Assembly: GCA_905479295.1 (NCBI GenBank)
Contig: CAJQLY010000022.1
Span: 1-59,047, forward strand
DNA from: an uncultured Gammaproteobacteria bacterium
GTDB taxonomy: Bacteria; Pseudomonadota; Gammaproteobacteria; UBA4575
Reading direction: 5' to 3'
Length of the DNA: 59,047 nt
Shown: piece after piece, positions 1-59,047 of the stretch
How positions within the stretch are numbered: the stretch's first letter is position 1
Layout: each line of letters starts with the position of its first letter
The notes under the pieces: generated by a model
Told to the model about the DNA's origin: nothing
The model's database searches: none
The model's input: only the letters and a program-made list of their open reading frames with translations
Position numbers and translations under genes: made by a program

Positions 1-103
1 GATTCAATCTTAAATTCTTTAGCCATATTCTTATCGATTTCGTAAAAATGCAGTATGATTCCTGCTGCATTGCGGTTTACACAACTTTAGGACACCTACG
101 TCA

Positions 104-1288
104 TTGAACATCAAACTAGCCTCTCGTGTTGGCAGAATCAAACCCTCTCCGACCCTCGCCGTCACCGCTAAAGCGGTTCAGCTACGACAGCAGGGTGTCG
201 ACGTTATCAACCTCGCCGTTGGTGAGCCTGATTTTGATACGCCAGAGAACATTAAGGCCGCTGCACACCGTGCAATGCAGGCCGGTAAGACCAAATATAC
301 ACCGGTTGCAGGCACTGCCAGCCTGAAACAAGCCATCATCAACAAGTTTGAGCAAGACAACAAGCTTAGCTACAGCAATAAAGAGATCTTAGTCTCTAAT
401 GGTGGTAAACAAAGTTTCTACAATCTGTGCCAAGCACTGATTGATAAAGATGATGAAGTCATCATCCCTGCACCTTACTGGGTATCCTATCCCGACATGG
501 TGTTATTAGCCGATGGCACACCAATCTTCATACAAGCAGGGCAAGAACAGCAGTTCAAGATCACTGCCGACCAACTCGCAGCGGCGATTACCCCACGCAC
601 TAAGCTCTTTGTTATTAATAGCCCATCTAACCCGACTGGTGTTTGTTATAACAAGACTGAATTAATAGCGTTAGCAGAAGTGCTAAAACAGCATCCTCAA
701 GTTTGGATTGCAACCGACGATATGTATGAGCATATCCTTTTCGGTCAGCGTGCGTTCGTTAATATCTTAAACACCTGCCCAGAACTGAAAGATCGTACTA
801 TCGTTATGAACGGTGTTTCCAAGGCCTACTCTATGACCGGTTGGCGTATTGGCTATGCTGCAGGACCAGTAGAAATCATCGGCCCTATGAGTAATATCCA
901 GTCACAGAGCACCTCAAACCCAAGCTCGATCTCACAAGAGGCTGCTGAGGAAGCGCTAACTGGACCACAAGACTTTGTGCAGATGATGTCGAACGATTTT
1001 GAGCAACGACATAACTTTGTTGTCGATGGTCTAAATGCCATTAAGGGCATCTATTGCACCCCTTCACAGGGTACTTTCTATTGCTTTGCTAATATCCAAC
1101 AGGCTATCAGTGATCTTGATGGCATCAACAATGATGTCGAATTTGCGACCTTCCTACTGGAAGAGTGTGGTGTTGCAGTAGTGCCCGGCAGTGCCTTTGG
1201 CCTAGAGGGTTATATGCGCATCTCATTTGCTAACTCACGTGACAATCTAACCGCAGCATTAGCCAAATTAAAAGCGGTATTGGGCTAG
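104..1288 (+). CDS. aspC: Aspartate aminotransferase, class I/II PLP enzyme
   Basis: This is a PLP-dependent aminotransferase of 394 residues that should interconvert aspartate and oxaloacetate with 2-oxoglutarate in the cytosol. The N-terminal IKPSPTLAVTAKA block, the NLAVGEPDFDTP motif and the PLP-lysine region GVSKAYSMTGWRIGY fit the subgroup Ib (Thermus-type) aspartate aminotransferases, and the length is normal for them. The start is a TTG, preceded by AGGA about 11 bases upstream; no better ATG is in frame. The gene stands alone, with the tRNA-Asn gene convergent downstream. Some subgroup Ib members also accept prephenate or aromatic substrates. Aspartate specificity is inferred from family resemblance, not from a decisive residue. 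Confidence 0.9.
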   Translation: MNIKLASRVGRIKPSPTLAVTAKAVQLRQQGVDVINLAVGEPDFDTPENIKAAAHRAMQAGKTKYTPVAGTASLKQAIINKFEQDNKLSYSNKEILVSNGGKQSFYNLCQALIDKDDEVIIPAPYWVSYPDMVLLADGTPIFIQAGQEQQFKITADQLAAAITPRTKLFVINSPSNPTGVCYNKTELIALAEVLKQHPQVWIATDDMYEHILFGQRAFVNILNTCPELKDRTIVMNGVSKAYSMTGWRIGYAAGPVEIIGPMSNIQSQSTSNPSSISQEAAEEALTGPQDFVQMMSNDFEQRHNFVVDGLNAIKGIYCTPSQGTFYCFANIQQAISDLDGINNDVEFATFLLEECGVAVVPGSAFGLEGYMRISFANSRDNLTAALAKLKAVLG

Positions 1289-1325
1289 CAAGATTTAAGT
1301 CAGTAAAGACCCACAGATACGAGGG

Positions 1326-1344
1326 GCTAGTTGGTTCAACTAGC
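1326..1344. repeat. Perfect 8-bp hairpin downstream of tRNA-Asn
   Basis: GCTAGTTG and CAACTAGC form a perfect inverted repeat around a 3-base loop. It lies about 25 bases past the 3' end of the minus-strand tRNA-Asn gene and between it and the convergent aspC gene. No T-run follows on either strand, so it is not a textbook intrinsic terminator. It could stop or protect the tRNA precursor. Confidence 0.5.
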
Positions 1345-1368
1345 GATAGGAGCTAACAGGGAAGAAAT

Positions 1369-1444
1369 TGGCTCCTCGGGACGGGCTCGAACCGCCGACC
1401 TAGTGATTAACAGTCACCCGCTCTACCAACTGAGCTACCGAGGA
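1369..1444 (-). tRNA. tRNA-Asn (GUU), CCA encoded
   Basis: Read on the minus strand this folds as a 76-nt tRNA. The acceptor stem is TCCTCGG/CCGAGGA, the D-arm contains AGCTCAGTTGGTAGAGC, the anticodon loop CTGTTAA gives GTT, the T-loop is GGTTCGAGCC, the discriminator base is G and the CCA tail is encoded. The anticodon and overall similarity to Escherichia coli tRNA-Asn support asparagine identity. It is a single gene, not part of a tRNA cluster in this window. Confidence 0.97.
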
Positions 1445-1459
1445 ACAAAGGAGCGGTGA

Positions 1460-1488
1460 ATGGTACTGATCTAGATCAGCTGGGTCAA
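1460..1488 (-). promoter_or_regulatory. Predicted tRNA-Asn promoter with palindromic spacer
   Basis: On the minus strand TTGACC (1483-1488) and TACCAT (1460-1465) are separated by exactly 17 bases and would place the transcription start a few bases before the tRNA 5' end at 1444. The spacer contains the perfect 14-bp palindrome CTGATCTAGATCAG (1466-1479). The hexamers match the sigma-70 consensus only moderately, so the promoter call is an inference from position and spacing. Confidence 0.5.
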
Positions 1489-1632
1489 TAATCAAAACTA
1501 CCGTAAAGCCAATTAATAATGTGAATTTAGCAAAAAAAGCTACTATATACCTCAATTAGTTAATATAATTAAAACTAAGCGCTGGGAAGTAGTAATACTC
1601 CCCCAAACATTATCTAAAAAATATCTGGGTGA

Positions 1633-1812
1633 ATGATCTCTAAATTCTTCAGATCAAATAATACTAATCAAAAAATGTTAGATAAACCTAAATTCGAACA
1701 TGCACTACAACACTGGAAACAATCTGAAAAGCTACATCATCAGAAAAGTGTGCAGACACACCATAAGAAAAAAAAAACAAATCTTTGCTTGCAAGATTTG
1801 CTCGTAGAATAA
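1633..1812 (+). CDS. Possible 5' part of split RgpF-like gene
   Basis: A 59-residue reading frame begins with MISKFFRSNN and ends shortly after a run of ten A's at 1768-1777. At that run a -1 shift would carry translation into the frame of the RgpF-like ORF that follows, giving one protein of about 348 residues. The segment is rich in Lys, His and Asn, like the start of the downstream ORF. The ribosome-binding site is poor, with GGGTGA almost touching the ATG. It may be the displaced N-terminus of a frameshifted gene, or non-coding. Which one applies cannot be decided from the sequence alone. Confidence 0.35.
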   Translation: MISKFFRSNNTNQKMLDKPKFEHALQHWKQSEKLHHQKSVQTHHKKKKTNLCLQDLLVE

Positions 1813-2678
1813 AAAAACTAAAGAAGGCAAGCGTACACTTTTTTTATCTATCTTTTTCATCGTGTAAGAAAATCGGTAAAAAAAAGGCACTTCTATCCCA
1901 GCCTTGCACATACAGAATGCATGTAAAAACCAGCACTAAAGAAAACTCACAGGTCTTGGCGGTTGTTATACATGCATTTTATTTCGATATATTCATACGC
2001 ATACTAGAAAAAACAGCATCTATCAGTACGCCTTATACACTGTATATCACTACTCATCAGGGAATAGCACAAGAAGTATCATCGCATATGAAGTCACTAG
2101 GTCTAGACGCTCATATCGAGGTGTATAACAACAGAGGAAGAGACGTTCTGCCTTTCCTAAAGGTCATTGATTTAATTAAAACCAATGGGCATCAAGTTAT
2201 TTTAAAGTTACACACCAAAAAATCACCGCATATAGCTTTTAATGGGGGACGCATTTGGTGTGACAGCATGGTTGACCAATTACTAGAAAAAAGAATAACT
2301 GGTGAAGCAATTAAGAACTTCATTACTTACCCTACATTAGGTCTCATCGGCCCATCTAACCATCTATACCCCCTATGGCGTAAGGGAGGCATTAATATGC
2401 CGAAAGTCAAAGAGCTAGCGAAAAAAATAGACAACCAAGGTGATATCAGTCAACTGTTTTTTGTTGGTGGCACTATGTTTTATGCCAGAGTCAATATATT
2501 TGATCCATTACTAAAGCTAGATATCAAAAATACTGACTTTGAAGAAGAGCCTATTCCCCTAGATGGCACTTTAGCCCATGTCATTGAGCGAGCTTTTGCA
2601 CTTGCAGTAGATAAAGAGGGGTTAGAAACAGTTGACACTCGATTTATTAAGTCGTTGAATAATCAAGACGCCGCTTAA
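1785..2678 (+). CDS. RgpF-like polysaccharide protein
   Basis: The C-terminal two thirds carry the pattern of rhamnan synthesis protein F (RgpF) family proteins. In order these are NNRGRDVLPFL, KLHTKKSPH, GLIGPSNHLYPLW, FVGGTMFYARV and LDGTLAHVIERAF. The family is linked to rhamnose-containing or other surface polysaccharides and probably acts in glycan assembly at the cytoplasmic side; the exact substrate here is unknown. The first 50 or so residues are very basic and unlike a normal start, and the only start in this frame is a TTG with no clear Shine-Dalgarno site. The gene is AT-rich compared with its neighbours. The natural start probably lies upstream, across the A10 tract (see the preceding entry). 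A second RgpF-like gene follows. Confidence 0.7.
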   Translation: MLARFARRIKKLKKASVHFFYLSFSSCKKIGKKKALLSQPCTYRMHVKTSTKENSQVLAVVIHAFYFDIFIRILEKTASISTPYTLYITTHQGIAQEVSSHMKSLGLDAHIEVYNNRGRDVLPFLKVIDLIKTNGHQVILKLHTKKSPHIAFNGGRIWCDSMVDQLLEKRITGEAIKNFITYPTLGLIGPSNHLYPLWRKGGINMPKVKELAKKIDNQGDISQLFFVGGTMFYARVNIFDPLLKLDIKNTDFEEEPIPLDGTLAHVIERAFALAVDKEGLETVDTRFIKSLNNQDAA

Positions 2679-2893
2679 CTACTTTCTCTATATTCAAAGT
2701 AAAAACTTCTATTGGCTCCCAAGCAAGCCGGCCTTGAATATCACTTCAATCAACTGCATCGCAATGATCATGTCTCATTAGTTAATTTCTCCAGTAGCGT
2801 TTCGCTTCTATTTTTGCTCAAAATAGTCTGTTAAAGTACAACTTAAAATTTATAATTCATGTAAAACTTCGCTTATTTAAAGCATTTCGCCAG

Positions 2894-3754
2894 ATGAAAA
2901 ACCTTCTTATTTTCTCCAGCTATTCGGCAGACGGTTCGCTACCGCCTTATGTCTTACATTTACTCAAAAACATACAAAATAGCTGTGCGATCACTAAGAC
3001 CATATTTGTTTGGACCGGACCAAAACTATCCCAGCTAACACACGAAGCCTTGAGAGCGAGCAACACTGAGATTGTTATGCGTGAAAATATTGGCTTTGAC
3101 TTTGCTTCATACAAGCATGCCTTAGCTCGTGAGAACCCTCAAGAATCCGACTATGATGGGATATTTTTTGCCAATGATAGTGTCTACGGTCCCTTTAATA
3201 GCTTAAAGATAGCCGTAGCAGGCCATGAACTATTCGACATTTGGGGTATGACTGATAGCTGGCAACATACTTATCATTTGCAAACCTATTTCTTCTATAT
3301 CAGAAATACTGCATTCCAAGAAATTCAATCATTCTTTCATCAATATGAAATTTACACTGAGCACTCAGATATCGTCAAATATGGAGAAATGAAGCTAGCT
3401 CAGTGGTTTTTAAATCGTGGAAAAAAATTAGGATGCAAATTCACCATAGAAAAGATTGTTGCGCATCATTTAAGTGATAAACCAATTTTAAAATTGATCA
3501 CTAGCCTAAAGTCTATTTTTTCATCCTTCAAAAAATCTAAGCAAGTATTTTTAGACTTTAGCCCAACGAAGAAACTATGGAAAAGCTGTCTGCACGAAGG
3601 ATCGCCCTTTATTAAACGCAAACTATTGGTTGAGAAGAAAAACTATAAGTACCATAAAGAAGAGTGGATCCAAGCGATAAACCCTGGGTATGAAGTCGCA
3701 ACACAACTTGCATATGAATCTGTGACTATCGAGCGTGCAAGAAAAGCCAAATAA
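2894..3754 (+). CDS. RgpF-like polysaccharide protein, second copy
   Basis: This 286-residue protein has the RgpF-family signatures ENIGFDFASYKHAL, FFANDSVYGPF and DIWGMTDS, followed by a cluster of aromatic residues. It resembles the short RgpF-domain proteins found in capsule and O-antigen loci. It is related in family to the ORF upstream but is not a close duplicate. No signal peptide or clear membrane segment is seen, which suggests a cytoplasmic protein. Its base composition is AT-rich, like the gene before it. About 215 bases separate the two genes, so co-transcription is uncertain. galU, which makes UDP-glucose for glycan synthesis, lies convergent downstream. The substrate sugar cannot be told. 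Confidence 0.75.
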   Translation: MKNLLIFSSYSADGSLPPYVLHLLKNIQNSCAITKTIFVWTGPKLSQLTHEALRASNTEIVMRENIGFDFASYKHALARENPQESDYDGIFFANDSVYGPFNSLKIAVAGHELFDIWGMTDSWQHTYHLQTYFFYIRNTAFQEIQSFFHQYEIYTEHSDIVKYGEMKLAQWFLNRGKKLGCKFTIEKIVAHHLSDKPILKLITSLKSIFSSFKKSKQVFLDFSPTKKLWKSCLHEGSPFIKRKLLVEKKNYKYHKEEWIQAINPGYEVATQLAYESVTIERARKAK

Positions 3755-3951
3755 ACCTTAACCTCAATTAGTGATCAATTTGGCATTTTTAAAATCCACT
3801 CCCAAGCAGTCCTCGTGTGACAAGATGGTTTTTTTGAATGGCCCATTCAATACCTAGCTCAGCCTCAACACAGTAATACCGTGTCGCCCGATAAACTAGC
3901 TCAGTAAGCACCGCTAAAAAAGATGGCTTACATAAAGTGATCGAACTCAGC

Positions 3952-4830
3952 TTATTTGAAACAATCCATTTTTTTTAGATAAGCTTTAAATGCAGCTCCC
4001 ACTTCGGGGTGCTTTAAACCGTATTCTAAAGTGGCCTGTAGATATCCTAATTTACTACCACAGTCATAACGCCGTCCTTCAAATTCATAGGCATAAACCG
4101 ATTCCTGTTGTAGTTGTTTCACAATCGCATCAGTTAGTTGAATCTCACCACCTGAACCTGGCTGGGTTTCTTCCAACATCTCAAAAATCGAGCTTTCTAA
4201 AATATAACGCCCCACCACAGCTACATTAGAGGGGGCATCTTCTGGTTTTGGTTTTTCCACCAACCCAGATAGTTTCCATAAGCGGTCTTTTGTATTTTGA
4301 CCTGCAACAACGCCATAATTTTTTACATTCTCTAAAGGCACTTTTTGCACCCCAATAACACCACTCTGCTCTTTTTCATACACATCAACCATCTGCTGCA
4401 AACAACTCTTATCACCACCATCGATAAGGTCATCCGCAAGAATAATAGCAAAAGGCTCATCACCAACTACTGACTTACTACACAAAACAGCATGCCCCAG
4501 ACCCAAGGCTTCAGATTGGCGAATATAAATACATGAAATTTCTGGCGGCAGAATATGCTGTACTTCAGCTAGCCGGTCTAACTTACCACTGGCTTCTAAT
4601 TCAGACTCAAGCTCATACGCTTTATCGAAGTGATCAGGAATTGCACGTTTGTTACGGCCAATGATAAAAATTAAGGTATCAATACCAGCATTCACTGCCT
4701 CTTCCGCCGCATATTGAATTAAGGGCTTATCAACAATGGGGAGCATTTCTTTCGGGTTGGCTTTAGTCGCAGGTAAAAAACGCGTACCCAACCCTGCTAC
4801 TGGAAAGACTGCTTTACGAACTTTTTTCAT
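3952..4830 (-). CDS. galU: UTP-glucose-1-phosphate uridylyltransferase
   Basis: GalU makes UDP-glucose from UTP and glucose-1-phosphate in the cytosol, feeding lipopolysaccharide, exopolysaccharide and osmoprotectant synthesis. The nucleotidyltransferase signature [20 protein letters not shown] is at the N-terminus, with [23 protein letters not shown] and [12 protein letters not shown] further on, all typical of bacterial GalU. I start the protein at the inner ATG (MKKVRKAVF), which gives 292 residues and matches the family start; the ORF track begins 7 codons earlier. Neither ATG has a strong ribosome-binding site. Its position next to RgpF-like genes fits a polysaccharide role but is also common elsewhere. 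Confidence 0.93.
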
Positions 4831-4951
4831 GGCTATTAGACTCAGAGGCATAGTAATAAGAATCAGCTTATTAACTATATATGAATCCCTTAAAAATAGC
4901 AGGATTTAGAGTTAAACCCTGCTACTTAATCGCCTGAATTATCTAGCTTAA

Positions 4952-5230
4952 TTACTCGGTAATCGTCTCTACCACGATCAAATCTTTATTCAGCTCTAAT
5001 GTCGAAATACCAATACCGCGCACCTGCAACAACTGATCTATATCATGATATTCACCATGCTCATCACAGTAGTCAACAATAGCCCTCGCCTTCACCATAC
5101 CGACCTGCTGAAGATTTTCAGCAATCTCTTCAACGTTAGCTTGATTAATATTAATCGGCTGAGCTTGAATGCTGACAGCTCCCAGACAGAGGGCTAAACA
5201 TAACAGTAAGGTTTTACCTATTCTCATCAT
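4952..5230 (-). CDS. ComEA-like helix-hairpin-helix exported protein
   Basis: A 92-residue protein opens with a signal peptide (MMRIGKTLLLCLALCLGAVSIQA). A single helix-hairpin-helix DNA-binding unit follows, with ININQANVEEIAENLQQVGMVKARAIVDYC and then LLQVRGIGISTLELNKD. This is the architecture of the short gammaproteobacterial ComEA proteins that bind incoming DNA in the periplasm during transformation. It lies downstream of pyrF on the same strand, about 100 bases away, so it may be read from the pyrF transcript. No other competence gene is in the window, so a role in DNA uptake is inferred from the family. Confidence 0.85.
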   Translation of the reverse strand: MMRIGKTLLLCLALCLGAVSIQAQPININQANVEEIAENLQQVGMVKARAIVDYCDEHGEYHDIDQLLQVRGIGISTLELNKDLIVVETITE

Positions 5231-5264
5231 TATTCTCCGAAGTTATCGATCGAAAGATACAATA

Positions 5265-5342
5265 TGAGCCTTACGGCTCAACACAAGAACAGTTTAGGTA
5301 GAGTGGAACTAGTCGGTAAGACGCGACAGTGCGTTACGCACT
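5265..5342 (-). repeat. Two hairpins at the pyrF 3' end
   Basis: Two perfect hairpins lie at the end of pyrF. AGTGCG-TTA-CGCACT (5328-5342) is centred on the pyrF stop codon itself. TGAGCC-TTAC-GGCTCA (5265-5280) lies further downstream and in the minus direction is followed by a weakly T-rich stretch. They may attenuate transcription between pyrF and the ComEA-like gene. Neither has a strong U-tract. Confidence 0.4.
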
Positions 5343-6068
5343 AGTGAACGCGGTATAGAATTTCATTAGTGCAGCTTGTGGGTCTTGCGAGCATGTAATT
5401 GGCCTGCCGACAACGATATGCGACACACCAACTGTTTGCGCTTGTTCAGGTGTAAAGATACGATGTTGATCATCCTTAGCATCCTCTGGCAAGCGTATAC
5501 CCGGCGTCACGGTTAAAAACTCAGCCCTATTTTGAGCACGAATAGCAGCCACCTCTTGTGCCGAACAGACCACACCATCACAGCCATGATCAGCAGCCAT
5601 AGTTGCCCAATGATCAACCACTTCTGGAATCTTTCTAGCAACACCAATCTGATGCAACGTATCTTGATCCATCGAAGTCAATACAGTCACCGCAATCAGC
5701 AATGGCGCTGGTCCAGTAGCTTGGCAATCTAAGGCCTCACGTGCAGCTGTAATCATCTTTGGCCCTCCTGAAGCATGGATGTTAACCATCCAGACACCCA
5801 GCTTGCTGGCAGCCGCACAGGCGCTGGCCACTGTATTCGGAATATCATGAAATTTAAGATCAAGAAAAACACGGAACCCCTGTGAAACCAAAGTTTCAAC
5901 CAAGGCTGGACCTGCTGCAACAAAGAGCTCAAAACCAACTTTTAATGCACAGTACTTGGGCTTAAGTTGACGCACAAAGGTAAGCGCTGATTCTGCATCG
6001 GCAAAATCTAAAGCGATAATGACGTAATGATCTTTGGGGAGAGAACTATCTGACATCTGAACTGGCAT
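5334..6068 (-). CDS. pyrF: Orotidine-5'-phosphate decarboxylase
   Basis: PyrF catalyses the last step of UMP synthesis, decarboxylating orotidine monophosphate. The catalytic motif VFLDLKFHDIPNTV is present, with IALDFADAESAL at the first strand, LTVTPGIRL near the phosphate-binding loop and VVGRPITCSQDP at the end, all as in the bacterial family. The length of 244 residues is normal. An alternative ATG four codons in (MSDSSLPK) is equally possible; AGGA sits one base from the first ATG and thirteen from the second, so the start is ambiguous. It follows ihfB on the same strand after a short gap, and that pairing is common in gammaproteobacteria. Confidence 0.94.
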   Translation of the reverse strand: MPVQMSDSSLPKDHYVIIALDFADAESALTFVRQLKPKYCALKVGFELFVAAGPALVETLVSQGFRVFLDLKFHDIPNTVASACAAASKLGVWMVNIHASGGPKMITAAREALDCQATGPAPLLIAVTVLTSMDQDTLHQIGVARKIPEVVDHWATMAADHGCDGVVCSAQEVAAIRAQNRAEFLTVTPGIRLPEDAKDDQHRIFTPEQAQTVGVSHIVVGRPITCSQDPQAALMKFYTAFTSA

Positions 6069-6101
6069 TTCCTAGAATTAAAACTGTCCAGTTAGCATGA
6101 A

Positions 6102-6413
6102 TTAGCTTGGATCTTTCTTCAAGCCGTTATTGACGCGTTCGCGCAATTCTTTACCTGGCTTAAAATGTGGCACATATTTTTCGGTAAGCGTGACATTCTC
6201 GCCACTCTTTGGATTGCGCCCAATACGGGGTGGACGAAAGTGCAGTGAAAAACTACCGAATCCACGGATTTCGATACGCTCTCCCGATGAAAGCGCATGA
6301 CTCATTTGCTCAATCATGCTTTTCACCGAAAGTTCGATATCTTTATGCTGCAGGTGCCCCTGCTTCTGAGCGATTTTCTCGATTAATTCTGATTTAGTAA
6401 TCACGTTGCTCAT
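6102..6413 (-). CDS. ihfB: Integration host factor, beta subunit
   Basis: IHF-beta pairs with IHF-alpha to bend DNA at specific sites during recombination, replication and transcription. The 103-residue protein has the HU/IHF fold signature, with [12 protein letters not shown] at the start, [25 protein letters not shown] forming the beta arms, and [14 protein letters not shown] at the end. I start at the ATG of MSNVITKS because AAGGA lies about nine bases upstream; the ORF track adds three codons. The gene follows rpsA on the same strand, the classic cmk-rpsA-ihfB order. The alpha subunit is not in this window. Confidence 0.95.
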
Positions 6414-6453
6414 TAAGCACATTCCTTAAACGATAGTTCGCTATGCATGGGCT

Positions 6454-8124
6454 TTAAGAATCATCGCTCATCTGTTCTTTCAAGATGTCGCCGAGAGAAG
6501 TGGAAGCACCATCGGAATTAGAATAATCCGACAATACCGCTTGTTCTTCCTGCATTTCCTTGGCTTTAATCGATAGACCGATAGTACGCGTCTTGCGATC
6601 AACACCAATGAACTTAGCCTCAACAGCATCACCGACTTTAAGCACAGTGCTTAGATCTTCGATCTTCTCACGTGCATATTCAGTCGCTTTTAAGACACCT
6701 TCAATACCTTCACCAAGATCGATGATGGCTGCACGTGCATCAACTTCTTTAACGGTACCGTCAAGGATGTTGCCTTTCGAATTACCAGCCATGAACTCAG
6801 ATAGAGGATCTTGATCTAACTGCTTAATACCAAGTGAAATACGCTCACGCTCAGCATCAACTGCCAATACGACTGCTTCAACTTCATCACCCTTCTTGAA
6901 GTTGCGAATAGCATCTTCGCCAGTGTCACTCCAAGAGATATCAGACAAGTGAACCAAGCCATCAATACCACCATCTAGGCCGATAAATACACCGAAGTCG
7001 GTGATTGACTTGATCTGACCACTAACTTTAGCGCCCTTATCATACATCGCAGCAAACTCGTCCCAAGGGTTCGACTTACACTGCTTGATGCCAAGAGAAA
7101 TACGACGACGTTCTTCATCAATATCTAGCACCATGACTTCGACTTCATCACCGAGAGCCACAATCTTCGCTGGGTTGATGTTCTTACTAGTCCAATCCAT
7201 TTCTGAAACGTGAACCAAACCTTCAACACCATCTTCGATCTCAACAAAACAACCGTAGTCAGCAATGTTAGTAACCTTACCAAAGACGCGTGCGCCTTCA
7301 GGGAAACGACGAACTAAATCAGCCCATGGGTCTGATCCCAACTGTTTCAAGCCAAGAGATACGCGGGTCTTCTCTTTATCAAACTTAAGTACTTTAACTT
7401 CGATCTCATCACCGATAGATACAATCTCAGAAGGATGCTTAACACGCTTCCAAGCCATGTCGGTAATATGTAGCAGACCGTCGACACCACCTAAATCTAA
7501 GAACGCACCGTAATCGGTTAGGTTCTTCACGATACCCTTAACGACACTGCCGTCTTGTAGCGTTTCAAGTAATGTCTCACGCTCAGCGCTGTATTCAGTC
7601 TCAACTACGGCACGACGTGATACCACAACGTTGTTACGACGTTGATCTAACTTAATAACCTTAAATTCGAGTTCTTTACCTTCTAGGTAAGTCGTGTCAC
7701 GCACTGGGCGTACATCGACTAATGAGCCAGGAAGGAATGCGCGAATATCTGGTAGTTCAACGGTGAAGCCACCCTTGACCTTGCCAGTGATAATACCAGT
7801 AACCGAATCACCTGATTCGTGGATGCGTTCTAATTCACCCCATGCCTTAGCACGTCTAGCCTTCTCGCGAGATAATTTGGTTTCTCCATAACCATCTTCA
7901 ACAGACTCAAGCGCAACTTCTACGATGTCACCAACATTTACAGTGGTCTCACCACGCTCATTCTTGAATTGGTCAATGGGAATAACGCCTTCAGATTTTA
8001 AGCCGGCGTTAACGACAACAACGTCGTTTCGGATTTCAACAACAACACCATCGATAATGGTGCCGGATTCCATATTTAGACTGGAAAAACTTTCTTCCAG
8101 TAGTTCAGCGAAAGATTCACTCAT
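6454..8124 (-). CDS. rpsA: 30S ribosomal protein S1
   Basis: S1 binds mRNA and brings it to the 30S subunit. The 556-residue protein is a chain of six S1/OB-fold domains, visible as repeated blocks such as [22 protein letters not shown] and [15 protein letters not shown], each followed by the ISLGIKQ type of ending. The length equals that of Escherichia coli S1. It is transcribed with cmk upstream and ihfB downstream. In many bacteria S1 represses its own translation through its leader. The 80-base gap to cmk could hold such a site, but I see no clear structure in it. Confidence 0.97.
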
Positions 8125-8205
8125 AATTTAAGTTAGTTTAAAGATAAAATGTTACGTTAATCGAAGATTGATTCTCTACGGAAAGACAGCCCTTTCAGTA
8201 TCGTT

Positions 8206-8901
8206 TTAATCACGTTCATTTATATGTTTCTGAACGCTTGCAACGACCATTTGAAAGACCTCTTTTTCCGATAATTCTGAGGAATCAATCACCCAAGCAT
8301 CATCAGCTTCTCGCAGCGGTGCCGTAGCACGCGTTCGATCACGTAAATCACGTTCACGAATGCTGGCGAAAAGGGCGTCAAAACTAGCACTAAGCCCTTG
8401 ATTAATCAACTGCTTATATCTCCTCTGCGCGCGTTCTTCACAACTCGCATCCAAAAAGATCTTAAAACTGGCCTGAGTGAAAACCACGGTCCCCATATCT
8501 CGGCCATCAGCAACCAATCCAGGGGGCTGCTGAAAGCTGTGCTGCAATGCCAAGAGCTGCGCTCTAACTGGCGCTAGACTGGCAATTTTAGAGGCCATTG
8601 CGGAACAGGCCTCGGTCCGTAAAAGGGCCTCAACGTTATTCCCGCCGACAAAAGTGGCATAGCCCTCACTTGCTGGAAATTCCAGATCTAAGCTAGCGGC
8701 GAGTTCGGTTAACTGCACCTCATCCTCGGCAGAAACGTCTTTTGCTAAGGCATCCACCGCTAATGCGCGATAAACCGCGCCACTATCAAGGTAGTGCAGG
8801 CCAAAATGCTCTGCTAAATTTTTCGATAGGCTGCCTTTTCCGACACCAGCAGGTCCATCGATAGTAATCGTTAGCGGCTTAGATTCACTCACAGACATCA
8901 A
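8206..8901 (-). CDS. cmk: Cytidylate kinase
   Basis: Cmk phosphorylates CMP and dCMP with ATP. The P-loop is GPAGVGKGS near the N-terminus. It is followed by LDSGAVYRA, which binds the nucleotide, VADGRDMGTVVF, and the arginine-rich RERDLRDRTRATAPL lid region. At 231 residues it has the usual length. The start overlaps the 3' end of aroA by 17 bases, indicating translational coupling in an aroA-cmk-rpsA-ihfB operon. The two leading Met codons (MMSVSES) make the exact start uncertain by one residue. Confidence 0.96.
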   Translation of the reverse strand: MMSVSESKPLTITIDGPAGVGKGSLSKNLAEHFGLHYLDSGAVYRALAVDALAKDVSAEDEVQLTELAASLDLEFPASEGYATFVGGNNVEALLRTEACSAMASKIASLAPVRAQLLALQHSFQQPPGLVADGRDMGTVVFTQASFKIFLDASCEERAQRRYKQLINQGLSASFDALFASIRERDLRDRTRATAPLREADDAWVIDSSELSEKEVFQMVVASVQKHINERD

Positions 8902-10186
8902 TACTCAAGCCAGCATCGCTGGCTAAACGGACAAAATTAGGGAATGAGGTTGCAACATTGGCACAGTCTAGAATTTCAACTGGCTCTTGTGCTGCCAGCG
9001 AAGCCACCGTAAAGGCCATAGCAATCCGATGATCACTACCACTATCGATACAGCCACCACCAATACGACCACCGACGATAGATAAGCCATCAGCAAATTC
9101 CTCATGCGCAACACCTAAGGTCTTCAGACCTTTTGCAACTTGCGCGATACGATCACTCTCCTTCACGCGTAATTCAGCTGCCTCCGTAATCCGTGTAGTC
9201 CCGCTGGCACAAGCAGCAGCAATACAAATAATAGGAAACTCATCAATCGCTGAAGGCACTAACTCGGTCGGCACATCTATCCCCTGCAACTGACTAGCAC
9301 GCGCCACAATCGTTGCCACTGGCTCACCATCGACCAATTGTTGATCACGAATCTCAATATCTGCATTCATCGCCAGCAAGATATCTAACACACCAGTACG
9401 CGTTGGATTCAAACCCACATTAGGCAACACCACTTCGCCACTCTCAGCGATACAGGCTGCGACAATAAAAAAGGCTGCAGAGGAAATATCTGCTGGCACT
9501 TGTAGTGTTCGTCCTTGCCAACTGTGTCCACCACTCACACTAATACGATTACCTTGCTTTTGAATCGGGTGACCAAAGGCCTGCAACATCCGCTCAGTAT
9601 GATCTCGCGTCGCCTTAGGCTCGATCACCGTGGTCTCACCTTGAGCATACAAACCAGCCAAAAGAATCGACGATTTAACCTGTGCACTGGCCACCGGCAA
9701 TTCATATTCTATTGCTTGTAATTGTGTCACTGGTCGCACCTCAACCGGTGGCGTACCACTCTCAGCAGTCACCACATCTGCCCCCATTAGGCCCAGTGGA
9801 TCACAGACACGGCGCATCGGGCGCGTCATCAAAGAATGATCCCCACGCAGGCAACTAGCAAATGCCTGCCCGGCCAATAGGCCAGTCAGCAAGCGAATAG
9901 AAGTGCCTGAATTACCGATATCAAGATCGTCAGCAGGTGCTTTCAATCCATGCTTGCCTACGCCCTGCACCAGCACATCACCATTATCTAACCGTTGGCT
10001 TTGCACACCCATAGCAGCAAACGCATTTAATGTTGCGAGGCAATCCTCACCCTCAAGAAACCCTTGAATACGTGACTCTCCTTCGGCAATAGCGGCAAAC
10101 ATCACGGCACGATGCGAAATTGATTTATCACCAGGCACTTTAAAAGTCCCGGCAAATTCACGTCTAGGTGTGACTAAAAACTTCAA
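8885..10186 (-). CDS. aroA: 3-phosphoshikimate 1-carboxyvinyltransferase (EPSP synthase)
   Basis: AroA joins shikimate-3-phosphate and phosphoenolpyruvate in the shikimate pathway. The 433-residue protein has the family blocks VPGDKSISHRAVMFAA, LDIGNSGTSIRLLTGLLAGQ, LPVASAQVKSSILLAGL and ATRDHTERML. These variants, particularly the RDHTE block, resemble the class II subgroup more than the Escherichia coli class I form. Subgroup assignment is by eye and would need a tree. It sits between tyrA and cmk; in Pseudomonas the tyrA and aroA reading frames are fused, and here they are separate by about 143 bases. Confidence 0.95.
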   Translation of the reverse strand: MKFLVTPRREFAGTFKVPGDKSISHRAVMFAAIAEGESRIQGFLEGEDCLATLNAFAAMGVQSQRLDNGDVLVQGVGKHGLKAPADDLDIGNSGTSIRLLTGLLAGQAFASCLRGDHSLMTRPMRRVCDPLGLMGADVVTAESGTPPVEVRPVTQLQAIEYELPVASAQVKSSILLAGLYAQGETTVIEPKATRDHTERMLQAFGHPIQKQGNRISVSGGHSWQGRTLQVPADISSAAFFIVAACIAESGEVVLPNVGLNPTRTGVLDILLAMNADIEIRDQQLVDGEPVATIVARASQLQGIDVPTELVPSAIDEFPIICIAAACASGTTRITEAAELRVKESDRIAQVAKGLKTLGVAHEEFADGLSIVGGRIGGGCIDSGSDHRIAMAFTVASLAAQEPVEILDCANVATSFPNFVRLASDAGLSIDVCE

Positions 10187-10329
10187 GCTCTTACTTCCCT
10201 TAAAAATTAACTAGGTGGATAGCCAACTAATATCTATGGTCAACCCATGAAGACCTACACTCTAATAGGTTTCATCTAATACAGAAGATACATGTCGGCA
10301 GAGGGTTGCAACAGGACAACCGTGATTAC

Positions 10330-11199
10330 TTATTTCTTATACTGATCACGCGCCGTCTTCGCCATACGAAACATAGTCTCTAGGGCATCACCATCGGCTG
10401 TGTCTAAATTTGATTTTAATTCGCTCAACTGCTCTTCAAAAAGATTAATTGCGCGCAGCAAGGCGTCTTTATTAGCCAAACAAATACCACGCCAAAGCGC
10501 TGGATCACTGGATGCAATACGTGAAAAATCAGCAAAGCCACCGGCCGCATAACGAAATATTTCTTGCCCATCATGCTTTTGCGTTAAACAACGTACCAGA
10601 GAAAAGGCTAAGGCATGAGGTAAGTGACTGGTTGCCGCCAAAATCTCATCATGTTCATCGGGAGATAGTTCTTCTACTTCAGCGCCAACTTGTTGCCAAA
10701 GCTGAGTCACAATAGCGGTGCTCTTGGTGCGCGTTTTTTCAGTCGGCGTAAGGATCACTCGGCGCCCTTGAAATAAGTCACTCAGTGCTGCTGTCAGACC
10801 ACTTTGTTCACGACCTGCAATTGGATGGCCTGGAACAAAACAACCACTTTGCTCTGGACTTAACACAGTCGCTAAATCATCCAACACACTTTGTTTGGTA
10901 CTACCGACATCAGTGATTGCAAGACAACGCTGGAACCATGGCTTGATCTCTGCAAATACGCTGCACATAGCTGCAACCGGTACTGCCACTACGGCAACCT
11001 GTGGAATATCACTTAGCTCATCAACAGAGCGATAGCCCTCATCGATCAGTCCTGAACTTTTTGCTGACTGCAGCGTATCTGCATCATGATCAATCGCGAT
11101 TAGTTTTAGGCTGGGGTTTGCACCGCGTAGAGCAGCGGCTAAAGACCCACCAATCAGGCCCAAACCGATGACACATAGGGAATCAATTTTTACTGACAT
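10330..11199 (-). CDS. tyrA: Prephenate dehydrogenase
   Basis: TyrA oxidises prephenate to 4-hydroxyphenylpyruvate for tyrosine synthesis. The Rossmann NAD(P) motif is VIGLGLIGGSLAAALRG at the N-terminus, followed by DVGSTKQSVL and FVPGHPIAGREQSG, which carry the conserved catalytic His. The C-terminal helical domain includes ATSHLPHALAFSL. At 289 residues it is a stand-alone dehydrogenase without a chorismate mutase domain or ACT domain. It begins 12 bases after pheA ends, so the two are surely one transcript. The hisC-like aminotransferase often placed between pheA and tyrA is missing here. Confidence 0.94.
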   Translation of the reverse strand: MSVKIDSLCVIGLGLIGGSLAAALRGANPSLKLIAIDHDADTLQSAKSSGLIDEGYRSVDELSDIPQVAVVAVPVAAMCSVFAEIKPWFQRCLAITDVGSTKQSVLDDLATVLSPEQSGCFVPGHPIAGREQSGLTAALSDLFQGRRVILTPTEKTRTKSTAIVTQLWQQVGAEVEELSPDEHDEILAATSHLPHALAFSLVRCLTQKHDGQEIFRYAAGGFADFSRIASSDPALWRGICLANKDALLRAINLFEEQLSELKSNLDTADGDALETMFRMAKTARDQYKK

Positions 11200-11211
11200 A
11201 ACTATCGAGTC

Positions 11212-12294
11212 CTAACGCAAAGCCTGCGGATATGAGCCTAATACTTTGACCAAATCAGCATTTCCAGACAATGCCGCTAAGGCATTCGATAATTGCTGAT
11301 CACTGATGTGGCCTTGTAGGTCTAAAAAGAAAACATACTCCCAATTTGTACCACGCGATGGGCGTGATTCAATACGAGACAAGCTCACACCATTATCTGC
11401 CAATGTAGCTAGCATCTGCGCTAAAGAACCTGGCTTATTAGGTGCACTCACCATCAAACTGGTTTTATCTATACCCGAAGCCTCGACACCTTTGCGCCCT
11501 AAAACTAAGAAACGGGTAGTATTTTCCGTCAGATCTTCAATATTCTGCGCCTGACTATGTAACTCATATTGTTCACCTGCAGCTGCACTGGCAATAGCTG
11601 CAGAATACTTTTCTTTAACCACACGTAGTGCACCCTGTGCATTGCTAGCCACTACCTGCTGTGAGGCTTGTGGCAGATTCGCTTGTAACCATTTACGACA
11701 CTGCGCCAGAGCCTGCTGATGCCCGTAAACAACCTTGATCGACTCCAGCTCATGGTGTTCTTGAGTCAATAAGCAATGATGAATCTTCAGCTCTACTTCA
11801 CCAATAATCTGTAGTGGTGAAGTAATGAAGTTATCTAAGGTGCGACTAACACTACCCTCGCTAGAGTTTTCAACCGGCACCACACCATAATCGACCAAAC
11901 TAGTTTCTACCGCATGGAATACCTCATCGATAGAGTCTTGCGCTAAGGTCGCAACCGCATGCCCAAAATGCTTACTGGCAGCCTCTTCTGTGAACGTACC
12001 CTTAGGCCCAAGAAAGGCCACATTCAAAGGTTTTTCCAATGCTAGGCAGGCAGATACCAATTCGCGAAATAGGCGCACAGCGATCTCATCACTGAATGGC
12101 CCTGAATTCATTTTGGCAATACGTCGCAATACCTGTGCTTCACGGTCTGGACGATAGAACTCAACGTGCTCATTCTCTGCCCGTTTAATTTCGCCTACTT
12201 CATGCGCACACTGTGCACGTGCTGAGATCAGATTTAAGATCTGCTCATCTAAGGCGTCTATACGATCACGCAATTTTTTTAAATCTTCGCTCAT
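11212..12294 (-). CDS. pheA: Bifunctional chorismate mutase / prephenate dehydratase
   Basis: The P-protein converts chorismate to prephenate and then phenylpyruvate. Residues about 1-85 form an AroQ-type chorismate mutase (LRDRIDALDEQILNLISARAQCA). Residues about 95-270 form the prephenate dehydratase, with FLGPKGTFTEEA, VPVENSSEGSV and the catalytic TTRFLVLG. An ACT domain at the end has the phenylalanine-binding pieces APNKPGSLAQML and SRIESRPSRG. At 360 residues it is full length. The ESRP motif predicts feedback control by phenylalanine. It heads the minus-strand pheA-tyrA-aroA run and is divergent from the acyl-CoA ligase gene. Confidence 0.95.
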   Translation of the reverse strand: MSEDLKKLRDRIDALDEQILNLISARAQCAHEVGEIKRAENEHVEFYRPDREAQVLRRIAKMNSGPFSDEIAVRLFRELVSACLALEKPLNVAFLGPKGTFTEEAASKHFGHAVATLAQDSIDEVFHAVETSLVDYGVVPVENSSEGSVSRTLDNFITSPLQIIGEVELKIHHCLLTQEHHELESIKVVYGHQQALAQCRKWLQANLPQASQQVVASNAQGALRVVKEKYSAAIASAAAGEQYELHSQAQNIEDLTENTTRFLVLGRKGVEASGIDKTSLMVSAPNKPGSLAQMLATLADNGVSLSRIESRPSRGTNWEYVFFLDLQGHISDQQLSNALAALSGNADLVKVLGSYPQALR

Positions 12295-12321
12295 CTGAAA
12301 TTAACTTAAAGAGATGCCATC

Positions 12322-12346
12322 ATTGACCTGATTTAACGCGGTCAAT
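12322..12346. repeat. Inverted repeat upstream of pheA
   Basis: ATTGACC and GGTCAAT form a perfect 7-bp inverted repeat around an 11-base centre, 28 bases before the pheA start. It lies in the intergenic region shared with the divergent ligase gene. It could be an operator or part of a leader structure. I see no leader peptide with a phenylalanine run. Confidence 0.35.
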
Positions 12347-12528
12347 AACCCATCAAATAGCAATAATTTTGCTCGAAAAATGAATGGTTTTTAATCTGCT
12401 CAGAAGTATATCAGCAAATCTTTCTGACTGTTCTGTATGTGCCGCAACTATCTCTATATTAAGCGCTTTCTTGCAAGCTATTCGCGGCCATTACTGCACA
12501 GAAAAATGCGTTCATGTTAAATTAGCCT

Positions 12529-14130
12529 ATGCAAAACACGATAAGCAATCAAATCCTTCACCGCAGCGATCTGCAAAGCGATCACATTGCTTTACGACAT
12601 CAGGGGCAATGCCTCAGCTATGCTGAGCTTGGCCAGCGCGTACACTATTACGCTGCTGCTCTACGCCAACTCAATCTAAACCCGGGTGAACACATCGCTC
12701 TGCATGCTGATAAGGGTATTGATAGCGTATGCGCCCTACTCGCTAGCATCCTTTGCAAGCTCACGGTGGTGCCATTAAACCCACTATTAAAGCCTGCCCA
12801 AATGCAACATATTTTAATCGATGCTGGGATCACAGTTCTGATCAGTAATCAGGCTGGCCTACAGCATATTCAAGCCTGCTTAGCGCATTGCACTAGCTTA
12901 AAACAGGTCATCCTAAGCGATGATATGGTGCAAACTAGGCCGCTATTAGCCAACCAAGAATTACTCACATGGGATGACTTATCATCATCCATTGCAGCTC
13001 AGACGCAGTCGATAGAGACAATAGAAGCCAGCAGCTCTCAGATGATCGCAATGATTTTATATACCTCTGGTAGCACTGGTGCACCAAAAGGTGTGATGCT
13101 TAGTCATAGCAACCTATCTATCGGTGCAACAGTGGTAAAAGACTATCTACAGCTAACAAATACAGATCGTATTCTTGCCTTATTACCACTGAGTTTTGAT
13201 TATGGTCTAAACCAAGTGCTTAGCGGCCTACTTGCAGGTGCTGAGGTCGTACTGATGGACTATTTGCTACCTCGTGATGTCTTAACCACCCTAAAAAAAC
13301 AAGCCATCACCGTATTAGCAGGGGTACCTTCGTTATGGAACCCACTAGCTAAATTAGACTGGCCAAAATCAGTTCAGCAACAACTTCGGATCATTACTAA
13401 CTCAGGTGGTGCATTATCTGACAGCACCCTAGCCAGGCTTGAGGAACAACTGGGCAGTGACAAGATTGTGCTGATGTATGGCCTGACCGAAGCCTTTCGC
13501 GCAAGTTACCTACCGCCGACAGAATTCAGTAATCACCGAGGATCAATTGGCCGTGCCATTCCGCAAACCGAGCTATTTGTGGTCAAGCCTAATGGTGAAG
13601 CCTGTAAACCAGGTGAGGTTGGCGAGTTAGTACAGGCGGGAGCACTTGTCTCTTTAGGCTATTGGAATCAAGCCGAAGCCACTGCCGCCGTCTTTAAACC
13701 CTTACCTCTCTGGGCTCAAAACGAGCAAAATCGTACTCAACTTGCGGTCTGGTCGGGTGACCAAGTAGAACAAGATGAAGAGGGCTACCTCTACTTTATA
13801 GGCCGCAAAGACGCCATGATTAAAAGCTCAGGCTATCGTATTAGCCCAGATGAAATCGAATCATTGGCCTGCGCTCATCACTTAGTAGAACTGGCCTGTG
13901 CACTCGGTATCGAAGATGCAGTGCTCGGCCAAAGCATCGTACTTTATATACAGACAACCGCAGATAATGAGTTAAATAAAGATCTCGAAAAGGAGTTCAA
14001 ACGCTGTTTGCCGAATTACATGCAGCCCAAGCAGATCATACGATTACAGCAATTCCCAATGACCAGCAATGCTAAGATAGATCGTAATCAACTACACAGC
14101 ATGTTTTGCAACAGCACTAAAAAACACTAA
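12529..14130 (+). CDS. Acyl-CoA ligase (AMP-forming), exosortase-A-associated type
   Basis: This 533-residue adenylate-forming enzyme should activate a carboxylic or amino acid as its acyl-AMP. The AMP-binding P-loop is MILYTSGSTGAPKGVML at about residues 180-195. It is followed by LLPLSFDYGLNQVLSG, the LMYGLTEAFRASYLP adenine pocket, WSGDQVEQDEEGYLYFIGRKDAMIKSSGYRISP as the hinge and C-terminal domain, and a final Lys region (TSNAKIDRNQL). The sequence style matches the ligases that neighbour a PLP decarboxylase in exosortase-A/PEP-CTERM exopolysaccharide loci. The decarboxylase gene follows after 14 bases, so they form an operon. I assign the subgroup by resemblance and by this neighbour. 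The real substrate is unknown, and no exosortase gene is in the window. Confidence 0.8.
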   Translation: MQNTISNQILHRSDLQSDHIALRHQGQCLSYAELGQRVHYYAAALRQLNLNPGEHIALHADKGIDSVCALLASILCKLTVVPLNPLLKPAQMQHILIDAGITVLISNQAGLQHIQACLAHCTSLKQVILSDDMVQTRPLLANQELLTWDDLSSSIAAQTQSIETIEASSSQMIAMILYTSGSTGAPKGVMLSHSNLSIGATVVKDYLQLTNTDRILALLPLSFDYGLNQVLSGLLAGAEVVLMDYLLPRDVLTTLKKQAITVLAGVPSLWNPLAKLDWPKSVQQQLRIITNSGGALSDSTLARLEEQLGSDKIVLMYGLTEAFRASYLPPTEFSNHRGSIGRAIPQTELFVVKPNGEACKPGEVGELVQAGALVSLGYWNQAEATAAVFKPLPLWAQNEQNRTQLAVWSGDQVEQDEEGYLYFIGRKDAMIKSSGYRISPDEIESLACAHHLVELACALGIEDAVLGQSIVLYIQTTADNELNKDLEKEFKRCLPNYMQPKQIIRLQQFPMTSNAKIDRNQLHSMFCNSTKKH

Positions 14131-14144
14131 GTTAAAATCGCTGC

Positions 14145-15380
14145 ATGAATAAACCAAAACACATCGATCCATTGCCGTACTTTTCAGTCCGCGACCACTG
14201 CCTAGCCATCGCTGGACGTACGCCGACCGAGCTGGACCAGTTCGATCGGCCTTTTTATATCTATTCAAAACAGCGTATAGAGCAAAAACTATCGGCTTTA
14301 CGCTCAGTCATACCATCTAATATTCACCTACATTACGCAGTCAAAGCCAACCCAATGGCTGATTTAATCGCTTGGCTAGGCTCTCGCTGTGAGGGCTTGG
14401 ATGTTGCATCTGGCGGCGAATTACAAAAAGCATTAAGCCTCGGCATAGCAGGACAAGACATTAGTTTTGCTGGTCCAGGCAAATCACTGGGCGAATTAAC
14501 ATTGGCCATTGAATCAGATTGCACCCTGAATATTGAATCTGAAACTGAGTTAACCCGTGTCATTGAACTCAGTCAGCAACTCAAAAAAACCGCACGTGTT
14601 GCCCTAAGGCTGAATCCAAATTTCGAGCTTAAAAGCTCGGGCATGCAGATGGCTGGCGGCGCTAAACCCTTCGGTGTTGATGCCGAGACAGCCCTACCTA
14701 TTCTACAAAGAATGCTTGCGGCAGGGCTCAATTTCCGTGGCATCCAGATCTATGCTGGCTCACAAAACCTATCTGCTAGTGCCATTAATGAGGCGATGAC
14801 ACAGACCTTTGCATTAGGCGCACAGTTAAGCCAAGAGCTAGGCCAGCCACTACCAAGCTTTAATGTTGGTGGCGGTTTTGGGGTGCCCTACTTTGCAGGT
14901 CAACAAGAATTAGACTTAGACGCGGTCGGAAAACATCTGCATAGTCTGATGCAAGATTATCAATCAGTATTTGCAGAGACCGATATTATCCTAGAGCTGG
15001 GACGTTATTTAGTCGCCGATGCAGGAGTCTATCTATGCAAAGTTACAGATAAAAAAGTCTCGCGCGGCGAGACCTTCCTAATCACTAATGGTGGCTTGCA
15101 TCATAGTCTCGCTGCCAGCGGAAACTTCGGCCAGGTCATCCGAAAAAATTACCCGGTGCTGATTGCAAATAAACTTGAACCTACTAATAAAAACCATACA
15201 GAAGAGGTCACCATTGTTGGCCCTTTATGCACGCCATTAGATATATTGGCCAAACATGTCCAATTACCGAAGGCTGATATTGGTGATTATGTCGCAGTGT
15301 TTCAGACTGGTGCCTATGGTTACTCGGCTAGTCCTAAAGACTTTTTAGGTCATCCAGCAGCACATGAGATTTTACTCTAA
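14145..15380 (+). CDS. PLP-dependent decarboxylase, exosortase-A-associated type
   Basis: A fold-type III (alanine-racemase-like) decarboxylase of 411 residues, related to diaminopimelate and ornithine decarboxylases. The PLP lysine is in LHYAVKANP near residue 68. CEGLDVASGGEL, NVGGGFGVPYF and the glycine-rich phosphate grip precede the second-subunit motif VGPLCTPLDILA, and YGYSASPKDFLGHP is at the C-terminus. Enzymes of this kind pair with an AMP-ligase and a small acyl carrier protein in exosortase-A polysaccharide clusters. Here both partners are adjacent. A plausible role is decarboxylating an amino acid that the ligase loads onto the carrier protein, but this is inference; substrate residues cannot be read by eye. 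Confidence 0.8.
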   Translation: MNKPKHIDPLPYFSVRDHCLAIAGRTPTELDQFDRPFYIYSKQRIEQKLSALRSVIPSNIHLHYAVKANPMADLIAWLGSRCEGLDVASGGELQKALSLGIAGQDISFAGPGKSLGELTLAIESDCTLNIESETELTRVIELSQQLKKTARVALRLNPNFELKSSGMQMAGGAKPFGVDAETALPILQRMLAAGLNFRGIQIYAGSQNLSASAINEAMTQTFALGAQLSQELGQPLPSFNVGGGFGVPYFAGQQELDLDAVGKHLHSLMQDYQSVFAETDIILELGRYLVADAGVYLCKVTDKKVSRGETFLITNGGLHHSLAASGNFGQVIRKNYPVLIANKLEPTNKNHTEEVTIVGPLCTPLDILAKHVQLPKADIGDYVAVFQTGAYGYSASPKDFLGHPAAHEILL

Positions 15381-15406
15381 TGAGGCTGATAAAGTATTAG
15401 GGGGAT

Positions 15407-15661
15407 TTACGATTGCTCTAATCGCGTATTGATATGAGCCAACAATGAAGCCACTGTTGCAAATACTTCTGCATCCAGATCATCATCTTCAAAGTGAACA
15501 TCAAAGCGATTTTCTAGGGCTGTAATCAGCGCCACGATACCGATTGAATCCAGTTCTGGTAGCGCACCCAAGAGGGCATCTTCTGCCTGCATTGCACGCA
15601 CATCGATAGTGCAGCTTAAACTCTCTGCTACTACGTCCAAAACCTGTGCCACTGTTACCAT
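15407..15661 (-). CDS. Acyl carrier protein
   Basis: An 84-residue acidic protein with the carrier-protein pattern. The phosphopantetheine attachment Ser sits in LPELDSIGIVALITALENRFDV, followed by DDDLDAEVFATVASLLAHI as the last helices. It differs from fatty-acid AcpP, which has the DSL motif. It is convergent with the decarboxylase (27 bases apart) and divergent from the epimerase, so it needs its own promoter. Stand-alone carrier proteins of this kind occur beside the exosortase-A-type ligase and decarboxylase, which suggests that the ligase loads it. The partner pairing is inferred from position only. Confidence 0.82.
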   Translation of the reverse strand: MVTVAQVLDVVAESLSCTIDVRAMQAEDALLGALPELDSIGIVALITALENRFDVHFEDDDLDAEVFATVASLLAHINTRLEQS

Positions 15662-15810
15662 TACTGTTCATCCAATGAAGTCTTTCGAATTGCCAACTGC
15701 GCCTAACCTGAAACTGGGGTCAATAGAATCAATCCCCACAACATTGCTCAGTAACAAAATAGCGCGCCATTCTACCCTGAAAGACCCTGTAGCGGCTAGA
15801 CACATAGAAC

Positions 15811-15828
15811 GGCCCCTTATCAGGGGCC
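15811..15828. repeat. Perfect GC-rich hairpin between acp and epimerase
   Basis: GGCCCCT-TATC-AGGGGCC is a perfect 7-bp hairpin, about 45 bases upstream of the epimerase start and 150 bases upstream of the carrier-protein start. Neither strand has a T-tract after it. It could be an operator or a 5'-UTR structure of the epimerase gene. Confidence 0.45.
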
Positions 15829-15873
15829 AAATACAGTGTTTGACATCACTATGGCACAACGCGAATATGACGT

Positions 15874-16881
15874 ATGAAAATACTCGTCACCGGCTCTGCT
15901 GGCTTTATTGGTAACGCACTCAGTCTACGTCTGTTGCAACGTGGTGATGAAGTAATTGGTGTCGACAATCTCAATGACTATTACTCACCAAGCTTAAAGC
16001 AGGCCCGCCTAGCGCGCACCGAAAAATACCCCGCGTTTCAACAACATCAGATCGCATTGGAAGACCGTGATGCAATCAATCAGCTATTCCAACAACAGCG
16101 ACCAGATCGTGTGGTTAATTTAGCCGCACAAGCGGGTGTGCGTTATTCGATCGAAAACCCACATGCCTATATCGACTCTAATATCGTTGGCTTTATGAAT
16201 ATCCTAGAGGCCTGCCGCAATTATCCAGTGCAACATCTAGTCTTTGCCTCCAGCAGCTCGGTCTACGGTGGCAACAGCAAACTACCATTCAGTGTTAACG
16301 ATACTGTGGACCACCCTCTCAGCTTGTATGCAGCGAGTAAGAAAAGCAATGAATTAATGGCCCACACCTATGCCCACTTATTCCAAGTAGCCTGCACTGG
16401 CCTGCGCTTTTTCACCGTTTATGGCCCCTGGGGTCGACCCGATATGGCCTTATTTAAATTCACCCAAAAAATCTTGGCCGGTGAAGCCATCGACGTCTAT
16501 AACTACGGTAAACACCAACGTGATTTCACTTACATAGATGATATTGTTGAAGGCGTTATGCGTGTACTCGATCAAGCAGCTGAAGCCAACCCCAACTATA
16601 ACGCTGCGTTGGCTGAGCCTAGCCGCAGTCATGCCCCCTACCGCATTTACAACATTGGCAACCAACAGCCAACGGAATTGATTCGTTACATTGAAGTATT
16701 AGAGGATTGTCTTGGGCAAAAGTCAGAACGTAACTTATTACCTATGCAACCAGGTGACGTCCTTGATACGCATGCCGATGTAGAAGATTTAGTGACTGAT
16801 TTTGCTTACAAGCCAGACACTCCTATTGAGCTTGGCATAGAAAATTTTGTGCGTTGGTACCGTGAGTACTATCAGACCTAA
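15874..16881 (+). CDS. NAD-dependent epimerase, UDP-glucuronate 4-epimerase-like
   Basis: A short-chain extended-family sugar-nucleotide epimerase of 335 residues. The Rossmann motif GSAGFIGNAL is at the N-terminus. GVDNLNDYYSPSLKQARL is characteristic of UDP-glucuronate 4-epimerases, LAAQAGVRYSIENP follows, and the catalytic pair is in YAASKKSNE with SSSSVYG upstream. FFTVYGPWGRPDMA and DFTYIDDIVEGV complete the family picture. The product would be UDP-galacturonate for surface polysaccharide. The gene is divergent from the acyl carrier protein and its stop overlaps the convergent serC stop by four bases. UDP-N-acetylglucosamine-type substrates cannot be excluded. Confidence 0.88.
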   Translation: MKILVTGSAGFIGNALSLRLLQRGDEVIGVDNLNDYYSPSLKQARLARTEKYPAFQQHQIALEDRDAINQLFQQQRPDRVVNLAAQAGVRYSIENPHAYIDSNIVGFMNILEACRNYPVQHLVFASSSSVYGGNSKLPFSVNDTVDHPLSLYAASKKSNELMAHTYAHLFQVACTGLRFFTVYGPWGRPDMALFKFTQKILAGEAIDVYNYGKHQRDFTYIDDIVEGVMRVLDQAAEANPNYNAALAEPSRSHAPYRIYNIGNQQPTELIRYIEVLEDCLGQKSERNLLPMQPGDVLDTHADVEDLVTDFAYKPDTPIELGIENFVRWYREYYQT

Positions 16882-17960
16882 AGTGCTGTAATCATGTCGG
16901 CTAGTGATTCGACTGCTGACAATGCAGTACCGTTATACATACTGGCACGCACACCACCCTGTTTGCGATGACCCGCTAAGCCCAACAGACCCTGCGCCTC
17001 AGCCTGCAGCAAAAACGCCTGTAGCCGTTGTTCATTATCGATATCAAAGCTCACATTAATTTGTGAGCGTAGCTCGGCTGCAATCTTATTACAGGTCAGT
17101 GGTTGTGCGTCAATTGCCTGATATAACAGGGCTGAACGCTCATTAGCGGCAGCCAGCATAGGTGCCAAACCACCCTGTGCCTGTAGCCATTGCAACATCC
17201 GCAAAACACAATAGACCGCAAAAACAGGTGTTGTATTTACAATTGATTGCTCTTGCGCATGGACGTCATAACGCAGCATGTAAGGGGTTTGCTCTGCTGC
17301 TTGCTGCAGCAAATCTTCGCGCACAATGACAACAGTAACACCGGCAATACCCAGTGTTTTCTGTGCACCTGCATAAATCAAATCATAGTGCTCAAAATTA
17401 ATCGGCCGCATTAATAAACAGGACGTCATGTCTGCCACTACGGGCACGGTTGCATCAGTGATATCAGCGAGCTGAATACCTTCAATCGTTTCATTTGGGG
17501 TGACATGGAGATAGGCACTATCAGCTGCAATGTCCCAATCACTGCGATCTCTAGCAGTGATCACAACACCGTCAGCCGTCTTATTTTCTGTCACTGCCGA
17601 CAACATCTGCACACGCCCATACTTTTGCGCAAACTCGGCTGCTCGACGTGACCAATGACCGCTATCAACATAGGTCATCACTGGTTTATTAGAGAGTAGA
17701 TTTAATGGTAGGGCATCGAACTGGCCGGTCGCACCCGCTTGCATGAAGAGGATCTGAAATCCGTCGGGAATAGCATAAAGAGAACGTAGTAATTGACGCG
17801 CTTGTTCAATAATAATGGCGAATTCAGCTGAACGATGCCCCAGCTCAAGAATAGACAAACCACTGTTGCCATACTCACGAATATCAAGCTGAATCTGTTG
17901 CTTAACGCTGTCAGGCAACGCGGCTGGGCCCGCTGCAAAATAATGTTGGCGCTGACTCAT
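16878..17960 (-). CDS. serC: Phosphoserine aminotransferase
   Basis: SerC makes phosphoserine for serine synthesis and also serves pyridoxal phosphate synthesis. The 360-residue protein starts with FAAGPAALPDSVKQQIQ, has ILFMQAGATGQF and VADMTSCLLMRPINF, carries the PLP lysine in LIYAGAQKTLGIAGVTVVIV, and ends with the GHRKQGGVRASMYNGT phosphate-binding block. All are hallmark regions. It lies just downstream of gyrA (47 bases) on the same strand, the usual gyrA-serC-pheA order, but here the order is interrupted by the ligase/decarboxylase/ACP/epimerase insert. Confidence 0.96.
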   Translation of the reverse strand: MSQRQHYFAAGPAALPDSVKQQIQLDIREYGNSGLSILELGHRSAEFAIIIEQARQLLRSLYAIPDGFQILFMQAGATGQFDALPLNLLSNKPVMTYVDSGHWSRRAAEFAQKYGRVQMLSAVTENKTADGVVITARDRSDWDIAADSAYLHVTPNETIEGIQLADITDATVPVVADMTSCLLMRPINFEHYDLIYAGAQKTLGIAGVTVVIVREDLLQQAAEQTPYMLRYDVHAQEQSIVNTTPVFAVYCVLRMLQWLQAQGGLAPMLAAANERSALLYQAIDAQPLTCNKIAAELRSQINVSFDIDNEQRLQAFLLQAEAQGLLGLAGHRKQGGVRASMYNGTALSAVESLADMITAL

Positions 17961-18006
17961 AATCTATTCTGCAAGACGACCTCAGTCTGCAAATTTATAC
18001 AGAATG

Positions 18007-20613
18007 CTAGTGAATCATTGGCTCGCTGTCATCCGAGGAATCATCATCAGCACTATCGATCGCATCATCGGCACCTTCTAGAGTTTGCACCGCTTCGATC
18101 TCTGTCATGTGCTCATCTTCACCTAGGCGAATCAAAGTTACACCTTGCGTATTACGTCCCATAGAAGAAATCTCATGCACTGCCGTACGCACCAAGGTAC
18201 CCTGATCGGTAATCAACATCGCTTGATCATCTTCGGCCACCATCACCGCACCAATAACATCACCATTTCGATCTGTCGTCTGCACTGCAATCACGCCCTG
18301 ACCACCCCGTTTTTGTTGCGGGAAGTCCTGCATTGGTGTGCGCTTACCAAAACCGTTAGCTGTACCAATCAAGACCTGATGGGTCTCATCATTAGGCTCA
18401 ACCACCATGACTGAAATCACTTCATGTGCTTCATCAATACGCATACCACGGACACCGGTTGCTGTACGACCCATAGGACGCACATCTTGTTCGGCAAAAC
18501 GAATCGACTTACCAGTGCTCGCGACTAAGATCACATCATATTCACCCGTGGTTATTTCAACACCGATGAGGTGATCACCCTCGCGCAGATCTAAGGCGAT
18601 AATACCGCTGGAGCGTGGACGCGAGAAATCCTTTAAAGGAGTCTTCTTAACCACACCCTGACTAGTCGCCATAAAGACATAGGCTTCCTGCGTAAAGTCC
18701 TTCACAGGTAAGATCGCATTAATCCGCTCATCTTCCTGTAGTGGTAATAGGTTCACAATAGGCTTACCGCGCGAAGTACGACCCGCCTGCGGTAGCTCAT
18801 AGACCTTCATCCAATATACTTTACCCAAGCTTGAGAAGCATAAGATGGTGTCGTGTGTATTGGCGACAAATAGATTATCGACAAAGTCTTCATCCTTAAC
18901 TGAGGTTGCTGCTTTACCACGGCCACCACGATGTTGTGCTTGATACACATCTAATGGCTGTGACTTCGCATAGCCAGCGTGAGACAGGGTAACAACTACC
19001 TCTTCTTCTTGAATTAAGTCTTCTAAACTTAGATCAACACGGGCTGAACTAATTTCAGTACGACGTTCATCACCAAAGTTTTCTTTAATCTCAGACAATT
19101 CTTCCTGAATCACCTGCATTAACTTCTCAGGACTAGACAGAATCAGTAATAAGCCTTCGATCAAGCTCAACAACTCAGCATAGTCACTAACAATCTTGTC
19201 TTGCTCTAGGCCAGTCAGTCGATGTAGACGTAAATCTAAAATTGCCTGCGCTTGCACTTCAGACAAAAAGTATTGGCCATCATGTAAACCGGTTTCTGCT
19301 GCAATGTTTTCTGGACGAGACGCATCAGCACCTGCACGTTGCAACATATCGGTAACCGCACCAGGCTGCCATGCAGTCTGCAATAAAGCAGCGCGAGCTT
19401 CAGCTGGATTAGATGACGCCTTAATCATTGCAATCACTTCATCGATATTTGCCAAAGCTACTGCTTGCCCTTCTAATACATGGGCTTTTTCACGTGCTTT
19501 ACGTAACTCAAAGATAGTACGGCGCGTCACCACATCACGACGGTGTCGTAAGAAGGCTTGTAGCACCTGACGCAGCGTGAGTAGGCGTGGCTGACCATCA
19601 ACCAAGGCCACCATATTGATGCCAAACACATTTTGCATTTGTGTTTGTTTGTAGAGATTATTCAGAATAACCTCACTGACTTCACCACGACGTAGCTCAA
19701 TCACAACGCGGATACCGTCTTTATCAGACTCATCGCGCAGCTCAGTAATACCTTCGATCTTCTTGTCTTTAACTAACTCGGCAATCTTCTCGAGCAAGCG
19801 GGCCTTATTAACCTGATAAGGCAGTTCAGTCACAACAATCTTTTCTTTAGAGCTCTTTTCATCCACTTCAATATGGCTGCGCGAGCGGATATGGACACGC
19901 CCACGACCCGTTTCATACGCTTCATGGATGCCTTGACGGCCATTAATAATAGCGGCCGTTGGAAAATCGGGCCCCGGCATAATTTCAATCAACTCAGCAA
20001 CCGTGATATCAGGCTGCTCAATCATTGCCAGACAGGCATTAACCACTTCGGTGAGATTATGTGGCGGAATATTCGTCGCCATACCAACAGCAATACCAGA
20101 AGAGCCGTTAACCAATAGATTTGGTACACGAGAGGGCATGACTGAAGGCTCATGCTCTGATTCATCGTAGTTAGCGGTGAAATCAACGGTTTCTTTTTCT
20201 AGATCTGCTAATACTTGATGCGCGATCTTGGCCATACGCACTTCGGTATAACGCATCGCAGCTGGTGCATCACCATCGACAGAACCAAAGTTACCTTGAC
20301 CATCGACCAAGGGATATCGCATAGAGAAATCCTGCGCCATACGAACAATCGTGTCGTATACCGCGGTATCACCATGGGGGTGATATTTACCGATCACGTC
20401 ACCGACCACACGGGCCGATTTCTTGTAGGCCTTATTCCAGTCGTTACCCAACACATGCATGGCAAATAAAGCACGTCGATGAACCGGCTTTAAACCATCA
20501 CGAACGTCTGGTAAAGCACGTCCAACAATGACGCTCATGGCATAGTCCAAATAGGACTGACGCATCTCGTCTTCTAGATTTACACTAATAATCTCTTTAG
20601 CTACTGAAGCCAT
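18007..20613 (-). CDS. gyrA: DNA gyrase subunit A
   Basis: GyrA is the breakage-rejoining subunit of DNA gyrase. The 868-residue protein has the N-terminal [28 protein letters not shown], the active-site Tyr in [17 protein letters not shown], and a six-bladed C-terminal domain including the GyrA-box-like [13 protein letters not shown]. Its end is acidic ([12 protein letters not shown]). In the quinolone-target loop it reads HGDTAVYD. Threonine at the position of Escherichia coli Ser83 is the natural state in several gammaproteobacteria, so no resistance mutation is evident. The gene has its own upstream region and is followed by serC. Confidence 0.98.
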
Positions 20614-20653
20614 TGATTTTGCTCAAGTTTTTTTATACCAATATAGTCTATAA

Positions 20654-20662
20654 AGTATATCA
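20654..20662 (-). promoter_or_regulatory. Candidate extended -10 promoter of gyrA
   Basis: On the minus strand TGATATACT forms an extended -10 element (TG, one base, TATACT) about 40 bases before the gyrA ATG, in a strongly AT-rich stretch. No good -35 is present at 17 bases, which is typical of extended -10 promoters. The call rests only on motif and position. Confidence 0.35.
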
Positions 20663-20758
20663 CAATTTTGCTCTTTTCGGCGTTTTTTGAAGCAAAAGAT
20701 CAGCCAATATCTGGCTACTTTCTCGGCACCCTATCGGCTACTCAAACAAGGCAGCAGA

Positions 20759-21844
20759 CTAAGCCATCAAAGCCTCAATCTTGGCTTGATTAGGCGCCTC
20801 AATAACCCCACGATTAGTCACTAAGACATCGACTAAATCAGCCGGCGTAATATCAAACACTGGGTTCCAGGCCGCCACCTTAGGAGCCGCAAAAGCAGTC
20901 CCATTTAATTCGGTCAACTCACTAGCCGCACGCTCTTCAATCTCAATATCAGCACCACTAGAGGTCGCCATATCTATCGTGCTATCTGGTGCCACCACCA
21001 TAAACTTCTTGCCATGGTATCTCGCCAAAACAGCTAGCGCATAGGTGCCAATCTTATTAGCCACATCACCATTCGCAGCGACACGATCAGCACCGACAAT
21101 GATCCATTCAATTGCCTTCTGTTGTATCGCACTGGCGGCGGCTGAGTCAGCCAACAACTGGGTTGTTATACCCTCCTGTTGTAATTCCCAGGCAGTGAGA
21201 CGCGCACCCTGAAACCACGGCCGCGTCTCATTGGCAAAGACACAAGAAAGCTTGCCCTGTGCATGTGCTGCTCGAATCACCCCTAAAGCGGTGCCATAGC
21301 CGGCAGTAGCCAAGGCCCCTGCATTACAATGTGTCATCACCGCTGAGCCCTTCTTTATATAGGCAGCACCTAACTCACCCATACGTCGGTTAGCAATCAC
21401 ATCGGCTTGCTGCATCTGCACTGCAGCCTGCTCTAAAGCGAGGCATAGACCAGTCGCATCAACTGCGCTGCATCCATCCACGATCTGTTGCATATGCGCT
21501 AAGGCCCATGCCAGATTGACCGCTGTAGGGCGCGCCAAGGCTAGGTAATCAATATCTGCTGTGATTAGGGTTTTAAGCGACTGCAGTTCTGAGTCAGTCA
21601 TATTCGACACGCTATGCTGCTGCGCAGACAAGACCACCGCATAGGCCGCTGTAATCCCTATCGCTGGGGCACCGCGCACAACCATCTGTTTAATCGCAGC
21701 AAAGGCCTCCTGTGGTGTCTTAAGCCGCAAAAAATCCACCGTTAATGGTAGGCGTCGCTGATCCAATAAGAACAAACACTGCTCTCGCCATTCAATGGCA
21801 CGGTTAGGTAATGATGGCTGCATCTTCAATGTCCTTGGTTTCAT
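20759..21844 (-). CDS. mtnA: S-methyl-5-thioribose-1-phosphate isomerase
   Basis: MtnA isomerises methylthioribose-1-phosphate to methylthioribulose-1-phosphate in methionine salvage. Of 361 residues, VRGAPAIGITAAYAVVLSA is near the N-terminus. It is followed by the catalytic region MTHCNAGALATAGYGTALG (Cys) and ETRPWFQGARLTAWEL, then the aspartate in IIVGADRVAANGDVANKIGTYALAV. This matches the enzyme family rather than its eIF2B relatives. It is divergent from the TRZ/ATZ hydrolase, which in Pseudomonas acts upstream on methylthioadenosine-type compounds. Other mtn genes are not in the window. The start is given at the ORF-track ATG; an ATG seven codons later would also work. Confidence 0.93.
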   Translation of the reverse strand: MKPRTLKMQPSLPNRAIEWREQCLFLLDQRRLPLTVDFLRLKTPQEAFAAIKQMVVRGAPAIGITAAYAVVLSAQQHSVSNMTDSELQSLKTLITADIDYLALARPTAVNLAWALAHMQQIVDGCSAVDATGLCLALEQAAVQMQQADVIANRRMGELGAAYIKKGSAVMTHCNAGALATAGYGTALGVIRAAHAQGKLSCVFANETRPWFQGARLTAWELQQEGITTQLLADSAAASAIQQKAIEWIIVGADRVAANGDVANKIGTYALAVLARYHGKKFMVVAPDSTIDMATSSGADIEIEERAASELTELNGTAFAAPKVAAWNPVFDITPADLVDVLVTNRGVIEAPNQAKIEALMA

Positions 21845-21982
21845 CTCTATGGTTTATCTGCACCAACTCAGCTTTAGCAAAGCCGACCCTCAGGCTATTC
21901 TTGGGGCCACTATTAAGGCTGACGGCCTAAACTATCGGCTCTCTTGCTTGCTGGCAGGCCTCATGCAGGGTAAGTTGCGCCT

Positions 21983-23296
21983 ATGCGATCTATCCAAACC
22001 TTACTCTCTGCCGGCACGGTACTTCCCGTTGACCCGCAAGACTCTATTTTAGTTGATCATTCCATTGCGATTGATCAAGGCCGTATTATTGATCTACTGC
22101 CAACGGCAGAGGCCTTACAGCAGTATCAAGCTAATCAGCATATTGAATACCATGAGCATATCCTAATGCCTGGGCTGATCAACGCCCATAGCCATGCCGC
22201 CATGTCCTTATTAAAGGGCCTTGGCAGCGACCTACCGTTACAGCGTTGGCTCAACGAGAGCATCTGGCCAACCGAAAGTCGGTGGGTCGATGCACAGTTT
22301 GTAAATGATGGTAGTGAACTTGCCATCGCCGAAATGCTACGTGGTGGCATCACCTGCTTTAACGACATGTATTTCTTCCCAGAAGTAACTGCAAGAGCAG
22401 CATCGGCCATTGGTATGCGTAGCGTGGTTGGCATGATTATTATTGAATTTCCCAGCGCCTATGCCAGTACTACCGATGAATACTTCGCCAAGGGACTCAG
22501 CCTGTTTGATCAGTACAAAGCCGACCCACTAGTCAATGTCGTGTTTGCCCCGCATGCCCCATATACCGTTGCCGACGATACCTTAAAAAAACTCAACAGC
22601 TATGCCAATGAACTTGATCTAGCTATACACATGCATGTGCATGAGACCGCTGCTGAAATCGAAGACAGCCTTAAACAGCATGGCAAGCGGCCTATCGCTA
22701 GATTGCATGAACTCGGCCTGATTAATCCAAATTTACTCGCAGTACATATGACGCAGTTAACTGAGCAAGAAATCAGTCTAGTCGCTGAAGCTGGAGTGAC
22801 TGTAGTGCACTGCCCTGAATCTAACCTAAAACTGGCCAGTGGCTTTTGCCCTGTAAACGAACTTTTGAAAAGCGGCAGCAAGGTTATACTAGGCACTGAT
22901 GGTAGTGCTAGCAACGATGATCTAGACCTATTCTCAGAGATGCGTACTGCGGCCTTATTAGCCAAAGGCGTCAGTGGTGATGCAGCCGCCTTCAATGCGC
23001 GCCTTGCGGTGCGTGCGGCGACCTTAGATGCAGCCACTGCACTGGGATTAGGTGATGAAATTGGTTCATTAGAAAAAGGCAAAGCGGCCGATATCATTGC
23101 AATTGATTGCAGTAGTATCGAGGCTCAACCGATTTATGATGCCTACAGCCATCTACTTTATGGTGTAGACCGTGCACAGGTAGAAGATGTTTTTGTTGCC
23201 GGTCGACAACTATTACGCAAACGCAGCCTAACAACGATTAGTGAAGATGAAATCATCACTAAGGCCCATAGTTGGCGCGAGCGCATTCAACCCTAG
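21983..23296 (+). CDS. Amidohydrolase, TRZ/ATZ family (MTA / S-adenosylhomocysteine deaminase-like)
   Basis: A metal-dependent amidohydrolase of 437 residues. The metal ligands are visible as NAHSHAAM (first HxH), HMHVHETAAEIED, MTQLTEQE with VVHCPESNLKLASG, and LGTDGSASNDDLD with the catalytic Asp. These match the TRZ/ATZ-type deaminases that convert methylthioadenosine or S-adenosylhomocysteine to the inosine forms. Its place beside mtnA, ubiG and the mupP-like gene is that of the Pseudomonas gene, which supports a nucleoside-salvage role. It runs directly into ubiG. Substrate choice within the family cannot be fixed from sequence alone. Confidence 0.87.
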   Translation: MRSIQTLLSAGTVLPVDPQDSILVDHSIAIDQGRIIDLLPTAEALQQYQANQHIEYHEHILMPGLINAHSHAAMSLLKGLGSDLPLQRWLNESIWPTESRWVDAQFVNDGSELAIAEMLRGGITCFNDMYFFPEVTARAASAIGMRSVVGMIIIEFPSAYASTTDEYFAKGLSLFDQYKADPLVNVVFAPHAPYTVADDTLKKLNSYANELDLAIHMHVHETAAEIEDSLKQHGKRPIARLHELGLINPNLLAVHMTQLTEQEISLVAEAGVTVVHCPESNLKLASGFCPVNELLKSGSKVILGTDGSASNDDLDLFSEMRTAALLAKGVSGDAAAFNARLAVRAATLDAATALGLGDEIGSLEKGKAADIIAIDCSSIEAQPIYDAYSHLLYGVDRAQVEDVFVAGRQLLRKRSLTTISEDEIITKAHSWRERIQP

Positions 23297-23340
23297 ATAC
23301 CTACGCTGTCGTTACGGCAGACGCTAGGCAGGAGGACCTG

Positions 23341-24039
23341 ATGGAAAACTTTGATAAAGAAGAACTAGCCAAGTTTGATGACCTTGCCGCACGCTGGTGG
23401 GATAAAGACAGTGAATTCAAACCACTGCATGATATCAATCCCCTACGCCTGAACTACATCGATGAAAAGGCCGGACTCGATACTAAAAAAGTTGTCGATA
23501 TTGGCTGTGGTGGTGGCATCCTAAGTGAGAGTATGGCGCTACGTGGGGCCACGGTAAAAGGCATCGATCTGGCAACTGCAGGCTTATCAGTCGCTAAGCT
23601 ACACGCACAACAATCAGCTGCAAATGTTGAATATGAGGAGATTTCAGCCGAGGCATTGGCTGAACGCGAGCCTGCTAGCTATGACATAGTCACCTGCCTA
23701 GAAATGCTAGAACACGTCCCGCAACCAGACAAGGTCATCGAGGCCTGCGCAAAATTGGTTAAACCCGGTGGTGATCTATTCTTCTCCACCATTAACCGTA
23801 ATCCGAAGTCTTATCTATTCGCCATTATTGGCGCTGAGTATGTCCTCACCCTGCTACCCAAAGGTACACACGAATACGCTAATTTTATTAAACCAGCTGA
23901 ACTCGATGGTTGGATTCGTACCGCAGGGCTAGATAACCAAGACCTAATCGGCATGAGTTATAACCCATTCAATGGTAATTATTGGCTAGGCAAAGATGTT
24001 ACTGTGAACTACATGATGCACGTACACCGCCCGGCTTAA
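23341..24039 (+). CDS. ubiG: Ubiquinone biosynthesis O-methyltransferase
   Basis: UbiG carries out both O-methylations in ubiquinone synthesis. I start at the ATG of MENFDKEELAKFDDLAARWWD, since a strong AGGAGG stands seven bases before it; the ORF-track start 23 codons earlier lies inside the preceding gene. The resulting 232 residues have the SAM-binding motif VVDIGCGGGILSE, then EMLEHVPQP and the membrane-touching RNPKSYLFAIIGAEY. Length and motifs are typical. It forms an operon with the mupP-like gene (10 bases on) and is the same neighbour as in Pseudomonas. Confidence 0.96.
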   Translation: MENFDKEELAKFDDLAARWWDKDSEFKPLHDINPLRLNYIDEKAGLDTKKVVDIGCGGGILSESMALRGATVKGIDLATAGLSVAKLHAQQSAANVEYEEISAEALAEREPASYDIVTCLEMLEHVPQPDKVIEACAKLVKPGGDLFFSTINRNPKSYLFAIIGAEYVLTLLPKGTHEYANFIKPAELDGWIRTAGLDNQDLIGMSYNPFNGNYWLGKDVTVNYMMHVHRPA

Positions 24040-24049
24040 ATCACAGAAT

Positions 24050-24760
24050 ATGAGTAGCACAGAGAGCAATTTACTGACCCCCGTGCATGCCGTTTTATTT
24101 GACTTAGATGGTACTCTACTGGATACCGCTGACGACCTAGTCAACGCCTTAGATTCTTTACTAGCCAGTGTTGGTCGGCCACCAGCCGATCGACAGATTG
24201 CGCGCAGCCAAGTCTCACAGGGTAGTGTTGCACTCACCCGCCTAGGCTTTCCCGAGGTACTTGATAGCGATGAATTTGAACGCCTAAGACTACAATTTCT
24301 TGATCACTACAACGCTGCAGTCTGCATTGATACCGCCGCCTACGATGGCATAGAAACCATCTTAAAGTGGATTGAAGCAGCGGGCATTCCTTGGGGGGTA
24401 GTGACCAATAAACCGGGCTTTCTAACCGATCAGGTACTTGCCCACTTAGGCCTAGACCAACGTGCCGCCTGTGTCGTTAGCGGTGACACACTGCCCCTAC
24501 GCAAACCCCACCCCGACCCCTTACTACTGGCCTGCCAACAGATTCAACGTGAACCTCAGCATTGCCTTTATATCGGTGATGACCCACGCGACATCCATGC
24601 GGGTAACGCAGCAGGCATGTATACTGCGGTGGCAGCCTATGGCTATGTTGACCCACAAATGGACGTCAACACCTGGGGCGCCGACTTCATCGTCGACCAG
24701 CCACTAGCCATACAGCAGATTATTAGCCTGAGCACTCGCATACCTAAGGTCGAAGACTAA
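24050..24760 (+). CDS. mupP: HAD phosphatase, MupP (MurNAc-6-phosphate phosphatase)-like
   Basis: A haloacid dehalogenase family phosphatase of 236 residues. Motif I is LFDLDGTLLDTADD, motif II is GVVTNKPG, and motif III/IV are LRKPHPDPLLL and YIGDDPRDIHAG. These motifs alone also suit phosphoglycolate phosphatase (Gph). I prefer MupP because of the neighbours (ubiG before, yciK shortly after, as in Pseudomonas) and the ending YGYVDPQMDVNTWGADFIVDQP, which resembles Pseudomonas MupP. That enzyme dephosphorylates MurNAc-6-P in peptidoglycan recycling without UDP-sugar re-synthesis from scratch. Partner genes amgK and murU are not in the window, so the Gph reading remains open. Confidence 0.7.
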   Translation: MSSTESNLLTPVHAVLFDLDGTLLDTADDLVNALDSLLASVGRPPADRQIARSQVSQGSVALTRLGFPEVLDSDEFERLRLQFLDHYNAAVCIDTAAYDGIETILKWIEAAGIPWGVVTNKPGFLTDQVLAHLGLDQRAACVVSGDTLPLRKPHPDPLLLACQQIQREPQHCLYIGDDPRDIHAGNAAGMYTAVAAYGYVDPQMDVNTWGADFIVDQPLAIQQIISLSTRIPKVED

Positions 24761-24761
24761 A

Positions 24762-26042
24762 TTGAATGCCCTACTACTATTAAGTGTTGTACTCGCTCTA
24801 CTACTCGGCGCCCTAGCGGCCCATCTCTACACACGCACCCGCTATGAGAGCAAGCTACAACGTCTTAATGCTGAAAAACAAAAACTCGATACCGAGCTGC
24901 AACTCGAACGCGCCCAGCTTGAACAAAAACTTGCCTCTATAGAAGAGAGTCGCGAACAGATCCTCGAGAGCTTTAATAGCCTGTCTAAAAAGGCCTTTGA
25001 AGCCAATAGTGAATCCTTCCTGCAATTGGCACAGCAAAAACTAGGCATCTTTCAAAAACAGGCCGAAGCAGATCTGACAGCCAAAGAGAAATCGATTGAG
25101 ACTTTGCTCAAGCCAATCAATGAGGCCTTACAGAAAACTGAACATCAGATCTCCAGTATCGAAAAAGATCGCAAAGAATCCTATGGCGCTTTATCCGCAC
25201 AGTTACGGTTGGTTAATGAGGCACAGCAAGGACTGCGCTCGGAGACCGAGCAACTGGTGCAAGCACTGCGCCGCCCTGAGGTGCGTGGCCAATGGGGTGA
25301 GATGACACTGCGTCGTCTAGCCGAACTTTCTGGCATGGTTAATCACTGTGACTTTGAAGAGCAAGCCCACACCGAAGTTGAAGGCAGTAACAACATGCGC
25401 CCTGATATGGTTGTCCGCATGCCAGAACAACGCGACCTCATTGTCGATGCCAAAACCCCCTTGGATGCCTACTTAAGTGCTTCCCAATGTAGTGATGCAA
25501 AACAACGAGAAGCCCACTTACAACATCATGCACGCAAGGTTCGCGAACGCATGAAAGAGCTTGCCAGTAAGGCCTATTGGGCACAGTTCAAACAATCCCC
25601 TGACTTTGTCATCCTCTTTATTCCAGGCGAGCAGTTTCTCACTTCAGCCTTAGACTATGACAGTAAATTATTAGAGGATGCCTTCGCTAATCGCGTGATC
25701 CTCGCAACACCAACAACACTGGTCGCCCTACTGCGCTCAGTAGCCTATGGCTGGCAGCAAGCCGCTATGTCTAAAAATGCAGAAGAAATACGCGACCTAG
25801 CCAAAGATCTTTACAAGCGACTGCACACCTTTGGCGAACACCTACAAAAAATAGGTAAAAGCTTGGACACCAGCGTCGGCCATTACAACAAGGCAGTCGG
25901 CTCATTAGAAAGAAACGTATTACCAGGCGCACGTAAATTTACCGAGCTTGGGGTACAAGCAAAAGAAGAAATTGCTAACATCCCAACCATCGATGAGCGC
26001 ACACGCGACCTCAACCTACCGAAACTAGAAGAAGACAAATAA
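24762..26042 (+). CDS. rmuC: RmuC family DNA recombination protein
   Basis: A 426-residue protein starts with a single transmembrane helix (residues about 1-20). A long coiled coil follows (roughly 25-160), then the globular RmuC domain with QWGEMTLRRLAELSGM, PDMVVRMPEQRDLIVDAKTPLDAY and ILATPTTLVALLRSVAYGWQQ. Family members limit inversions of short inverted repeats in Escherichia coli. The domain has a restriction-endonuclease-like fold. The start is a TTG one base after the mupP-like stop, showing tight coupling. Between mupP and yciK this gene is an insertion compared with the Pseudomonas order I remember. Confidence 0.93.
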   Translation: MNALLLLSVVLALLLGALAAHLYTRTRYESKLQRLNAEKQKLDTELQLERAQLEQKLASIEESREQILESFNSLSKKAFEANSESFLQLAQQKLGIFQKQAEADLTAKEKSIETLLKPINEALQKTEHQISSIEKDRKESYGALSAQLRLVNEAQQGLRSETEQLVQALRRPEVRGQWGEMTLRRLAELSGMVNHCDFEEQAHTEVEGSNNMRPDMVVRMPEQRDLIVDAKTPLDAYLSASQCSDAKQREAHLQHHARKVRERMKELASKAYWAQFKQSPDFVILFIPGEQFLTSALDYDSKLLEDAFANRVILATPTTLVALLRSVAYGWQQAAMSKNAEEIRDLAKDLYKRLHTFGEHLQKIGKSLDTSVGHYNKAVGSLERNVLPGARKFTELGVQAKEEIANIPTIDERTRDLNLPKLEEDK

Positions 26043-26045
26043 AGC

Positions 26046-26780
26046 ATGGATATCGCGAACTACCAGCCAGCAGCAGATTGCCTACAAGACCGCATCATTA
26101 TGATCACCGGCGCTACTCGCGGCATAGGTAAAGCTCTCGCCATCGATGCCGCCAAACTAGGTGCAACAGTCTTATTGATCGCAAAAGACCTCAAACGCTT
26201 AGAACACACTTACGATGAGATAGAAGCACTAGGCAAGGCTCAACCTGCCATGCTCAACATCGACCTTGAAAGCGCTGGCGCCGACGACTACCAAACCGTC
26301 GCCAACTCGGTACACGAAGAATATGGCCGTATCGATGGCCTAGTGCATAATGCTGCAAGGGTTGGTGGGCTAACCCCACTACAGCAAACCGATGTCGCAC
26401 TCTGGTCTAAACTAATCACACTACACCTGCATGCCCCGTTTCTACTCACCCGCGCCTGCCTACCACTATTACAAAAGAGTGAAGACCCAAGCATCGTCTT
26501 CAGTATCGATGAAATCAGCAAGGCCTATTGGGGAGCTTATGGTGTGAGCAAGGCCGGACAAATAAGCCTAATGAACATCCTCGCCGAAGAACTCGATGGT
26601 GACCAACAAATCAGGGTCAATGGCATTCACCCTGGAAAAGTACGCACCCACCTGCGCACCCACAACTACCCAGGCCTCAACCCTAACGAATTTCCAGCAG
26701 CAGAAGACGTCACCAACCCCTACCTATATTTCTTAAGCCAACAAAGCAAAACGATAACTGGACAGTTATTTCGCATTTAG
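26046..26780 (+). CDS. yciK: YciK-type short-chain dehydrogenase
   Basis: A short-chain dehydrogenase of 244 residues, with the coenzyme motif TGATRGIGKALAIDAA, NAARVGGLTPL in the middle, and the catalytic YGVSKAGQ pair (Tyr and Lys four apart). The end VRTHLRTHNYPGLNPNEFPAAEDVTNPYLYFLS is YciK-like. The true substrate of YciK is not established. It follows rmuC after 3 bases and closes an operon of ubiG, mupP-like, rmuC and yciK. The cas1 gene begins 180 bases downstream. Confidence 0.9.
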   Translation: MDIANYQPAADCLQDRIIMITGATRGIGKALAIDAAKLGATVLLIAKDLKRLEHTYDEIEALGKAQPAMLNIDLESAGADDYQTVANSVHEEYGRIDGLVHNAARVGGLTPLQQTDVALWSKLITLHLHAPFLLTRACLPLLQKSEDPSIVFSIDEISKAYWGAYGVSKAGQISLMNILAEELDGDQQIRVNGIHPGKVRTHLRTHNYPGLNPNEFPAAEDVTNPYLYFLSQQSKTITGQLFRI

Positions 26781-26853
26781 CAAAATCAAAGTATATGGCT
26801 TACTACAGCGCTTAATAGCAAAGGCTATAAAGTTTATTAAGTCTGTGCATGTA

Positions 26854-26872
26854 ATTGATTAAGTCAATCAAT
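26854..26872. repeat. Inverted repeat upstream of cas1
   Basis: ATTGATT-AAGTC-AATCAAT, overlapped by a second small repeat GTCAA-TCAAT-TTGAC, lies about 90 bases before the cas1 ATG, in the 180-base gap after yciK. The region is AT-rich and contains TTGACT as a possible -35 element, without a convincing -10 at standard spacing. It could be a promoter or operator of the cas genes. Confidence 0.35.
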
Positions 26873-26960
26873 TTGACTTCTAATTTTATTAAGGGCAGTA
26901 TTTTTATCTCGACAGCATGGAAGCTGTGTATTCCTTAAACTTCCAGCACTGTCTGAAGAT

Positions 26961-27896
26961 ATGCAAGCACTGACCGACCTCAAAGCGATACTCCATTCCA
27001 AGCGCGCTAATATCTATTACTTGGAAAAGTGCCGTGTTATGCAAAAAGATGGCCGCATGCTTTACCTCACAGAAGCAAAAGACGAAAACCACTATTGGAA
27101 CATCCCAATAGCTAACACCACCTGTCTCTTACTTGGCGCAGGCACCTCCATCACCCAAGCCACCATGCGCATGCTGGCATCTGCAGGTGTACTCGTAGGT
27201 TTTTCAGGTGGTGGTGGCACACCACTATTAATGGCCACTGAAATCGAATGGATGACACCACAGAGTGAATATCGACCAACCGAATATGTTCAGGCTTGGA
27301 TGTCCTTTTGGTTTGATCAAGACAAACGCCTACAGGTCGCTAAGCGCTTTCAACAACAGCGCATTGAATACATTCAAAAAGTATGGGGCAAAGATAAAGA
27401 CCTACATGCTGAAGGCTTTCAGGCTGAGGAAGCCTTACTCACACAATTCATCCATAAAATCGAGCATGCCACCACTGTTAATAAACTCCTCACCGATGAG
27501 ATGGCGCTCACCAAAACCTTATATAGAATCGCTGCAACTACCACCAAAACCAACAAATTCAGCCGTAACCGTGAAGCCAATGACGATGCCAACGCCTTTT
27601 TAAATCATGGTAACTACCTTGCCTATGGCTTGGCTGCTACCACACTTTGGGTTCTAGGCATCCCCCATGGTTTCGCAGCCATGCATGGCAAAACACGGCG
27701 CGGCGCCTTAGTGTTTGATATTGCAGACTTAATAAAGGATACCCTCATCCTGCCATGGGCATTTATCTGCGCTAAAGAAGGTGCAACAGAACAAGAGTTT
27801 CGCCAACAATGCCTACAGAACTTCACCAAACACAAAGCCTTAGATTTTATGTTTGATAGTGTTAAACAAATCTGCCTTGAGGCCAAGCAGCCATGA
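26961..27896 (+). CDS. cas1: CRISPR-associated endonuclease Cas1, subtype I-F
   Basis: Cas1 integrates new spacers into CRISPR arrays. The 311-residue protein has the subtype I-F pattern: LKAILHSKRANIYYLEKCRV, YWNIPIANTTCLLLGAGTSITQATMR and PQSEYRPTEYVQAW. The metal-binding catalytic residues all appear intact: Glu180 in LLTDEMALTK, His242 in FAAMHGKTRRGALVFDIADL, and Asp253 and Asp256 in the same stretch. The spacings H+11 and H+14 equal those of Pseudomonas aeruginosa Cas1. Length is near normal for I-F (about 320). Its stop overlaps the cas2/3 start as ATGA, the native coupling. No CRISPR array, csy genes or other cas genes are visible nearby. Whether the protein is expressed or useful without them is unknown. 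Confidence 0.95.
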   Translation: MQALTDLKAILHSKRANIYYLEKCRVMQKDGRMLYLTEAKDENHYWNIPIANTTCLLLGAGTSITQATMRMLASAGVLVGFSGGGGTPLLMATEIEWMTPQSEYRPTEYVQAWMSFWFDQDKRLQVAKRFQQQRIEYIQKVWGKDKDLHAEGFQAEEALLTQFIHKIEHATTVNKLLTDEMALTKTLYRIAATTTKTNKFSRNREANDDANAFLNHGNYLAYGLAATTLWVLGIPHGFAAMHGKTRRGALVFDIADLIKDTLILPWAFICAKEGATEQEFRQQCLQNFTKHKALDFMFDSVKQICLEAKQP

Positions 27897-28270
27897 TGGT
27901 CACCTTTGTTTCACAATGCGAGCACAAGGCCCTAAATAGAACCCGCCGCATATTAGATGCTTTTGCTAATCGCATTGGTACAAACACATGGCAAACCGTT
28001 ATTACTGAAGAGGGCTTGCAGTCCGTTAAAAAGTTATTAAGAAAGACCGCCACTAAAAATACAGCAGTTTCTTGTCATTGGCTTAGAAGCCGCAGTCGCA
28101 GCGAATTTATTTGGGTAGTGGGTAGTAAAAGCAAATTCAATGAACAAGGCATAGTGCCAGTAAATTATACCGATCAAATTAATGCATTAAAAATGGATGA
28201 ATTAAACGTGAATATAGAAAAATATTATGCGAATACAAAACGCCAACCATCCACAACACGTCATCCTTAG
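27893..28270 (+). pseudogene. cas3: Truncated cas2/cas3 fusion gene (Cas2 domain only), subtype I-F
   Basis: In subtype I-F, Cas2 and Cas3 are one protein of more than 1000 residues. Here only 125 residues remain. MMVTFVSQCEHKALNRTRRILDAF, TWQTVITEEGL, TAVSCHWLRSRSRSEFIWVVG and FNEQGIVPVNYT are the Cas2-like N-terminal domain and its linker. The authentic sequence runs to about NIEKYYANTKRQP; after it comes a short unrelated tail (STTRHP) and a stop. The HD nuclease and helicase domains are gone. The loss coincides with the broken end of a convergent metallohydrolase gene at about 28,245-28,252. The Cas2 domain is nearly complete and could still fold, so the remnant might act as a Cas2. Confidence 0.9.
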
Positions 28271-28874
28271 GATCATAAATACTTAAATCAGCTGCTGTAT
28301 GGGCAACATCATGAGCCATCAGTAATAATTTACGATCACCCAAATCAAGTTGAAGTGTGTCGCTCACCAGTACATCAGGAAATATAATTTCAGTCGCAGC
28401 TTGCACTGAATGCTTAGAAGCTTGCAGACGGTCGAGGAAAATATCCCCTACTAATCCCAATGCTTGAGGTAGATTCTGGGGCCCAACAAAATGCGTACTC
28501 TCTTGTTGAAAGGCCTTATTGCCTAACATATGGTCGGGGTGCACATGGGTATTAATGACATAGCAGATTGGTGTCGCTGTTAGTGAGCGAATAGCCTGTA
28601 ATAAGCGCATACCTTCAGTATAGCTGCCGCCCGTATCAACCACTGCAACGCATTCAGTACCAATAATAAAGCCGATATTAGCAATATCTTCAGACTCGAA
28701 AATCATACCGTGATGACCCGGCCGCACATAACTGCTAGCAGCGACTTGACTAAGTCCATGGCTATTTTTTGTATTTTGCTCACTACTCTGTAAGGCTGTC
28801 TCAGCATGCGCTTGAATAAGCAAAATACCCGCTGTTAGGAGCAACGGAAAAGATAATGAAAATGGATTAGACAT
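28179..28874 (-). pseudogene. Truncated metallo-beta-lactamase-fold hydrolase (quinoprotein relay type)
   Basis: A 231-residue ORF with a signal peptide (MSNPFSLSFPLLLTAGILLIQAHA). Its first 208 residues are an MBL-fold metallohydrolase resembling the quinoprotein relay system zinc metallohydrolases: SYVRPGHHGM, FESEDIANIGFIIG, VAVVDTGGS and the metal motif NTHVHPDHMLGN (residues about 109-119), plus the third His near residue 192. The family then continues with a GD metal-bridging Asp and a last His. Here the sequence departs at about residue 208 (VLWMVGVLYSHNIF), where it reads the reverse complement of the cas2/3 remnant. Two metal ligands are therefore lost and the enzyme should be inactive. 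It lies downstream of the glycosylase gene on the same strand. Confidence 0.85.
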
Positions 28875-29067
28875 AAGTCTGCTCGAAAGAACACACGGAG
28901 CTACTGATTAAACTAGCAGAAAACTCCTCTGTTCTAAAAGAGTCTTCAGCTAGGGCATAGCCCTGGATAGTTCCGAATTTTTGCCTTGTATTACCAAACA
29001 TTAACCCCGTTCCACAAAAGCCAATAAATAGACTAATATAATAGTTATTATTGTATAACAGGTTGAA

Positions 29068-29682
29068 TTAATATTGTCTAACATCAGAATTGATACCGAT
29101 GTAACAATTGCTTCTTAAACAGCAACTCTCACAACGCGGCTTAGTCTTACACCACTGCTTACCAAGCTCGATAATCAGGGCATGATAATGCGCATAGGTT
29201 TTCACATCTGCTGGGATGGCGTTTTCAAACTGAGCCTGTAGCTCATCATATGAATCCTTCTCATTTATCAATCCTAAACGAGAAAAAATACGGCGTGTAT
29301 AGGCATCTATAATAAAAACTGGATGATAAAAAGCATATAAAACAATATCGTCTGCTGTTTCAGGGCCCACACCATTCACTGCTAATAAGCCGGCACGCAG
29401 ATCGGCCATCGACCATGTTGCTAAGACCTCCGCTCCACCCTGCTGAAGATACCAAGCACAGAGAGACCGTAATCTTTTTGCTTTTATATTGTAGTAACCA
29501 GAGGGACGGATGACTTGCGCCAGCAGATCAATATCGCTAGCCATAATGGCTTGCGCATCTAATAGATGATGTTGTTTTAGCTGGAGGATAGCCTTTTCAA
29601 CATTGGTCCAAGCTGTATTTTGGGTTAATACTGCCCCAACCATAATCTCAAACGGATCATCAGCTGGCCACCAAGCATCCAA
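29068..29682 (-). CDS. HhH-GPD endonuclease III-like DNA glycosylase
   Basis: A DNA base-excision glycosylase. The helix-hairpin-helix region is VNGVGPETADDIVLYAFYHPVFIIDAYTRRIF, with the catalytic Asp in the last part. At the C-terminus the four-Cys iron-sulfur cluster motif WCKTKPRCESCCLRSNC (C-x5-C-x2-C-x5-C) is present. The style resembles 3-methyladenine glycosylase III/MagIII-type proteins more than Escherichia coli Nth. The start is uncertain. The given TTG leaves out well-formed upstream residues (FQTVFSILDQQLALDAWW) that fit the family. No ATG or GTG occurs in frame before the in-frame stop upstream, so CTG, ATT or ATA must be used. The gene begins at or near the rluB stop. Confidence 0.85.
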   Translation of the reverse strand: MDAWWPADDPFEIMVGAVLTQNTAWTNVEKAILQLKQHHLLDAQAIMASDIDLLAQVIRPSGYYNIKAKRLRSLCAWYLQQGGAEVLATWSMADLRAGLLAVNGVGPETADDIVLYAFYHPVFIIDAYTRRIFSRLGLINEKDSYDELQAQFENAIPADVKTYAHYHALIIELGKQWCKTKPRCESCCLRSNCYIGINSDVRQY

Positions 29683-29722
29683 CGCCAGCTGCTGATCGAG
29701 TATGGAAAAGACTGTTTGGAAT

Positions 29723-30478
29723 TTATTTGCTGCCAGAGATATCTCGCTTAGACTGTTCTATTAGCGATCTCAGCAGTTGAACTTCTTTTGCTAACAGTAA
29801 GCGATGGCGGCCTTTTCGAAAATCATCTTCTAAAAGAATAGGTCCAAATCGGATACGGATCAGGCGTGTTACCTGTAGGCCTTGTGATTCAAACATCCGT
29901 TTCACTTCATGATTGCGACCTTCTTGCAAGACTACCTGTACCCATTGATTAGTGCCTTTGCTGCTGCGCGGCTGCACATCAGTAAAGCGTGCAATACCAT
30001 CTTCTAATTGCACGCCATCTCTGAGATTCTGCAAGATATCAGGATATAAACCACCATGTACGCGGACCAAATATTCACGATCCACACTTGCACGAGGGTG
30101 CATTAAGGCATTAGCCAAGTCGCCATCATTAGTGAATAGCAAAATACCAGTCGTGGTTAAATCGAGCCGACCAACACTAATCCAACTACCACTATCGGGT
30201 TCGGGTAAGCTTTCAAAAACCGTCTTACGTCCTTCAGGATCCTTGCGTGAACAGATTTCATCGTGTGGCTTATGGTACAGCAGGACTTGTGTTTCTAGCT
30301 TGCTATTGAGCTTGATAACACTACCATCAATCTCAACTTCAGAGAGCTCTTCATCTGTTTGCCCAAGTTCCACCGGCTTGCCTTCTATTTTAACGCGCCC
30401 GGCTTTGATCCAGCCCTCAATTTCTCGTCGCGAACCAACCCCCATTCGGGCTAGCACCTTATGTAATCGCTCGGCCAT
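29723..30478 (-). CDS. rluB: 23S rRNA pseudouridine synthase (RluB/RsuA family)
   Basis: A 251-residue RsuA/RluB-type enzyme. An S4 RNA-binding domain (ERLHKVLARMGVGSRREIEGWIKAGRVKIEG) is followed by the catalytic domain with the Asp in SVGRLDLTTTGILLFTNDGDLAN. YLVRVHG and EGRNHEVKRMFESQGL come next. RluB modifies uridine 2605 of 23S rRNA. It sits just downstream of scpB, a pairing often seen in proteobacteria, which argues for RluB over RsuA or RluF. The cellular site is the ribosome in the cytosol. Confidence 0.92.
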   Translation of the reverse strand: MAERLHKVLARMGVGSRREIEGWIKAGRVKIEGKPVELGQTDEELSEVEIDGSVIKLNSKLETQVLLYHKPHDEICSRKDPEGRKTVFESLPEPDSGSWISVGRLDLTTTGILLFTNDGDLANALMHPRASVDREYLVRVHGGLYPDILQNLRDGVQLEDGIARFTDVQPRSSKGTNQWVQVVLQEGRNHEVKRMFESQGLQVTRLIRIRFGPILLEDDFRKGRHRLLLAKEVQLLRSLIEQSKRDISGSK

Positions 30479-30548
30479 AGTATTTTCTATTTTTTACTGC
30501 TGATTAAATTAAGAATTGGATTAACCGATCTTTCGGTTAATCACAGAT

Positions 30549-31193
30549 TTAATGGTGTGTCTCGCCAGGAGGGGGATCCATTGATTCTATTTGTTTTTGC
30601 TCAGGAATTTCTTCATTCGCAATCAAGGCGAGCTCAGGCGCTATATCATCAATGTCTTTAATTTCAGCTAGATCAGGTAATTCATTCAATGATGATAGAT
30701 TGAAGTAATCTAGCAGCTTACGTGTAGTGCCATACATAGCAGGACGGCCTGGAACTTCCTTGTGCCCAATGATCTTAACCCACTCGCGTTCTAGTAAGAC
30801 CTTAAAGATACTGCTACTTACTGCAACACCACGCACATCTTCAATTTCAGCACGTGTTATTGGCTGCTTATAGACAACTAATGCCAACGTTTCCATGAAA
30901 GCACGCGAATAGCGTGGTGCCCGTTCTGGACGCAATTTATCAACCCAAGGCTGCATTTCTTCTCGTGTTTGATAGCGAAAACCACTAGCGACCTTTTTAA
31001 GTTCATAGCCTCGCCCCTGACAATCTTCTTGCAACGATTGCACGATCACTTTGATCTCATCACGGGTTACTTCATCTGTATCGTCCGCAAACAGTTTTAA
31101 TAACTGATCAACATTCAAGGTCTGCGAAGCAGACATCAGTGTTGCTTCAATAATCTTCTTACGTTGTTCATTGTCCATGCTCAGCTCCTTCAT
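30549..31193 (-). CDS. scpB: Segregation and condensation protein B
   Basis: ScpB is a kite protein of the SMC-ScpAB condensin. The 214-residue sequence has two winged-helix repeats, with RNKKI-like start MDNEQRKKIIEATLM, FRYQTREEMQPWVDKLRP, ALVVYKQPITRAEIEDVRGVAVSSSIFKVL and VPGRPAMYGTTRKLLDYFNLSSL as the characteristic conserved block. An acidic tail follows. Its start overlaps the end of scpA by 26 bases, as expected for coupled subunits. The SMC subunit is not in the window. Confidence 0.95.
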   Translation of the reverse strand: MKELSMDNEQRKKIIEATLMSASQTLNVDQLLKLFADDTDEVTRDEIKVIVQSLQEDCQGRGYELKKVASGFRYQTREEMQPWVDKLRPERAPRYSRAFMETLALVVYKQPITRAEIEDVRGVAVSSSIFKVLLEREWVKIIGHKEVPGRPAMYGTTRKLLDYFNLSSLNELPDLAEIKDIDDIAPELALIANEEIPEQKQIESMDPPPGETHH

Positions 31194-32022
31194 CTGACTG
31201 ACGAATTGCAGGTTTCACGTAGATAGGTGCATAAATATCAGATTGTACAATCTCAATGACCTGATTCTTAAGTAATTCGAGGATTGCAATAAAACTAACA
31301 ATGACGCCGGCTCGTCCTTCTTCGACTGAAAACAAACTAACGAACTCAACAAACTCATCTACTGATAAGCGGCTCAACACTTCAGTCATACGCTCACGGA
31401 TAGATAAGGTTTCACGTTTAACTGAATGTGCAATCTGCATATCTGCACGGCGCAAAACTTCCTGTAGCGCAAAGGCTAAATCCTTAACATCAACTACTGG
31501 TAACTTCTCTTCACTGACAATCTCCACCTGATGGATATTAATCTCTTCAAAGTCTCGCTCTGAACGAGGCAAGCTATCAACATCTTCAGCTGCTTTTTTA
31601 TAGCGCTCATATTCTTGCAAACGTCGAATCAGTTGTGCTCGTGGATCTTCTTCATCAGTATCTTCTACTGGCCGTGGCAGCAACATACGTGATTTAATTT
31701 CAGCCAACATAGATGCCATAACCAAGTACTCAGCAGCTAATTCCAAGCGCATGTCTTCCATCAAACTAATGTAGTCCATGTACTGCTGAGTGATTTTTAG
31801 TACAGGCAGAGTCAGGATATCTAAATTCTGTCGCTTAATAAGATAAAGCAATAAATCTAACGGTCCTTCAAAGGCATCAAGAAAGACCTCTAATGCATCA
31901 GGTGGAATATAGAGATCCTGCGGGGGCACACTAACGCGTTCACCATGCACAATTGCAAATGGCATTTCATCTTGTGTGGCTTGAGTCTCCTCAGCCCCTG
32001 GATTGACTACATCTTCTGTCAT
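31168..32022 (-). CDS. scpA: Segregation and condensation protein A
   Basis: ScpA is the kleisin bridge of the bacterial condensin. The conserved N-terminal block is VFLDAFEGPLDLLLYLIKRQNLDILTLPVLKITQQYMDYI. The middle has the AEYLVMASMLAEIKSRMLLPRP motif and the C-terminal winged helix contains VVSFIAILELLKNQVIEIVQSDIYAPIYV. The 284 residues fit the family. It overlaps scpB and starts two bases after trpS ends, so trpS, scpA, scpB, and probably rluB and the glycosylase, form one transcript. Confidence 0.95.
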   Translation of the reverse strand: MTEDVVNPGAEETQATQDEMPFAIVHGERVSVPPQDLYIPPDALEVFLDAFEGPLDLLLYLIKRQNLDILTLPVLKITQQYMDYISLMEDMRLELAAEYLVMASMLAEIKSRMLLPRPVEDTDEEDPRAQLIRRLQEYERYKKAAEDVDSLPRSERDFEEINIHQVEIVSEEKLPVVDVKDLAFALQEVLRRADMQIAHSVKRETLSIRERMTEVLSRLSVDEFVEFVSLFSVEEGRAGVIVSFIAILELLKNQVIEIVQSDIYAPIYVKPAIRQSDEGAEHGQ

Positions 32023-32024
32023 AG

Positions 32025-33242
32025 TTACCGGTAAACTAGGCCCATTGCCTTGCGAACATCTTCCATCGTATCACGAGCGATATCACGCGCTTGCTCGCAA
32101 CCATCATGAATAATACTTTGCACCGTCTTCATATCACGCTCGTATTCACGAGCACGCTCTTGAATCGGTTGTAGTTCTTTTTGTACTGCCTCAATCACTG
32201 GCTGCTTACATTCAACACAACCTATGCCTGCACTAACACAACCTGCTTGCACCCAGTCTTTTACATCACTAGGAGAATAGATTTCATGTAACTGCCAGAC
32301 TGGACATTTTTCTGGCGTACCTGGATCAGTTCGCCGAACACGCGCCGGATCTGTTGGCATCGTTCTAAGCTTCTTTTCAACGTCTTTAGGGTCATCGCGC
32401 AACGCAATCGTGTTGCCATACGACTTAGACATTTTCTGTCCATCCAGACCAGGCATTTTTGATGCTTTTGTTAATAAGGCTTTAGGTTCTGGCAAGATAA
32501 TCTTGCCACCACCTTCAAGATAACCATATAACCGCTCACGATCACCGATCGAAATATTTTGCTGCGAATCCAACAAGGCTTGCGCCACACTGAGTGATTC
32601 TTCATCACCTTGCTCAAGGTATTCCTTACGCAGTTTTTTATACATCTTCGCGCTTTTCTTACCCATCAAGGAAATCGCATTTTCTGCTTTTTCTTCAAAG
32701 CCTGATTCTTTACCGTAGAGGTGATTGAAGCGTCTAGCCACCTCACGCGTCAACTCGACATGTGCTACCTGATCTTCACCTACAGGAACATTGGCTGCGC
32801 GATAAACCAGAATATCAGCCGCCTGCAATAAGGGATAACCTAAGAATCCATAGGTTGCGAGATCCCTTTCCTTTAGTTTTTCTTGCTGATCTTTGTAGCT
32901 TGGAACACGCTCCAACCAACCCAGTGGTGTACTCATGGAGAGCAGAAGATGTAGTTCAGCATGCTCAGGTACCCGTGACTGAATAAACAAAGTAGCAGTA
33001 CCAGGACTAACCCCAGCCGCTAGCCAATCAATCACCATATCAGTGACATGCGGCGCAATTCCCTCACTACGATCATATTCAGTCGTCAATGCATGCCAAT
33101 CAGCAACAAAGAAATAACACTCGTGCGTGTGTTGCAGGTCGATCCAGTTTTTTAAGACGCCATGGTAATGGCCGAGGTGTAATTTCCCAGTAGGTCGCAT
33201 ACCTGATAGCACGCGCTGGTTTTGATCTGATGTACTTGCCAC
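32025..33242 (-). CDS. trpS: Tryptophan-tRNA ligase
   Basis: TrpS charges tRNA-Trp. The class I HIGH-type motif is PTGKLHLGHYHG near the N-terminus, with the KMSKS motif as GQKMSKSYGN. QAADILVYRAANVPVGEDQ, a typical TrpRS active-site stretch, is also present. At 405 residues it is longer than the 330-residue Escherichia coli form and resembles the longer Pseudomonas-type enzyme, which has an inserted segment before the KMSKS loop (EKAENAISLMGKKSAKMYKK). The gene heads the trpS-scpA-scpB run. The 150-base region upstream shows no recognisable leader peptide or T-box. Confidence 0.95.
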   Translation of the reverse strand: MASTSDQNQRVLSGMRPTGKLHLGHYHGVLKNWIDLQHTHECYFFVADWHALTTEYDRSEGIAPHVTDMVIDWLAAGVSPGTATLFIQSRVPEHAELHLLLSMSTPLGWLERVPSYKDQQEKLKERDLATYGFLGYPLLQAADILVYRAANVPVGEDQVAHVELTREVARRFNHLYGKESGFEEKAENAISLMGKKSAKMYKKLRKEYLEQGDEESLSVAQALLDSQQNISIGDRERLYGYLEGGGKIILPEPKALLTKASKMPGLDGQKMSKSYGNTIALRDDPKDVEKKLRTMPTDPARVRRTDPGTPEKCPVWQLHEIYSPSDVKDWVQAGCVSAGIGCVECKQPVIEAVQKELQPIQERAREYERDMKTVQSIIHDGCEQARDIARDTMEDVRKAMGLVYR

Positions 33243-33395
33243 GTTAGTAGAGAGCTTATCCTGTTGGTTTTATGATTACGGTATTGCAAAAATTCAATCT
33301 AGATCATACCACTGACACTAGCAAACTGGCATGCTTACTTAGCCTATCCGCAATATGGTCTTAATCGCTTTTTCATCACCATATGGCACGAAATT

Positions 33396-34010
33396 TCACT
33401 GTGGAAAAGACTTTTTACCCTTGCGTAAGATCTGAAACCCTTCATCGGCCAAATCAACCATGGTAGTAGCCTCAGTGCCGCAATAACCACCATCGATAAT
33501 CAAGTCAACCAAATGTCCTAAACGCTCGCCTATTTCATCGATATCTGAGAGTGGCATTTCATCATTCGGCAGTAATAACGTGCTGGAGATCAATGGTTGA
33601 TCCAATTCTTCCAATAGGGCTTGAGCAACTGCATGCTCAGGAATACGCAAGCCTATTGTACGGCGCTTAGGTTGCTGCATACGCTTTGGCACTTCACGTG
33701 TTGCCTTTAAGACGAAGGTATAGGGACCTGGAGTATGGCTCTTGAGCAGACGAAAACTGGCGTTATCAACGACCGAGTACTGTCCTAGCTCAGATAGATC
33801 ACGACAAACCAAGGTGAAGTTATGCTTATCATCCACTTGCCGTATCTGCCGAATGCGTTCCACAGCCTTTACGTTGCCAAGGCTACAACCTAGTGCATAG
33901 CAGGAATCAGTCGGATAGACGACCAAACCACCAGACGTAATAATATTCACTGCTTTAGTTATCAACCGTGGTTGCGGATTGTCGGGGTGGATCTGCAAGA
34001 ATTCGCTCAT
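33396..34010 (-). CDS. yciO: YciO family, threonylcarbamoyl-AMP synthase-like
   Basis: A protein of 204 residues of the Sua5/YrdC/YciO family. GGLVVYPTDSCYALGCSL near the N-terminus and GLRIPEHAVAQALL in the middle are family hallmarks. Compared with TsaC it resembles the YciO branch (IHPDNPQPRLI start, FVLKATREVPKRMQQPKRRTIG). Sua5/TsaC proteins make the threonylcarbamoyl-AMP used for N6-threonylcarbamoyl-adenosine in tRNA; the function of YciO itself is less certain. The gene is divergent from yciB. Confidence 0.88.
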   Translation of the reverse strand: MSEFLQIHPDNPQPRLITKAVNIITSGGLVVYPTDSCYALGCSLGNVKAVERIRQIRQVDDKHNFTLVCRDLSELGQYSVVDNASFRLLKSHTPGPYTFVLKATREVPKRMQQPKRRTIGLRIPEHAVAQALLEELDQPLISSTLLLPNDEMPLSDIDEIGERLGHLVDLIIDGGYCGTEATTMVDLADEGFQILRKGKKSFPQ

Positions 34011-34147
34011 TACACTAGTTTACGCACTTATCTCAGAGAAAACAGGGCGCTCTGCTAGAGCTTATGCGACGGCTGTTGTAAGCTAAAAGATCGCCACACT
34101 GATTAATTACAAAGTGTCTTTCCAGGCCCATCTATCAAGGTTTCAGG

Positions 34148-34765
34148 ATGAAATTTTTAGTTGAATTCTTTCCTGTAGTGCTGTTTTTTATAGCCTACTT
34201 TTTCTACCAACATATTCCAGCCATGTGGATCGAGTTGATCAGTGCCGCTGGCTTGCCAAGCTTTAATCCTGCAGAACCATCTGATGCCATTTATTTTGCT
34301 ACATTCATCGCCATTATTGCCTCTGGCCTAGTTGCAGCATTACACCTAGTTCAGCAGCGTGAGTTGAGTAAAGGAAAAACAATCACCTTCATCATGTTTC
34401 TAATTTTTGGTGGTGCAACTCTATTTTTTCGTGACCCCACTTTTATTAAATGGAAACCAACCATTATTAATTTGGTCTTTGCAGCAGTCTTTACTGCCAG
34501 CTTTTTTATTGGCAAAAAAACCATTATTGAACGTATGATGGGCGCCTCAGTAGAAGCACCTAGGCATATTTGGAATAGGTTAAATCTAGCTTGGATTATA
34601 TTTTTTATTAGCCTTGCTGCACTCAACTTATATGTGGCTAGTGCATACAGCGAATCAGCATGGGTCAACTTTAAAACCTTTGGCGTACTCGGCCTCACAT
34701 TAGGCTTCTTGATTTTACAGATGGTCTTAATTAGCCGATTCGTTGTTATCAAATCAGGAGATTAA
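34148..34765 (+). CDS. yciB: Septation protein A / inner-membrane protein YciB
   Basis: A polytopic inner-membrane protein of 205 residues. It has about six hydrophobic stretches, starting [57 protein letters not shown] and [16 protein letters not shown] are the conserved IspA/YciB blocks. The family is linked to cell division and membrane synthesis, with no defined enzymatic activity. Its stop lies one base from the start of yciI. The pairing yciB-yciI is common in gammaproteobacteria. Confidence 0.94.
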
Positions 34766-34766
34766 A

Positions 34767-35066
34767 ATGTTTTATGCAATCATCAGTGAAGATGTAGAAA
34801 ATAGCTTAGACCAACGCATGGCAGCACGCCCACGTCATGTCGACCGCCTGCTTGCCTTGAAAGATAGCGGTAAGTTATTAATCGCTGGCCCACACCCAGC
34901 CATTGACAGTGAAGACGCTGGTAATGCCGGCTTTACAGGTAGTTTGGTAGTGGCAGAATTTGCATCACTTGAAGAGGCGCAAGCTTGGGCGGATGATGAC
35001 CCTTATATTGAAGCTGGCGTCTACGCAAAAGTTATTGTTAAACCGTTCAAAAAAGTCCTGCCGTAA
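34767..35066 (+). CDS. yciI: YciI-like protein
   Basis: A small protein of 99 residues of the YciI/YCII family, with the pattern [29 protein letters not shown] and LIAGPHPA and then [23 protein letters not shown], including the His-Asp pair proposed to be catalytic. I take the ATG at 34,767 because AGGAG is seven to eight bases before it; the ORF track starts eight codons earlier inside yciB. The function of the family is unsettled. Confidence 0.92.
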
Positions 35067-35094
35067 GGCCACAATCCACATTGGAATCAACACC

Positions 35095-35886
35095 ATGATG
35101 AAATATGCCCTCACACTCTTTTTAGCTATCAGCCTTAGTGCATGTAACCCCAAAGAAGCGGATACCAGCGTCGCCGACGATCAGATAGCAGCCAGCGTTA
35201 ATACCGCTATCATTAGTCATGACGATGTTAAAAACTATAAAGCCGCTAAAAACATGCCACAAGCTACTGATGCGCAGGTCCTTGAGGAGCTTATTGCGAC
35301 CGAGTTATTACGTCAGGCTGCAAATGATTCTAAATTATTAGAACGTGACGATATTCGCTATCAACTACGCCTTCAAGAATCTGAGTTTATGGCTAGGGCC
35401 TTTATGCGAAATAAATTCAGTCAAATGACTTTCACTGAAGAACAACTGCGTGAAGAATATGAGCTCGGTGGCCAAGACAAGAGCAAAATTGAATACAAAG
35501 CACGCCATATCCTAGTCAAAACCCCAGACGAAGCACGCGCTATTATTGATGCCTTACGAGCAGGCGGTGATTTTGTAAGCCTAGCAAAAGAGCGTTCAAC
35601 TGGGCCTTCTTCTGTTAATGGTGGTGACTTAGGTTGGTTCCAGGCAGCCAATATGGTGCCGGAATTCTCCAGCGCACTGCAAACCATGTCTGCGGGCGAT
35701 ATCTCGGTAAACCCAGTACAGACCCAATTCGGCTGGCATATCATCAAATTAGAAGACATCCGTGAACCAGCAAAACCTGAGTTTGAAAATGTCCGCAGTC
35801 AAATCCAACAGTCCCTTTTAAGCAAGGCAATCAATGACTATATGGAAGGCTTACGTCAAAATGCGGATATAGAAATCCGCAATTAG
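35095..35886 (+). CDS. Peptidylprolyl isomerase, parvulin-type lipoprotein
   Basis: A secreted proline isomerase of 263 residues. MMKYALTLFLAISLSAC gives a lipoprotein signal with lipobox LSAC, so the mature protein should be anchored to a membrane through Cys. An alpha-helical N-terminal region is followed by a parvulin (rotamase) domain: YKARHILVKTPDEARAIIDAL, NGGDLGWF, MVPEFSSAL and TQFGWHIIKLED. This is the PrsA/SurA/NifM-like plan of a periplasmic chaperone. It follows yciI by 28 bases. The ORF track begins 45 codons earlier in a different overlapping frame; the lipoprotein start is clearly the better choice. It is also the last gene before the small 52-residue ORF. Confidence 0.9.
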   Translation: MMKYALTLFLAISLSACNPKEADTSVADDQIAASVNTAIISHDDVKNYKAAKNMPQATDAQVLEELIATELLRQAANDSKLLERDDIRYQLRLQESEFMARAFMRNKFSQMTFTEEQLREEYELGGQDKSKIEYKARHILVKTPDEARAIIDALRAGGDFVSLAKERSTGPSSVNGGDLGWFQAANMVPEFSSALQTMSAGDISVNPVQTQFGWHIIKLEDIREPAKPEFENVRSQIQQSLLSKAINDYMEGLRQNADIEIRN

Positions 35887-35995
35887 TTGCATAGATAGGA
35901 TAATTGCACAAGAATGAGCATATCGCTCTGCTGGTAGTACAGACAGCTGCAGCACCTAAACAACAACTATAATTATAAAATCGGAGAGTAGTTAC

Positions 35996-36154
35996 ATGAG
36001 TGGATCAAATGGAACAATGCCTGAATGCTCGGTTTTACGCCGACATTGGCAATCAACACAAGACATGAAGAACGCTACACCTTCTTCTGCCAGCTCAGCT
36101 AGCAACACATCTAGCGGCGGAATTTTTGGCTGGTTAAAATCACTATTTAGTTAA
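35996..36154 (+). CDS. Small protein of 52 residues, unknown
   Basis: This ORF is too short for the ORF track. It begins MSGSNGTMPECS and has a Ser/Ala/Asn-rich middle. The end is hydrophobic and aromatic (GGIFGWLKSLFS), resembling short amphipathic tails. GGAGA lies seven bases before the ATG, and a perfect intrinsic terminator starts 19 bases after the stop. These two signals argue for a real gene. It may be part of the yciB-yciI-isomerase transcript, from which it is separated by 110 bases, or it may have its own promoter. I do not recognise a family and no function is claimed. Confidence 0.6.
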   Translation: MSGSNGTMPECSVLRRHWQSTQDMKNATPSSASSASNTSSGGIFGWLKSLFS

Positions 36155-36172
36155 ACATTAACTAAATAGTAA

Positions 36173-36210
36173 ACCCGCGCTGGATATCTGATTCAACGCG
36201 GGTCTTTATT
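36173..36210 (+). terminator. Intrinsic terminator after small ORF
   Basis: ACCCGCG and CGCGGGT form a perfect 7-bp stem (36,173-36,179 and 36,197-36,203) closed by a 17-base loop and followed by CTTTATT. It ends the plus-strand transcript before the convergent minus-strand gene at 36,254-37,051. Confidence 0.8.
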
Positions 36211-36253
36211 ACAGCTCATCACATTAGTGATCGACATCTATCCCGCTTAATCT

Positions 36254-37051
36254 CTAACCCTGTACGACCTGCTTTAGAAAACCATAGAGTAATCGGCCGT
36301 TCACATCCTGTAATATCACCGGCTTAGCATCTGCTAACCGAGACTGAATCATCACACCATTCGATTGTGGCGTAAGTGAAAAGATATGCTCAAATTTAAT
36401 ATCTATGCTGTGCTGCTTCTCACCTCGTAGGTAGAGGCATTGATTGCTCACCCACAGTTCTATTGTTGCCTGCTGTTTTGCCTGCACCGCAGAATGCGTC
36501 CTATTTCCTAGCAAACCACGAAACAACTGTCGCGCGAGCGACCATTGTGCACTTTGCTCCTGTGTATGTAGCAACGAAGTCTGTGGGAAGTAATATAAGA
36601 GCTCTTCACCTTCAGCCAACTCTTCAGTAAACCGATCAGCGGGGATATTTAGTGCAGGTATCTGGTCTTGACTGAGGCTCTTCAAGCCTAGCAAAGCAGT
36701 CTGCTGAGAGACAAAATTGGGTGTCAGAAATAATTTATCTGGCAAGGCCAATACCAGTAGCAAATCAGACCAAGCCTGCAAAAGAGAGCTTGGGCTATCA
36801 CTACTGAGCTGTTGCTCAGCATATTTTTCCAATGCTCGCACCAAGGCTCTTTTTGCAGGCTCAACAAGGAAGTTATGTCGCAGCAAGGACTGCTGTAAGA
36901 CAGAGGCTAAATCATCTGATGACTGGCGCTCAATCTGATCACTAAGGGTTTTATAGAGTTGCTCGCTCAGCGCCTGATGTTCAGCATAACAAGCTTTATG
37001 TAACCTATAAAAAAGGCCGGCGGAACGACCACAAAGGACACAACGTGCCAC
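36254..37051 (-). CDS. Hypothetical protein with zinc-knuckle-like N-terminus
   Basis: A 265-residue protein that I do not recognise. Its first 22 residues are MARCVLCGRSAGLFYRLHKACY. Cys4, Cys7, His18 and Cys21 form a CxxC...HxxC arrangement that looks like a small zinc-binding knuckle. The rest is moderately rich in Leu, Gln and Ser, without transmembrane helices or known catalytic motifs; the region near QATIELWVSNQCLYL to GRLLYGFLKQVVQG has a beta-strand-rich feel. It is transcribed in the same direction as mlaA and begins 41 bases upstream of it, not downstream. Nothing around it indicates a function. Confidence 0.75.
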   Translation of the reverse strand: MARCVLCGRSAGLFYRLHKACYAEHQALSEQLYKTLSDQIERQSSDDLASVLQQSLLRHNFLVEPAKRALVRALEKYAEQQLSSDSPSSLLQAWSDLLLVLALPDKLFLTPNFVSQQTALLGLKSLSQDQIPALNIPADRFTEELAEGEELLYYFPQTSLLHTQEQSAQWSLARQLFRGLLGNRTHSAVQAKQQATIELWVSNQCLYLRGEKQHSIDIKFEHIFSLTPQSNGVMIQSRLADAKPVILQDVNGRLLYGFLKQVVQG

Positions 37052-37092
37052 TCTAGATCACCCCTTCCGGCCTCGTTGTATCCTTTATAGGA

Positions 37093-37845
37093 TCAATCCA
37101 GCTGCTGGTATAAATCGTCATCAACCGGTGGTGTTCCATCATGTATCAAAAAATTACGGCGATCGAGATAAGCCTCACGAATGAATGCATACTTGTCAGT
37201 AGAGATCTCTTCTACAGTTTCTTCTATCGCCAATAGCTCAGCACGCAAACTAACCTTGTCGACTGCAATCACAGCTAGACGCTGATTAGTTGAAAGCTCA
37301 ATATGAGTCATAGGATCTAATAGCCACTGATCGACCGGAATAGATGGCGTATCACGCATAGTAGATGGACCAAAGAATGGTAGTACAACATACGGCCCTT
37401 CATTTACACCCCAAACTGCCAGGGTTTGACCAAAGTCTTCGTTATGCTTACGCATACCCCATGAGCTAGCCACATCAAAGAAACCAAGAATACCAGCCGT
37501 ACTATTCACAAGAACGCGACCAAAATCAGAGAATGCATCAGCAATCTTACCTTGCAATAGATTGTTCACACCGATGCTGACATCGTCTAAGTTAGCAAAG
37601 AAATTACTAATTCCACTCTGCATCGGGCTCGGTGTAATCGCCTGATAACCCTTAGCCACTGGCTTTAAAATAGCCTGGTCTAGGGTGTCGTTAAAGCTAT
37701 ACATAGACCGATTAAAACCCTGCCATGGATCTCGCTCATTTTCGGCATACTGAGTACTCGCACAGCCGCCTAACACTAGCAATACGCCAGTCAGCGATAC
37801 GATTTTCATTTTTTGTTGCAGCCAAATCAGCATTTTATTCTCCAT
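37093..37845 (-). CDS. mlaA: Outer-membrane lipid asymmetry protein MlaA (VacJ)
   Basis: MlaA is an outer-membrane lipoprotein that removes mislocalised phospholipids together with the Mla transport system. The 250-residue protein has a lipoprotein signal (VLLVLGGCASTQ). The family core follows: DPWQGFNRSMYSFNDTLDQAILKPVAKGYQ, GISNFFANLDDVSIGVNNLLQGK, GRVLVNSTAGILGFFDVASSWG and FGQTLAVWGVNEGPYVVLPFFGPSTMRDT. The remaining Mla genes are not in the window. It is 52 bases from argG, which reads on the same strand. Confidence 0.95.
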   Translation of the reverse strand: MENKMLIWLQQKMKIVSLTGVLLVLGGCASTQYAENERDPWQGFNRSMYSFNDTLDQAILKPVAKGYQAITPSPMQSGISNFFANLDDVSIGVNNLLQGKIADAFSDFGRVLVNSTAGILGFFDVASSWGMRKHNEDFGQTLAVWGVNEGPYVVLPFFGPSTMRDTPSIPVDQWLLDPMTHIELSTNQRLAVIAVDKVSLRAELLAIEETVEEISTDKYAFIREAYLDRRNFLIHDGTPPVDDDLYQQLD

Positions 37846-37897
37846 TTCAACTCAGTTGATAACATCCCTTTCAATAAATTAGGGTATCTATCGCTGT

Positions 37898-39115
37898 TTA
37901 CTTTTTAGTTCCAGCCTGAGCGCCAATTCTTAATCGTAGGGCATTTAACTTAATAAAGCCTTCGGCATCCTTTTGGTCATAAGCGCCACCATCATCCTCA
38001 AAAGTAGCAATCGCTTCATTGAAGAGGCTATGCTCGGATGAGCGGCGTCCAGCCACGTGTATATTACCCTTGAATAGGCACAAGCGCACCTCTCCAGTGA
38101 CATTTTTCTGCGTCTCATCGATCAATTTTTGGAGCGCCAAACGCTCTGGACTCCACCAATAGCCGTTATAGATCAGACTGGCATATTTTGGCATTAGCTC
38201 GTCTTTTAGATGGGCTAATTCACGGTCCAAGGTCAATGATTCCACCGCGCGATGGGCCTTCAATAAGATACTGCCACCCGGTGTCTCGTAACAGCCACGA
38301 GATTTCATACCGACATAACGGTTTTCAACGATATCTAATCGGCCAATACCATGGCGAGAACCGCGTTTGTTCAGCTCGGCAAGCATTTCCGCAGGCGATA
38401 GAGGTTCTCCATCAAGCGTTGCCGCATCACCCTGCTCAAAGCCAAGTACGATATATTCCGGCTCATCCGGGCCATCTGCTGGCGCTACGGTCCAACGCCA
38501 CATATCCGTCTCTGCTTCTGTCCACGGATCTTCTAATGGACCGCCTTCATAAGAGATATGTAATAGATTCGCATCCATAGAATAAGGTGATCCACCCTTA
38601 CGCTTTTGTTCTACTGGAACGCCCTGCTCAGCGGCATAGGCGAGCAAGGTTTCGCGCGAGTTAAGATCCCATTCACGCCATGGCGCAATAATTTTAATGT
38701 CCGGATTAAGGGCATAAGCCCCCAGTTCGAAACGCACCTGATCGTTACCTTTACCCGTTGCACCATGCGATACCGCATCTGCACCAGTCTCAGCTGCAAT
38801 CTCGATGAGACGCTTGGCAATCAATGGCCTAGCGATCGACGTACCGAGTAAGTACTCACCTTCATAGATGGTGTTTGCGCGAAACATTGGGTAAACATAG
38901 TCGCGTACAAATTCTTCGCGTAGGTCTTCAATGTAAATTTCTTTTACGCCTAAGGTCTGAGCTTTTGCTCTTGCCGGCTCAACTTCTTCACCCTGTCCAA
39001 TGTCGGCGGTAAACGTGACCACCTCACATTGATATTGATCTTCTAACCAGCGCAAGATCACGGAGGTATCTAAGCCTCCAGAATAGGCTAAGACTACTTT
39101 TCGAATGTCTGTCAT
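37898..39115 (-). CDS. argG: Argininosuccinate synthase
   Basis: ArgG condenses citrulline and aspartate with ATP in arginine synthesis. The P-loop-like ATP motif [16 protein letters not shown] opens the 405-residue protein. [67 protein letters not shown] and [18 protein letters not shown] are all standard. The related genes argD and argF lie about 4-7 kb away on the other strand. The gene is divergent from rnt. Confidence 0.97.
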
Positions 39116-39210
39116 AATAGTTACTACGGTTGTGTCTGCGGAAGGTGGTTGATTATATCCAACCCGCCAACGATTAGCCTAATTCTATTCACGTTAGCTC
39201 GGAAAAAAAC

Positions 39211-39891
39211 ATGTCGACAGTACGCACCAGACTCAACGATGAAGTTGATTTTGTCCCAATGGGCGCCCGCTTTCGCGGCTTTTGCCCGATCGTTGTCGAC
39301 GTTGAGACGGGAGGGTTTAATGTAGAAACCGACGCATTACTCGAGGTGGCAGCGATCATCTTAGGCTATGACGAACGCGGTGAACTCTACTGTAAAGACT
39401 CATACACCGTCCATATCGAGCCATTTGAAGGTTCAAACTTGGAACCAGCCTCATTAGAGGTAAATGGTATCGACCCCTTCCACCCTCTACGTATTGCGTC
39501 ACCTGAAAAAGAAGCCTTAGCAACTATTTTCAAGGCTTCAAATGCAGCGGTCAAAGAGAACCAATGCAAGCGAGCAATCTTAGTCGGCCATAACGCCCCG
39601 TTCGACTTAAACTTTATTAACGCCGCTGCTAGCCGTGCCAAAGTGAAAAACAATCCGTTTCACCCATTCAGCACATTCGACACCGTAACCCTAGGTGCGA
39701 TGGCTTATAGCCAAACCGTATTGTCTAAAATTGCAAAAGCAGCCAGCCTAAACTGGGATAACGAAAAAGCCCATACTGCGTTATATGATGCGCACATGAC
39801 GGCTGAAATATTCTGCAAAATCATGAATATGTGGAACCGCCGTGCTGATCTGATCATGCCATTTAATGACCCATCCGAGGTCACGACATAA
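39211..39891 (+). CDS. rnt: Ribonuclease T
   Basis: RNase T trims the 3' ends of tRNAs and other stable RNAs. It is a DEDDh exonuclease of 226 residues, with Exo I motif VVDVETGGFNVETDALLEVAA, a central LVGHNAPFDLNFIN, and the Exo III motif HTALYDAHMTAEIFC with the catalytic His. These positions fit the family. It is divergent from argG and convergent with grxD, as is common in gammaproteobacteria. Confidence 0.95.
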   Translation: MSTVRTRLNDEVDFVPMGARFRGFCPIVVDVETGGFNVETDALLEVAAIILGYDERGELYCKDSYTVHIEPFEGSNLEPASLEVNGIDPFHPLRIASPEKEALATIFKASNAAVKENQCKRAILVGHNAPFDLNFINAAASRAKVKNNPFHPFSTFDTVTLGAMAYSQTVLSKIAKAASLNWDNEKAHTALYDAHMTAEIFCKIMNMWNRRADLIMPFNDPSEVTT

Positions 39892-39954
39892 GGCAGTTCA
39901 ATCAGCCCATCCGTGAATATCAATCCACTTGGATGGGTCTACAAAACCAGTTAT

Positions 39955-40269
39955 TTAAGCACTAGCCTCGTCGATCATCTTCTGCAATTCACCACGCTCA
40001 GCCATCTCAAGCGTAATGTCACAACCACCGACTAACTCGCCCTTAATGTATACCTGAGGGAATGTTGGCCAATCAGCATAACGTGGCAGATTCTGGAAGA
40101 TCTCTGGATCAAGCAGGACATTAACGTAAGCAAACTCTTTACCACAGGCTTTCAAGGCCTCGGCAGTACGCATAGAAAAGCCACACTGTGGCATCTGCGG
40201 GGTACCCTTCATATAAACAACAACGGCATTTGACTCAACTTGCTCCCGAATACGGTCTAATACATCCAT
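39955..40269 (-). CDS. grxD: Monothiol glutaredoxin (Grx4/GrxD)
   Basis: A 104-residue glutaredoxin of the CGFS class, which carries and delivers iron-sulfur clusters. VVVYMKGTPQMPQCGFSMRTAEALKACG contains the active site, followed by WPTFPQVYIKGELVGGCDITLEM. I begin at the ATG of MDVLDRIRE, which has AGGAGA about six bases upstream and is the family start; the ORF track is 19 codons longer. It lies convergent to rnt, 64 bases apart. Confidence 0.95.
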   Translation of the reverse strand: MDVLDRIREQVESNAVVVYMKGTPQMPQCGFSMRTAEALKACGKEFAYVNVLLDPEIFQNLPRYADWPTFPQVYIKGELVGGCDITLEMAERGELQKMIDEASA

Positions 40270-40409
40270 TTCTAAATCTCCTGAGAATAACGCACTTTTA
40301 ATTAATTTCTGCAGTGTAGCCAGCACAGACCCAGTGAGAAACTAGCCAGCTTAGGTAGCCAGCCGCCTATTTCACTTAAATCTTGATGGCGCACATCATA
40401 CCTAGTGCA

Positions 40410-42182
40410 TCAAATGCAATCTACGTGCTCTTGCAACCAAAGTTCCAATAGCGCCATGTGCCATAACTTACTGCCTTGTAATCGCGTGTGATACTGATCA
40501 GGCGCAGCCAGTAAACGATCAATATAGTCTCTATTAAAGAGCCCGCGCTGACGACAAGCTGTTGAATTAAGCGCATCATTAACCATCGCTAAAAACTCAC
40601 CACGTACATATTTCAATGCTGGCATAGGGAAATAACCCTTGGGTCGGTCAATCACACTATCAGGGATCAAACCACGCGCGATCGCTTTTAATGGATATTT
40701 ACCTCCTTCACGCAACTTAAGCTCTGCTGGCATCTGCATCGCAAGCTCTACTAACTGATGATCTAAAAAAGGCACACGTGCCTCTAAGCCCCACGCCATA
40801 GTCATACTGTCGACACGTTTAACTGGGTCATCAACAATTAGCGTGCCTACATCAAAGCGTAATACCGCATCCATAAATGTATCGGCATGTTTTGTCTCCA
40901 ACGCCTTTCTGACTAAAGCACTGGTGTAATCTTGATCGACATAATTAGCGTGCACCGTTTCACTATATTCAGTGAAGTCACGATCAAAATAATGATCTGC
41001 AAATCGACGCAAGGGATTCCCTTTTGCAGCATTCATCTGCGGATACCAGAAATAACCAGCAAATAGTTCATCTGCTCCTTGGCCTGACTGTACGACTTTA
41101 ATATCCTGTGAGACCTGTTCAGCCAACAAATAAAAAGCAACTGCGTCTTGTGCCACCATAGGCTCTGGCATATGTGCAATCGCTTCCGGTAATCGCTGTA
41201 AAACCTGACCATTGGGTATGTAGTGACGCTGATGATCGGTAGCAAAAGCCTCGACTACAGCATCGGAATACTCAAATTCATTACCACGCTCTTCCGGCTG
41301 ATCCTCAAAACCAACTGAATAGGTCTTTACCGCAGCATGGCTCTGCGCTAACAAACCCACTAGCAGGCTTGAATCCAGCCCACCTGAGAGCAACACACCA
41401 ACCGGTACATCGGCAACCTCATTACGTCGATCAACCGCTAGCTGCAAAGCTGCTCGGGTCTGCTCAATCCAGTCCTGCTCACTTCTTTCTTCACCTCGGG
41501 TTGCAGATAGTTCCCAGTAGGATTGCACTGCACTAACGCCATCCTGGTCAACCCAAATAAAACTGCCCGGCTCTAATTTACGCAGCCCTTTTAGCATGGT
41601 GCGTGGCGCTGGCACCACCGCATGTAAAGTGAATTGATGCTGTAAAGCTTCGGCATCAATACTGGTATCAATATCACCTGTTGCAAGCAAGGCCTGTGTA
41701 TTAGAGGCAAAATTAAAGCGCTTCTGATCAACACTGTAATACAGTGGTTTAATGCCTAAACGATCCCTGGCAAGAAACAGCCGTTTTTTTCTTAAATCAT
41801 AAATTGCAAAGGCAAACATACCAATCAAGCGACTAAGGCAGGCCTCACCCCAAAGCTCAAATGCCTTAAGAATTACCTCAGTATCCCCTTGGCTTTGAAA
41901 ATGCACACCCATCGTCTGCATTTCACGACGCAACTCAGGATAGTTATAGATCGTGCCATTGAAGACAATCGCCAATGTTGAATCAGCATTAAATAATGGC
42001 TGCGCACTACTACTTGATAGATCGATTACGGCCAAGCGTCGATGTATTAACCCAACATTCTCCTTTACATAGGTACCGGCCGAATCTGGACCACGCCGCT
42101 CTAGACGTGACAACATCTTATTCATTTTATCTTTATCGACTGCCTTTGAATCAAACCGCAGCTCGCCACCAATTCCACACAT
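40410..42182 (-). CDS. asnO: N-acetylglutaminylglutamine amidotransferase-like (asparagine synthetase family)
   Basis: A 590-residue protein with an N-terminal glutaminase domain (Cys2 nucleophile, MCGIGGELRF) and a C-terminal synthetase domain with the PP-loop VGVLLSGGLDSSLLVGLL. It matches asparagine synthetases in general, but several pieces (TLHAVVPAPRTMLKG, VVQSGQGADELFAGYFWYPQ) and the length resemble the Pseudomonas amidotransferase that finishes N-acetylglutaminylglutamine amide, an osmoprotectant dipeptide. In Pseudomonas it is next to the peptide synthetase ngg. No such gene is in this window, so the pathway must be completed elsewhere, or this enzyme has another role. General asparagine synthesis (AsnB) is the alternative. 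Confidence 0.75.
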   Translation of the reverse strand: MCGIGGELRFDSKAVDKDKMNKMLSRLERRGPDSAGTYVKENVGLIHRRLAVIDLSSSSAQPLFNADSTLAIVFNGTIYNYPELRREMQTMGVHFQSQGDTEVILKAFELWGEACLSRLIGMFAFAIYDLRKKRLFLARDRLGIKPLYYSVDQKRFNFASNTQALLATGDIDTSIDAEALQHQFTLHAVVPAPRTMLKGLRKLEPGSFIWVDQDGVSAVQSYWELSATRGEERSEQDWIEQTRAALQLAVDRRNEVADVPVGVLLSGGLDSSLLVGLLAQSHAAVKTYSVGFEDQPEERGNEFEYSDAVVEAFATDHQRHYIPNGQVLQRLPEAIAHMPEPMVAQDAVAFYLLAEQVSQDIKVVQSGQGADELFAGYFWYPQMNAAKGNPLRRFADHYFDRDFTEYSETVHANYVDQDYTSALVRKALETKHADTFMDAVLRFDVGTLIVDDPVKRVDSMTMAWGLEARVPFLDHQLVELAMQMPAELKLREGGKYPLKAIARGLIPDSVIDRPKGYFPMPALKYVRGEFLAMVNDALNSTACRQRGLFNRDYIDRLLAAPDQYHTRLQGSKLWHMALLELWLQEHVDCI

Positions 42183-42274
42183 AGGCTCTGAATATTATCC
42201 TTACTTTAAAGAACTAAACTGAAATCAGCATATACGCTGAAATAGACTTGATATCGATTCTATCGACTCGGGTC

Positions 42275-42353
42275 TGTTGTTGTTTTTCGAACCAAAACCT
42301 TCTATGGTCTTGAGCTAGTCGGATGTGCTTTAAGCATGCCCGAAACAACAACA
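42275..42353. repeat. Long-range inverted repeat before the PuuD-like operon
   Basis: TGTTGTTGTTT (42,275-42,285) and AAACAACAACA (42,343-42,353) are perfect 11-bp inverted arms 57 bases apart, in the gap between the divergent asnO and the 25-residue ORF. CGGG and CCCG also flank the arms. A small palindrome TGCTTTAAGCA lies inside the loop. It could be a regulatory site for either gene. Confidence 0.5.
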
Positions 42354-42381
42354 AAATAAACTGTACTACTCGAGGTAAAAC

Positions 42382-42459
42382 ATGAACCCATTGAACTCCG
42401 TATTAGGAACAATCATTACCGGCATCGTCCTATCCATCATTATTATGATTCTGGTCTAG
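42382..42459 (+). CDS. 25-residue single-helix membrane peptide
   Basis: A tiny ORF below the track cut-off. MNPLNSVLGTIITGIVLSIIIMILV is a short polar start followed by one transmembrane helix. CGAGGT with GAGG lies eight bases before the ATG. The PuuD-like membrane protein gene begins 59 bases after the stop, so the two probably share a transcript. A partner or assembly peptide for that membrane protein is a plausible reading. I do not recognise it. Confidence 0.6.
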   Translation: MNPLNSVLGTIITGIVLSIIIMILV

Positions 42460-42518
42460 GCACCTCGCTAGCGTATATCGCATAACATTAATAATCAAAA
42501 TTACAGGAGTTAGATTTA

Positions 42519-43013
42519 ATGAATACTTTTGCACTAGCCGTATGGCTACATGTCTTTGTGGGCATCATCTGGATTGGACTGCTTTACTACTTTAACTTTG
42601 TGCAAGTGAGTGCAGTTGCCGCTGCGACTGCAGATACCGACGGCCCTGGCCCAGCTGCCATCGGCAAATATATAGCGCCACGTGCACTTGCTTGGTTCCG
42701 TTGGAGTGCACTAGCTACTTGGATCTCTGGCGCAGCCGCTTTGGAATATGTTGGTGGCTTAGGCACTAATATGCTCTTTACCGATGGTGTTACTGTTATC
42801 GGTATCGGCGCATGGCTTGGCACTATCATGTTACTTAACGTTTGGGGCCCAATCTGGCAAAACCAGAAGAAAATACTCGGCATTAAGCCAGCTTCTGACG
42901 CTGAGAAAGCAACTGCTAAAAAAGTGGCCTTCCTTGCATCTCGCACCAACACGGTACTATCCATCCCTATGCTAATGTGCATGGTCGGTCATGGTCATGG
43001 CTTAGTCTTCTAA
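42519..43013 (+). CDS. PuuD-like membrane protein (urate hydroxylase-related)
   Basis: A 164-residue integral membrane protein with four hydrophobic segments. The start MNTFALAVWLHVFVGIIWIGLLYYFNFVQ and the middle WFRWSALATWISGAAALEYVGG fit the membrane-embedded, N-terminal domain of PuuD-type urate hydroxylases. AWLGTIMLLNVWGPIWQNQKKILG then NTVLSIPMLMCMVGHGHG follow, with conserved His and Trp residues that may bind haem. PuuD itself has an additional cytochrome c domain, which is absent here. A urate role is not supported by any neighbour. An electron-transfer or unknown membrane function is equally possible. Confidence 0.75.
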   Translation: MNTFALAVWLHVFVGIIWIGLLYYFNFVQVSAVAAATADTDGPGPAAIGKYIAPRALAWFRWSALATWISGAAALEYVGGLGTNMLFTDGVTVIGIGAWLGTIMLLNVWGPIWQNQKKILGIKPASDAEKATAKKVAFLASRTNTVLSIPMLMCMVGHGHGLVF

Positions 43014-43028
43014 GAATAGGCCTTTATC

Positions 43029-43120
43029 GGGGCGGTTAACGTAACCGCCCCAAATGCTAGAATATTAAGTAATTTAATAGCATAATCATTAAACGGCAGC
43101 GGCTCTCCGCTGCCGTTTTT
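43029..43120 (+). terminator. Hairpin pair and strong intrinsic terminator after PuuD-like gene
   Basis: A perfect 10-bp hairpin GGGGCGGTTA-ACG-TAACCGCCCC (43,029-43,051) is followed by a perfect 12-bp hairpin AAACGGCAGCGG-CTCT-CCGCTGCCGTTT running into TTTTT (43,091-43,120). The second is a textbook terminator. The first has no T-tract. They close the transcript from the 25-residue ORF and PuuD-like gene before argD. Confidence 0.9.
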
Positions 43121-43151
43121 GGTTATAACAAAACAATTATCAGGAAAATAC

Positions 43152-44333
43152 GTGGACGCCTTACTTCCTACCTATGCACGCAAAGCAATTAGTTTCACCC
43201 ACGGTGAAGGGGCTTGGCTATGGGATGAACAGGGTGAGCGTTATCTAGACGCACTCTCTGGCATTGCTGTCTGTGGCTTGGGCCATGCCCACCCTGCGGT
43301 GGCCACAGCACTTAGCGAGCAAGCGCAAAAACTGGTGCACACATCAAATATTTACCATATTCAAAAGCAAGAACAGCTTGGCGCACGCCTCTGTGAAATC
43401 AGTGGCATGGAGAAAGTTTTTTTCTGTAATTCTGGCGCCGAGGCAAATGAAGCTGCTATTAAGCTTGCACGCATGTATGGCCATAAAAAAGGCATCCAGC
43501 AACCACATACCCTGGTATTCGAAAACAGTTTTCACGGCCGTACCATGGCCACCCTAACAGCTACTGGCAACCGAGCAGCACATGCTGGCTTTGAACCCTT
43601 AGTACCAGGCTTCATACGAGCACACTACGATAATATTGGTGCAATACGTCAACTCTGCGCACAACATAAACAACTGAGTGCCATTTTGGTCGAGCCGATT
43701 CAAGGTGAAGGTGGCATACACATCCCATCACCGGACTTCCTGCCACAGCTACGCGCCATCTGTGATGACCATGATTTGTTACTAATGATTGATGAAGTGC
43801 AAGCCGGTAATGGCCGTACAGGCACTTGGTATGGCTATCAACAAACTGACATCCTGCCAGACGTTATGACCACAGCCAAAGGTTTAGGCAATGGCGTGCC
43901 TATTGGTGCCTGCCTCACTAGGACTAAGGCTAATGACTTATTTAAACCCGGCAATCATGGCAGCACCTTTGGTGGTAACCCTTTAGCCTGTGCTGCTGGT
44001 TTAGCCGTGCTCGACACGATCGAACAGCAACAGCTTCTAGGCCATGTTACAAAAACCTCTGAGCTGTTACTAAATACCTTGAAACAGCGTTTAAGCCAGC
44101 ATCCACTGTGTCATGATATTCGAGGACAAGGCATGATGCTTGGCATAGAGTTAACTCAGCCCTGCGCTGAAATTGTAGATATTGCTTTAGAACAAAAACT
44201 CCTACTCAACGTTACGGCAGGCAAAGTAATTCGTCTACTACCACCGTTGATTATCAATAACGAACAAGTGGAACTGATTGCCGAAGGTGTGGCTCGCTGT
44301 GTCGAGATCTTTGCCGAACGCCAATCTAATTAA
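43152..44333 (+). CDS. argD: Acetylornithine / succinyldiaminopimelate aminotransferase
   Basis: ArgD transaminates N-acetylglutamate semialdehyde in arginine synthesis and the related lysine-pathway step. The class III PLP motif is at [17 protein letters not shown] with the catalytic Lys, preceded by [29 protein letters not shown] and [14 protein letters not shown] are also standard. I start at the GTG at 43,152 ([14 protein letters not shown]) because AGGA precedes it by six bases; the ORF-track TTG at 43,119 is inside the terminator T-run. The result has 393 residues. It is two bases from argF. Confidence 0.93.
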
Positions 44334-44335
44334 CT

Positions 44336-45241
44336 ATGGCTAGACATTTTCTTACCCTACTCGATTTAAGCCCAACTGAATTACAGGCTGTGATTGAACG
44401 CGCCTGTGAACTCAAAGCACTACAGTTAAAGGATGAGCTCTATGCCCCTTTTACAAATAAAACGTTGGCCATGTTATTTGATAAATCATCCACTCGCACT
44501 CGGGTTTCTTTTGAGACTGGTATGGCGCAGTTTGGTGGCCATGCCTTATTCCTTTCATCCAAAGATACCCAGTTGGGGCGCGGTGAACCAGTAGAAGATA
44601 CAGCTCGTGTTCTCTCGCGCATGGTCGATATCGTTATGATTCGTACCTTTGAGCACGCCACGGTAGAGCGCTATGCAGCAAACTCAGATATCCCAGTAAT
44701 CAATGGTTTAACCGACCTCTATCACCCCTGCCAGTTATTAGCAGATATGCAGACCTGGTATCAGTATCGCGGCTCTATTGCCGGCGCCACTGTCACGTGG
44801 ATAGGTGATGGTAATAATATGTGCCATTCTTATATCAATGCCGCCAAACAGCTCGGTTTTAAGCTTAATATCGGCTGTCCAGAAGGCTATTCGCCAGACA
44901 GTGCCATAGTCGCCTCAGCTGGTACACAGGTCGAGATCTTCCACAATGCAGAAGACGCTGCGCGTAATGCAGACCTTATCGTTACCGACGTATGGGCGAG
45001 CATGGGGCAGGAAGAAGAACAAAAATTACGTGAAAAAGCCTTCAGTAAGTTCCAAGTCAATAGCCGCCTAATGCAGCAAGCAAATAGTGATGCTTTGTTT
45101 ATGCATTGCCTGCCGGCGCATCGCGATGAAGAAGTTAGCACTGAGGTATTGGAAGGTCCTCAAAGTGTCGTTTGGGATGAAGCTGGTAATCGCTTACATG
45201 CCCAAAAAGCCTTAATTGAGTTTCTCTTATTGGCGCAATAA
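44336..45241 (+). CDS. argF: Ornithine carbamoyltransferase
   Basis: ArgF converts ornithine and carbamoyl phosphate to citrulline. The 301-residue protein has the carbamoyl-phosphate motif [24 protein letters not shown], and the ornithine-binding motif [15 protein letters not shown], with [11 protein letters not shown] between them. It is coupled to argD. Together with argG these give the later steps of arginine synthesis. No arginine repressor box was recognised upstream of argD. Confidence 0.97.
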
Positions 45242-45243
45242 AC

Positions 45244-45372
45244 AGCCATAGTGACGCCTATCACAACAGCCTAGGTGCCGGTTGGGGTTGGCTAATGTTC
45301 TTATTTGCCTTGTTTGGCACGATTACAGCTTTTGGTATTGGCAACATGGTGCAGTCCAATTCTTATGTCTAA
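45244..45372 (+). pseudogene. Remnant of a sodium:alanine symporter (AgcS)
   Basis: Between argF and nadC one frame reads AYHNSLGAGWGWLMFLFALF, then GTITAFGIGNMVQSNS. This is the well-known AGCS-family membrane block, in which FGIGNMVQSNS is nearly invariant. The reading lasts 42 codons and ends with a stop at 45,370-45,372, seven bases into nadC. There is no start and none of the rest of the roughly 450-residue symporter is present. It is therefore the scar of a lost gene between argF and nadC. The nadC ATG lies inside the scar. Confidence 0.85.
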
Positions 45373-46204
45373 GATTATTGAGAAAAAAGATATCACGCTT
45401 GCGGTAGCGCAAGCCTTAGCAGAAGACATGGGCAGTGGTGATATCACGGCTGCCCTTTGTTCAAACAAGCCAACTCAAGCCAAGATCATTAGCCGTGAAA
45501 CAGCCATACTTTGTGGTCAAGCTTGGTTTATTGAAAGCTTCCAGCAATTAGATAGCAGCATTATCATCGACTGGCAGCATCAGGATGGTGACCTACTGAC
45601 TGCCAATGATGTTGTCTGCCACTTACACGGCCCGGCACGTGCCTTACTTAGCGCAGAACGTACCGCCCTGAATTTCCTACAGACACTATCGGCTACAGCG
45701 ACAGTCACACATGAATTTCTACAACAGATCGCTGCAAATAGTCGCACTAAACTCTTAGACACACGCAAAACTATCCCAGGATTACGTCAGGCACAAAAAT
45801 ATGCCGTACGCTGTGGTGGTGGTATGAATCACCGCATTGGCCTATTTGACGCCTATCTGATCAAAGAGAATCATATCGCAGCCTGTGGCTCGATTATCCA
45901 GGCAGTATCTCAAGCACGCACTTTACACAGTGATCGCAGTATTGAAGTAGAAGTCGAGAATATTGATGAGTTACGTCAAGCAATCAGCGCGGGAGCCGAT
46001 CGCGCCCTACTGGATAACTTTAGCTATGAACAGGTCGAACAGGCAGTCGTTCTGGCTAATGGTGAAATTGAATTAGAGGTTTCAGGCAATATCGAAGGTG
46101 ATCAAATTGCTCGCCTATCTGCGTTACAGGTTGACTATATTTCGTCTGGCGCACTGACCAAACATATTCGCGCCATCGATTACTCGATGCGCTTTCAAAA
46201 GTAG
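45365..46204 (+). CDS. nadC: Nicotinate-nucleotide pyrophosphorylase (carboxylating)
   Basis: NadC makes nicotinate mononucleotide from quinolinate and PRPP. The 279-residue protein starts at MSKIIEKKDITLAVAQALAEDMGSGDITA. It has RTALNFLQTLSATAT, LDTRKTIPGLRQAQKYAVRCGGGMNHRIGLFDAYLIKENH and VEVENIDELRQAI. I use the ATG at 45,365; the ORF-track start is 20 codons upstream and lies in the symporter remnant. No strong ribosome-binding site is obvious, which may be a consequence of the scar. It is convergent with mazG. Confidence 0.94.
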   Translation: MSKIIEKKDITLAVAQALAEDMGSGDITAALCSNKPTQAKIISRETAILCGQAWFIESFQQLDSSIIIDWQHQDGDLLTANDVVCHLHGPARALLSAERTALNFLQTLSATATVTHEFLQQIAANSRTKLLDTRKTIPGLRQAQKYAVRCGGGMNHRIGLFDAYLIKENHIAACGSIIQAVSQARTLHSDRSIEVEVENIDELRQAISAGADRALLDNFSYEQVEQAVVLANGEIELEVSGNIEGDQIARLSALQVDYISSGALTKHIRAIDYSMRFQK

Positions 46205-46227
46205 TAAACCTATACTCGCTCTAACGT

Positions 46228-47091
46228 TTAGGTTTGCGTCTCTCGCTTGACCTGTTGCCAACGTTGCTCTAGCTCGTCAACCGACAGTGCAGACACCTGC
46301 AGTCCTTCCGCCTTAATCTGCTGCTCCATACAGCGAAAGCGAGTTTCAAATTTTTGATTCGCTTGTTGTAGAGCATTACCGCTATCTAATTTCAAATGTC
46401 GTGAAAGGTTGACCACACTAAAAAGCACATCGCCTAGCTCATCTTCAACTGCCGCTTCTGAGACGACACCAGGTGTCTGTTCAAGCTGTGACATGGCCTC
46501 TTCAATCTCAGCCAACTCCTCATGTACTTTTAGTAATACAGCTTTGGCATCTGCCCAATCAAAGTTAACCTTTGACGCCTTTTTCTGCAGCTTATATGCA
46601 ACCACCCAGGGTCCTTGTCCAACACTAACACCCGCTAGAGCAGACTCATCTAACTCACTATTAGATGCATCACTTTGTAGCTTACGCTCTGCTAGTTTCA
46701 TCTGCTCCCAGTCAGGCTTACCAGTGGCCAACTCTGACTCCAAACCAAATACATGTGGATGCCGTCGCTGCATCTTGTGACTGATCGCTGCAACTACATC
46801 CTCAAAACAGAATGCCTTAATCTCTTCAGCCATTTGCGCGTGATAGACCACTTGCAGTAAAAGATCACCAAGTTCATCGCACAGCCCAGGCATATCATCA
46901 CGCAAGATCGCATCTACTACTTCATGTGCCTCTTCTACCGTATAAGGTGCAATCGTCTTAAAACTTTGCTGCTGATCCCATGGACAGCCGCTTTCAGGAT
47001 CACGCAGACGACGCATAATCGTTAACAACTCTTGCATCTTCTCAGTCATATTATTGTTATCCACTGTCGCCACCTTATTTAGCTGGGCCAT
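46228..47091 (-). CDS. mazG: Nucleoside triphosphate pyrophosphohydrolase MazG
   Basis: MazG hydrolyses NTPs, including ppGpp-related and abnormal nucleotides, to NMPs. Of 287 residues, the first MazG domain holds LRDPESGCPWDQQQSFKTIAPYTVEEAHEVVDAI and LCDELGDLLLQVVYHAQMAEE with the EExxE metal pattern, and the second has VSEAAVEDELGDVLFSVVNLSRHL. This two-domain plan matches the Escherichia coli enzyme. An ATG 14 codons in (MTEKMQELL) is an alternative start. It is divergent from cmoA. Confidence 0.92.
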   Translation of the reverse strand: MAQLNKVATVDNNNMTEKMQELLTIMRRLRDPESGCPWDQQQSFKTIAPYTVEEAHEVVDAILRDDMPGLCDELGDLLLQVVYHAQMAEEIKAFCFEDVVAAISHKMQRRHPHVFGLESELATGKPDWEQMKLAERKLQSDASNSELDESALAGVSVGQGPWVVAYKLQKKASKVNFDWADAKAVLLKVHEELAEIEEAMSQLEQTPGVVSEAAVEDELGDVLFSVVNLSRHLKLDSGNALQQANQKFETRFRCMEQQIKAEGLQVSALSVDELEQRWQQVKRETQT

Positions 47092-47241
47092 GACAATGGC
47101 TCAATAACCCCATCATACAATATTGATCAAATAATGATGGTTATTCACTACGGCTTGTCCGCCAGCAGAATGAAACAAACAAGGCTATACTTAATGGACT
47201 CTTAAATGATCGACATAGCCACCCTTAGCCGCAATTAGAAA

Positions 47242-47967
47242 ATGCCAAAAGACGAAATTTACCGACACCCTGTAGAAACTATCGAAGACTTTTGCTTCGA
47301 TCAAACTGTCAGTGCTGCCTTCGATGACATGGTCGAACGTTCGGTACCTGGCTATCGCACCTTGATCGCTAATATCGGTCCTATTGCGGCCCACTTCCTA
47401 ACAGCAGGTGGTCGAGCTTATGACTTAGGCTGTTCTCATGGGGCAGCTTCCCTTGCTATCTTTCAGGCATTAAAAGAGAACAAAAGAAAAATCATTGCAG
47501 TAGATAGTGCCACAGCCATGATTGACGCCTGTCGTAGCCGTATTGCTGCCGCCGGGGCTGAGCAATGGATAGAGACTGAAACAGCCAAACTACAAGATGT
47601 CCCGATCGAAGATGCCGCAGTAATCGTCTTAAACCTCACCTTGCAGTTCATCCCAATTGCAGAACGAGATGACATTATCAAACAGCTTTACCAAGGTCTA
47701 AATATGGGTGGCGCCTGTATCCTGACAGAAAAAATTGAATTGGCAGCACCCGCTGATGATCAATTATTCCGTGAGCTACATGAGAACTTTAAACGTGCAA
47801 ACTTATACAGCGACCTTGAGATTAGTCAAAAACGTAAGGCCTTAGAAAATGTCTTATTACGTGAATCTTTAGCCATGCATGAACAGCGTCTACATCAGGC
47901 CGGTTTCCGTCAGGTGCAAGTTTGGTTTCAATGCTTAAGCTTTGTTTCAATACTGGCGATCAAATGA
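47242..47967 (+). CDS. cmoA: Carboxy-S-adenosyl-L-methionine synthase
   Basis: CmoA makes carboxy-SAM from SAM and prephenate for the modification of tRNA wobble uridine 34 to 5-oxyacetic acid uridine. The 241 residues include FDQTVSAAFDDMVERSVPGYRTLI, the SAM-binding YDLGCSHGAASLAI, and IVLNLTLQFIP. The C-terminus includes RESLAMHEQRLHQAGF. Its stop overlaps the start of cmoB by ATGA, so the two are translationally coupled. pheA, which uses the shared prephenate pool, is elsewhere in the window. Confidence 0.96.
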   Translation: MPKDEIYRHPVETIEDFCFDQTVSAAFDDMVERSVPGYRTLIANIGPIAAHFLTAGGRAYDLGCSHGAASLAIFQALKENKRKIIAVDSATAMIDACRSRIAAAGAEQWIETETAKLQDVPIEDAAVIVLNLTLQFIPIAERDDIIKQLYQGLNMGGACILTEKIELAAPADDQLFRELHENFKRANLYSDLEISQKRKALENVLLRESLAMHEQRLHQAGFRQVQVWFQCLSFVSILAIK

Positions 47968-48944
47968 AGTTAGAGCATTACAGTGACTTACTCCATGCCG
48001 ATCTAACTACAGCAGAATGGCAAAGGGAATTAACAGAACAGCTAGAGACCATCTTCGCTCATCCCTCTCATGGCCATTTCGATAAGTGGCTAGCGGCTGT
48101 TGATAGCCTACCTAAAGCTATCAGTACAAACTTTGACTTTACTAAAGGCGTTGCCCAAGTCGGCCACCCAGATGATTTAGACTCAGAGCATCTAACTGAC
48201 ACCATTAATGCTTTAAAGACCTTATCACCATGGCGTAAAGGCCCATTCAATTATTGTGGTATTGCTATCGATAGTGAATGGCAATGCCAACAAAAATGGG
48301 GGCGTTTTGAAAAACATCTGGGCAAGATGCATGGCAAACGTGTCCTAGATGTTGGCTGTGGCAATGGATACTACATGTTACGCATGCTGGGTGCTGGTGC
48401 CGAACAGGTTATTGGTGTGGACCCTGGCTTACTTTTTTTAGCCCAATTTCAAGCCATCATTCAGACACTTAAATGTAGGCCCAATGCTCACCTCTTACCT
48501 CTGCCTTTTGAACAGCTACCAGCTGGCTTGGACAACTTTGATCATGTGCTTTCTTTTGGTGTGCTCTATCACCGACGTCAACCAGAAGAACATCTAAGCC
48601 AACTGCATGATCGTCTGCAAGCTGGCGGTACACTCTATTTAGAGACGTTAATATTAGAAACTGAAGAGCATTGTGAGCTCGTACCAGAAGATCGCTATGC
48701 CGGCATGCGCAATGTATGGAGTATTGCTAGCCCTAGTTTTATCAAACATCAGCTCCAGAGTGTTGGCTTTGAAGATGTAGAATGCTTAGACCAAACCACA
48801 ACCAACTTAAATGAACAGCGTGCTAGTGCATGGATGACAAATTATTCATTAGAGAATTTTCTAAACCCTACCGATCACAGTAAAACCATCGAAGGCCACC
48901 CCGCACCTGTCCGTGGATTATTTCGCGCTATCAAACCAAATTAA
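47964..48944 (+). CDS. cmoB: tRNA U34 carboxymethyltransferase
   Basis: CmoB transfers the carboxymethyl group of carboxy-SAM to hydroxyuridine 34 of tRNAs. The protein has 326 residues from the ATG that overlaps the cmoA stop; the ORF-track start is 14 codons earlier in another frame. WRKGPFNYCGIAIDSEWQCQQKW is a CmoB block, followed by VLDVGCGNGYYMLRMLGAGAEQVIGVDP as the SAM site and FDHVLSFGVLYHRRQPEEHL. The length matches the Escherichia coli enzyme. Confidence 0.96.
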   Translation: MKLEHYSDLLHADLTTAEWQRELTEQLETIFAHPSHGHFDKWLAAVDSLPKAISTNFDFTKGVAQVGHPDDLDSEHLTDTINALKTLSPWRKGPFNYCGIAIDSEWQCQQKWGRFEKHLGKMHGKRVLDVGCGNGYYMLRMLGAGAEQVIGVDPGLLFLAQFQAIIQTLKCRPNAHLLPLPFEQLPAGLDNFDHVLSFGVLYHRRQPEEHLSQLHDRLQAGGTLYLETLILETEEHCELVPEDRYAGMRNVWSIASPSFIKHQLQSVGFEDVECLDQTTTNLNEQRASAWMTNYSLENFLNPTDHSKTIEGHPAPVRGLFRAIKPN

Positions 48945-48991
48945 AAGTTTAATCGCACAATCCAAACACTTATAACACCGCACCATCCTGA

Positions 48992-49414
<423 letters not shown>

Positions 49415-49433
49415 AAATTTATAAGGACTATAT

Positions 49434-50726
49434 GTGAAAAAGATTACTGCTTTCTTATCTCTAGCTTTGACCAGCATCATGCTCCCTGGGCTAGCGATGG
49501 CTGATGAACTTAATGGCGCTGATACCTCCTGGATACTCACCTCAACCGCCTTAGTCTTATTTATGACTATCCCAGGTTTAGCTCTATTTTATGCTGGCCT
49601 AGTACGTAGTAAAAACGTGCTTTCTGTCCTAATGCAGTGTTTTGCTATCACCTGTGTAGCCTCTGTTTTATGGCTCATACTAGGTTATAGCCTGAGCTTT
49701 AGCGACGGTGGCAGCATGAATGCCTGGCTCGGTGGCAACGGTAACGCTATGTTAGCCAATGTCACTCGTGACAGCTTATCTGGCAACATACCTGAAACTG
49801 TTTTTGTCATGTTTCAGATGACCTTTGCGATCATTACACCAGCACTAATCGTTGGTGCATTTGCTGAACGCATGCGTTTTTCAGCGATGCTTTGGTTCAC
49901 TATTTTCTGGATGTTCTTAGTCTACTTCCCAGTCTGTCATTGGGTCTGGGGTGGTGGTTGGTTGAGCGATATGGGTGCAATGGATTTCGCTGGTGGCCTA
50001 GTCGTACATATCACTGCAGGTGTAGGTGCACTAGTTGCTGCCATCATGGTTGGTAATCGCCATGGTTTCCCAACCACACCTTTACCTCCACATAATCTAA
50101 CCATGACGGTTACCGGTGCGGGTATGCTCTGGGTCGGTTGGTTTGGCTTCAATGGCGGTAGTGCACTCGCTGCTAATGGTGATGCCGGCATGGCCATTCT
50201 AGTGACACACATCAGTGCTGCTCTAGCCTCACTCACTTGGATGTTCTTAGAGTGGATCAAATACGGCAAACCTAGCGTACTAGGTATCGTCACTGGCATG
50301 GTCGCAGGATTAGGTAGTATCACGCCTGCTTCAGGTTTTGTTGGCCCTATGGGCGCGATCATTATTGGTATCAGTGCCGGTATTATCTGCTTTAGCGCGA
50401 CTAACTTTATCAAGCGCACATTGAAGATTGATGATTCCTTAGATGTATTCCCAGTCCACGGGGTCGGCGGCATCATTGGTACTATCCTGACCGGTGTTTT
50501 TGTAGCCAGTCAATTTGGAGGAGTCGGTCTAGCCGAGGGAGTCAGTATTTCTGATCAAGTCATGATCCAAATCACTGCAGTAGGTGCAGTCATTGCATGG
50601 ACCGCTGTTGCCAGTTTCATTTGTCTCAAGGCAGCAGATTTAATTTGTGGTTTACGCATTGATCAAGAGTCTGAAACTAACGGTCTCGATATCAGTGAAC
50701 ATGAGGAGAAGGGCTACAATCTATAG
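49434..50726 (+). CDS. amtB: Ammonium transporter AmtB
   Basis: AmtB is an inner-membrane ammonium channel. The 430-residue protein has a signal peptide (ending ...GLAMA). About eleven membrane helices follow, and the family blocks include TIPGLALFYAGLVRSKNVLSVLMQ, FAERMRFSAMLWFTIFWMFLVYFPVCHWVWG and DFAGGLVVHITAGVGAL (with the pore His in HITAG). VFPVHGVGGIIGTILTGVF holds the second His. The start is a GTG with AAGGAC 7 bases before. It is co-transcribed with glnK and ends at a strong terminator. Confidence 0.96.
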   Translation: MKKITAFLSLALTSIMLPGLAMADELNGADTSWILTSTALVLFMTIPGLALFYAGLVRSKNVLSVLMQCFAITCVASVLWLILGYSLSFSDGGSMNAWLGGNGNAMLANVTRDSLSGNIPETVFVMFQMTFAIITPALIVGAFAERMRFSAMLWFTIFWMFLVYFPVCHWVWGGGWLSDMGAMDFAGGLVVHITAGVGALVAAIMVGNRHGFPTTPLPPHNLTMTVTGAGMLWVGWFGFNGGSALAANGDAGMAILVTHISAALASLTWMFLEWIKYGKPSVLGIVTGMVAGLGSITPASGFVGPMGAIIIGISAGIICFSATNFIKRTLKIDDSLDVFPVHGVGGIIGTILTGVFVASQFGGVGLAEGVSISDQVMIQITAVGAVIAWTAVASFICLKAADLICGLRIDQESETNGLDISEHEEKGYNL

Positions 50727-50750
50727 CCTGAGTTACTTCATTCACTAAAA

Positions 50751-50786
50751 AAGCGACCCCGAGGAAACTCTGGGGCCGCTTTTTTT
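50751..50786 (+). terminator. Intrinsic terminator after amtB
   Basis: AAGCGACCCCGAG-GAAA-CTCTGGGGCCGCTTTTTTT is a GC-rich hairpin with a GAAA tetraloop and a run of seven T's, 25 bases after the amtB stop. A mismatch and a small bulge do not weaken the call. It ends the glnK-amtB transcript. Confidence 0.88.
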
Positions 50787-50904
50787 CCCTTCTTTTGGGC
50801 TCTAATCCTATATATGCAGTAGTAGACCCCTTTCCTACTGATATTTTCATCAACTCTGAACAGCTTTAGTGCTATTCACTGCCACACTCACCTATAATGC
50901 CTAG

Positions 50905-52227
50905 GTGAATACCAACATACAGCAATCAACCTTGCCCAAAAAAACCCTCGCGCAAGAGCATAATATCGACGAGCAGAAGATCTGTAAGCATGCAAAGCGT
51001 GTCGTCAACACCCTGACCAATAAAGGATACCAAGCCTATCTGGTCGGTGGGTGTGTGCGTGACCTCTTACTCAATATCACACCAAAAGATTTTGATATTG
51101 CGACCAATGCAACGCCGGAAGAAGTACGTAGCTTATTTGATCGCAGCCGTATCATTGGTCGACGCTTCCAAATTGTTCATGTTTATTATGGACGTGAGTT
51201 TCTTGAGGTCTCAACCTTTCGTGCGCAGGTATCAAATAGTGCGAGCAGCCCAAACACTCAATTCAATAATGGTCAAATCACACGTGATAATACTTTTGGC
51301 ACTATCGATGAAGATGCTTTAAGGCGTGATTTCTCAATCAATGCACTCTACTACGACTTGGCTGAATCTGCGGTTTTAGATTTCTGCTCAGGTATGGATG
51401 CAGTAAAGAATCGTTACTTACGTATGATTGGAGATCCAGTCACACGTTACCGAGAAGACCCCGTACGTATGTTACGTGCCATGCGTTTCCGTGCAAAACT
51501 GGGGTTAGAAATTGAAGAGGACACCGCAGCACCTATCGCCGAGTGTACACATCTATTGAATGATATTTCTTCTGCTCGACTATTCGATGAGACCATCAAA
51601 CTATTTCACAGTGGCCATGCTGTAAATTGTTTTCATGAGTTAAAACACTACGGCTTATTTCAACAACTGTTCCCAATGACAGACAAAGAGTTAGGCCATG
51701 ACCCACAGTTACAAGATTTCATTGTTGGCGCCTTGAGTAGTACAGATACACGCATCAATATCGGCAAAAGTGTCAACCCGGCTTTCATCTTTGCCGTATT
51801 ACTTTGGCGTTCATTCCAACACGCTGTGACCAAACGCACTCACAATGGCAAGATTAGTCCAGAAAGTCTCTGGGATGCAGGGCGAAATACAATCTTTCGT
51901 CAAGCCAGTCACACGACTATCCCAAAACGATTTGCCATTACTATTTGTGAAATATGGAAATTTCAAAGTCGCTTTGAGCGCATCCGTGGCCGTCAGATCC
52001 CTGACTTTATCGCTCACCCTCGCTTTCGTGCCGCTTATGATTTCATGTGCCTACGCTCACTGCTCGGCGAAGTCACTCAAGCTGAGGCTGACTGGTGGAC
52101 TGATATCCAGAAATGTGACGCTGAGGAAAAGCAATTAATGATTGAGCAGCGCCCAGAACCTAAACGAGAGCCTAAGTCAAAATCTAGAGCATCTAAGAAC
52201 AATCAAAAAAATATTAAATCTGAGTAG
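50905..52227 (+). CDS. pcnB: Poly(A) polymerase I
   Basis: PcnB adds poly(A) tails that mark RNAs for decay. The 440-residue protein has the class II nucleotidyltransferase signature YLVGGCVRDLLLNITPKDFDIATNATPEEV and then RRDFSINALYYDL, with DPVRMLRAMRFRAKLGLEIEE, HLLNDISSARLFDETIKLF and a basic C-terminal tail rich in Lys and Arg. It differs from CCA-adding enzymes in length and in the C-terminal region. The start is a GTG. It leads a plus-strand run pcnB-folK-dNK-panB-panC, a Pseudomonas-like order. Confidence 0.94.
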   Translation: MNTNIQQSTLPKKTLAQEHNIDEQKICKHAKRVVNTLTNKGYQAYLVGGCVRDLLLNITPKDFDIATNATPEEVRSLFDRSRIIGRRFQIVHVYYGREFLEVSTFRAQVSNSASSPNTQFNNGQITRDNTFGTIDEDALRRDFSINALYYDLAESAVLDFCSGMDAVKNRYLRMIGDPVTRYREDPVRMLRAMRFRAKLGLEIEEDTAAPIAECTHLLNDISSARLFDETIKLFHSGHAVNCFHELKHYGLFQQLFPMTDKELGHDPQLQDFIVGALSSTDTRINIGKSVNPAFIFAVLLWRSFQHAVTKRTHNGKISPESLWDAGRNTIFRQASHTTIPKRFAITICEIWKFQSRFERIRGRQIPDFIAHPRFRAAYDFMCLRSLLGEVTQAEADWWTDIQKCDAEEKQLMIEQRPEPKREPKSKSRASKNNQKNIKSE

Positions 52228-52247
52228 ATCGACCCATTAAAATCGAT

Positions 52248-52748
52248 ATGAAAAAGAATTACCGAACACTCGCTTACATCGGATTAGGCAGTAATTTACA
52301 AGATCCTAGCACTCAGATCGCCATTGCATTGCGTGAGTTAGCCTTGCTCCCTAAAAGTGATTTACAGCAACATTCTGGACTTTATCTGAGTCGGCCAATG
52401 GGCCCGCCTGACCAGCCGGTTTACGTCAATGCAGTCGCCAGCATCAAGACACATTTAGAAGCTGAAGAACTACTTAACCATCTGCAGTCAATTGAAAACA
52501 AGCACGGTCGTGAACGTTTAGGTGAACATTGGGGCCCACGCACATTAGATTTAGATATCCTCAGCTACGGCAACAAAAAAATTAATAGCCCACGCTTAAA
52601 CATCCCCCATCCAGGTGTACGTCTGCGTGAATTCGTACTCTACCCATTGCAAGAAATAGATAAAAACCTCATCATCGCTGGTGTAGGTAGAGTCGATCGC
52701 CTATCTCAAAAATGCTATGCCAATGGATTGGCGTTACTAGAAGAATAG
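52248..52748 (+). CDS. folK: Hydroxymethyl-dihydropterin pyrophosphokinase
   Basis: FolK activates 6-hydroxymethyl-7,8-dihydropterin with ATP for folate synthesis. The 166-residue protein has AYIGLGSNLQDPSTQI, YLSRPMGPPDQPVYVNAVA and the signature ERLGEHWGPRTLDLDILSYG, followed by IPHPGVRLREFVLYPLQEI. All match the family. It lies 20 bases after pcnB and is followed by a kinase gene. Confidence 0.96.
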   Translation: MKKNYRTLAYIGLGSNLQDPSTQIAIALRELALLPKSDLQQHSGLYLSRPMGPPDQPVYVNAVASIKTHLEAEELLNHLQSIENKHGRERLGEHWGPRTLDLDILSYGNKKINSPRLNIPHPGVRLREFVLYPLQEIDKNLIIAGVGRVDRLSQKCYANGLALLEE

Positions 52749-52765
52749 ACGAAAAGAAAAATATT

Positions 52766-53416
52766 ATGGGTTCAACATTACCAGATTTCGTTGTTATAGA
52801 AGGACCGATAGGTGTCGGGAAATCAAGTCTGGCCTCCCGTATAGCACTCGACTTTGAAGCAGATTTGGTGCGTGAAGAAATAGAAGAAAACCCATTCCTC
52901 GATCACTTCTATCAACGCCCCAGTGAAGCGGCACTATCAGCACAACTATTCTTCTTGATGCAGCGCACAAAGCAAATGCAGGGCTTACGACAAAGCAGTA
53001 TCTTCAACCATAGCAAGGTAGCTGATTATCTATTAGAAAAAGATCAGCTATTTGCTCAAGTTACACTCTCACCAATTGAGTATGATCTTTACCAACAGGT
53101 GTTTGAACACCTAGTTATTGATGCACCAACCCCCGATTTAGTCGTTTATCTACAAGCACCAGTAAATACCTTAATGGAGCGCATTAAAAAACGGGGACGT
53201 CACATAGAGCGCCATATCGAACCTACCTATCTAGAGCGCCTAAATGAAGCTTATGCCAACTTTTTTCACCACTATTCGGCAGCCCCTCTTTTAGTTGTCA
53301 ATGCTGCTGACATTGATTTTATTAACAATGAAGGTGACTATGAGCAACTCAAGACACAAATCCTAAACACTACTAGCGGCCGGCATTACTTTAATCCGCT
53401 ACCCTTCGCGAGCTAA
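52766..53416 (+). CDS. Deoxynucleoside kinase family protein
   Basis: A kinase of 216 residues of the deoxynucleoside kinase family. The P-loop is VVIEGPIGVGKSSLASRIA, with EIEENPFLDHFYQRPSEAALSAQLFFL and the substrate-contact VVYLQAPVNTLMERIKKRGRHIE. Such genes are often placed between folK and panB in gammaproteobacteria. I begin at the ATG (MGSTLPDF); the ORF track extends into folK. The natural substrate (deoxyadenosine, deoxyguanosine or others) cannot be told by sequence. Distance to panB is six bases. Confidence 0.9.
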   Translation: MGSTLPDFVVIEGPIGVGKSSLASRIALDFEADLVREEIEENPFLDHFYQRPSEAALSAQLFFLMQRTKQMQGLRQSSIFNHSKVADYLLEKDQLFAQVTLSPIEYDLYQQVFEHLVIDAPTPDLVVYLQAPVNTLMERIKKRGRHIERHIEPTYLERLNEAYANFFHHYSAAPLLVVNAADIDFINNEGDYEQLKTQILNTTSGRHYFNPLPFAS

Positions 53417-53421
53417 TAAGC

Positions 53422-54213
53422 ATGAGTCTGCAAGCAGAATATGGTCTCGGTGTAAGTGAATTATGCGCAATGAGTAAACGTGGTGAAAAAATCGCCTGTT
53501 TGACCGCCTATGACGCCAGCTTTGCGCAGGTACTTGATCAGGCGGGTGTCGATATCATCCTTGTTGGTGACTCCCTAGGCATGGTCATCCAAGGCCATGA
53601 TTCAACGGTCTCAGTTAGCATGGAAGATATGATTTATCACAGCGCTTGCGTGAGCTCGATAAGCAAACGTGCGCTGATACTGGTTGATATGCCTTTTATG
53701 AGTTACAGCAATATCGAGCAAGCCCTATTTAACGCAACCCGCCTAATGCAAGAAGGTGGTGCGCAAATGGTGAAATTGGAAGCCACTGAACGTCAAAGTG
53801 AAGTCGTGGCAGAGATGAGCGCCTGCGGCATCCCAGTCTGCGCCCACCTTGGCTTGCGTCCGCAATACATCCATAAGTTGGGCGGCTATCAACGTCAGGG
53901 GCAAGATAGCGAGTCTGCTGAACAAATCTTACAAGACGCCATTAGCTTAGAAAAAGCAGGTGCCGACTTACTCCTTGTTGAATGTATTACGCATACATTA
54001 GCCGCCAAGATTCAACAAACAGTCTCGATTCCAGTGATCGGTATCGGTGCAGGTAAAAATTGTGACGGCCAAATCCTAGTACTGCAGGATATCCTTGGCA
54101 TTACGCCTGGGAAAACACCCAGCTTTGCAAAAAACTATCTAAATGAAGGTGGCATTCAAGCCGCAGTGCAAGCCTATATTGCCGAAGTGAAATCTGGCGA
54201 CTTCCCCAGCTAA
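53422..54213 (+). CDS. panB: 3-methyl-2-oxobutanoate hydroxymethyltransferase
   Basis: PanB makes ketopantoate for pantothenate and CoA synthesis. The 263-residue protein has CLTAYDASFAQVLDQAGVDIILVGDSLGMVIQGHDSTVSVSMEDM, VKLEATERQSEVV and ICAHLG-like CGIPVCAHLGLRPQ, and ends with GIGAGKNCDGQILVLQDILGI. The metal and substrate residues (Asp and Glu) are present. It is directly upstream of panC, the standard pair. Confidence 0.96.
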   Translation: MSLQAEYGLGVSELCAMSKRGEKIACLTAYDASFAQVLDQAGVDIILVGDSLGMVIQGHDSTVSVSMEDMIYHSACVSSISKRALILVDMPFMSYSNIEQALFNATRLMQEGGAQMVKLEATERQSEVVAEMSACGIPVCAHLGLRPQYIHKLGGYQRQGQDSESAEQILQDAISLEKAGADLLLVECITHTLAAKIQQTVSIPVIGIGAGKNCDGQILVLQDILGITPGKTPSFAKNYLNEGGIQAAVQAYIAEVKSGDFPS

Positions 54214-54228
54214 AGCATAGAACATAGT

Positions 54229-55095
54229 ATGAATATTATTGAACACCCGCGTCCCTTACGCGCCCAAACTCGACAATGGCGTCGCAACCAGAAAAGTATC
54301 GCATTAGTCCCAACAATGGGACATCTACACGACGGACATCTAGCCCTAGTCGAGCATGCGAAGACACAGGCTGACCACGTCATAGTGAGTATCTTCGTCA
54401 ATCCATTGCAGTTTGATAATGCCACTGATTTGAAGTCCTACCCCAGTAGTATTGCCTCGGACTTACAGCAACTCTCATCACTCGGCGTTGATGCTATTTT
54501 TAAGCCCACAGTGGATTTGCTATACCCACTAGGTTTAGAGCTTGCACCGAAGATTCATATTCCCCTATTAGGTGACGAGTTTTGTGGTGCACATAGACCT
54601 AGACACTTTGATGGCGTTGCCACCATTGTGAGCAAACTGTTTAATTTAATAGAGCCCGACATCGCCGTGTTTGGCCGCAAAGACTATCAGCAACTTCTGA
54701 TTATTCAGCGCTTAGTCTCCGAGTTGAACTTCAATATTCAGATAAAAGCATTAGATACCGTGCGGACAGGAGATGGCTTAGCCCTAAGCTCGCGTAATGC
54801 GCATTTATCTACCGAAGAACGTGAGCTTGCTTGCATGCTCTACGCTACGCTGAAGGATGTTGCTGAGCAGACTGAGCAACATCAACTAACCGATAATCTG
54901 CCAGCCCTACTTGATCAGGCTATAACACGATTAAGCCAAGCATCATTTAAGGTTGAATACCTTGATCTCAGAGACGCAAATGACTTACAAGCCATTCAAG
55001 CTGGAACCACTCAAGCTATCGTTCTAGCTGCCGTGCAACTAGGCAAGGTGCGATTAATCGATAACATCCTATTTAAACTAGCAGATCGGACTTAA
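54229..55095 (+). CDS. panC: Pantothenate synthetase
   Basis: PanC ligates pantoate and beta-alanine with ATP. VPTMGHLHDGHLALVEHA carries the HxGH-like motif, followed by VSIFVNPLQFDNATDL, CGAHRPRHFDGVATIVSKLFN and VFGRKDYQQLLIIQRLV. DGLALSSRN near the end is the KMSKS-like loop. At 288 residues it is normal. It closes the folK-dNK-panB-panC run. panD is not in the window. Confidence 0.96.
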   Translation: MNIIEHPRPLRAQTRQWRRNQKSIALVPTMGHLHDGHLALVEHAKTQADHVIVSIFVNPLQFDNATDLKSYPSSIASDLQQLSSLGVDAIFKPTVDLLYPLGLELAPKIHIPLLGDEFCGAHRPRHFDGVATIVSKLFNLIEPDIAVFGRKDYQQLLIIQRLVSELNFNIQIKALDTVRTGDGLALSSRNAHLSTEERELACMLYATLKDVAEQTEQHQLTDNLPALLDQAITRLSQASFKVEYLDLRDANDLQAIQAGTTQAIVLAAVQLGKVRLIDNILFKLADRT

Positions 55096-55124
55096 TATTT
55101 AGTCAAACTGACCGTCTGAAAGAG

Positions 55125-55151
55125 TTGTATAAGCATTTTCTGGTGTATACT
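55125..55151 (+). promoter_or_regulatory. Weak promoter candidate for 34-residue ORF
   Basis: TTGTAT (55,125-55,130) and TATACT (55,146-55,151) lie 38 bases before the ORF start, with a short spacer of 15 bases. The -10 is good but the spacing is poor. It is offered because the small gene has its own terminator and needs a promoter. Confidence 0.3.
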
Positions 55152-55188
55152 AGTGGCTGTTATCGAGAATATATTATGGAGTATAGAT

Positions 55189-55293
55189 ATGGCATGGCTT
55201 GTAATCGGATGTGTTGTTCTAGCCGTAGTGATTAACTTGGCGGCCCAGTTGAACATATTCAAACACCTTAAGAACGGCACTATCTACCGATAG
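55189..55293 (+). CDS. 34-residue single-helix membrane peptide
   Basis: An ORF below the track cut-off. MAWLVIGCVVLAVVINLAAQ is a hydrophobic helix, followed by the basic tail LNIFKHLKNGTIYR. GGAG lies 8-11 bases before the ATG, and a perfect strong terminator begins 14 bases after the stop. The inside-positive tail predicts an N-out, C-in membrane peptide. The gene is placed alone between panC and pgi. These features indicate a real, separately transcribed small membrane protein of unknown function. Confidence 0.7.
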   Translation: MAWLVIGCVVLAVVINLAAQLNIFKHLKNGTIYR

Positions 55294-55306
55294 GGTCTAG
55301 TTCAAG

Positions 55307-55334
55307 AAAAAACGGGCTTAAAGCCCGTTTTTTT
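55307..55334 (+). terminator. Strong intrinsic terminator after 34-residue ORF
   Basis: AACGGGC-TTAAA-GCCCGTT is a perfect stem with a T7 tract on one side and a run of A's on the other, so it can act in both directions. It separates the small ORF from pgi. It also means that pgi has to be read from a promoter beyond it or through it. Confidence 0.92.
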
Positions 55335-55359
55335 GTTTCTAACTTTACCTTCAAACCCT

Positions 55360-56961
55360 ATGACCACAGTCGCGTGGAAAGCCCTTAATAAACACTTAGG
55401 GGATATTCAGAATCATCAGCTACGCGATCTTTTCGCTAGCCAAACAGACCGTTTCCAACAGCTCCATCTGGAGTTTGAGGGTGGTCTATTAGACTATTCC
55501 AAAAATCGTCTCAATCAAGTCACTCTTGATAAATTATTCGACCTAGCCTCCGAAGCAAAATTAGAGCACTGGCGAGAACTGCTTTTCAGTGGTGGTCAAA
55601 TCAACCACACTGAACAACGCGCAGTCTTACACACAGCATTACGTGACAATAAGCCAAACCCTAAGCAAACACTGGTTTCACGTGAACTGGACCGCATGCA
55701 GCAAATGGTTGAACAGTTCAGTCAGAAAAAATGGTTAGGCAGCAGTAATAAACCACTCAGAGAAGTTGTCGTTATTGGTATTGGCGGCTCCTATCTTGGC
55801 CCTAAGCTTGCCTCTGAAGCGCTACAGACCTACGCCCAAAAAGATGTTCTCGTGCACTACATTAGTAATGTTGATGCACATGATATGCATGAAGTCTTAG
55901 GCTTGATTGATCCAACAGAAACACTCTTTATTGTTATCTCAAAAAGTTTTACGACACAAGAGACTAGTACTAATATGCGTAGCTGTATGCGCTGGTTAGT
56001 AGAAAAAACTGGTGATCAGTCAGTCATACAGAAGCAATTTATAGGCATTACGGCAAATACTGAGCTTGCACTTAAGGCAGGTCTAGCTGCTAACAATATC
56101 CTGAGCATGTGGGATTGGGTAGGAGGCCGTTATTCACTCTGGAGTACTGTTGGCTTACCCTTAGCATTACTTCTAGGTATGGATCAGTTCCGTCAATTAT
56201 TGGCCGGCGCCCATAGCATGGATGAACATTTCCGAAATCAAGATTTCAATAAAAATGCACCCGTATTAATGGCGCTGATCGGTATTTGGAACCGGAACTT
56301 CTTAAATCTCCCAGCCTATGCTGTCTTACCCTATGACTCTCGTTTACGTAGTCTACCGCGCTATCTGCAACAACTTGATATGGAAAGTAATGGTAAAGAC
56401 GTAGATCGGCATGGTAAGGCTTGCACATATCAAACTGCCCCTATTTTATTTGGTGAGGCCGGCACAAATGGTCAACATGCTTTCCACCAGTTACTACACC
56501 AAGGCACTACAACTGTTCCTTGTGACTTTATTGGCTTTCGCCAAACTAACTATAGCCAAGAGCATCATCATATTCTGCTCTCTAATATGTTAGCTCAGTC
56601 ACAGGCCATGATGACCGGGCGCACCTTAGAAGAAAGCACTGCTATGCTACAAGCAAAAAATGCAGAACGTATTGATACCCTTGCACCAGCTATGAGTTTC
56701 AGTGGTAACCGCCCAAGTAACACCCTGCTCTTCGATCGACTCACCCCCTTCAGACTTGGTAGTTTATTAGCCCTATATGAACACAAAGTCTTTGTTCAAG
56801 GCATTATCTGGAATATCAATTCGTTTGATCAAATGGGCGTAGAACTTGGCAAAACACTAGGTGATAAGATATTACAAAGTCTACAAAGCAAATCGATCAG
56901 TAATGAGTTTGATAGCTCTACCGCAGCTCTACTGACCTACCTAATGCAGCAAAGCGATTAA
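55360..56961 (+). CDS. pgi: Glucose-6-phosphate isomerase
   Basis: Pgi interconverts glucose- and fructose-6-phosphate. The 533-residue protein begins with MTTVAWKALNKHLGDIQ. It has NHTEQRAVLHTALR, VVIGIGGSYLGPKLASEAL, TLFIVISKSFTTQET, WDWVGGRYSLWSTVGL and ESNGKDVDRHG, and the catalytic-region HQLLHQGTTTVPCDFIG. I use the ATG at 55,360; the ORF track adds nine codons that run into the terminator's T tract. No gene overlaps it. Confidence 0.96.
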   Translation: MTTVAWKALNKHLGDIQNHQLRDLFASQTDRFQQLHLEFEGGLLDYSKNRLNQVTLDKLFDLASEAKLEHWRELLFSGGQINHTEQRAVLHTALRDNKPNPKQTLVSRELDRMQQMVEQFSQKKWLGSSNKPLREVVVIGIGGSYLGPKLASEALQTYAQKDVLVHYISNVDAHDMHEVLGLIDPTETLFIVISKSFTTQETSTNMRSCMRWLVEKTGDQSVIQKQFIGITANTELALKAGLAANNILSMWDWVGGRYSLWSTVGLPLALLLGMDQFRQLLAGAHSMDEHFRNQDFNKNAPVLMALIGIWNRNFLNLPAYAVLPYDSRLRSLPRYLQQLDMESNGKDVDRHGKACTYQTAPILFGEAGTNGQHAFHQLLHQGTTTVPCDFIGFRQTNYSQEHHHILLSNMLAQSQAMMTGRTLEESTAMLQAKNAERIDTLAPAMSFSGNRPSNTLLFDRLTPFRLGSLLALYEHKVFVQGIIWNINSFDQMGVELGKTLGDKILQSLQSKSISNEFDSSTAALLTYLMQQSD

Positions 56962-56993
56962 ATCTTGGCACTCAGAAGCCTCATCTAGTTATC

Positions 56994-57584
56994 ATGAAAA
57001 AACCATTTGCCGCTGCCGCTGATGAAAACAAAGAGGCCATCGCTGCGGTCTTACTGACTGAATTAGCCAACGCTAATCATATTATTGAGATCGGTAGTGG
57101 CACTGGCCAACATGCCGTACATTTCAGCAAGCTACTACCTCATCTAACCTGGCACTGCAGCGACCAAAGTAGCCATATAGCAGGTATTCAGCTCTGGCTA
57201 GAATCAGCTGGTCTCAATAATACGCCGCCTGCCTTTGTTTTAGATATCAGCCAAGATTGGCCCAAGCAGATTTATGACGCCGCCTATGCCGCTAATATTG
57301 CGCATATTATGCATTGGCCAGAGATTGAAGACCTATTTGCAGGCTTAAGCACAATACTCGGCCATGGTGCTTATTTTTATCTCTATGGCCCATTTAGTTT
57401 TGATACCAAATTCAGTAGCCAAAGCAACCAAGCCTTTGATCAGTTTCTACGCCAGCAAGACCCACACTCAGGTCTACGTGACAAAAACGAACTCGATCAG
57501 CTCGCCCTCAAGCATGGATTGATCGCAGCAGCCTCTTGGGCAATGCCAACGAACAATCATATTTTAAGCTGGCAAAAGACCTAG
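56994..57584 (+). CDS. DUF938 SAM-dependent methyltransferase-like protein
   Basis: A 196-residue protein of the DUF938 family. The SAM-binding block IIEIGSGTGQHAVHFSKLLPHLTWHCSDQS stands at residues about 30-60. IAHIMHWPEIEDLFAGLSTILGHGAYFYLYGPF follows, with FDQFLRQQDPHSGLRDKNEL near the end. No substrate is known for the family. The stop overlaps the queG stop by four bases at the convergent end. Confidence 0.88.
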   Translation: MKKPFAAAADENKEAIAAVLLTELANANHIIEIGSGTGQHAVHFSKLLPHLTWHCSDQSSHIAGIQLWLESAGLNNTPPAFVLDISQDWPKQIYDAAYAANIAHIMHWPEIEDLFAGLSTILGHGAYFYLYGPFSFDTKFSSQSNQAFDQFLRQQDPHSGLRDKNELDQLALKHGLIAAASWAMPTNNHILSWQKT

Positions 57585-58663
57585 CATTGCAAGCTGCTCG
57601 TTTGGTGTTGAGCAATTGCCCAACTGATATGTTCTTGCACCATTGCACTCGGGTAGTCTAAGCGTGCTTGCAAGGCCTGTATGACCTCATCACTACTGAC
57701 CGCGTTACCTAGTGCTACTGCGATATTCCTCAGCCATTGCTCATGCCCAATGCGACGCATAGCAGACCCTTCTGTGTTTTTTAAAAACTCCTCTTCACTC
57801 CAGGCAAAGAGATCGACTAAACGGGATGAATCTAACTGTTGGCGTGCAGCAAAGTCGGCTAATTCCGAGGTTTGCGCAAAGCTATTCCAGGGACAGGCTA
57901 ATTGACAATCATCACAGCCATAAATGCGATTACCAATTGCTTGCCTAAATTCTTCTGCAATGCTGCCTTTATTCTCAATCGTTAGATAGGAAATGCAACG
58001 CCGCGCATCTAGCTCATAGGGCGCAATAATAGCCTGCGTAGGACAGATATCGATACAGGCCTGACAGCTACCACAGGCATTTTCTACTTTTGAGCTCAAT
58101 GGTAAAGGTAGATCAGTAAATAACTCACCGAGAAAAAACCAGGACCCTGCATCATGTGAAATTAAGTTTGTATGTTTCCCGATCCAACCTAGGCCTGCCT
58201 TTTCAGCCAACGGCTTTTCTAATACCGGTGCGCTATCAACAAAAGCACGGTAACCAAACTCACCTACCTCATCTTGAATCTTATCAGCCAACTTTTGCAG
58301 CCGTTTGCGTAACACCTTATGATAGTCACGACCTAAGGTATAACGTGAGATATAGGCCAAATCGCTATCCTCTAAAACGGCAATAGGGTCTCGCGTACGC
58401 GGCGGATAATAGTCCATGCGCACACTAATGATACGCAAAGTCCCCGGTAGCAACTGATTTGGCTTTGAACGCATCTGACCATGTTTAGCCATATACCCCA
58501 TATCACCATGATGTCCCTTATCCAGCCAACGCAACAAATAGGCCTCATGCTCATCAAGATTGGTATCGGCGATGCCAACATGATTAAATCCAAGTTGTTG
58601 CGCCCACTCTTGGATATGCTGCACAAGTTCCTGTGGCGACGACGAATTAGGCTTAGAAGACAT
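57581..58663 (-). CDS. queG: Epoxyqueuosine reductase
   Basis: QueG performs the last step of queuosine synthesis on tRNA, reducing epoxyqueuosine with cobalamin and two 4Fe-4S clusters. The 360-residue protein has two ferredoxin-like cysteine motifs, CGSCQACIDICPTQAI and IYGCDDCQLACPWN. It also contains YISRYTLGRDYHKVLRKRLQKLADKI and WIGKHTNLISHDAGSWFFLGELFTDL. The ATG of MSSKPNSS is preferred over the ORF-track start 27 codons upstream, which would overlap the tsaE promoter region. It is divergent from tsaE, a pairing seen widely. Confidence 0.93.
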   Translation of the reverse strand: MSSKPNSSSPQELVQHIQEWAQQLGFNHVGIADTNLDEHEAYLLRWLDKGHHGDMGYMAKHGQMRSKPNQLLPGTLRIISVRMDYYPPRTRDPIAVLEDSDLAYISRYTLGRDYHKVLRKRLQKLADKIQDEVGEFGYRAFVDSAPVLEKPLAEKAGLGWIGKHTNLISHDAGSWFFLGELFTDLPLPLSSKVENACGSCQACIDICPTQAIIAPYELDARRCISYLTIENKGSIAEEFRQAIGNRIYGCDDCQLACPWNSFAQTSELADFAARQQLDSSRLVDLFAWSEEEFLKNTEGSAMRRIGHEQWLRNIAVALGNAVSSDEVIQALQARLDYPSAMVQEHISWAIAQHQTSSLQC

Positions 58664-58743
58664 GCTGCTATAGTACCTACTGTCGCCTTTAGAGTGAACC
58701 GACTGGATTGAAGTAAACGCACCATCAGCAACCATAAAAAACA

Positions 58744-59047
58744 ATGACCTTAGCGAATATGCCCAGCTCTCCGAGCTTACCCGGCCTACCTGATACGCCT
58801 GTTCTAATCGAATCTAGTACTGCGATGGAGGTGTTTTCAGCCTGCTTAGCAGGTGTTCTACAAGCGCCTGCATTGGTATTTTTGGAAGGTGATCTAGGTG
58901 TTGGTAAAACCACCTTTGTACGTGGTTATCTGCGTGCCCTAGGCTATCAAGGCCATGTCAAAAGCCCAACATTCACACTAGTTGAAAGCTATACATTGGC
59001 ATCTTATAAGATCCATCACTTTGATCTCTACCGCTTAAGCGACCCTG
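58744..59047 (+). CDS. tsaE: tRNA threonylcarbamoyladenosine synthesis protein TsaE, cut by window end
   Basis: The start of a P-loop ATPase needed for N6-threonylcarbamoyl-adenosine modification of tRNA. LVFLEGDLGVGKTTFVRGYLRALG holds the Walker A motif, followed by VKSPTFTLVESYTLASYKIHHFDLYRL, the TsaE Walker B region. It begins at ATG 58,744 or 58,759 (MPSSPSLPG), both in frame. The gene runs off the right edge, with about 101 codons visible of the roughly 150-160 expected. It is read away from queG. Confidence 0.92.
   Translation, partial: MTLANMPSSPSLPGLPDTPVLIESSTAMEVFSACLAGVLQAPALVFLEGDLGVGKTTFVRGYLRALGYQGHVKSPTFTLVESYTLASYKIHHFDLYRLSDP

Follow-up and report, generated by a model that had tools for sequence, protein, structure and literature searches.

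A putative deletion scar joining the remnants of a type I-F2 CRISPR-Cas locus and a convergent metallohydrolase gene in an uncultured gammaproteobacterium

Type I-F2 (I-Fv) CRISPR-Cas systems, as described in Shewanella putrefaciens CN-32 and Vibrio cholerae RC385, carry cas7fv, cas5fv and cas6f in this order and possess no cas8/csy1 (PMC7266957, PMC6360697). The I-F1 systems, including that of Pseudomonas aeruginosa and of one member of the family studied here (G009), encode csy1-4. A second protein family that concerns us is that of the quinoprotein relay metallohydrolases, of which PP_2678 in the ped cluster of Pseudomonas putida is a related member (PMC12997753). Here we analyse a site at which remnants of both meet, in a contig of 59,047 nucleotides (the window). 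The source is a metagenome-assembled genome (1.15 Mb, 60 contigs) with a completeness of 77% and a contamination of 5%, in which the window is contig C22; checks within its own genome (G000) are searches of this bin. Two congeners (G001, G002) and a sample of 369 genomes from the class were used for comparison.

The genes at the site follow the order yciK (+), cas1 (+), a short cas2/3 ORF (+), a metallohydrolase ORF (-), an endonuclease III-like gene (-), rluB, scpB, scpA and trpS (-), the last four being named from their translations (coordinates in Table 1). Compared to the S. putrefaciens and V. cholerae systems, the window shares Cas1fv, the N-terminus of Cas2/3fv including its subtype-specific linker and the order of the operon's first genes, but is devoid of the HD and helicase domains of cas2/3, of cas7fv, cas5fv and cas6f, and of an array.

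Table 1. Features of the junction and its flanks, in window coordinates
Feature	Position	Strand	Basis
yciK-like SDR gene, conserved left flank	26046..26780	+	NCBIfam NF006509; same order in G004, G005, G006, G007, G009
cas1, type I-F2 (I-Fv), full length, apparently intact	26961..27896	+	TIGR03637, PADLOC Cas1fv, P. aeruginosa Cas1 structures
cas2/3 5' stub: Cas2 domain and linker, 119 of ~990 codons, without HD and helicase	27893..28249	+	PADLOC Cas3fv, alignment to intact I-F2 proteins, PF21384
Junction CCA-T-CCA; both homologies stop at 28249/28250	28247..28253	.	alignments
Out-of-family tail STTRHP and stop: cas2/3 frame running into hydrolase antisense	28250..28270	+	
'Quinoprotein relay system zinc metallohydrolase 2', metallo-beta-lactamase fold, 5' two thirds	28251..28874	-	TIGR04559
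Hydrolase-frame tail (MVGVLYSHNIF...), antisense of cas2/3	28179..28250	-	six relatives; scores do not exceed those of shuffles
Endonuclease III / 3-methyladenine glycosylase-like gene, conserved right flank	29068..29682	-	HhH-GPD; beside yciK in G005, G006, G007

The original prediction had read the cas genes as type I-F, probably with csy1-4, and in this respect it has to be revised. In PADLOC, the window Cas1 scores 578 bits with Cas1fv versus 479 with Cas1f, which places it in the I-Fv clade, and the cas2/3 product matches Cas3fv over positions 1 to ~117-120 of 951 with 210 bits versus 146 for Cas23f; the subtype indicated is I-F2 (I-Fv) and the genes lost are cas7fv-cas5fv-cas6f. A profile search matches Cas1 to TIGR03637 over positions 1-306 of 307, and the protein aligns over its full length with the P. 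aeruginosa Cas1 structures. Its nearest single relative among those compared is the I-F1 member G009 (77% identity), and both Cas1 and the Cas2 domain are homologous to their I-F1 counterparts; the linker after VPVN, however, is unmatched in I-F1, and the I-F2 models outscore those of I-F1 for both window proteins.

This linker is the part of the stub that separates the subtypes. The cas2/3 ORF (27893-28270) matches I-F2 Cas2/3 across residues 1-119, with 80% identity to G265 and 78% to G161, in agreement with the prediction that the reading is authentic to KRQP (28,249) and then ends in an unrelated tail. The linkers of both relatives are near-identical to that of the window (NYTDQINALKMDELNVNIEKYYANTKRQP in the window versus NYTNQLNVLKMDELDVNIEEYFANTKKQP in G265); past residue 119 G265 and G161 read LAQHLFAVGY and DQHLFAVGY, whereas the window switches to STTRHP and a stop, six codons without any match. 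The domain models concur, the stub matching PF21384 (the Cas2 domain of I-F Cas3) and TIGR02562 over positions 1-105 of 1110 only. Against I-F1 proteins (G009, P. aeruginosa) homology appears to end at residue 94, after VPVN-x-T, while against I-Fv loci on plasmids from Legionella and Acinetobacter it reaches residue 118-119. Within the class survey, matches extending to residue 118-119 were those of G161, G265, G214, G114, G047 and G126, which comprise intact ORFs of ~1000 aa (I-F2), the ORF of G161, which is interrupted by the end of its contig, and two loci in decay; ORFs of ~1100 aa (I-F1) match the stub to residue 94-103 only. The stub thus has the linker of its own that follows the Cas2 domain in Cas2/3fv and does not pass from VPVN-xT straight into the END/HD region as Cas3f does. 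A break at residue 94 (~28174), as the I-F1 relatives suggest, was rejected because the I-F2 relatives match through residue 119. By their sequences, stub and Cas1 are members of type I-F2 (I-Fv), with cas2/3 cut after codon 119. In Acinetobacter, the Cas2/3 proteins of an I-F2 locus (L110 12001) and an I-F1 locus (L112 10001) have a near-identical Cas2 domain and are unrelated after VPVN, a sequence pattern that suggests that the subtypes have exchanged the adaptation end, the break lying where Cas2 meets Cas3. The Cas2 domain being common to I-F1 and I-F2, a subtype call from a stub needs the linker.

On the opposite strand, the hydrolase ORF (28874 down to 28179) is authentic for 208 residues, from 28874 to 28251, or about two thirds of the family length; similarity to relatives (48% at best) runs to LW at codon 208 (28253-28251). 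Intact relatives match TIGR04559 over positions 2-283 with 398 bits, the window protein over positions 4-181 of 283 with 191.5 bits, below the 280-bit cut-off and short of full length. After LW the relatives continue with xGDLLFxExxPxxDGS or close variants, in which DLLF is conserved and mostly preceded by G, and a PGHGP motif follows later; the window protein is without the ~105-110 C-terminal codons that include the GD and PGHGP motifs. Its tail of 23 residues (MVGVLYSHNIFLYSRL) scores at or below its own shuffles against six relatives, which bears out the proposal that the reading is authentic to about VLW (28,250) and then becomes the complement of cas2/3; for the same reason we rejected the idea that the hydrolase continues past LW in frameshifted or degenerate form. 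The window protein reads as a truncated former member of TIGR04559, in which two thirds of the metallo-beta-lactamase fold, at the N-terminus, are shared with the family; the last third of the protein and the other genes of the cluster are missing. The same family sits in PQQ/quinoprotein ABC clusters in L086 and L083. In L103 (G017:C48, 10749-11528, minus strand) an in-frame fusion links the N-terminal third of such a hydrolase to the C-terminal part of the cluster's ABC ATPase; this is another deletion, with a YV common to both sides at the join.

That both short genes encode functional short forms is extremely improbable. In its favour, the window's Cas1 is intact and its Cas2 domain complete; relatives, however, encode full-length proteins, and the hydrolase stub has neither GD nor PGHGP and ends in cas2/3 antisense.

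The two homologies meet at 28249/28250 with an ambiguity of ~1-3 bases around CCA-T-CCA, inside the interval of about 28,245-28,252 in which both losses had been placed. Both genes are truncated at one point and relatives encode both at full length, so that one deletion remains the simplest account, as originally proposed; we consider it likely that a single deletion, with its ends inside cas2/3 and the hydrolase gene, fused the remnants of a complete I-F2 locus and a convergent hydrolase. The yciK-endonuclease III site would once have held cas1, cas2/3, cas7fv, cas5fv, cas6f and probably an array, with the quinoprotein-relay metallohydrolase gene convergent to them and probably leading a PQQ/ABC cluster. 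A deletion ending after cas2/3 codon 119 and hydrolase codon 208 would have joined the remnants tail to tail, taken the interference functions (HD nuclease, helicase and Cascade genes) and orphaned cas1 and the Cas2 domain. The junction was searched for repeats, insertion sequences, tRNAs and RNA elements, with no hit, and its exact sequence was not found in viral contigs; since it has no repeat or insertion sequence, the ends were probably rejoined illegitimately, sharing at most ~3 bases.

Because the three remnants together run for ~640 codons without a stop, the event is either recent or an artefact. An artefact would be an assembly chimera, in which the assembler or a chimeric read joined an I-F2 contig to a hydrolase contig from two strains of the genus; the contamination of the bin and the lack of secondary decay in the remnants would fit, as would the presence in the bin of a contig (C41) that belongs to a different species of the genus and spans the left flank seen in the window. 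A misjoin in the assembly graph needs a shared k-mer, however, and the junction sequence was found once in the bin with no other match above 14 bases. G+C is alike on either side (0.44 and 0.43), and the two flanks are both syntenic and have diverged from G001 to about the same degree, as expected of a single genome: identity to this congener is 89-92% on the left and 90-93% on the right. The synteny follows from other genera of the family, in which yciK and the endonuclease III-like gene adjoin (~50 bp apart in G005 and G007). We regard a chimera as unlikely.

Contig C41 (L065) has 98.8% identity to the G001 species, which means that the bin holds two species of one genus, and it carries an alpha/beta-hydrolase gene after yciK in place of cas1. 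The gap between yciK and the endonuclease III gene is an insertion hot spot in this genus; in other members of the family, yciK adjoins rluB instead. The G001 contig carries a cas1 start 190 bp past yciK and ends inside this gene, and another G001 contig has a different, prophage-like sequence beside endonuclease III (L068, G001:C50, 1-1700), with genes that resemble parts of a Mu-like prophage as read from the sequence and have no Pfam hit. In G002, yciK is followed by a PQQ-dependent alcohol dehydrogenase ABC cluster in the same orientation as the window's hydrolase; beyond it, where a hydrolase might lie, the sequence reads as N. The cas1 start of G001 is 95% identical to that of the window over 59 residues. 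As it occupies the same place after yciK, the cas1 insertion predates the split of the two lineages, and with 15 synonymous versus 3 non-synonymous codon changes the cas1 start has been under purifying selection since; this signal concerns the period before the proposed deletion.

The variability of the site between strains, with a quinoprotein ABC cluster in G002, cas1 in G001 and neither after yciK in C41, would also suit homology-facilitated illegitimate recombination, whereby incoming yciK-cas1-cas2/3 DNA, homologous in yciK and joined illegitimately in the hydrolase, replaced a resident quinoprotein cluster and the two loci were never adjacent. Such an import is quite improbable: identity to G001 shows no rise near cas1, and the stretch on the cas1 side is if anything more diverged (81.5%).

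Under the single deletion that we favour, the extent of the loss can be gauged from the intact I-F2 loci of G265, G214 and G114, which are organised as cas1, cas2/3, cas7fv, cas5fv, cas6f and array, with arrays of 37-67 repeats; their cas2/3 has a linker of the same kind as the window's and goes on into HD and helicase domains. In these loci cas6f ends 5.1-5.5 kb beyond codon 119 and the array 8.8-11 kb beyond it, so the rest of cas2/3 and cas7fv-cas5fv-cas6f would have amounted to at least ~5 kb before any array. In G265 and G161 (L148 3611-4305, L149 4045-4413) a VapC-like PIN toxin gene lies on the opposite strand between cas1 and cas2/3, in G265 accompanied by a MazE/AbrB-type antitoxin. 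Searches of the genomes G000, G001 and G002, the first being 77% complete, found neither the rest of cas2/3 nor cas7fv, cas5fv or cas6f, and no I-F repeat with up to 3 mismatches; none was found in the window either. The set of cas7fv, cas5fv and cas6f without cas8 that marks a working I-F2 member is thus missing from G000 and its locus is a remnant, and an array with the I-F repeat is seen neither in the window nor in the genus. The comparison with relatives that the original prediction called for yielded intact I-F2 loci and intact hydrolase ends; the undeleted arrangement was not found, and an intact I-F2 locus side by side with this hydrolase, likewise intact, occurs in no genome examined. 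The deletion probably removed a quinoprotein cluster too, given that the hydrolase belongs to such clusters and that the congener G002 has one at this place. Searches of G000 and G001 yielded no gene of a PQQ/quinoprotein ABC cluster, and a search of the genus for pqqE (PQQ synthesis) gave nothing above the cut-off. With Cas3 and all Cascade genes gone and no array seen, the locus cannot now confer CRISPR immunity.

Decay of I-F2 loci is seen elsewhere in the class sample, in which 3 of 7 are decayed (the window, G047 and G126), a small count. In G047 (L104, G047:C34, 10432-12973) cas1 is intact, cas2/3 ends at ~466 residues, and three I-F repeats but no cas7fv, cas5fv or cas6f are found. In G126, a complete genome of 1.4 Mb (L152, G126:C1:185000-197000, 3423-5870), a partial cas1 is followed by pieces of cas2/3 that run into the 3' part of cas6f, cas7 and cas5 being gone. 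All three retain part of cas2/3 along with cas1, itself partial in G126, and have lost effector genes, but their break points differ. That cas1 and a stand-alone Cas2 of 125 residues are retained as a minimal module for spacer acquisition or DNA repair, without Cas3 or interference genes, we hold to be very unlikely.

Deletion of CRISPR loci is a known way of loss, and a search for close parallels in the library of papers covered here found none. The scar is a clear instance of CRISPR loss in I-F2, of an ordinary kind of gene loss that is here neat and instructive. It presents a base-resolved case of the loss of a compact CRISPR-Cas system, in which the interference genes would have gone in one step and the adaptation end stays behind.
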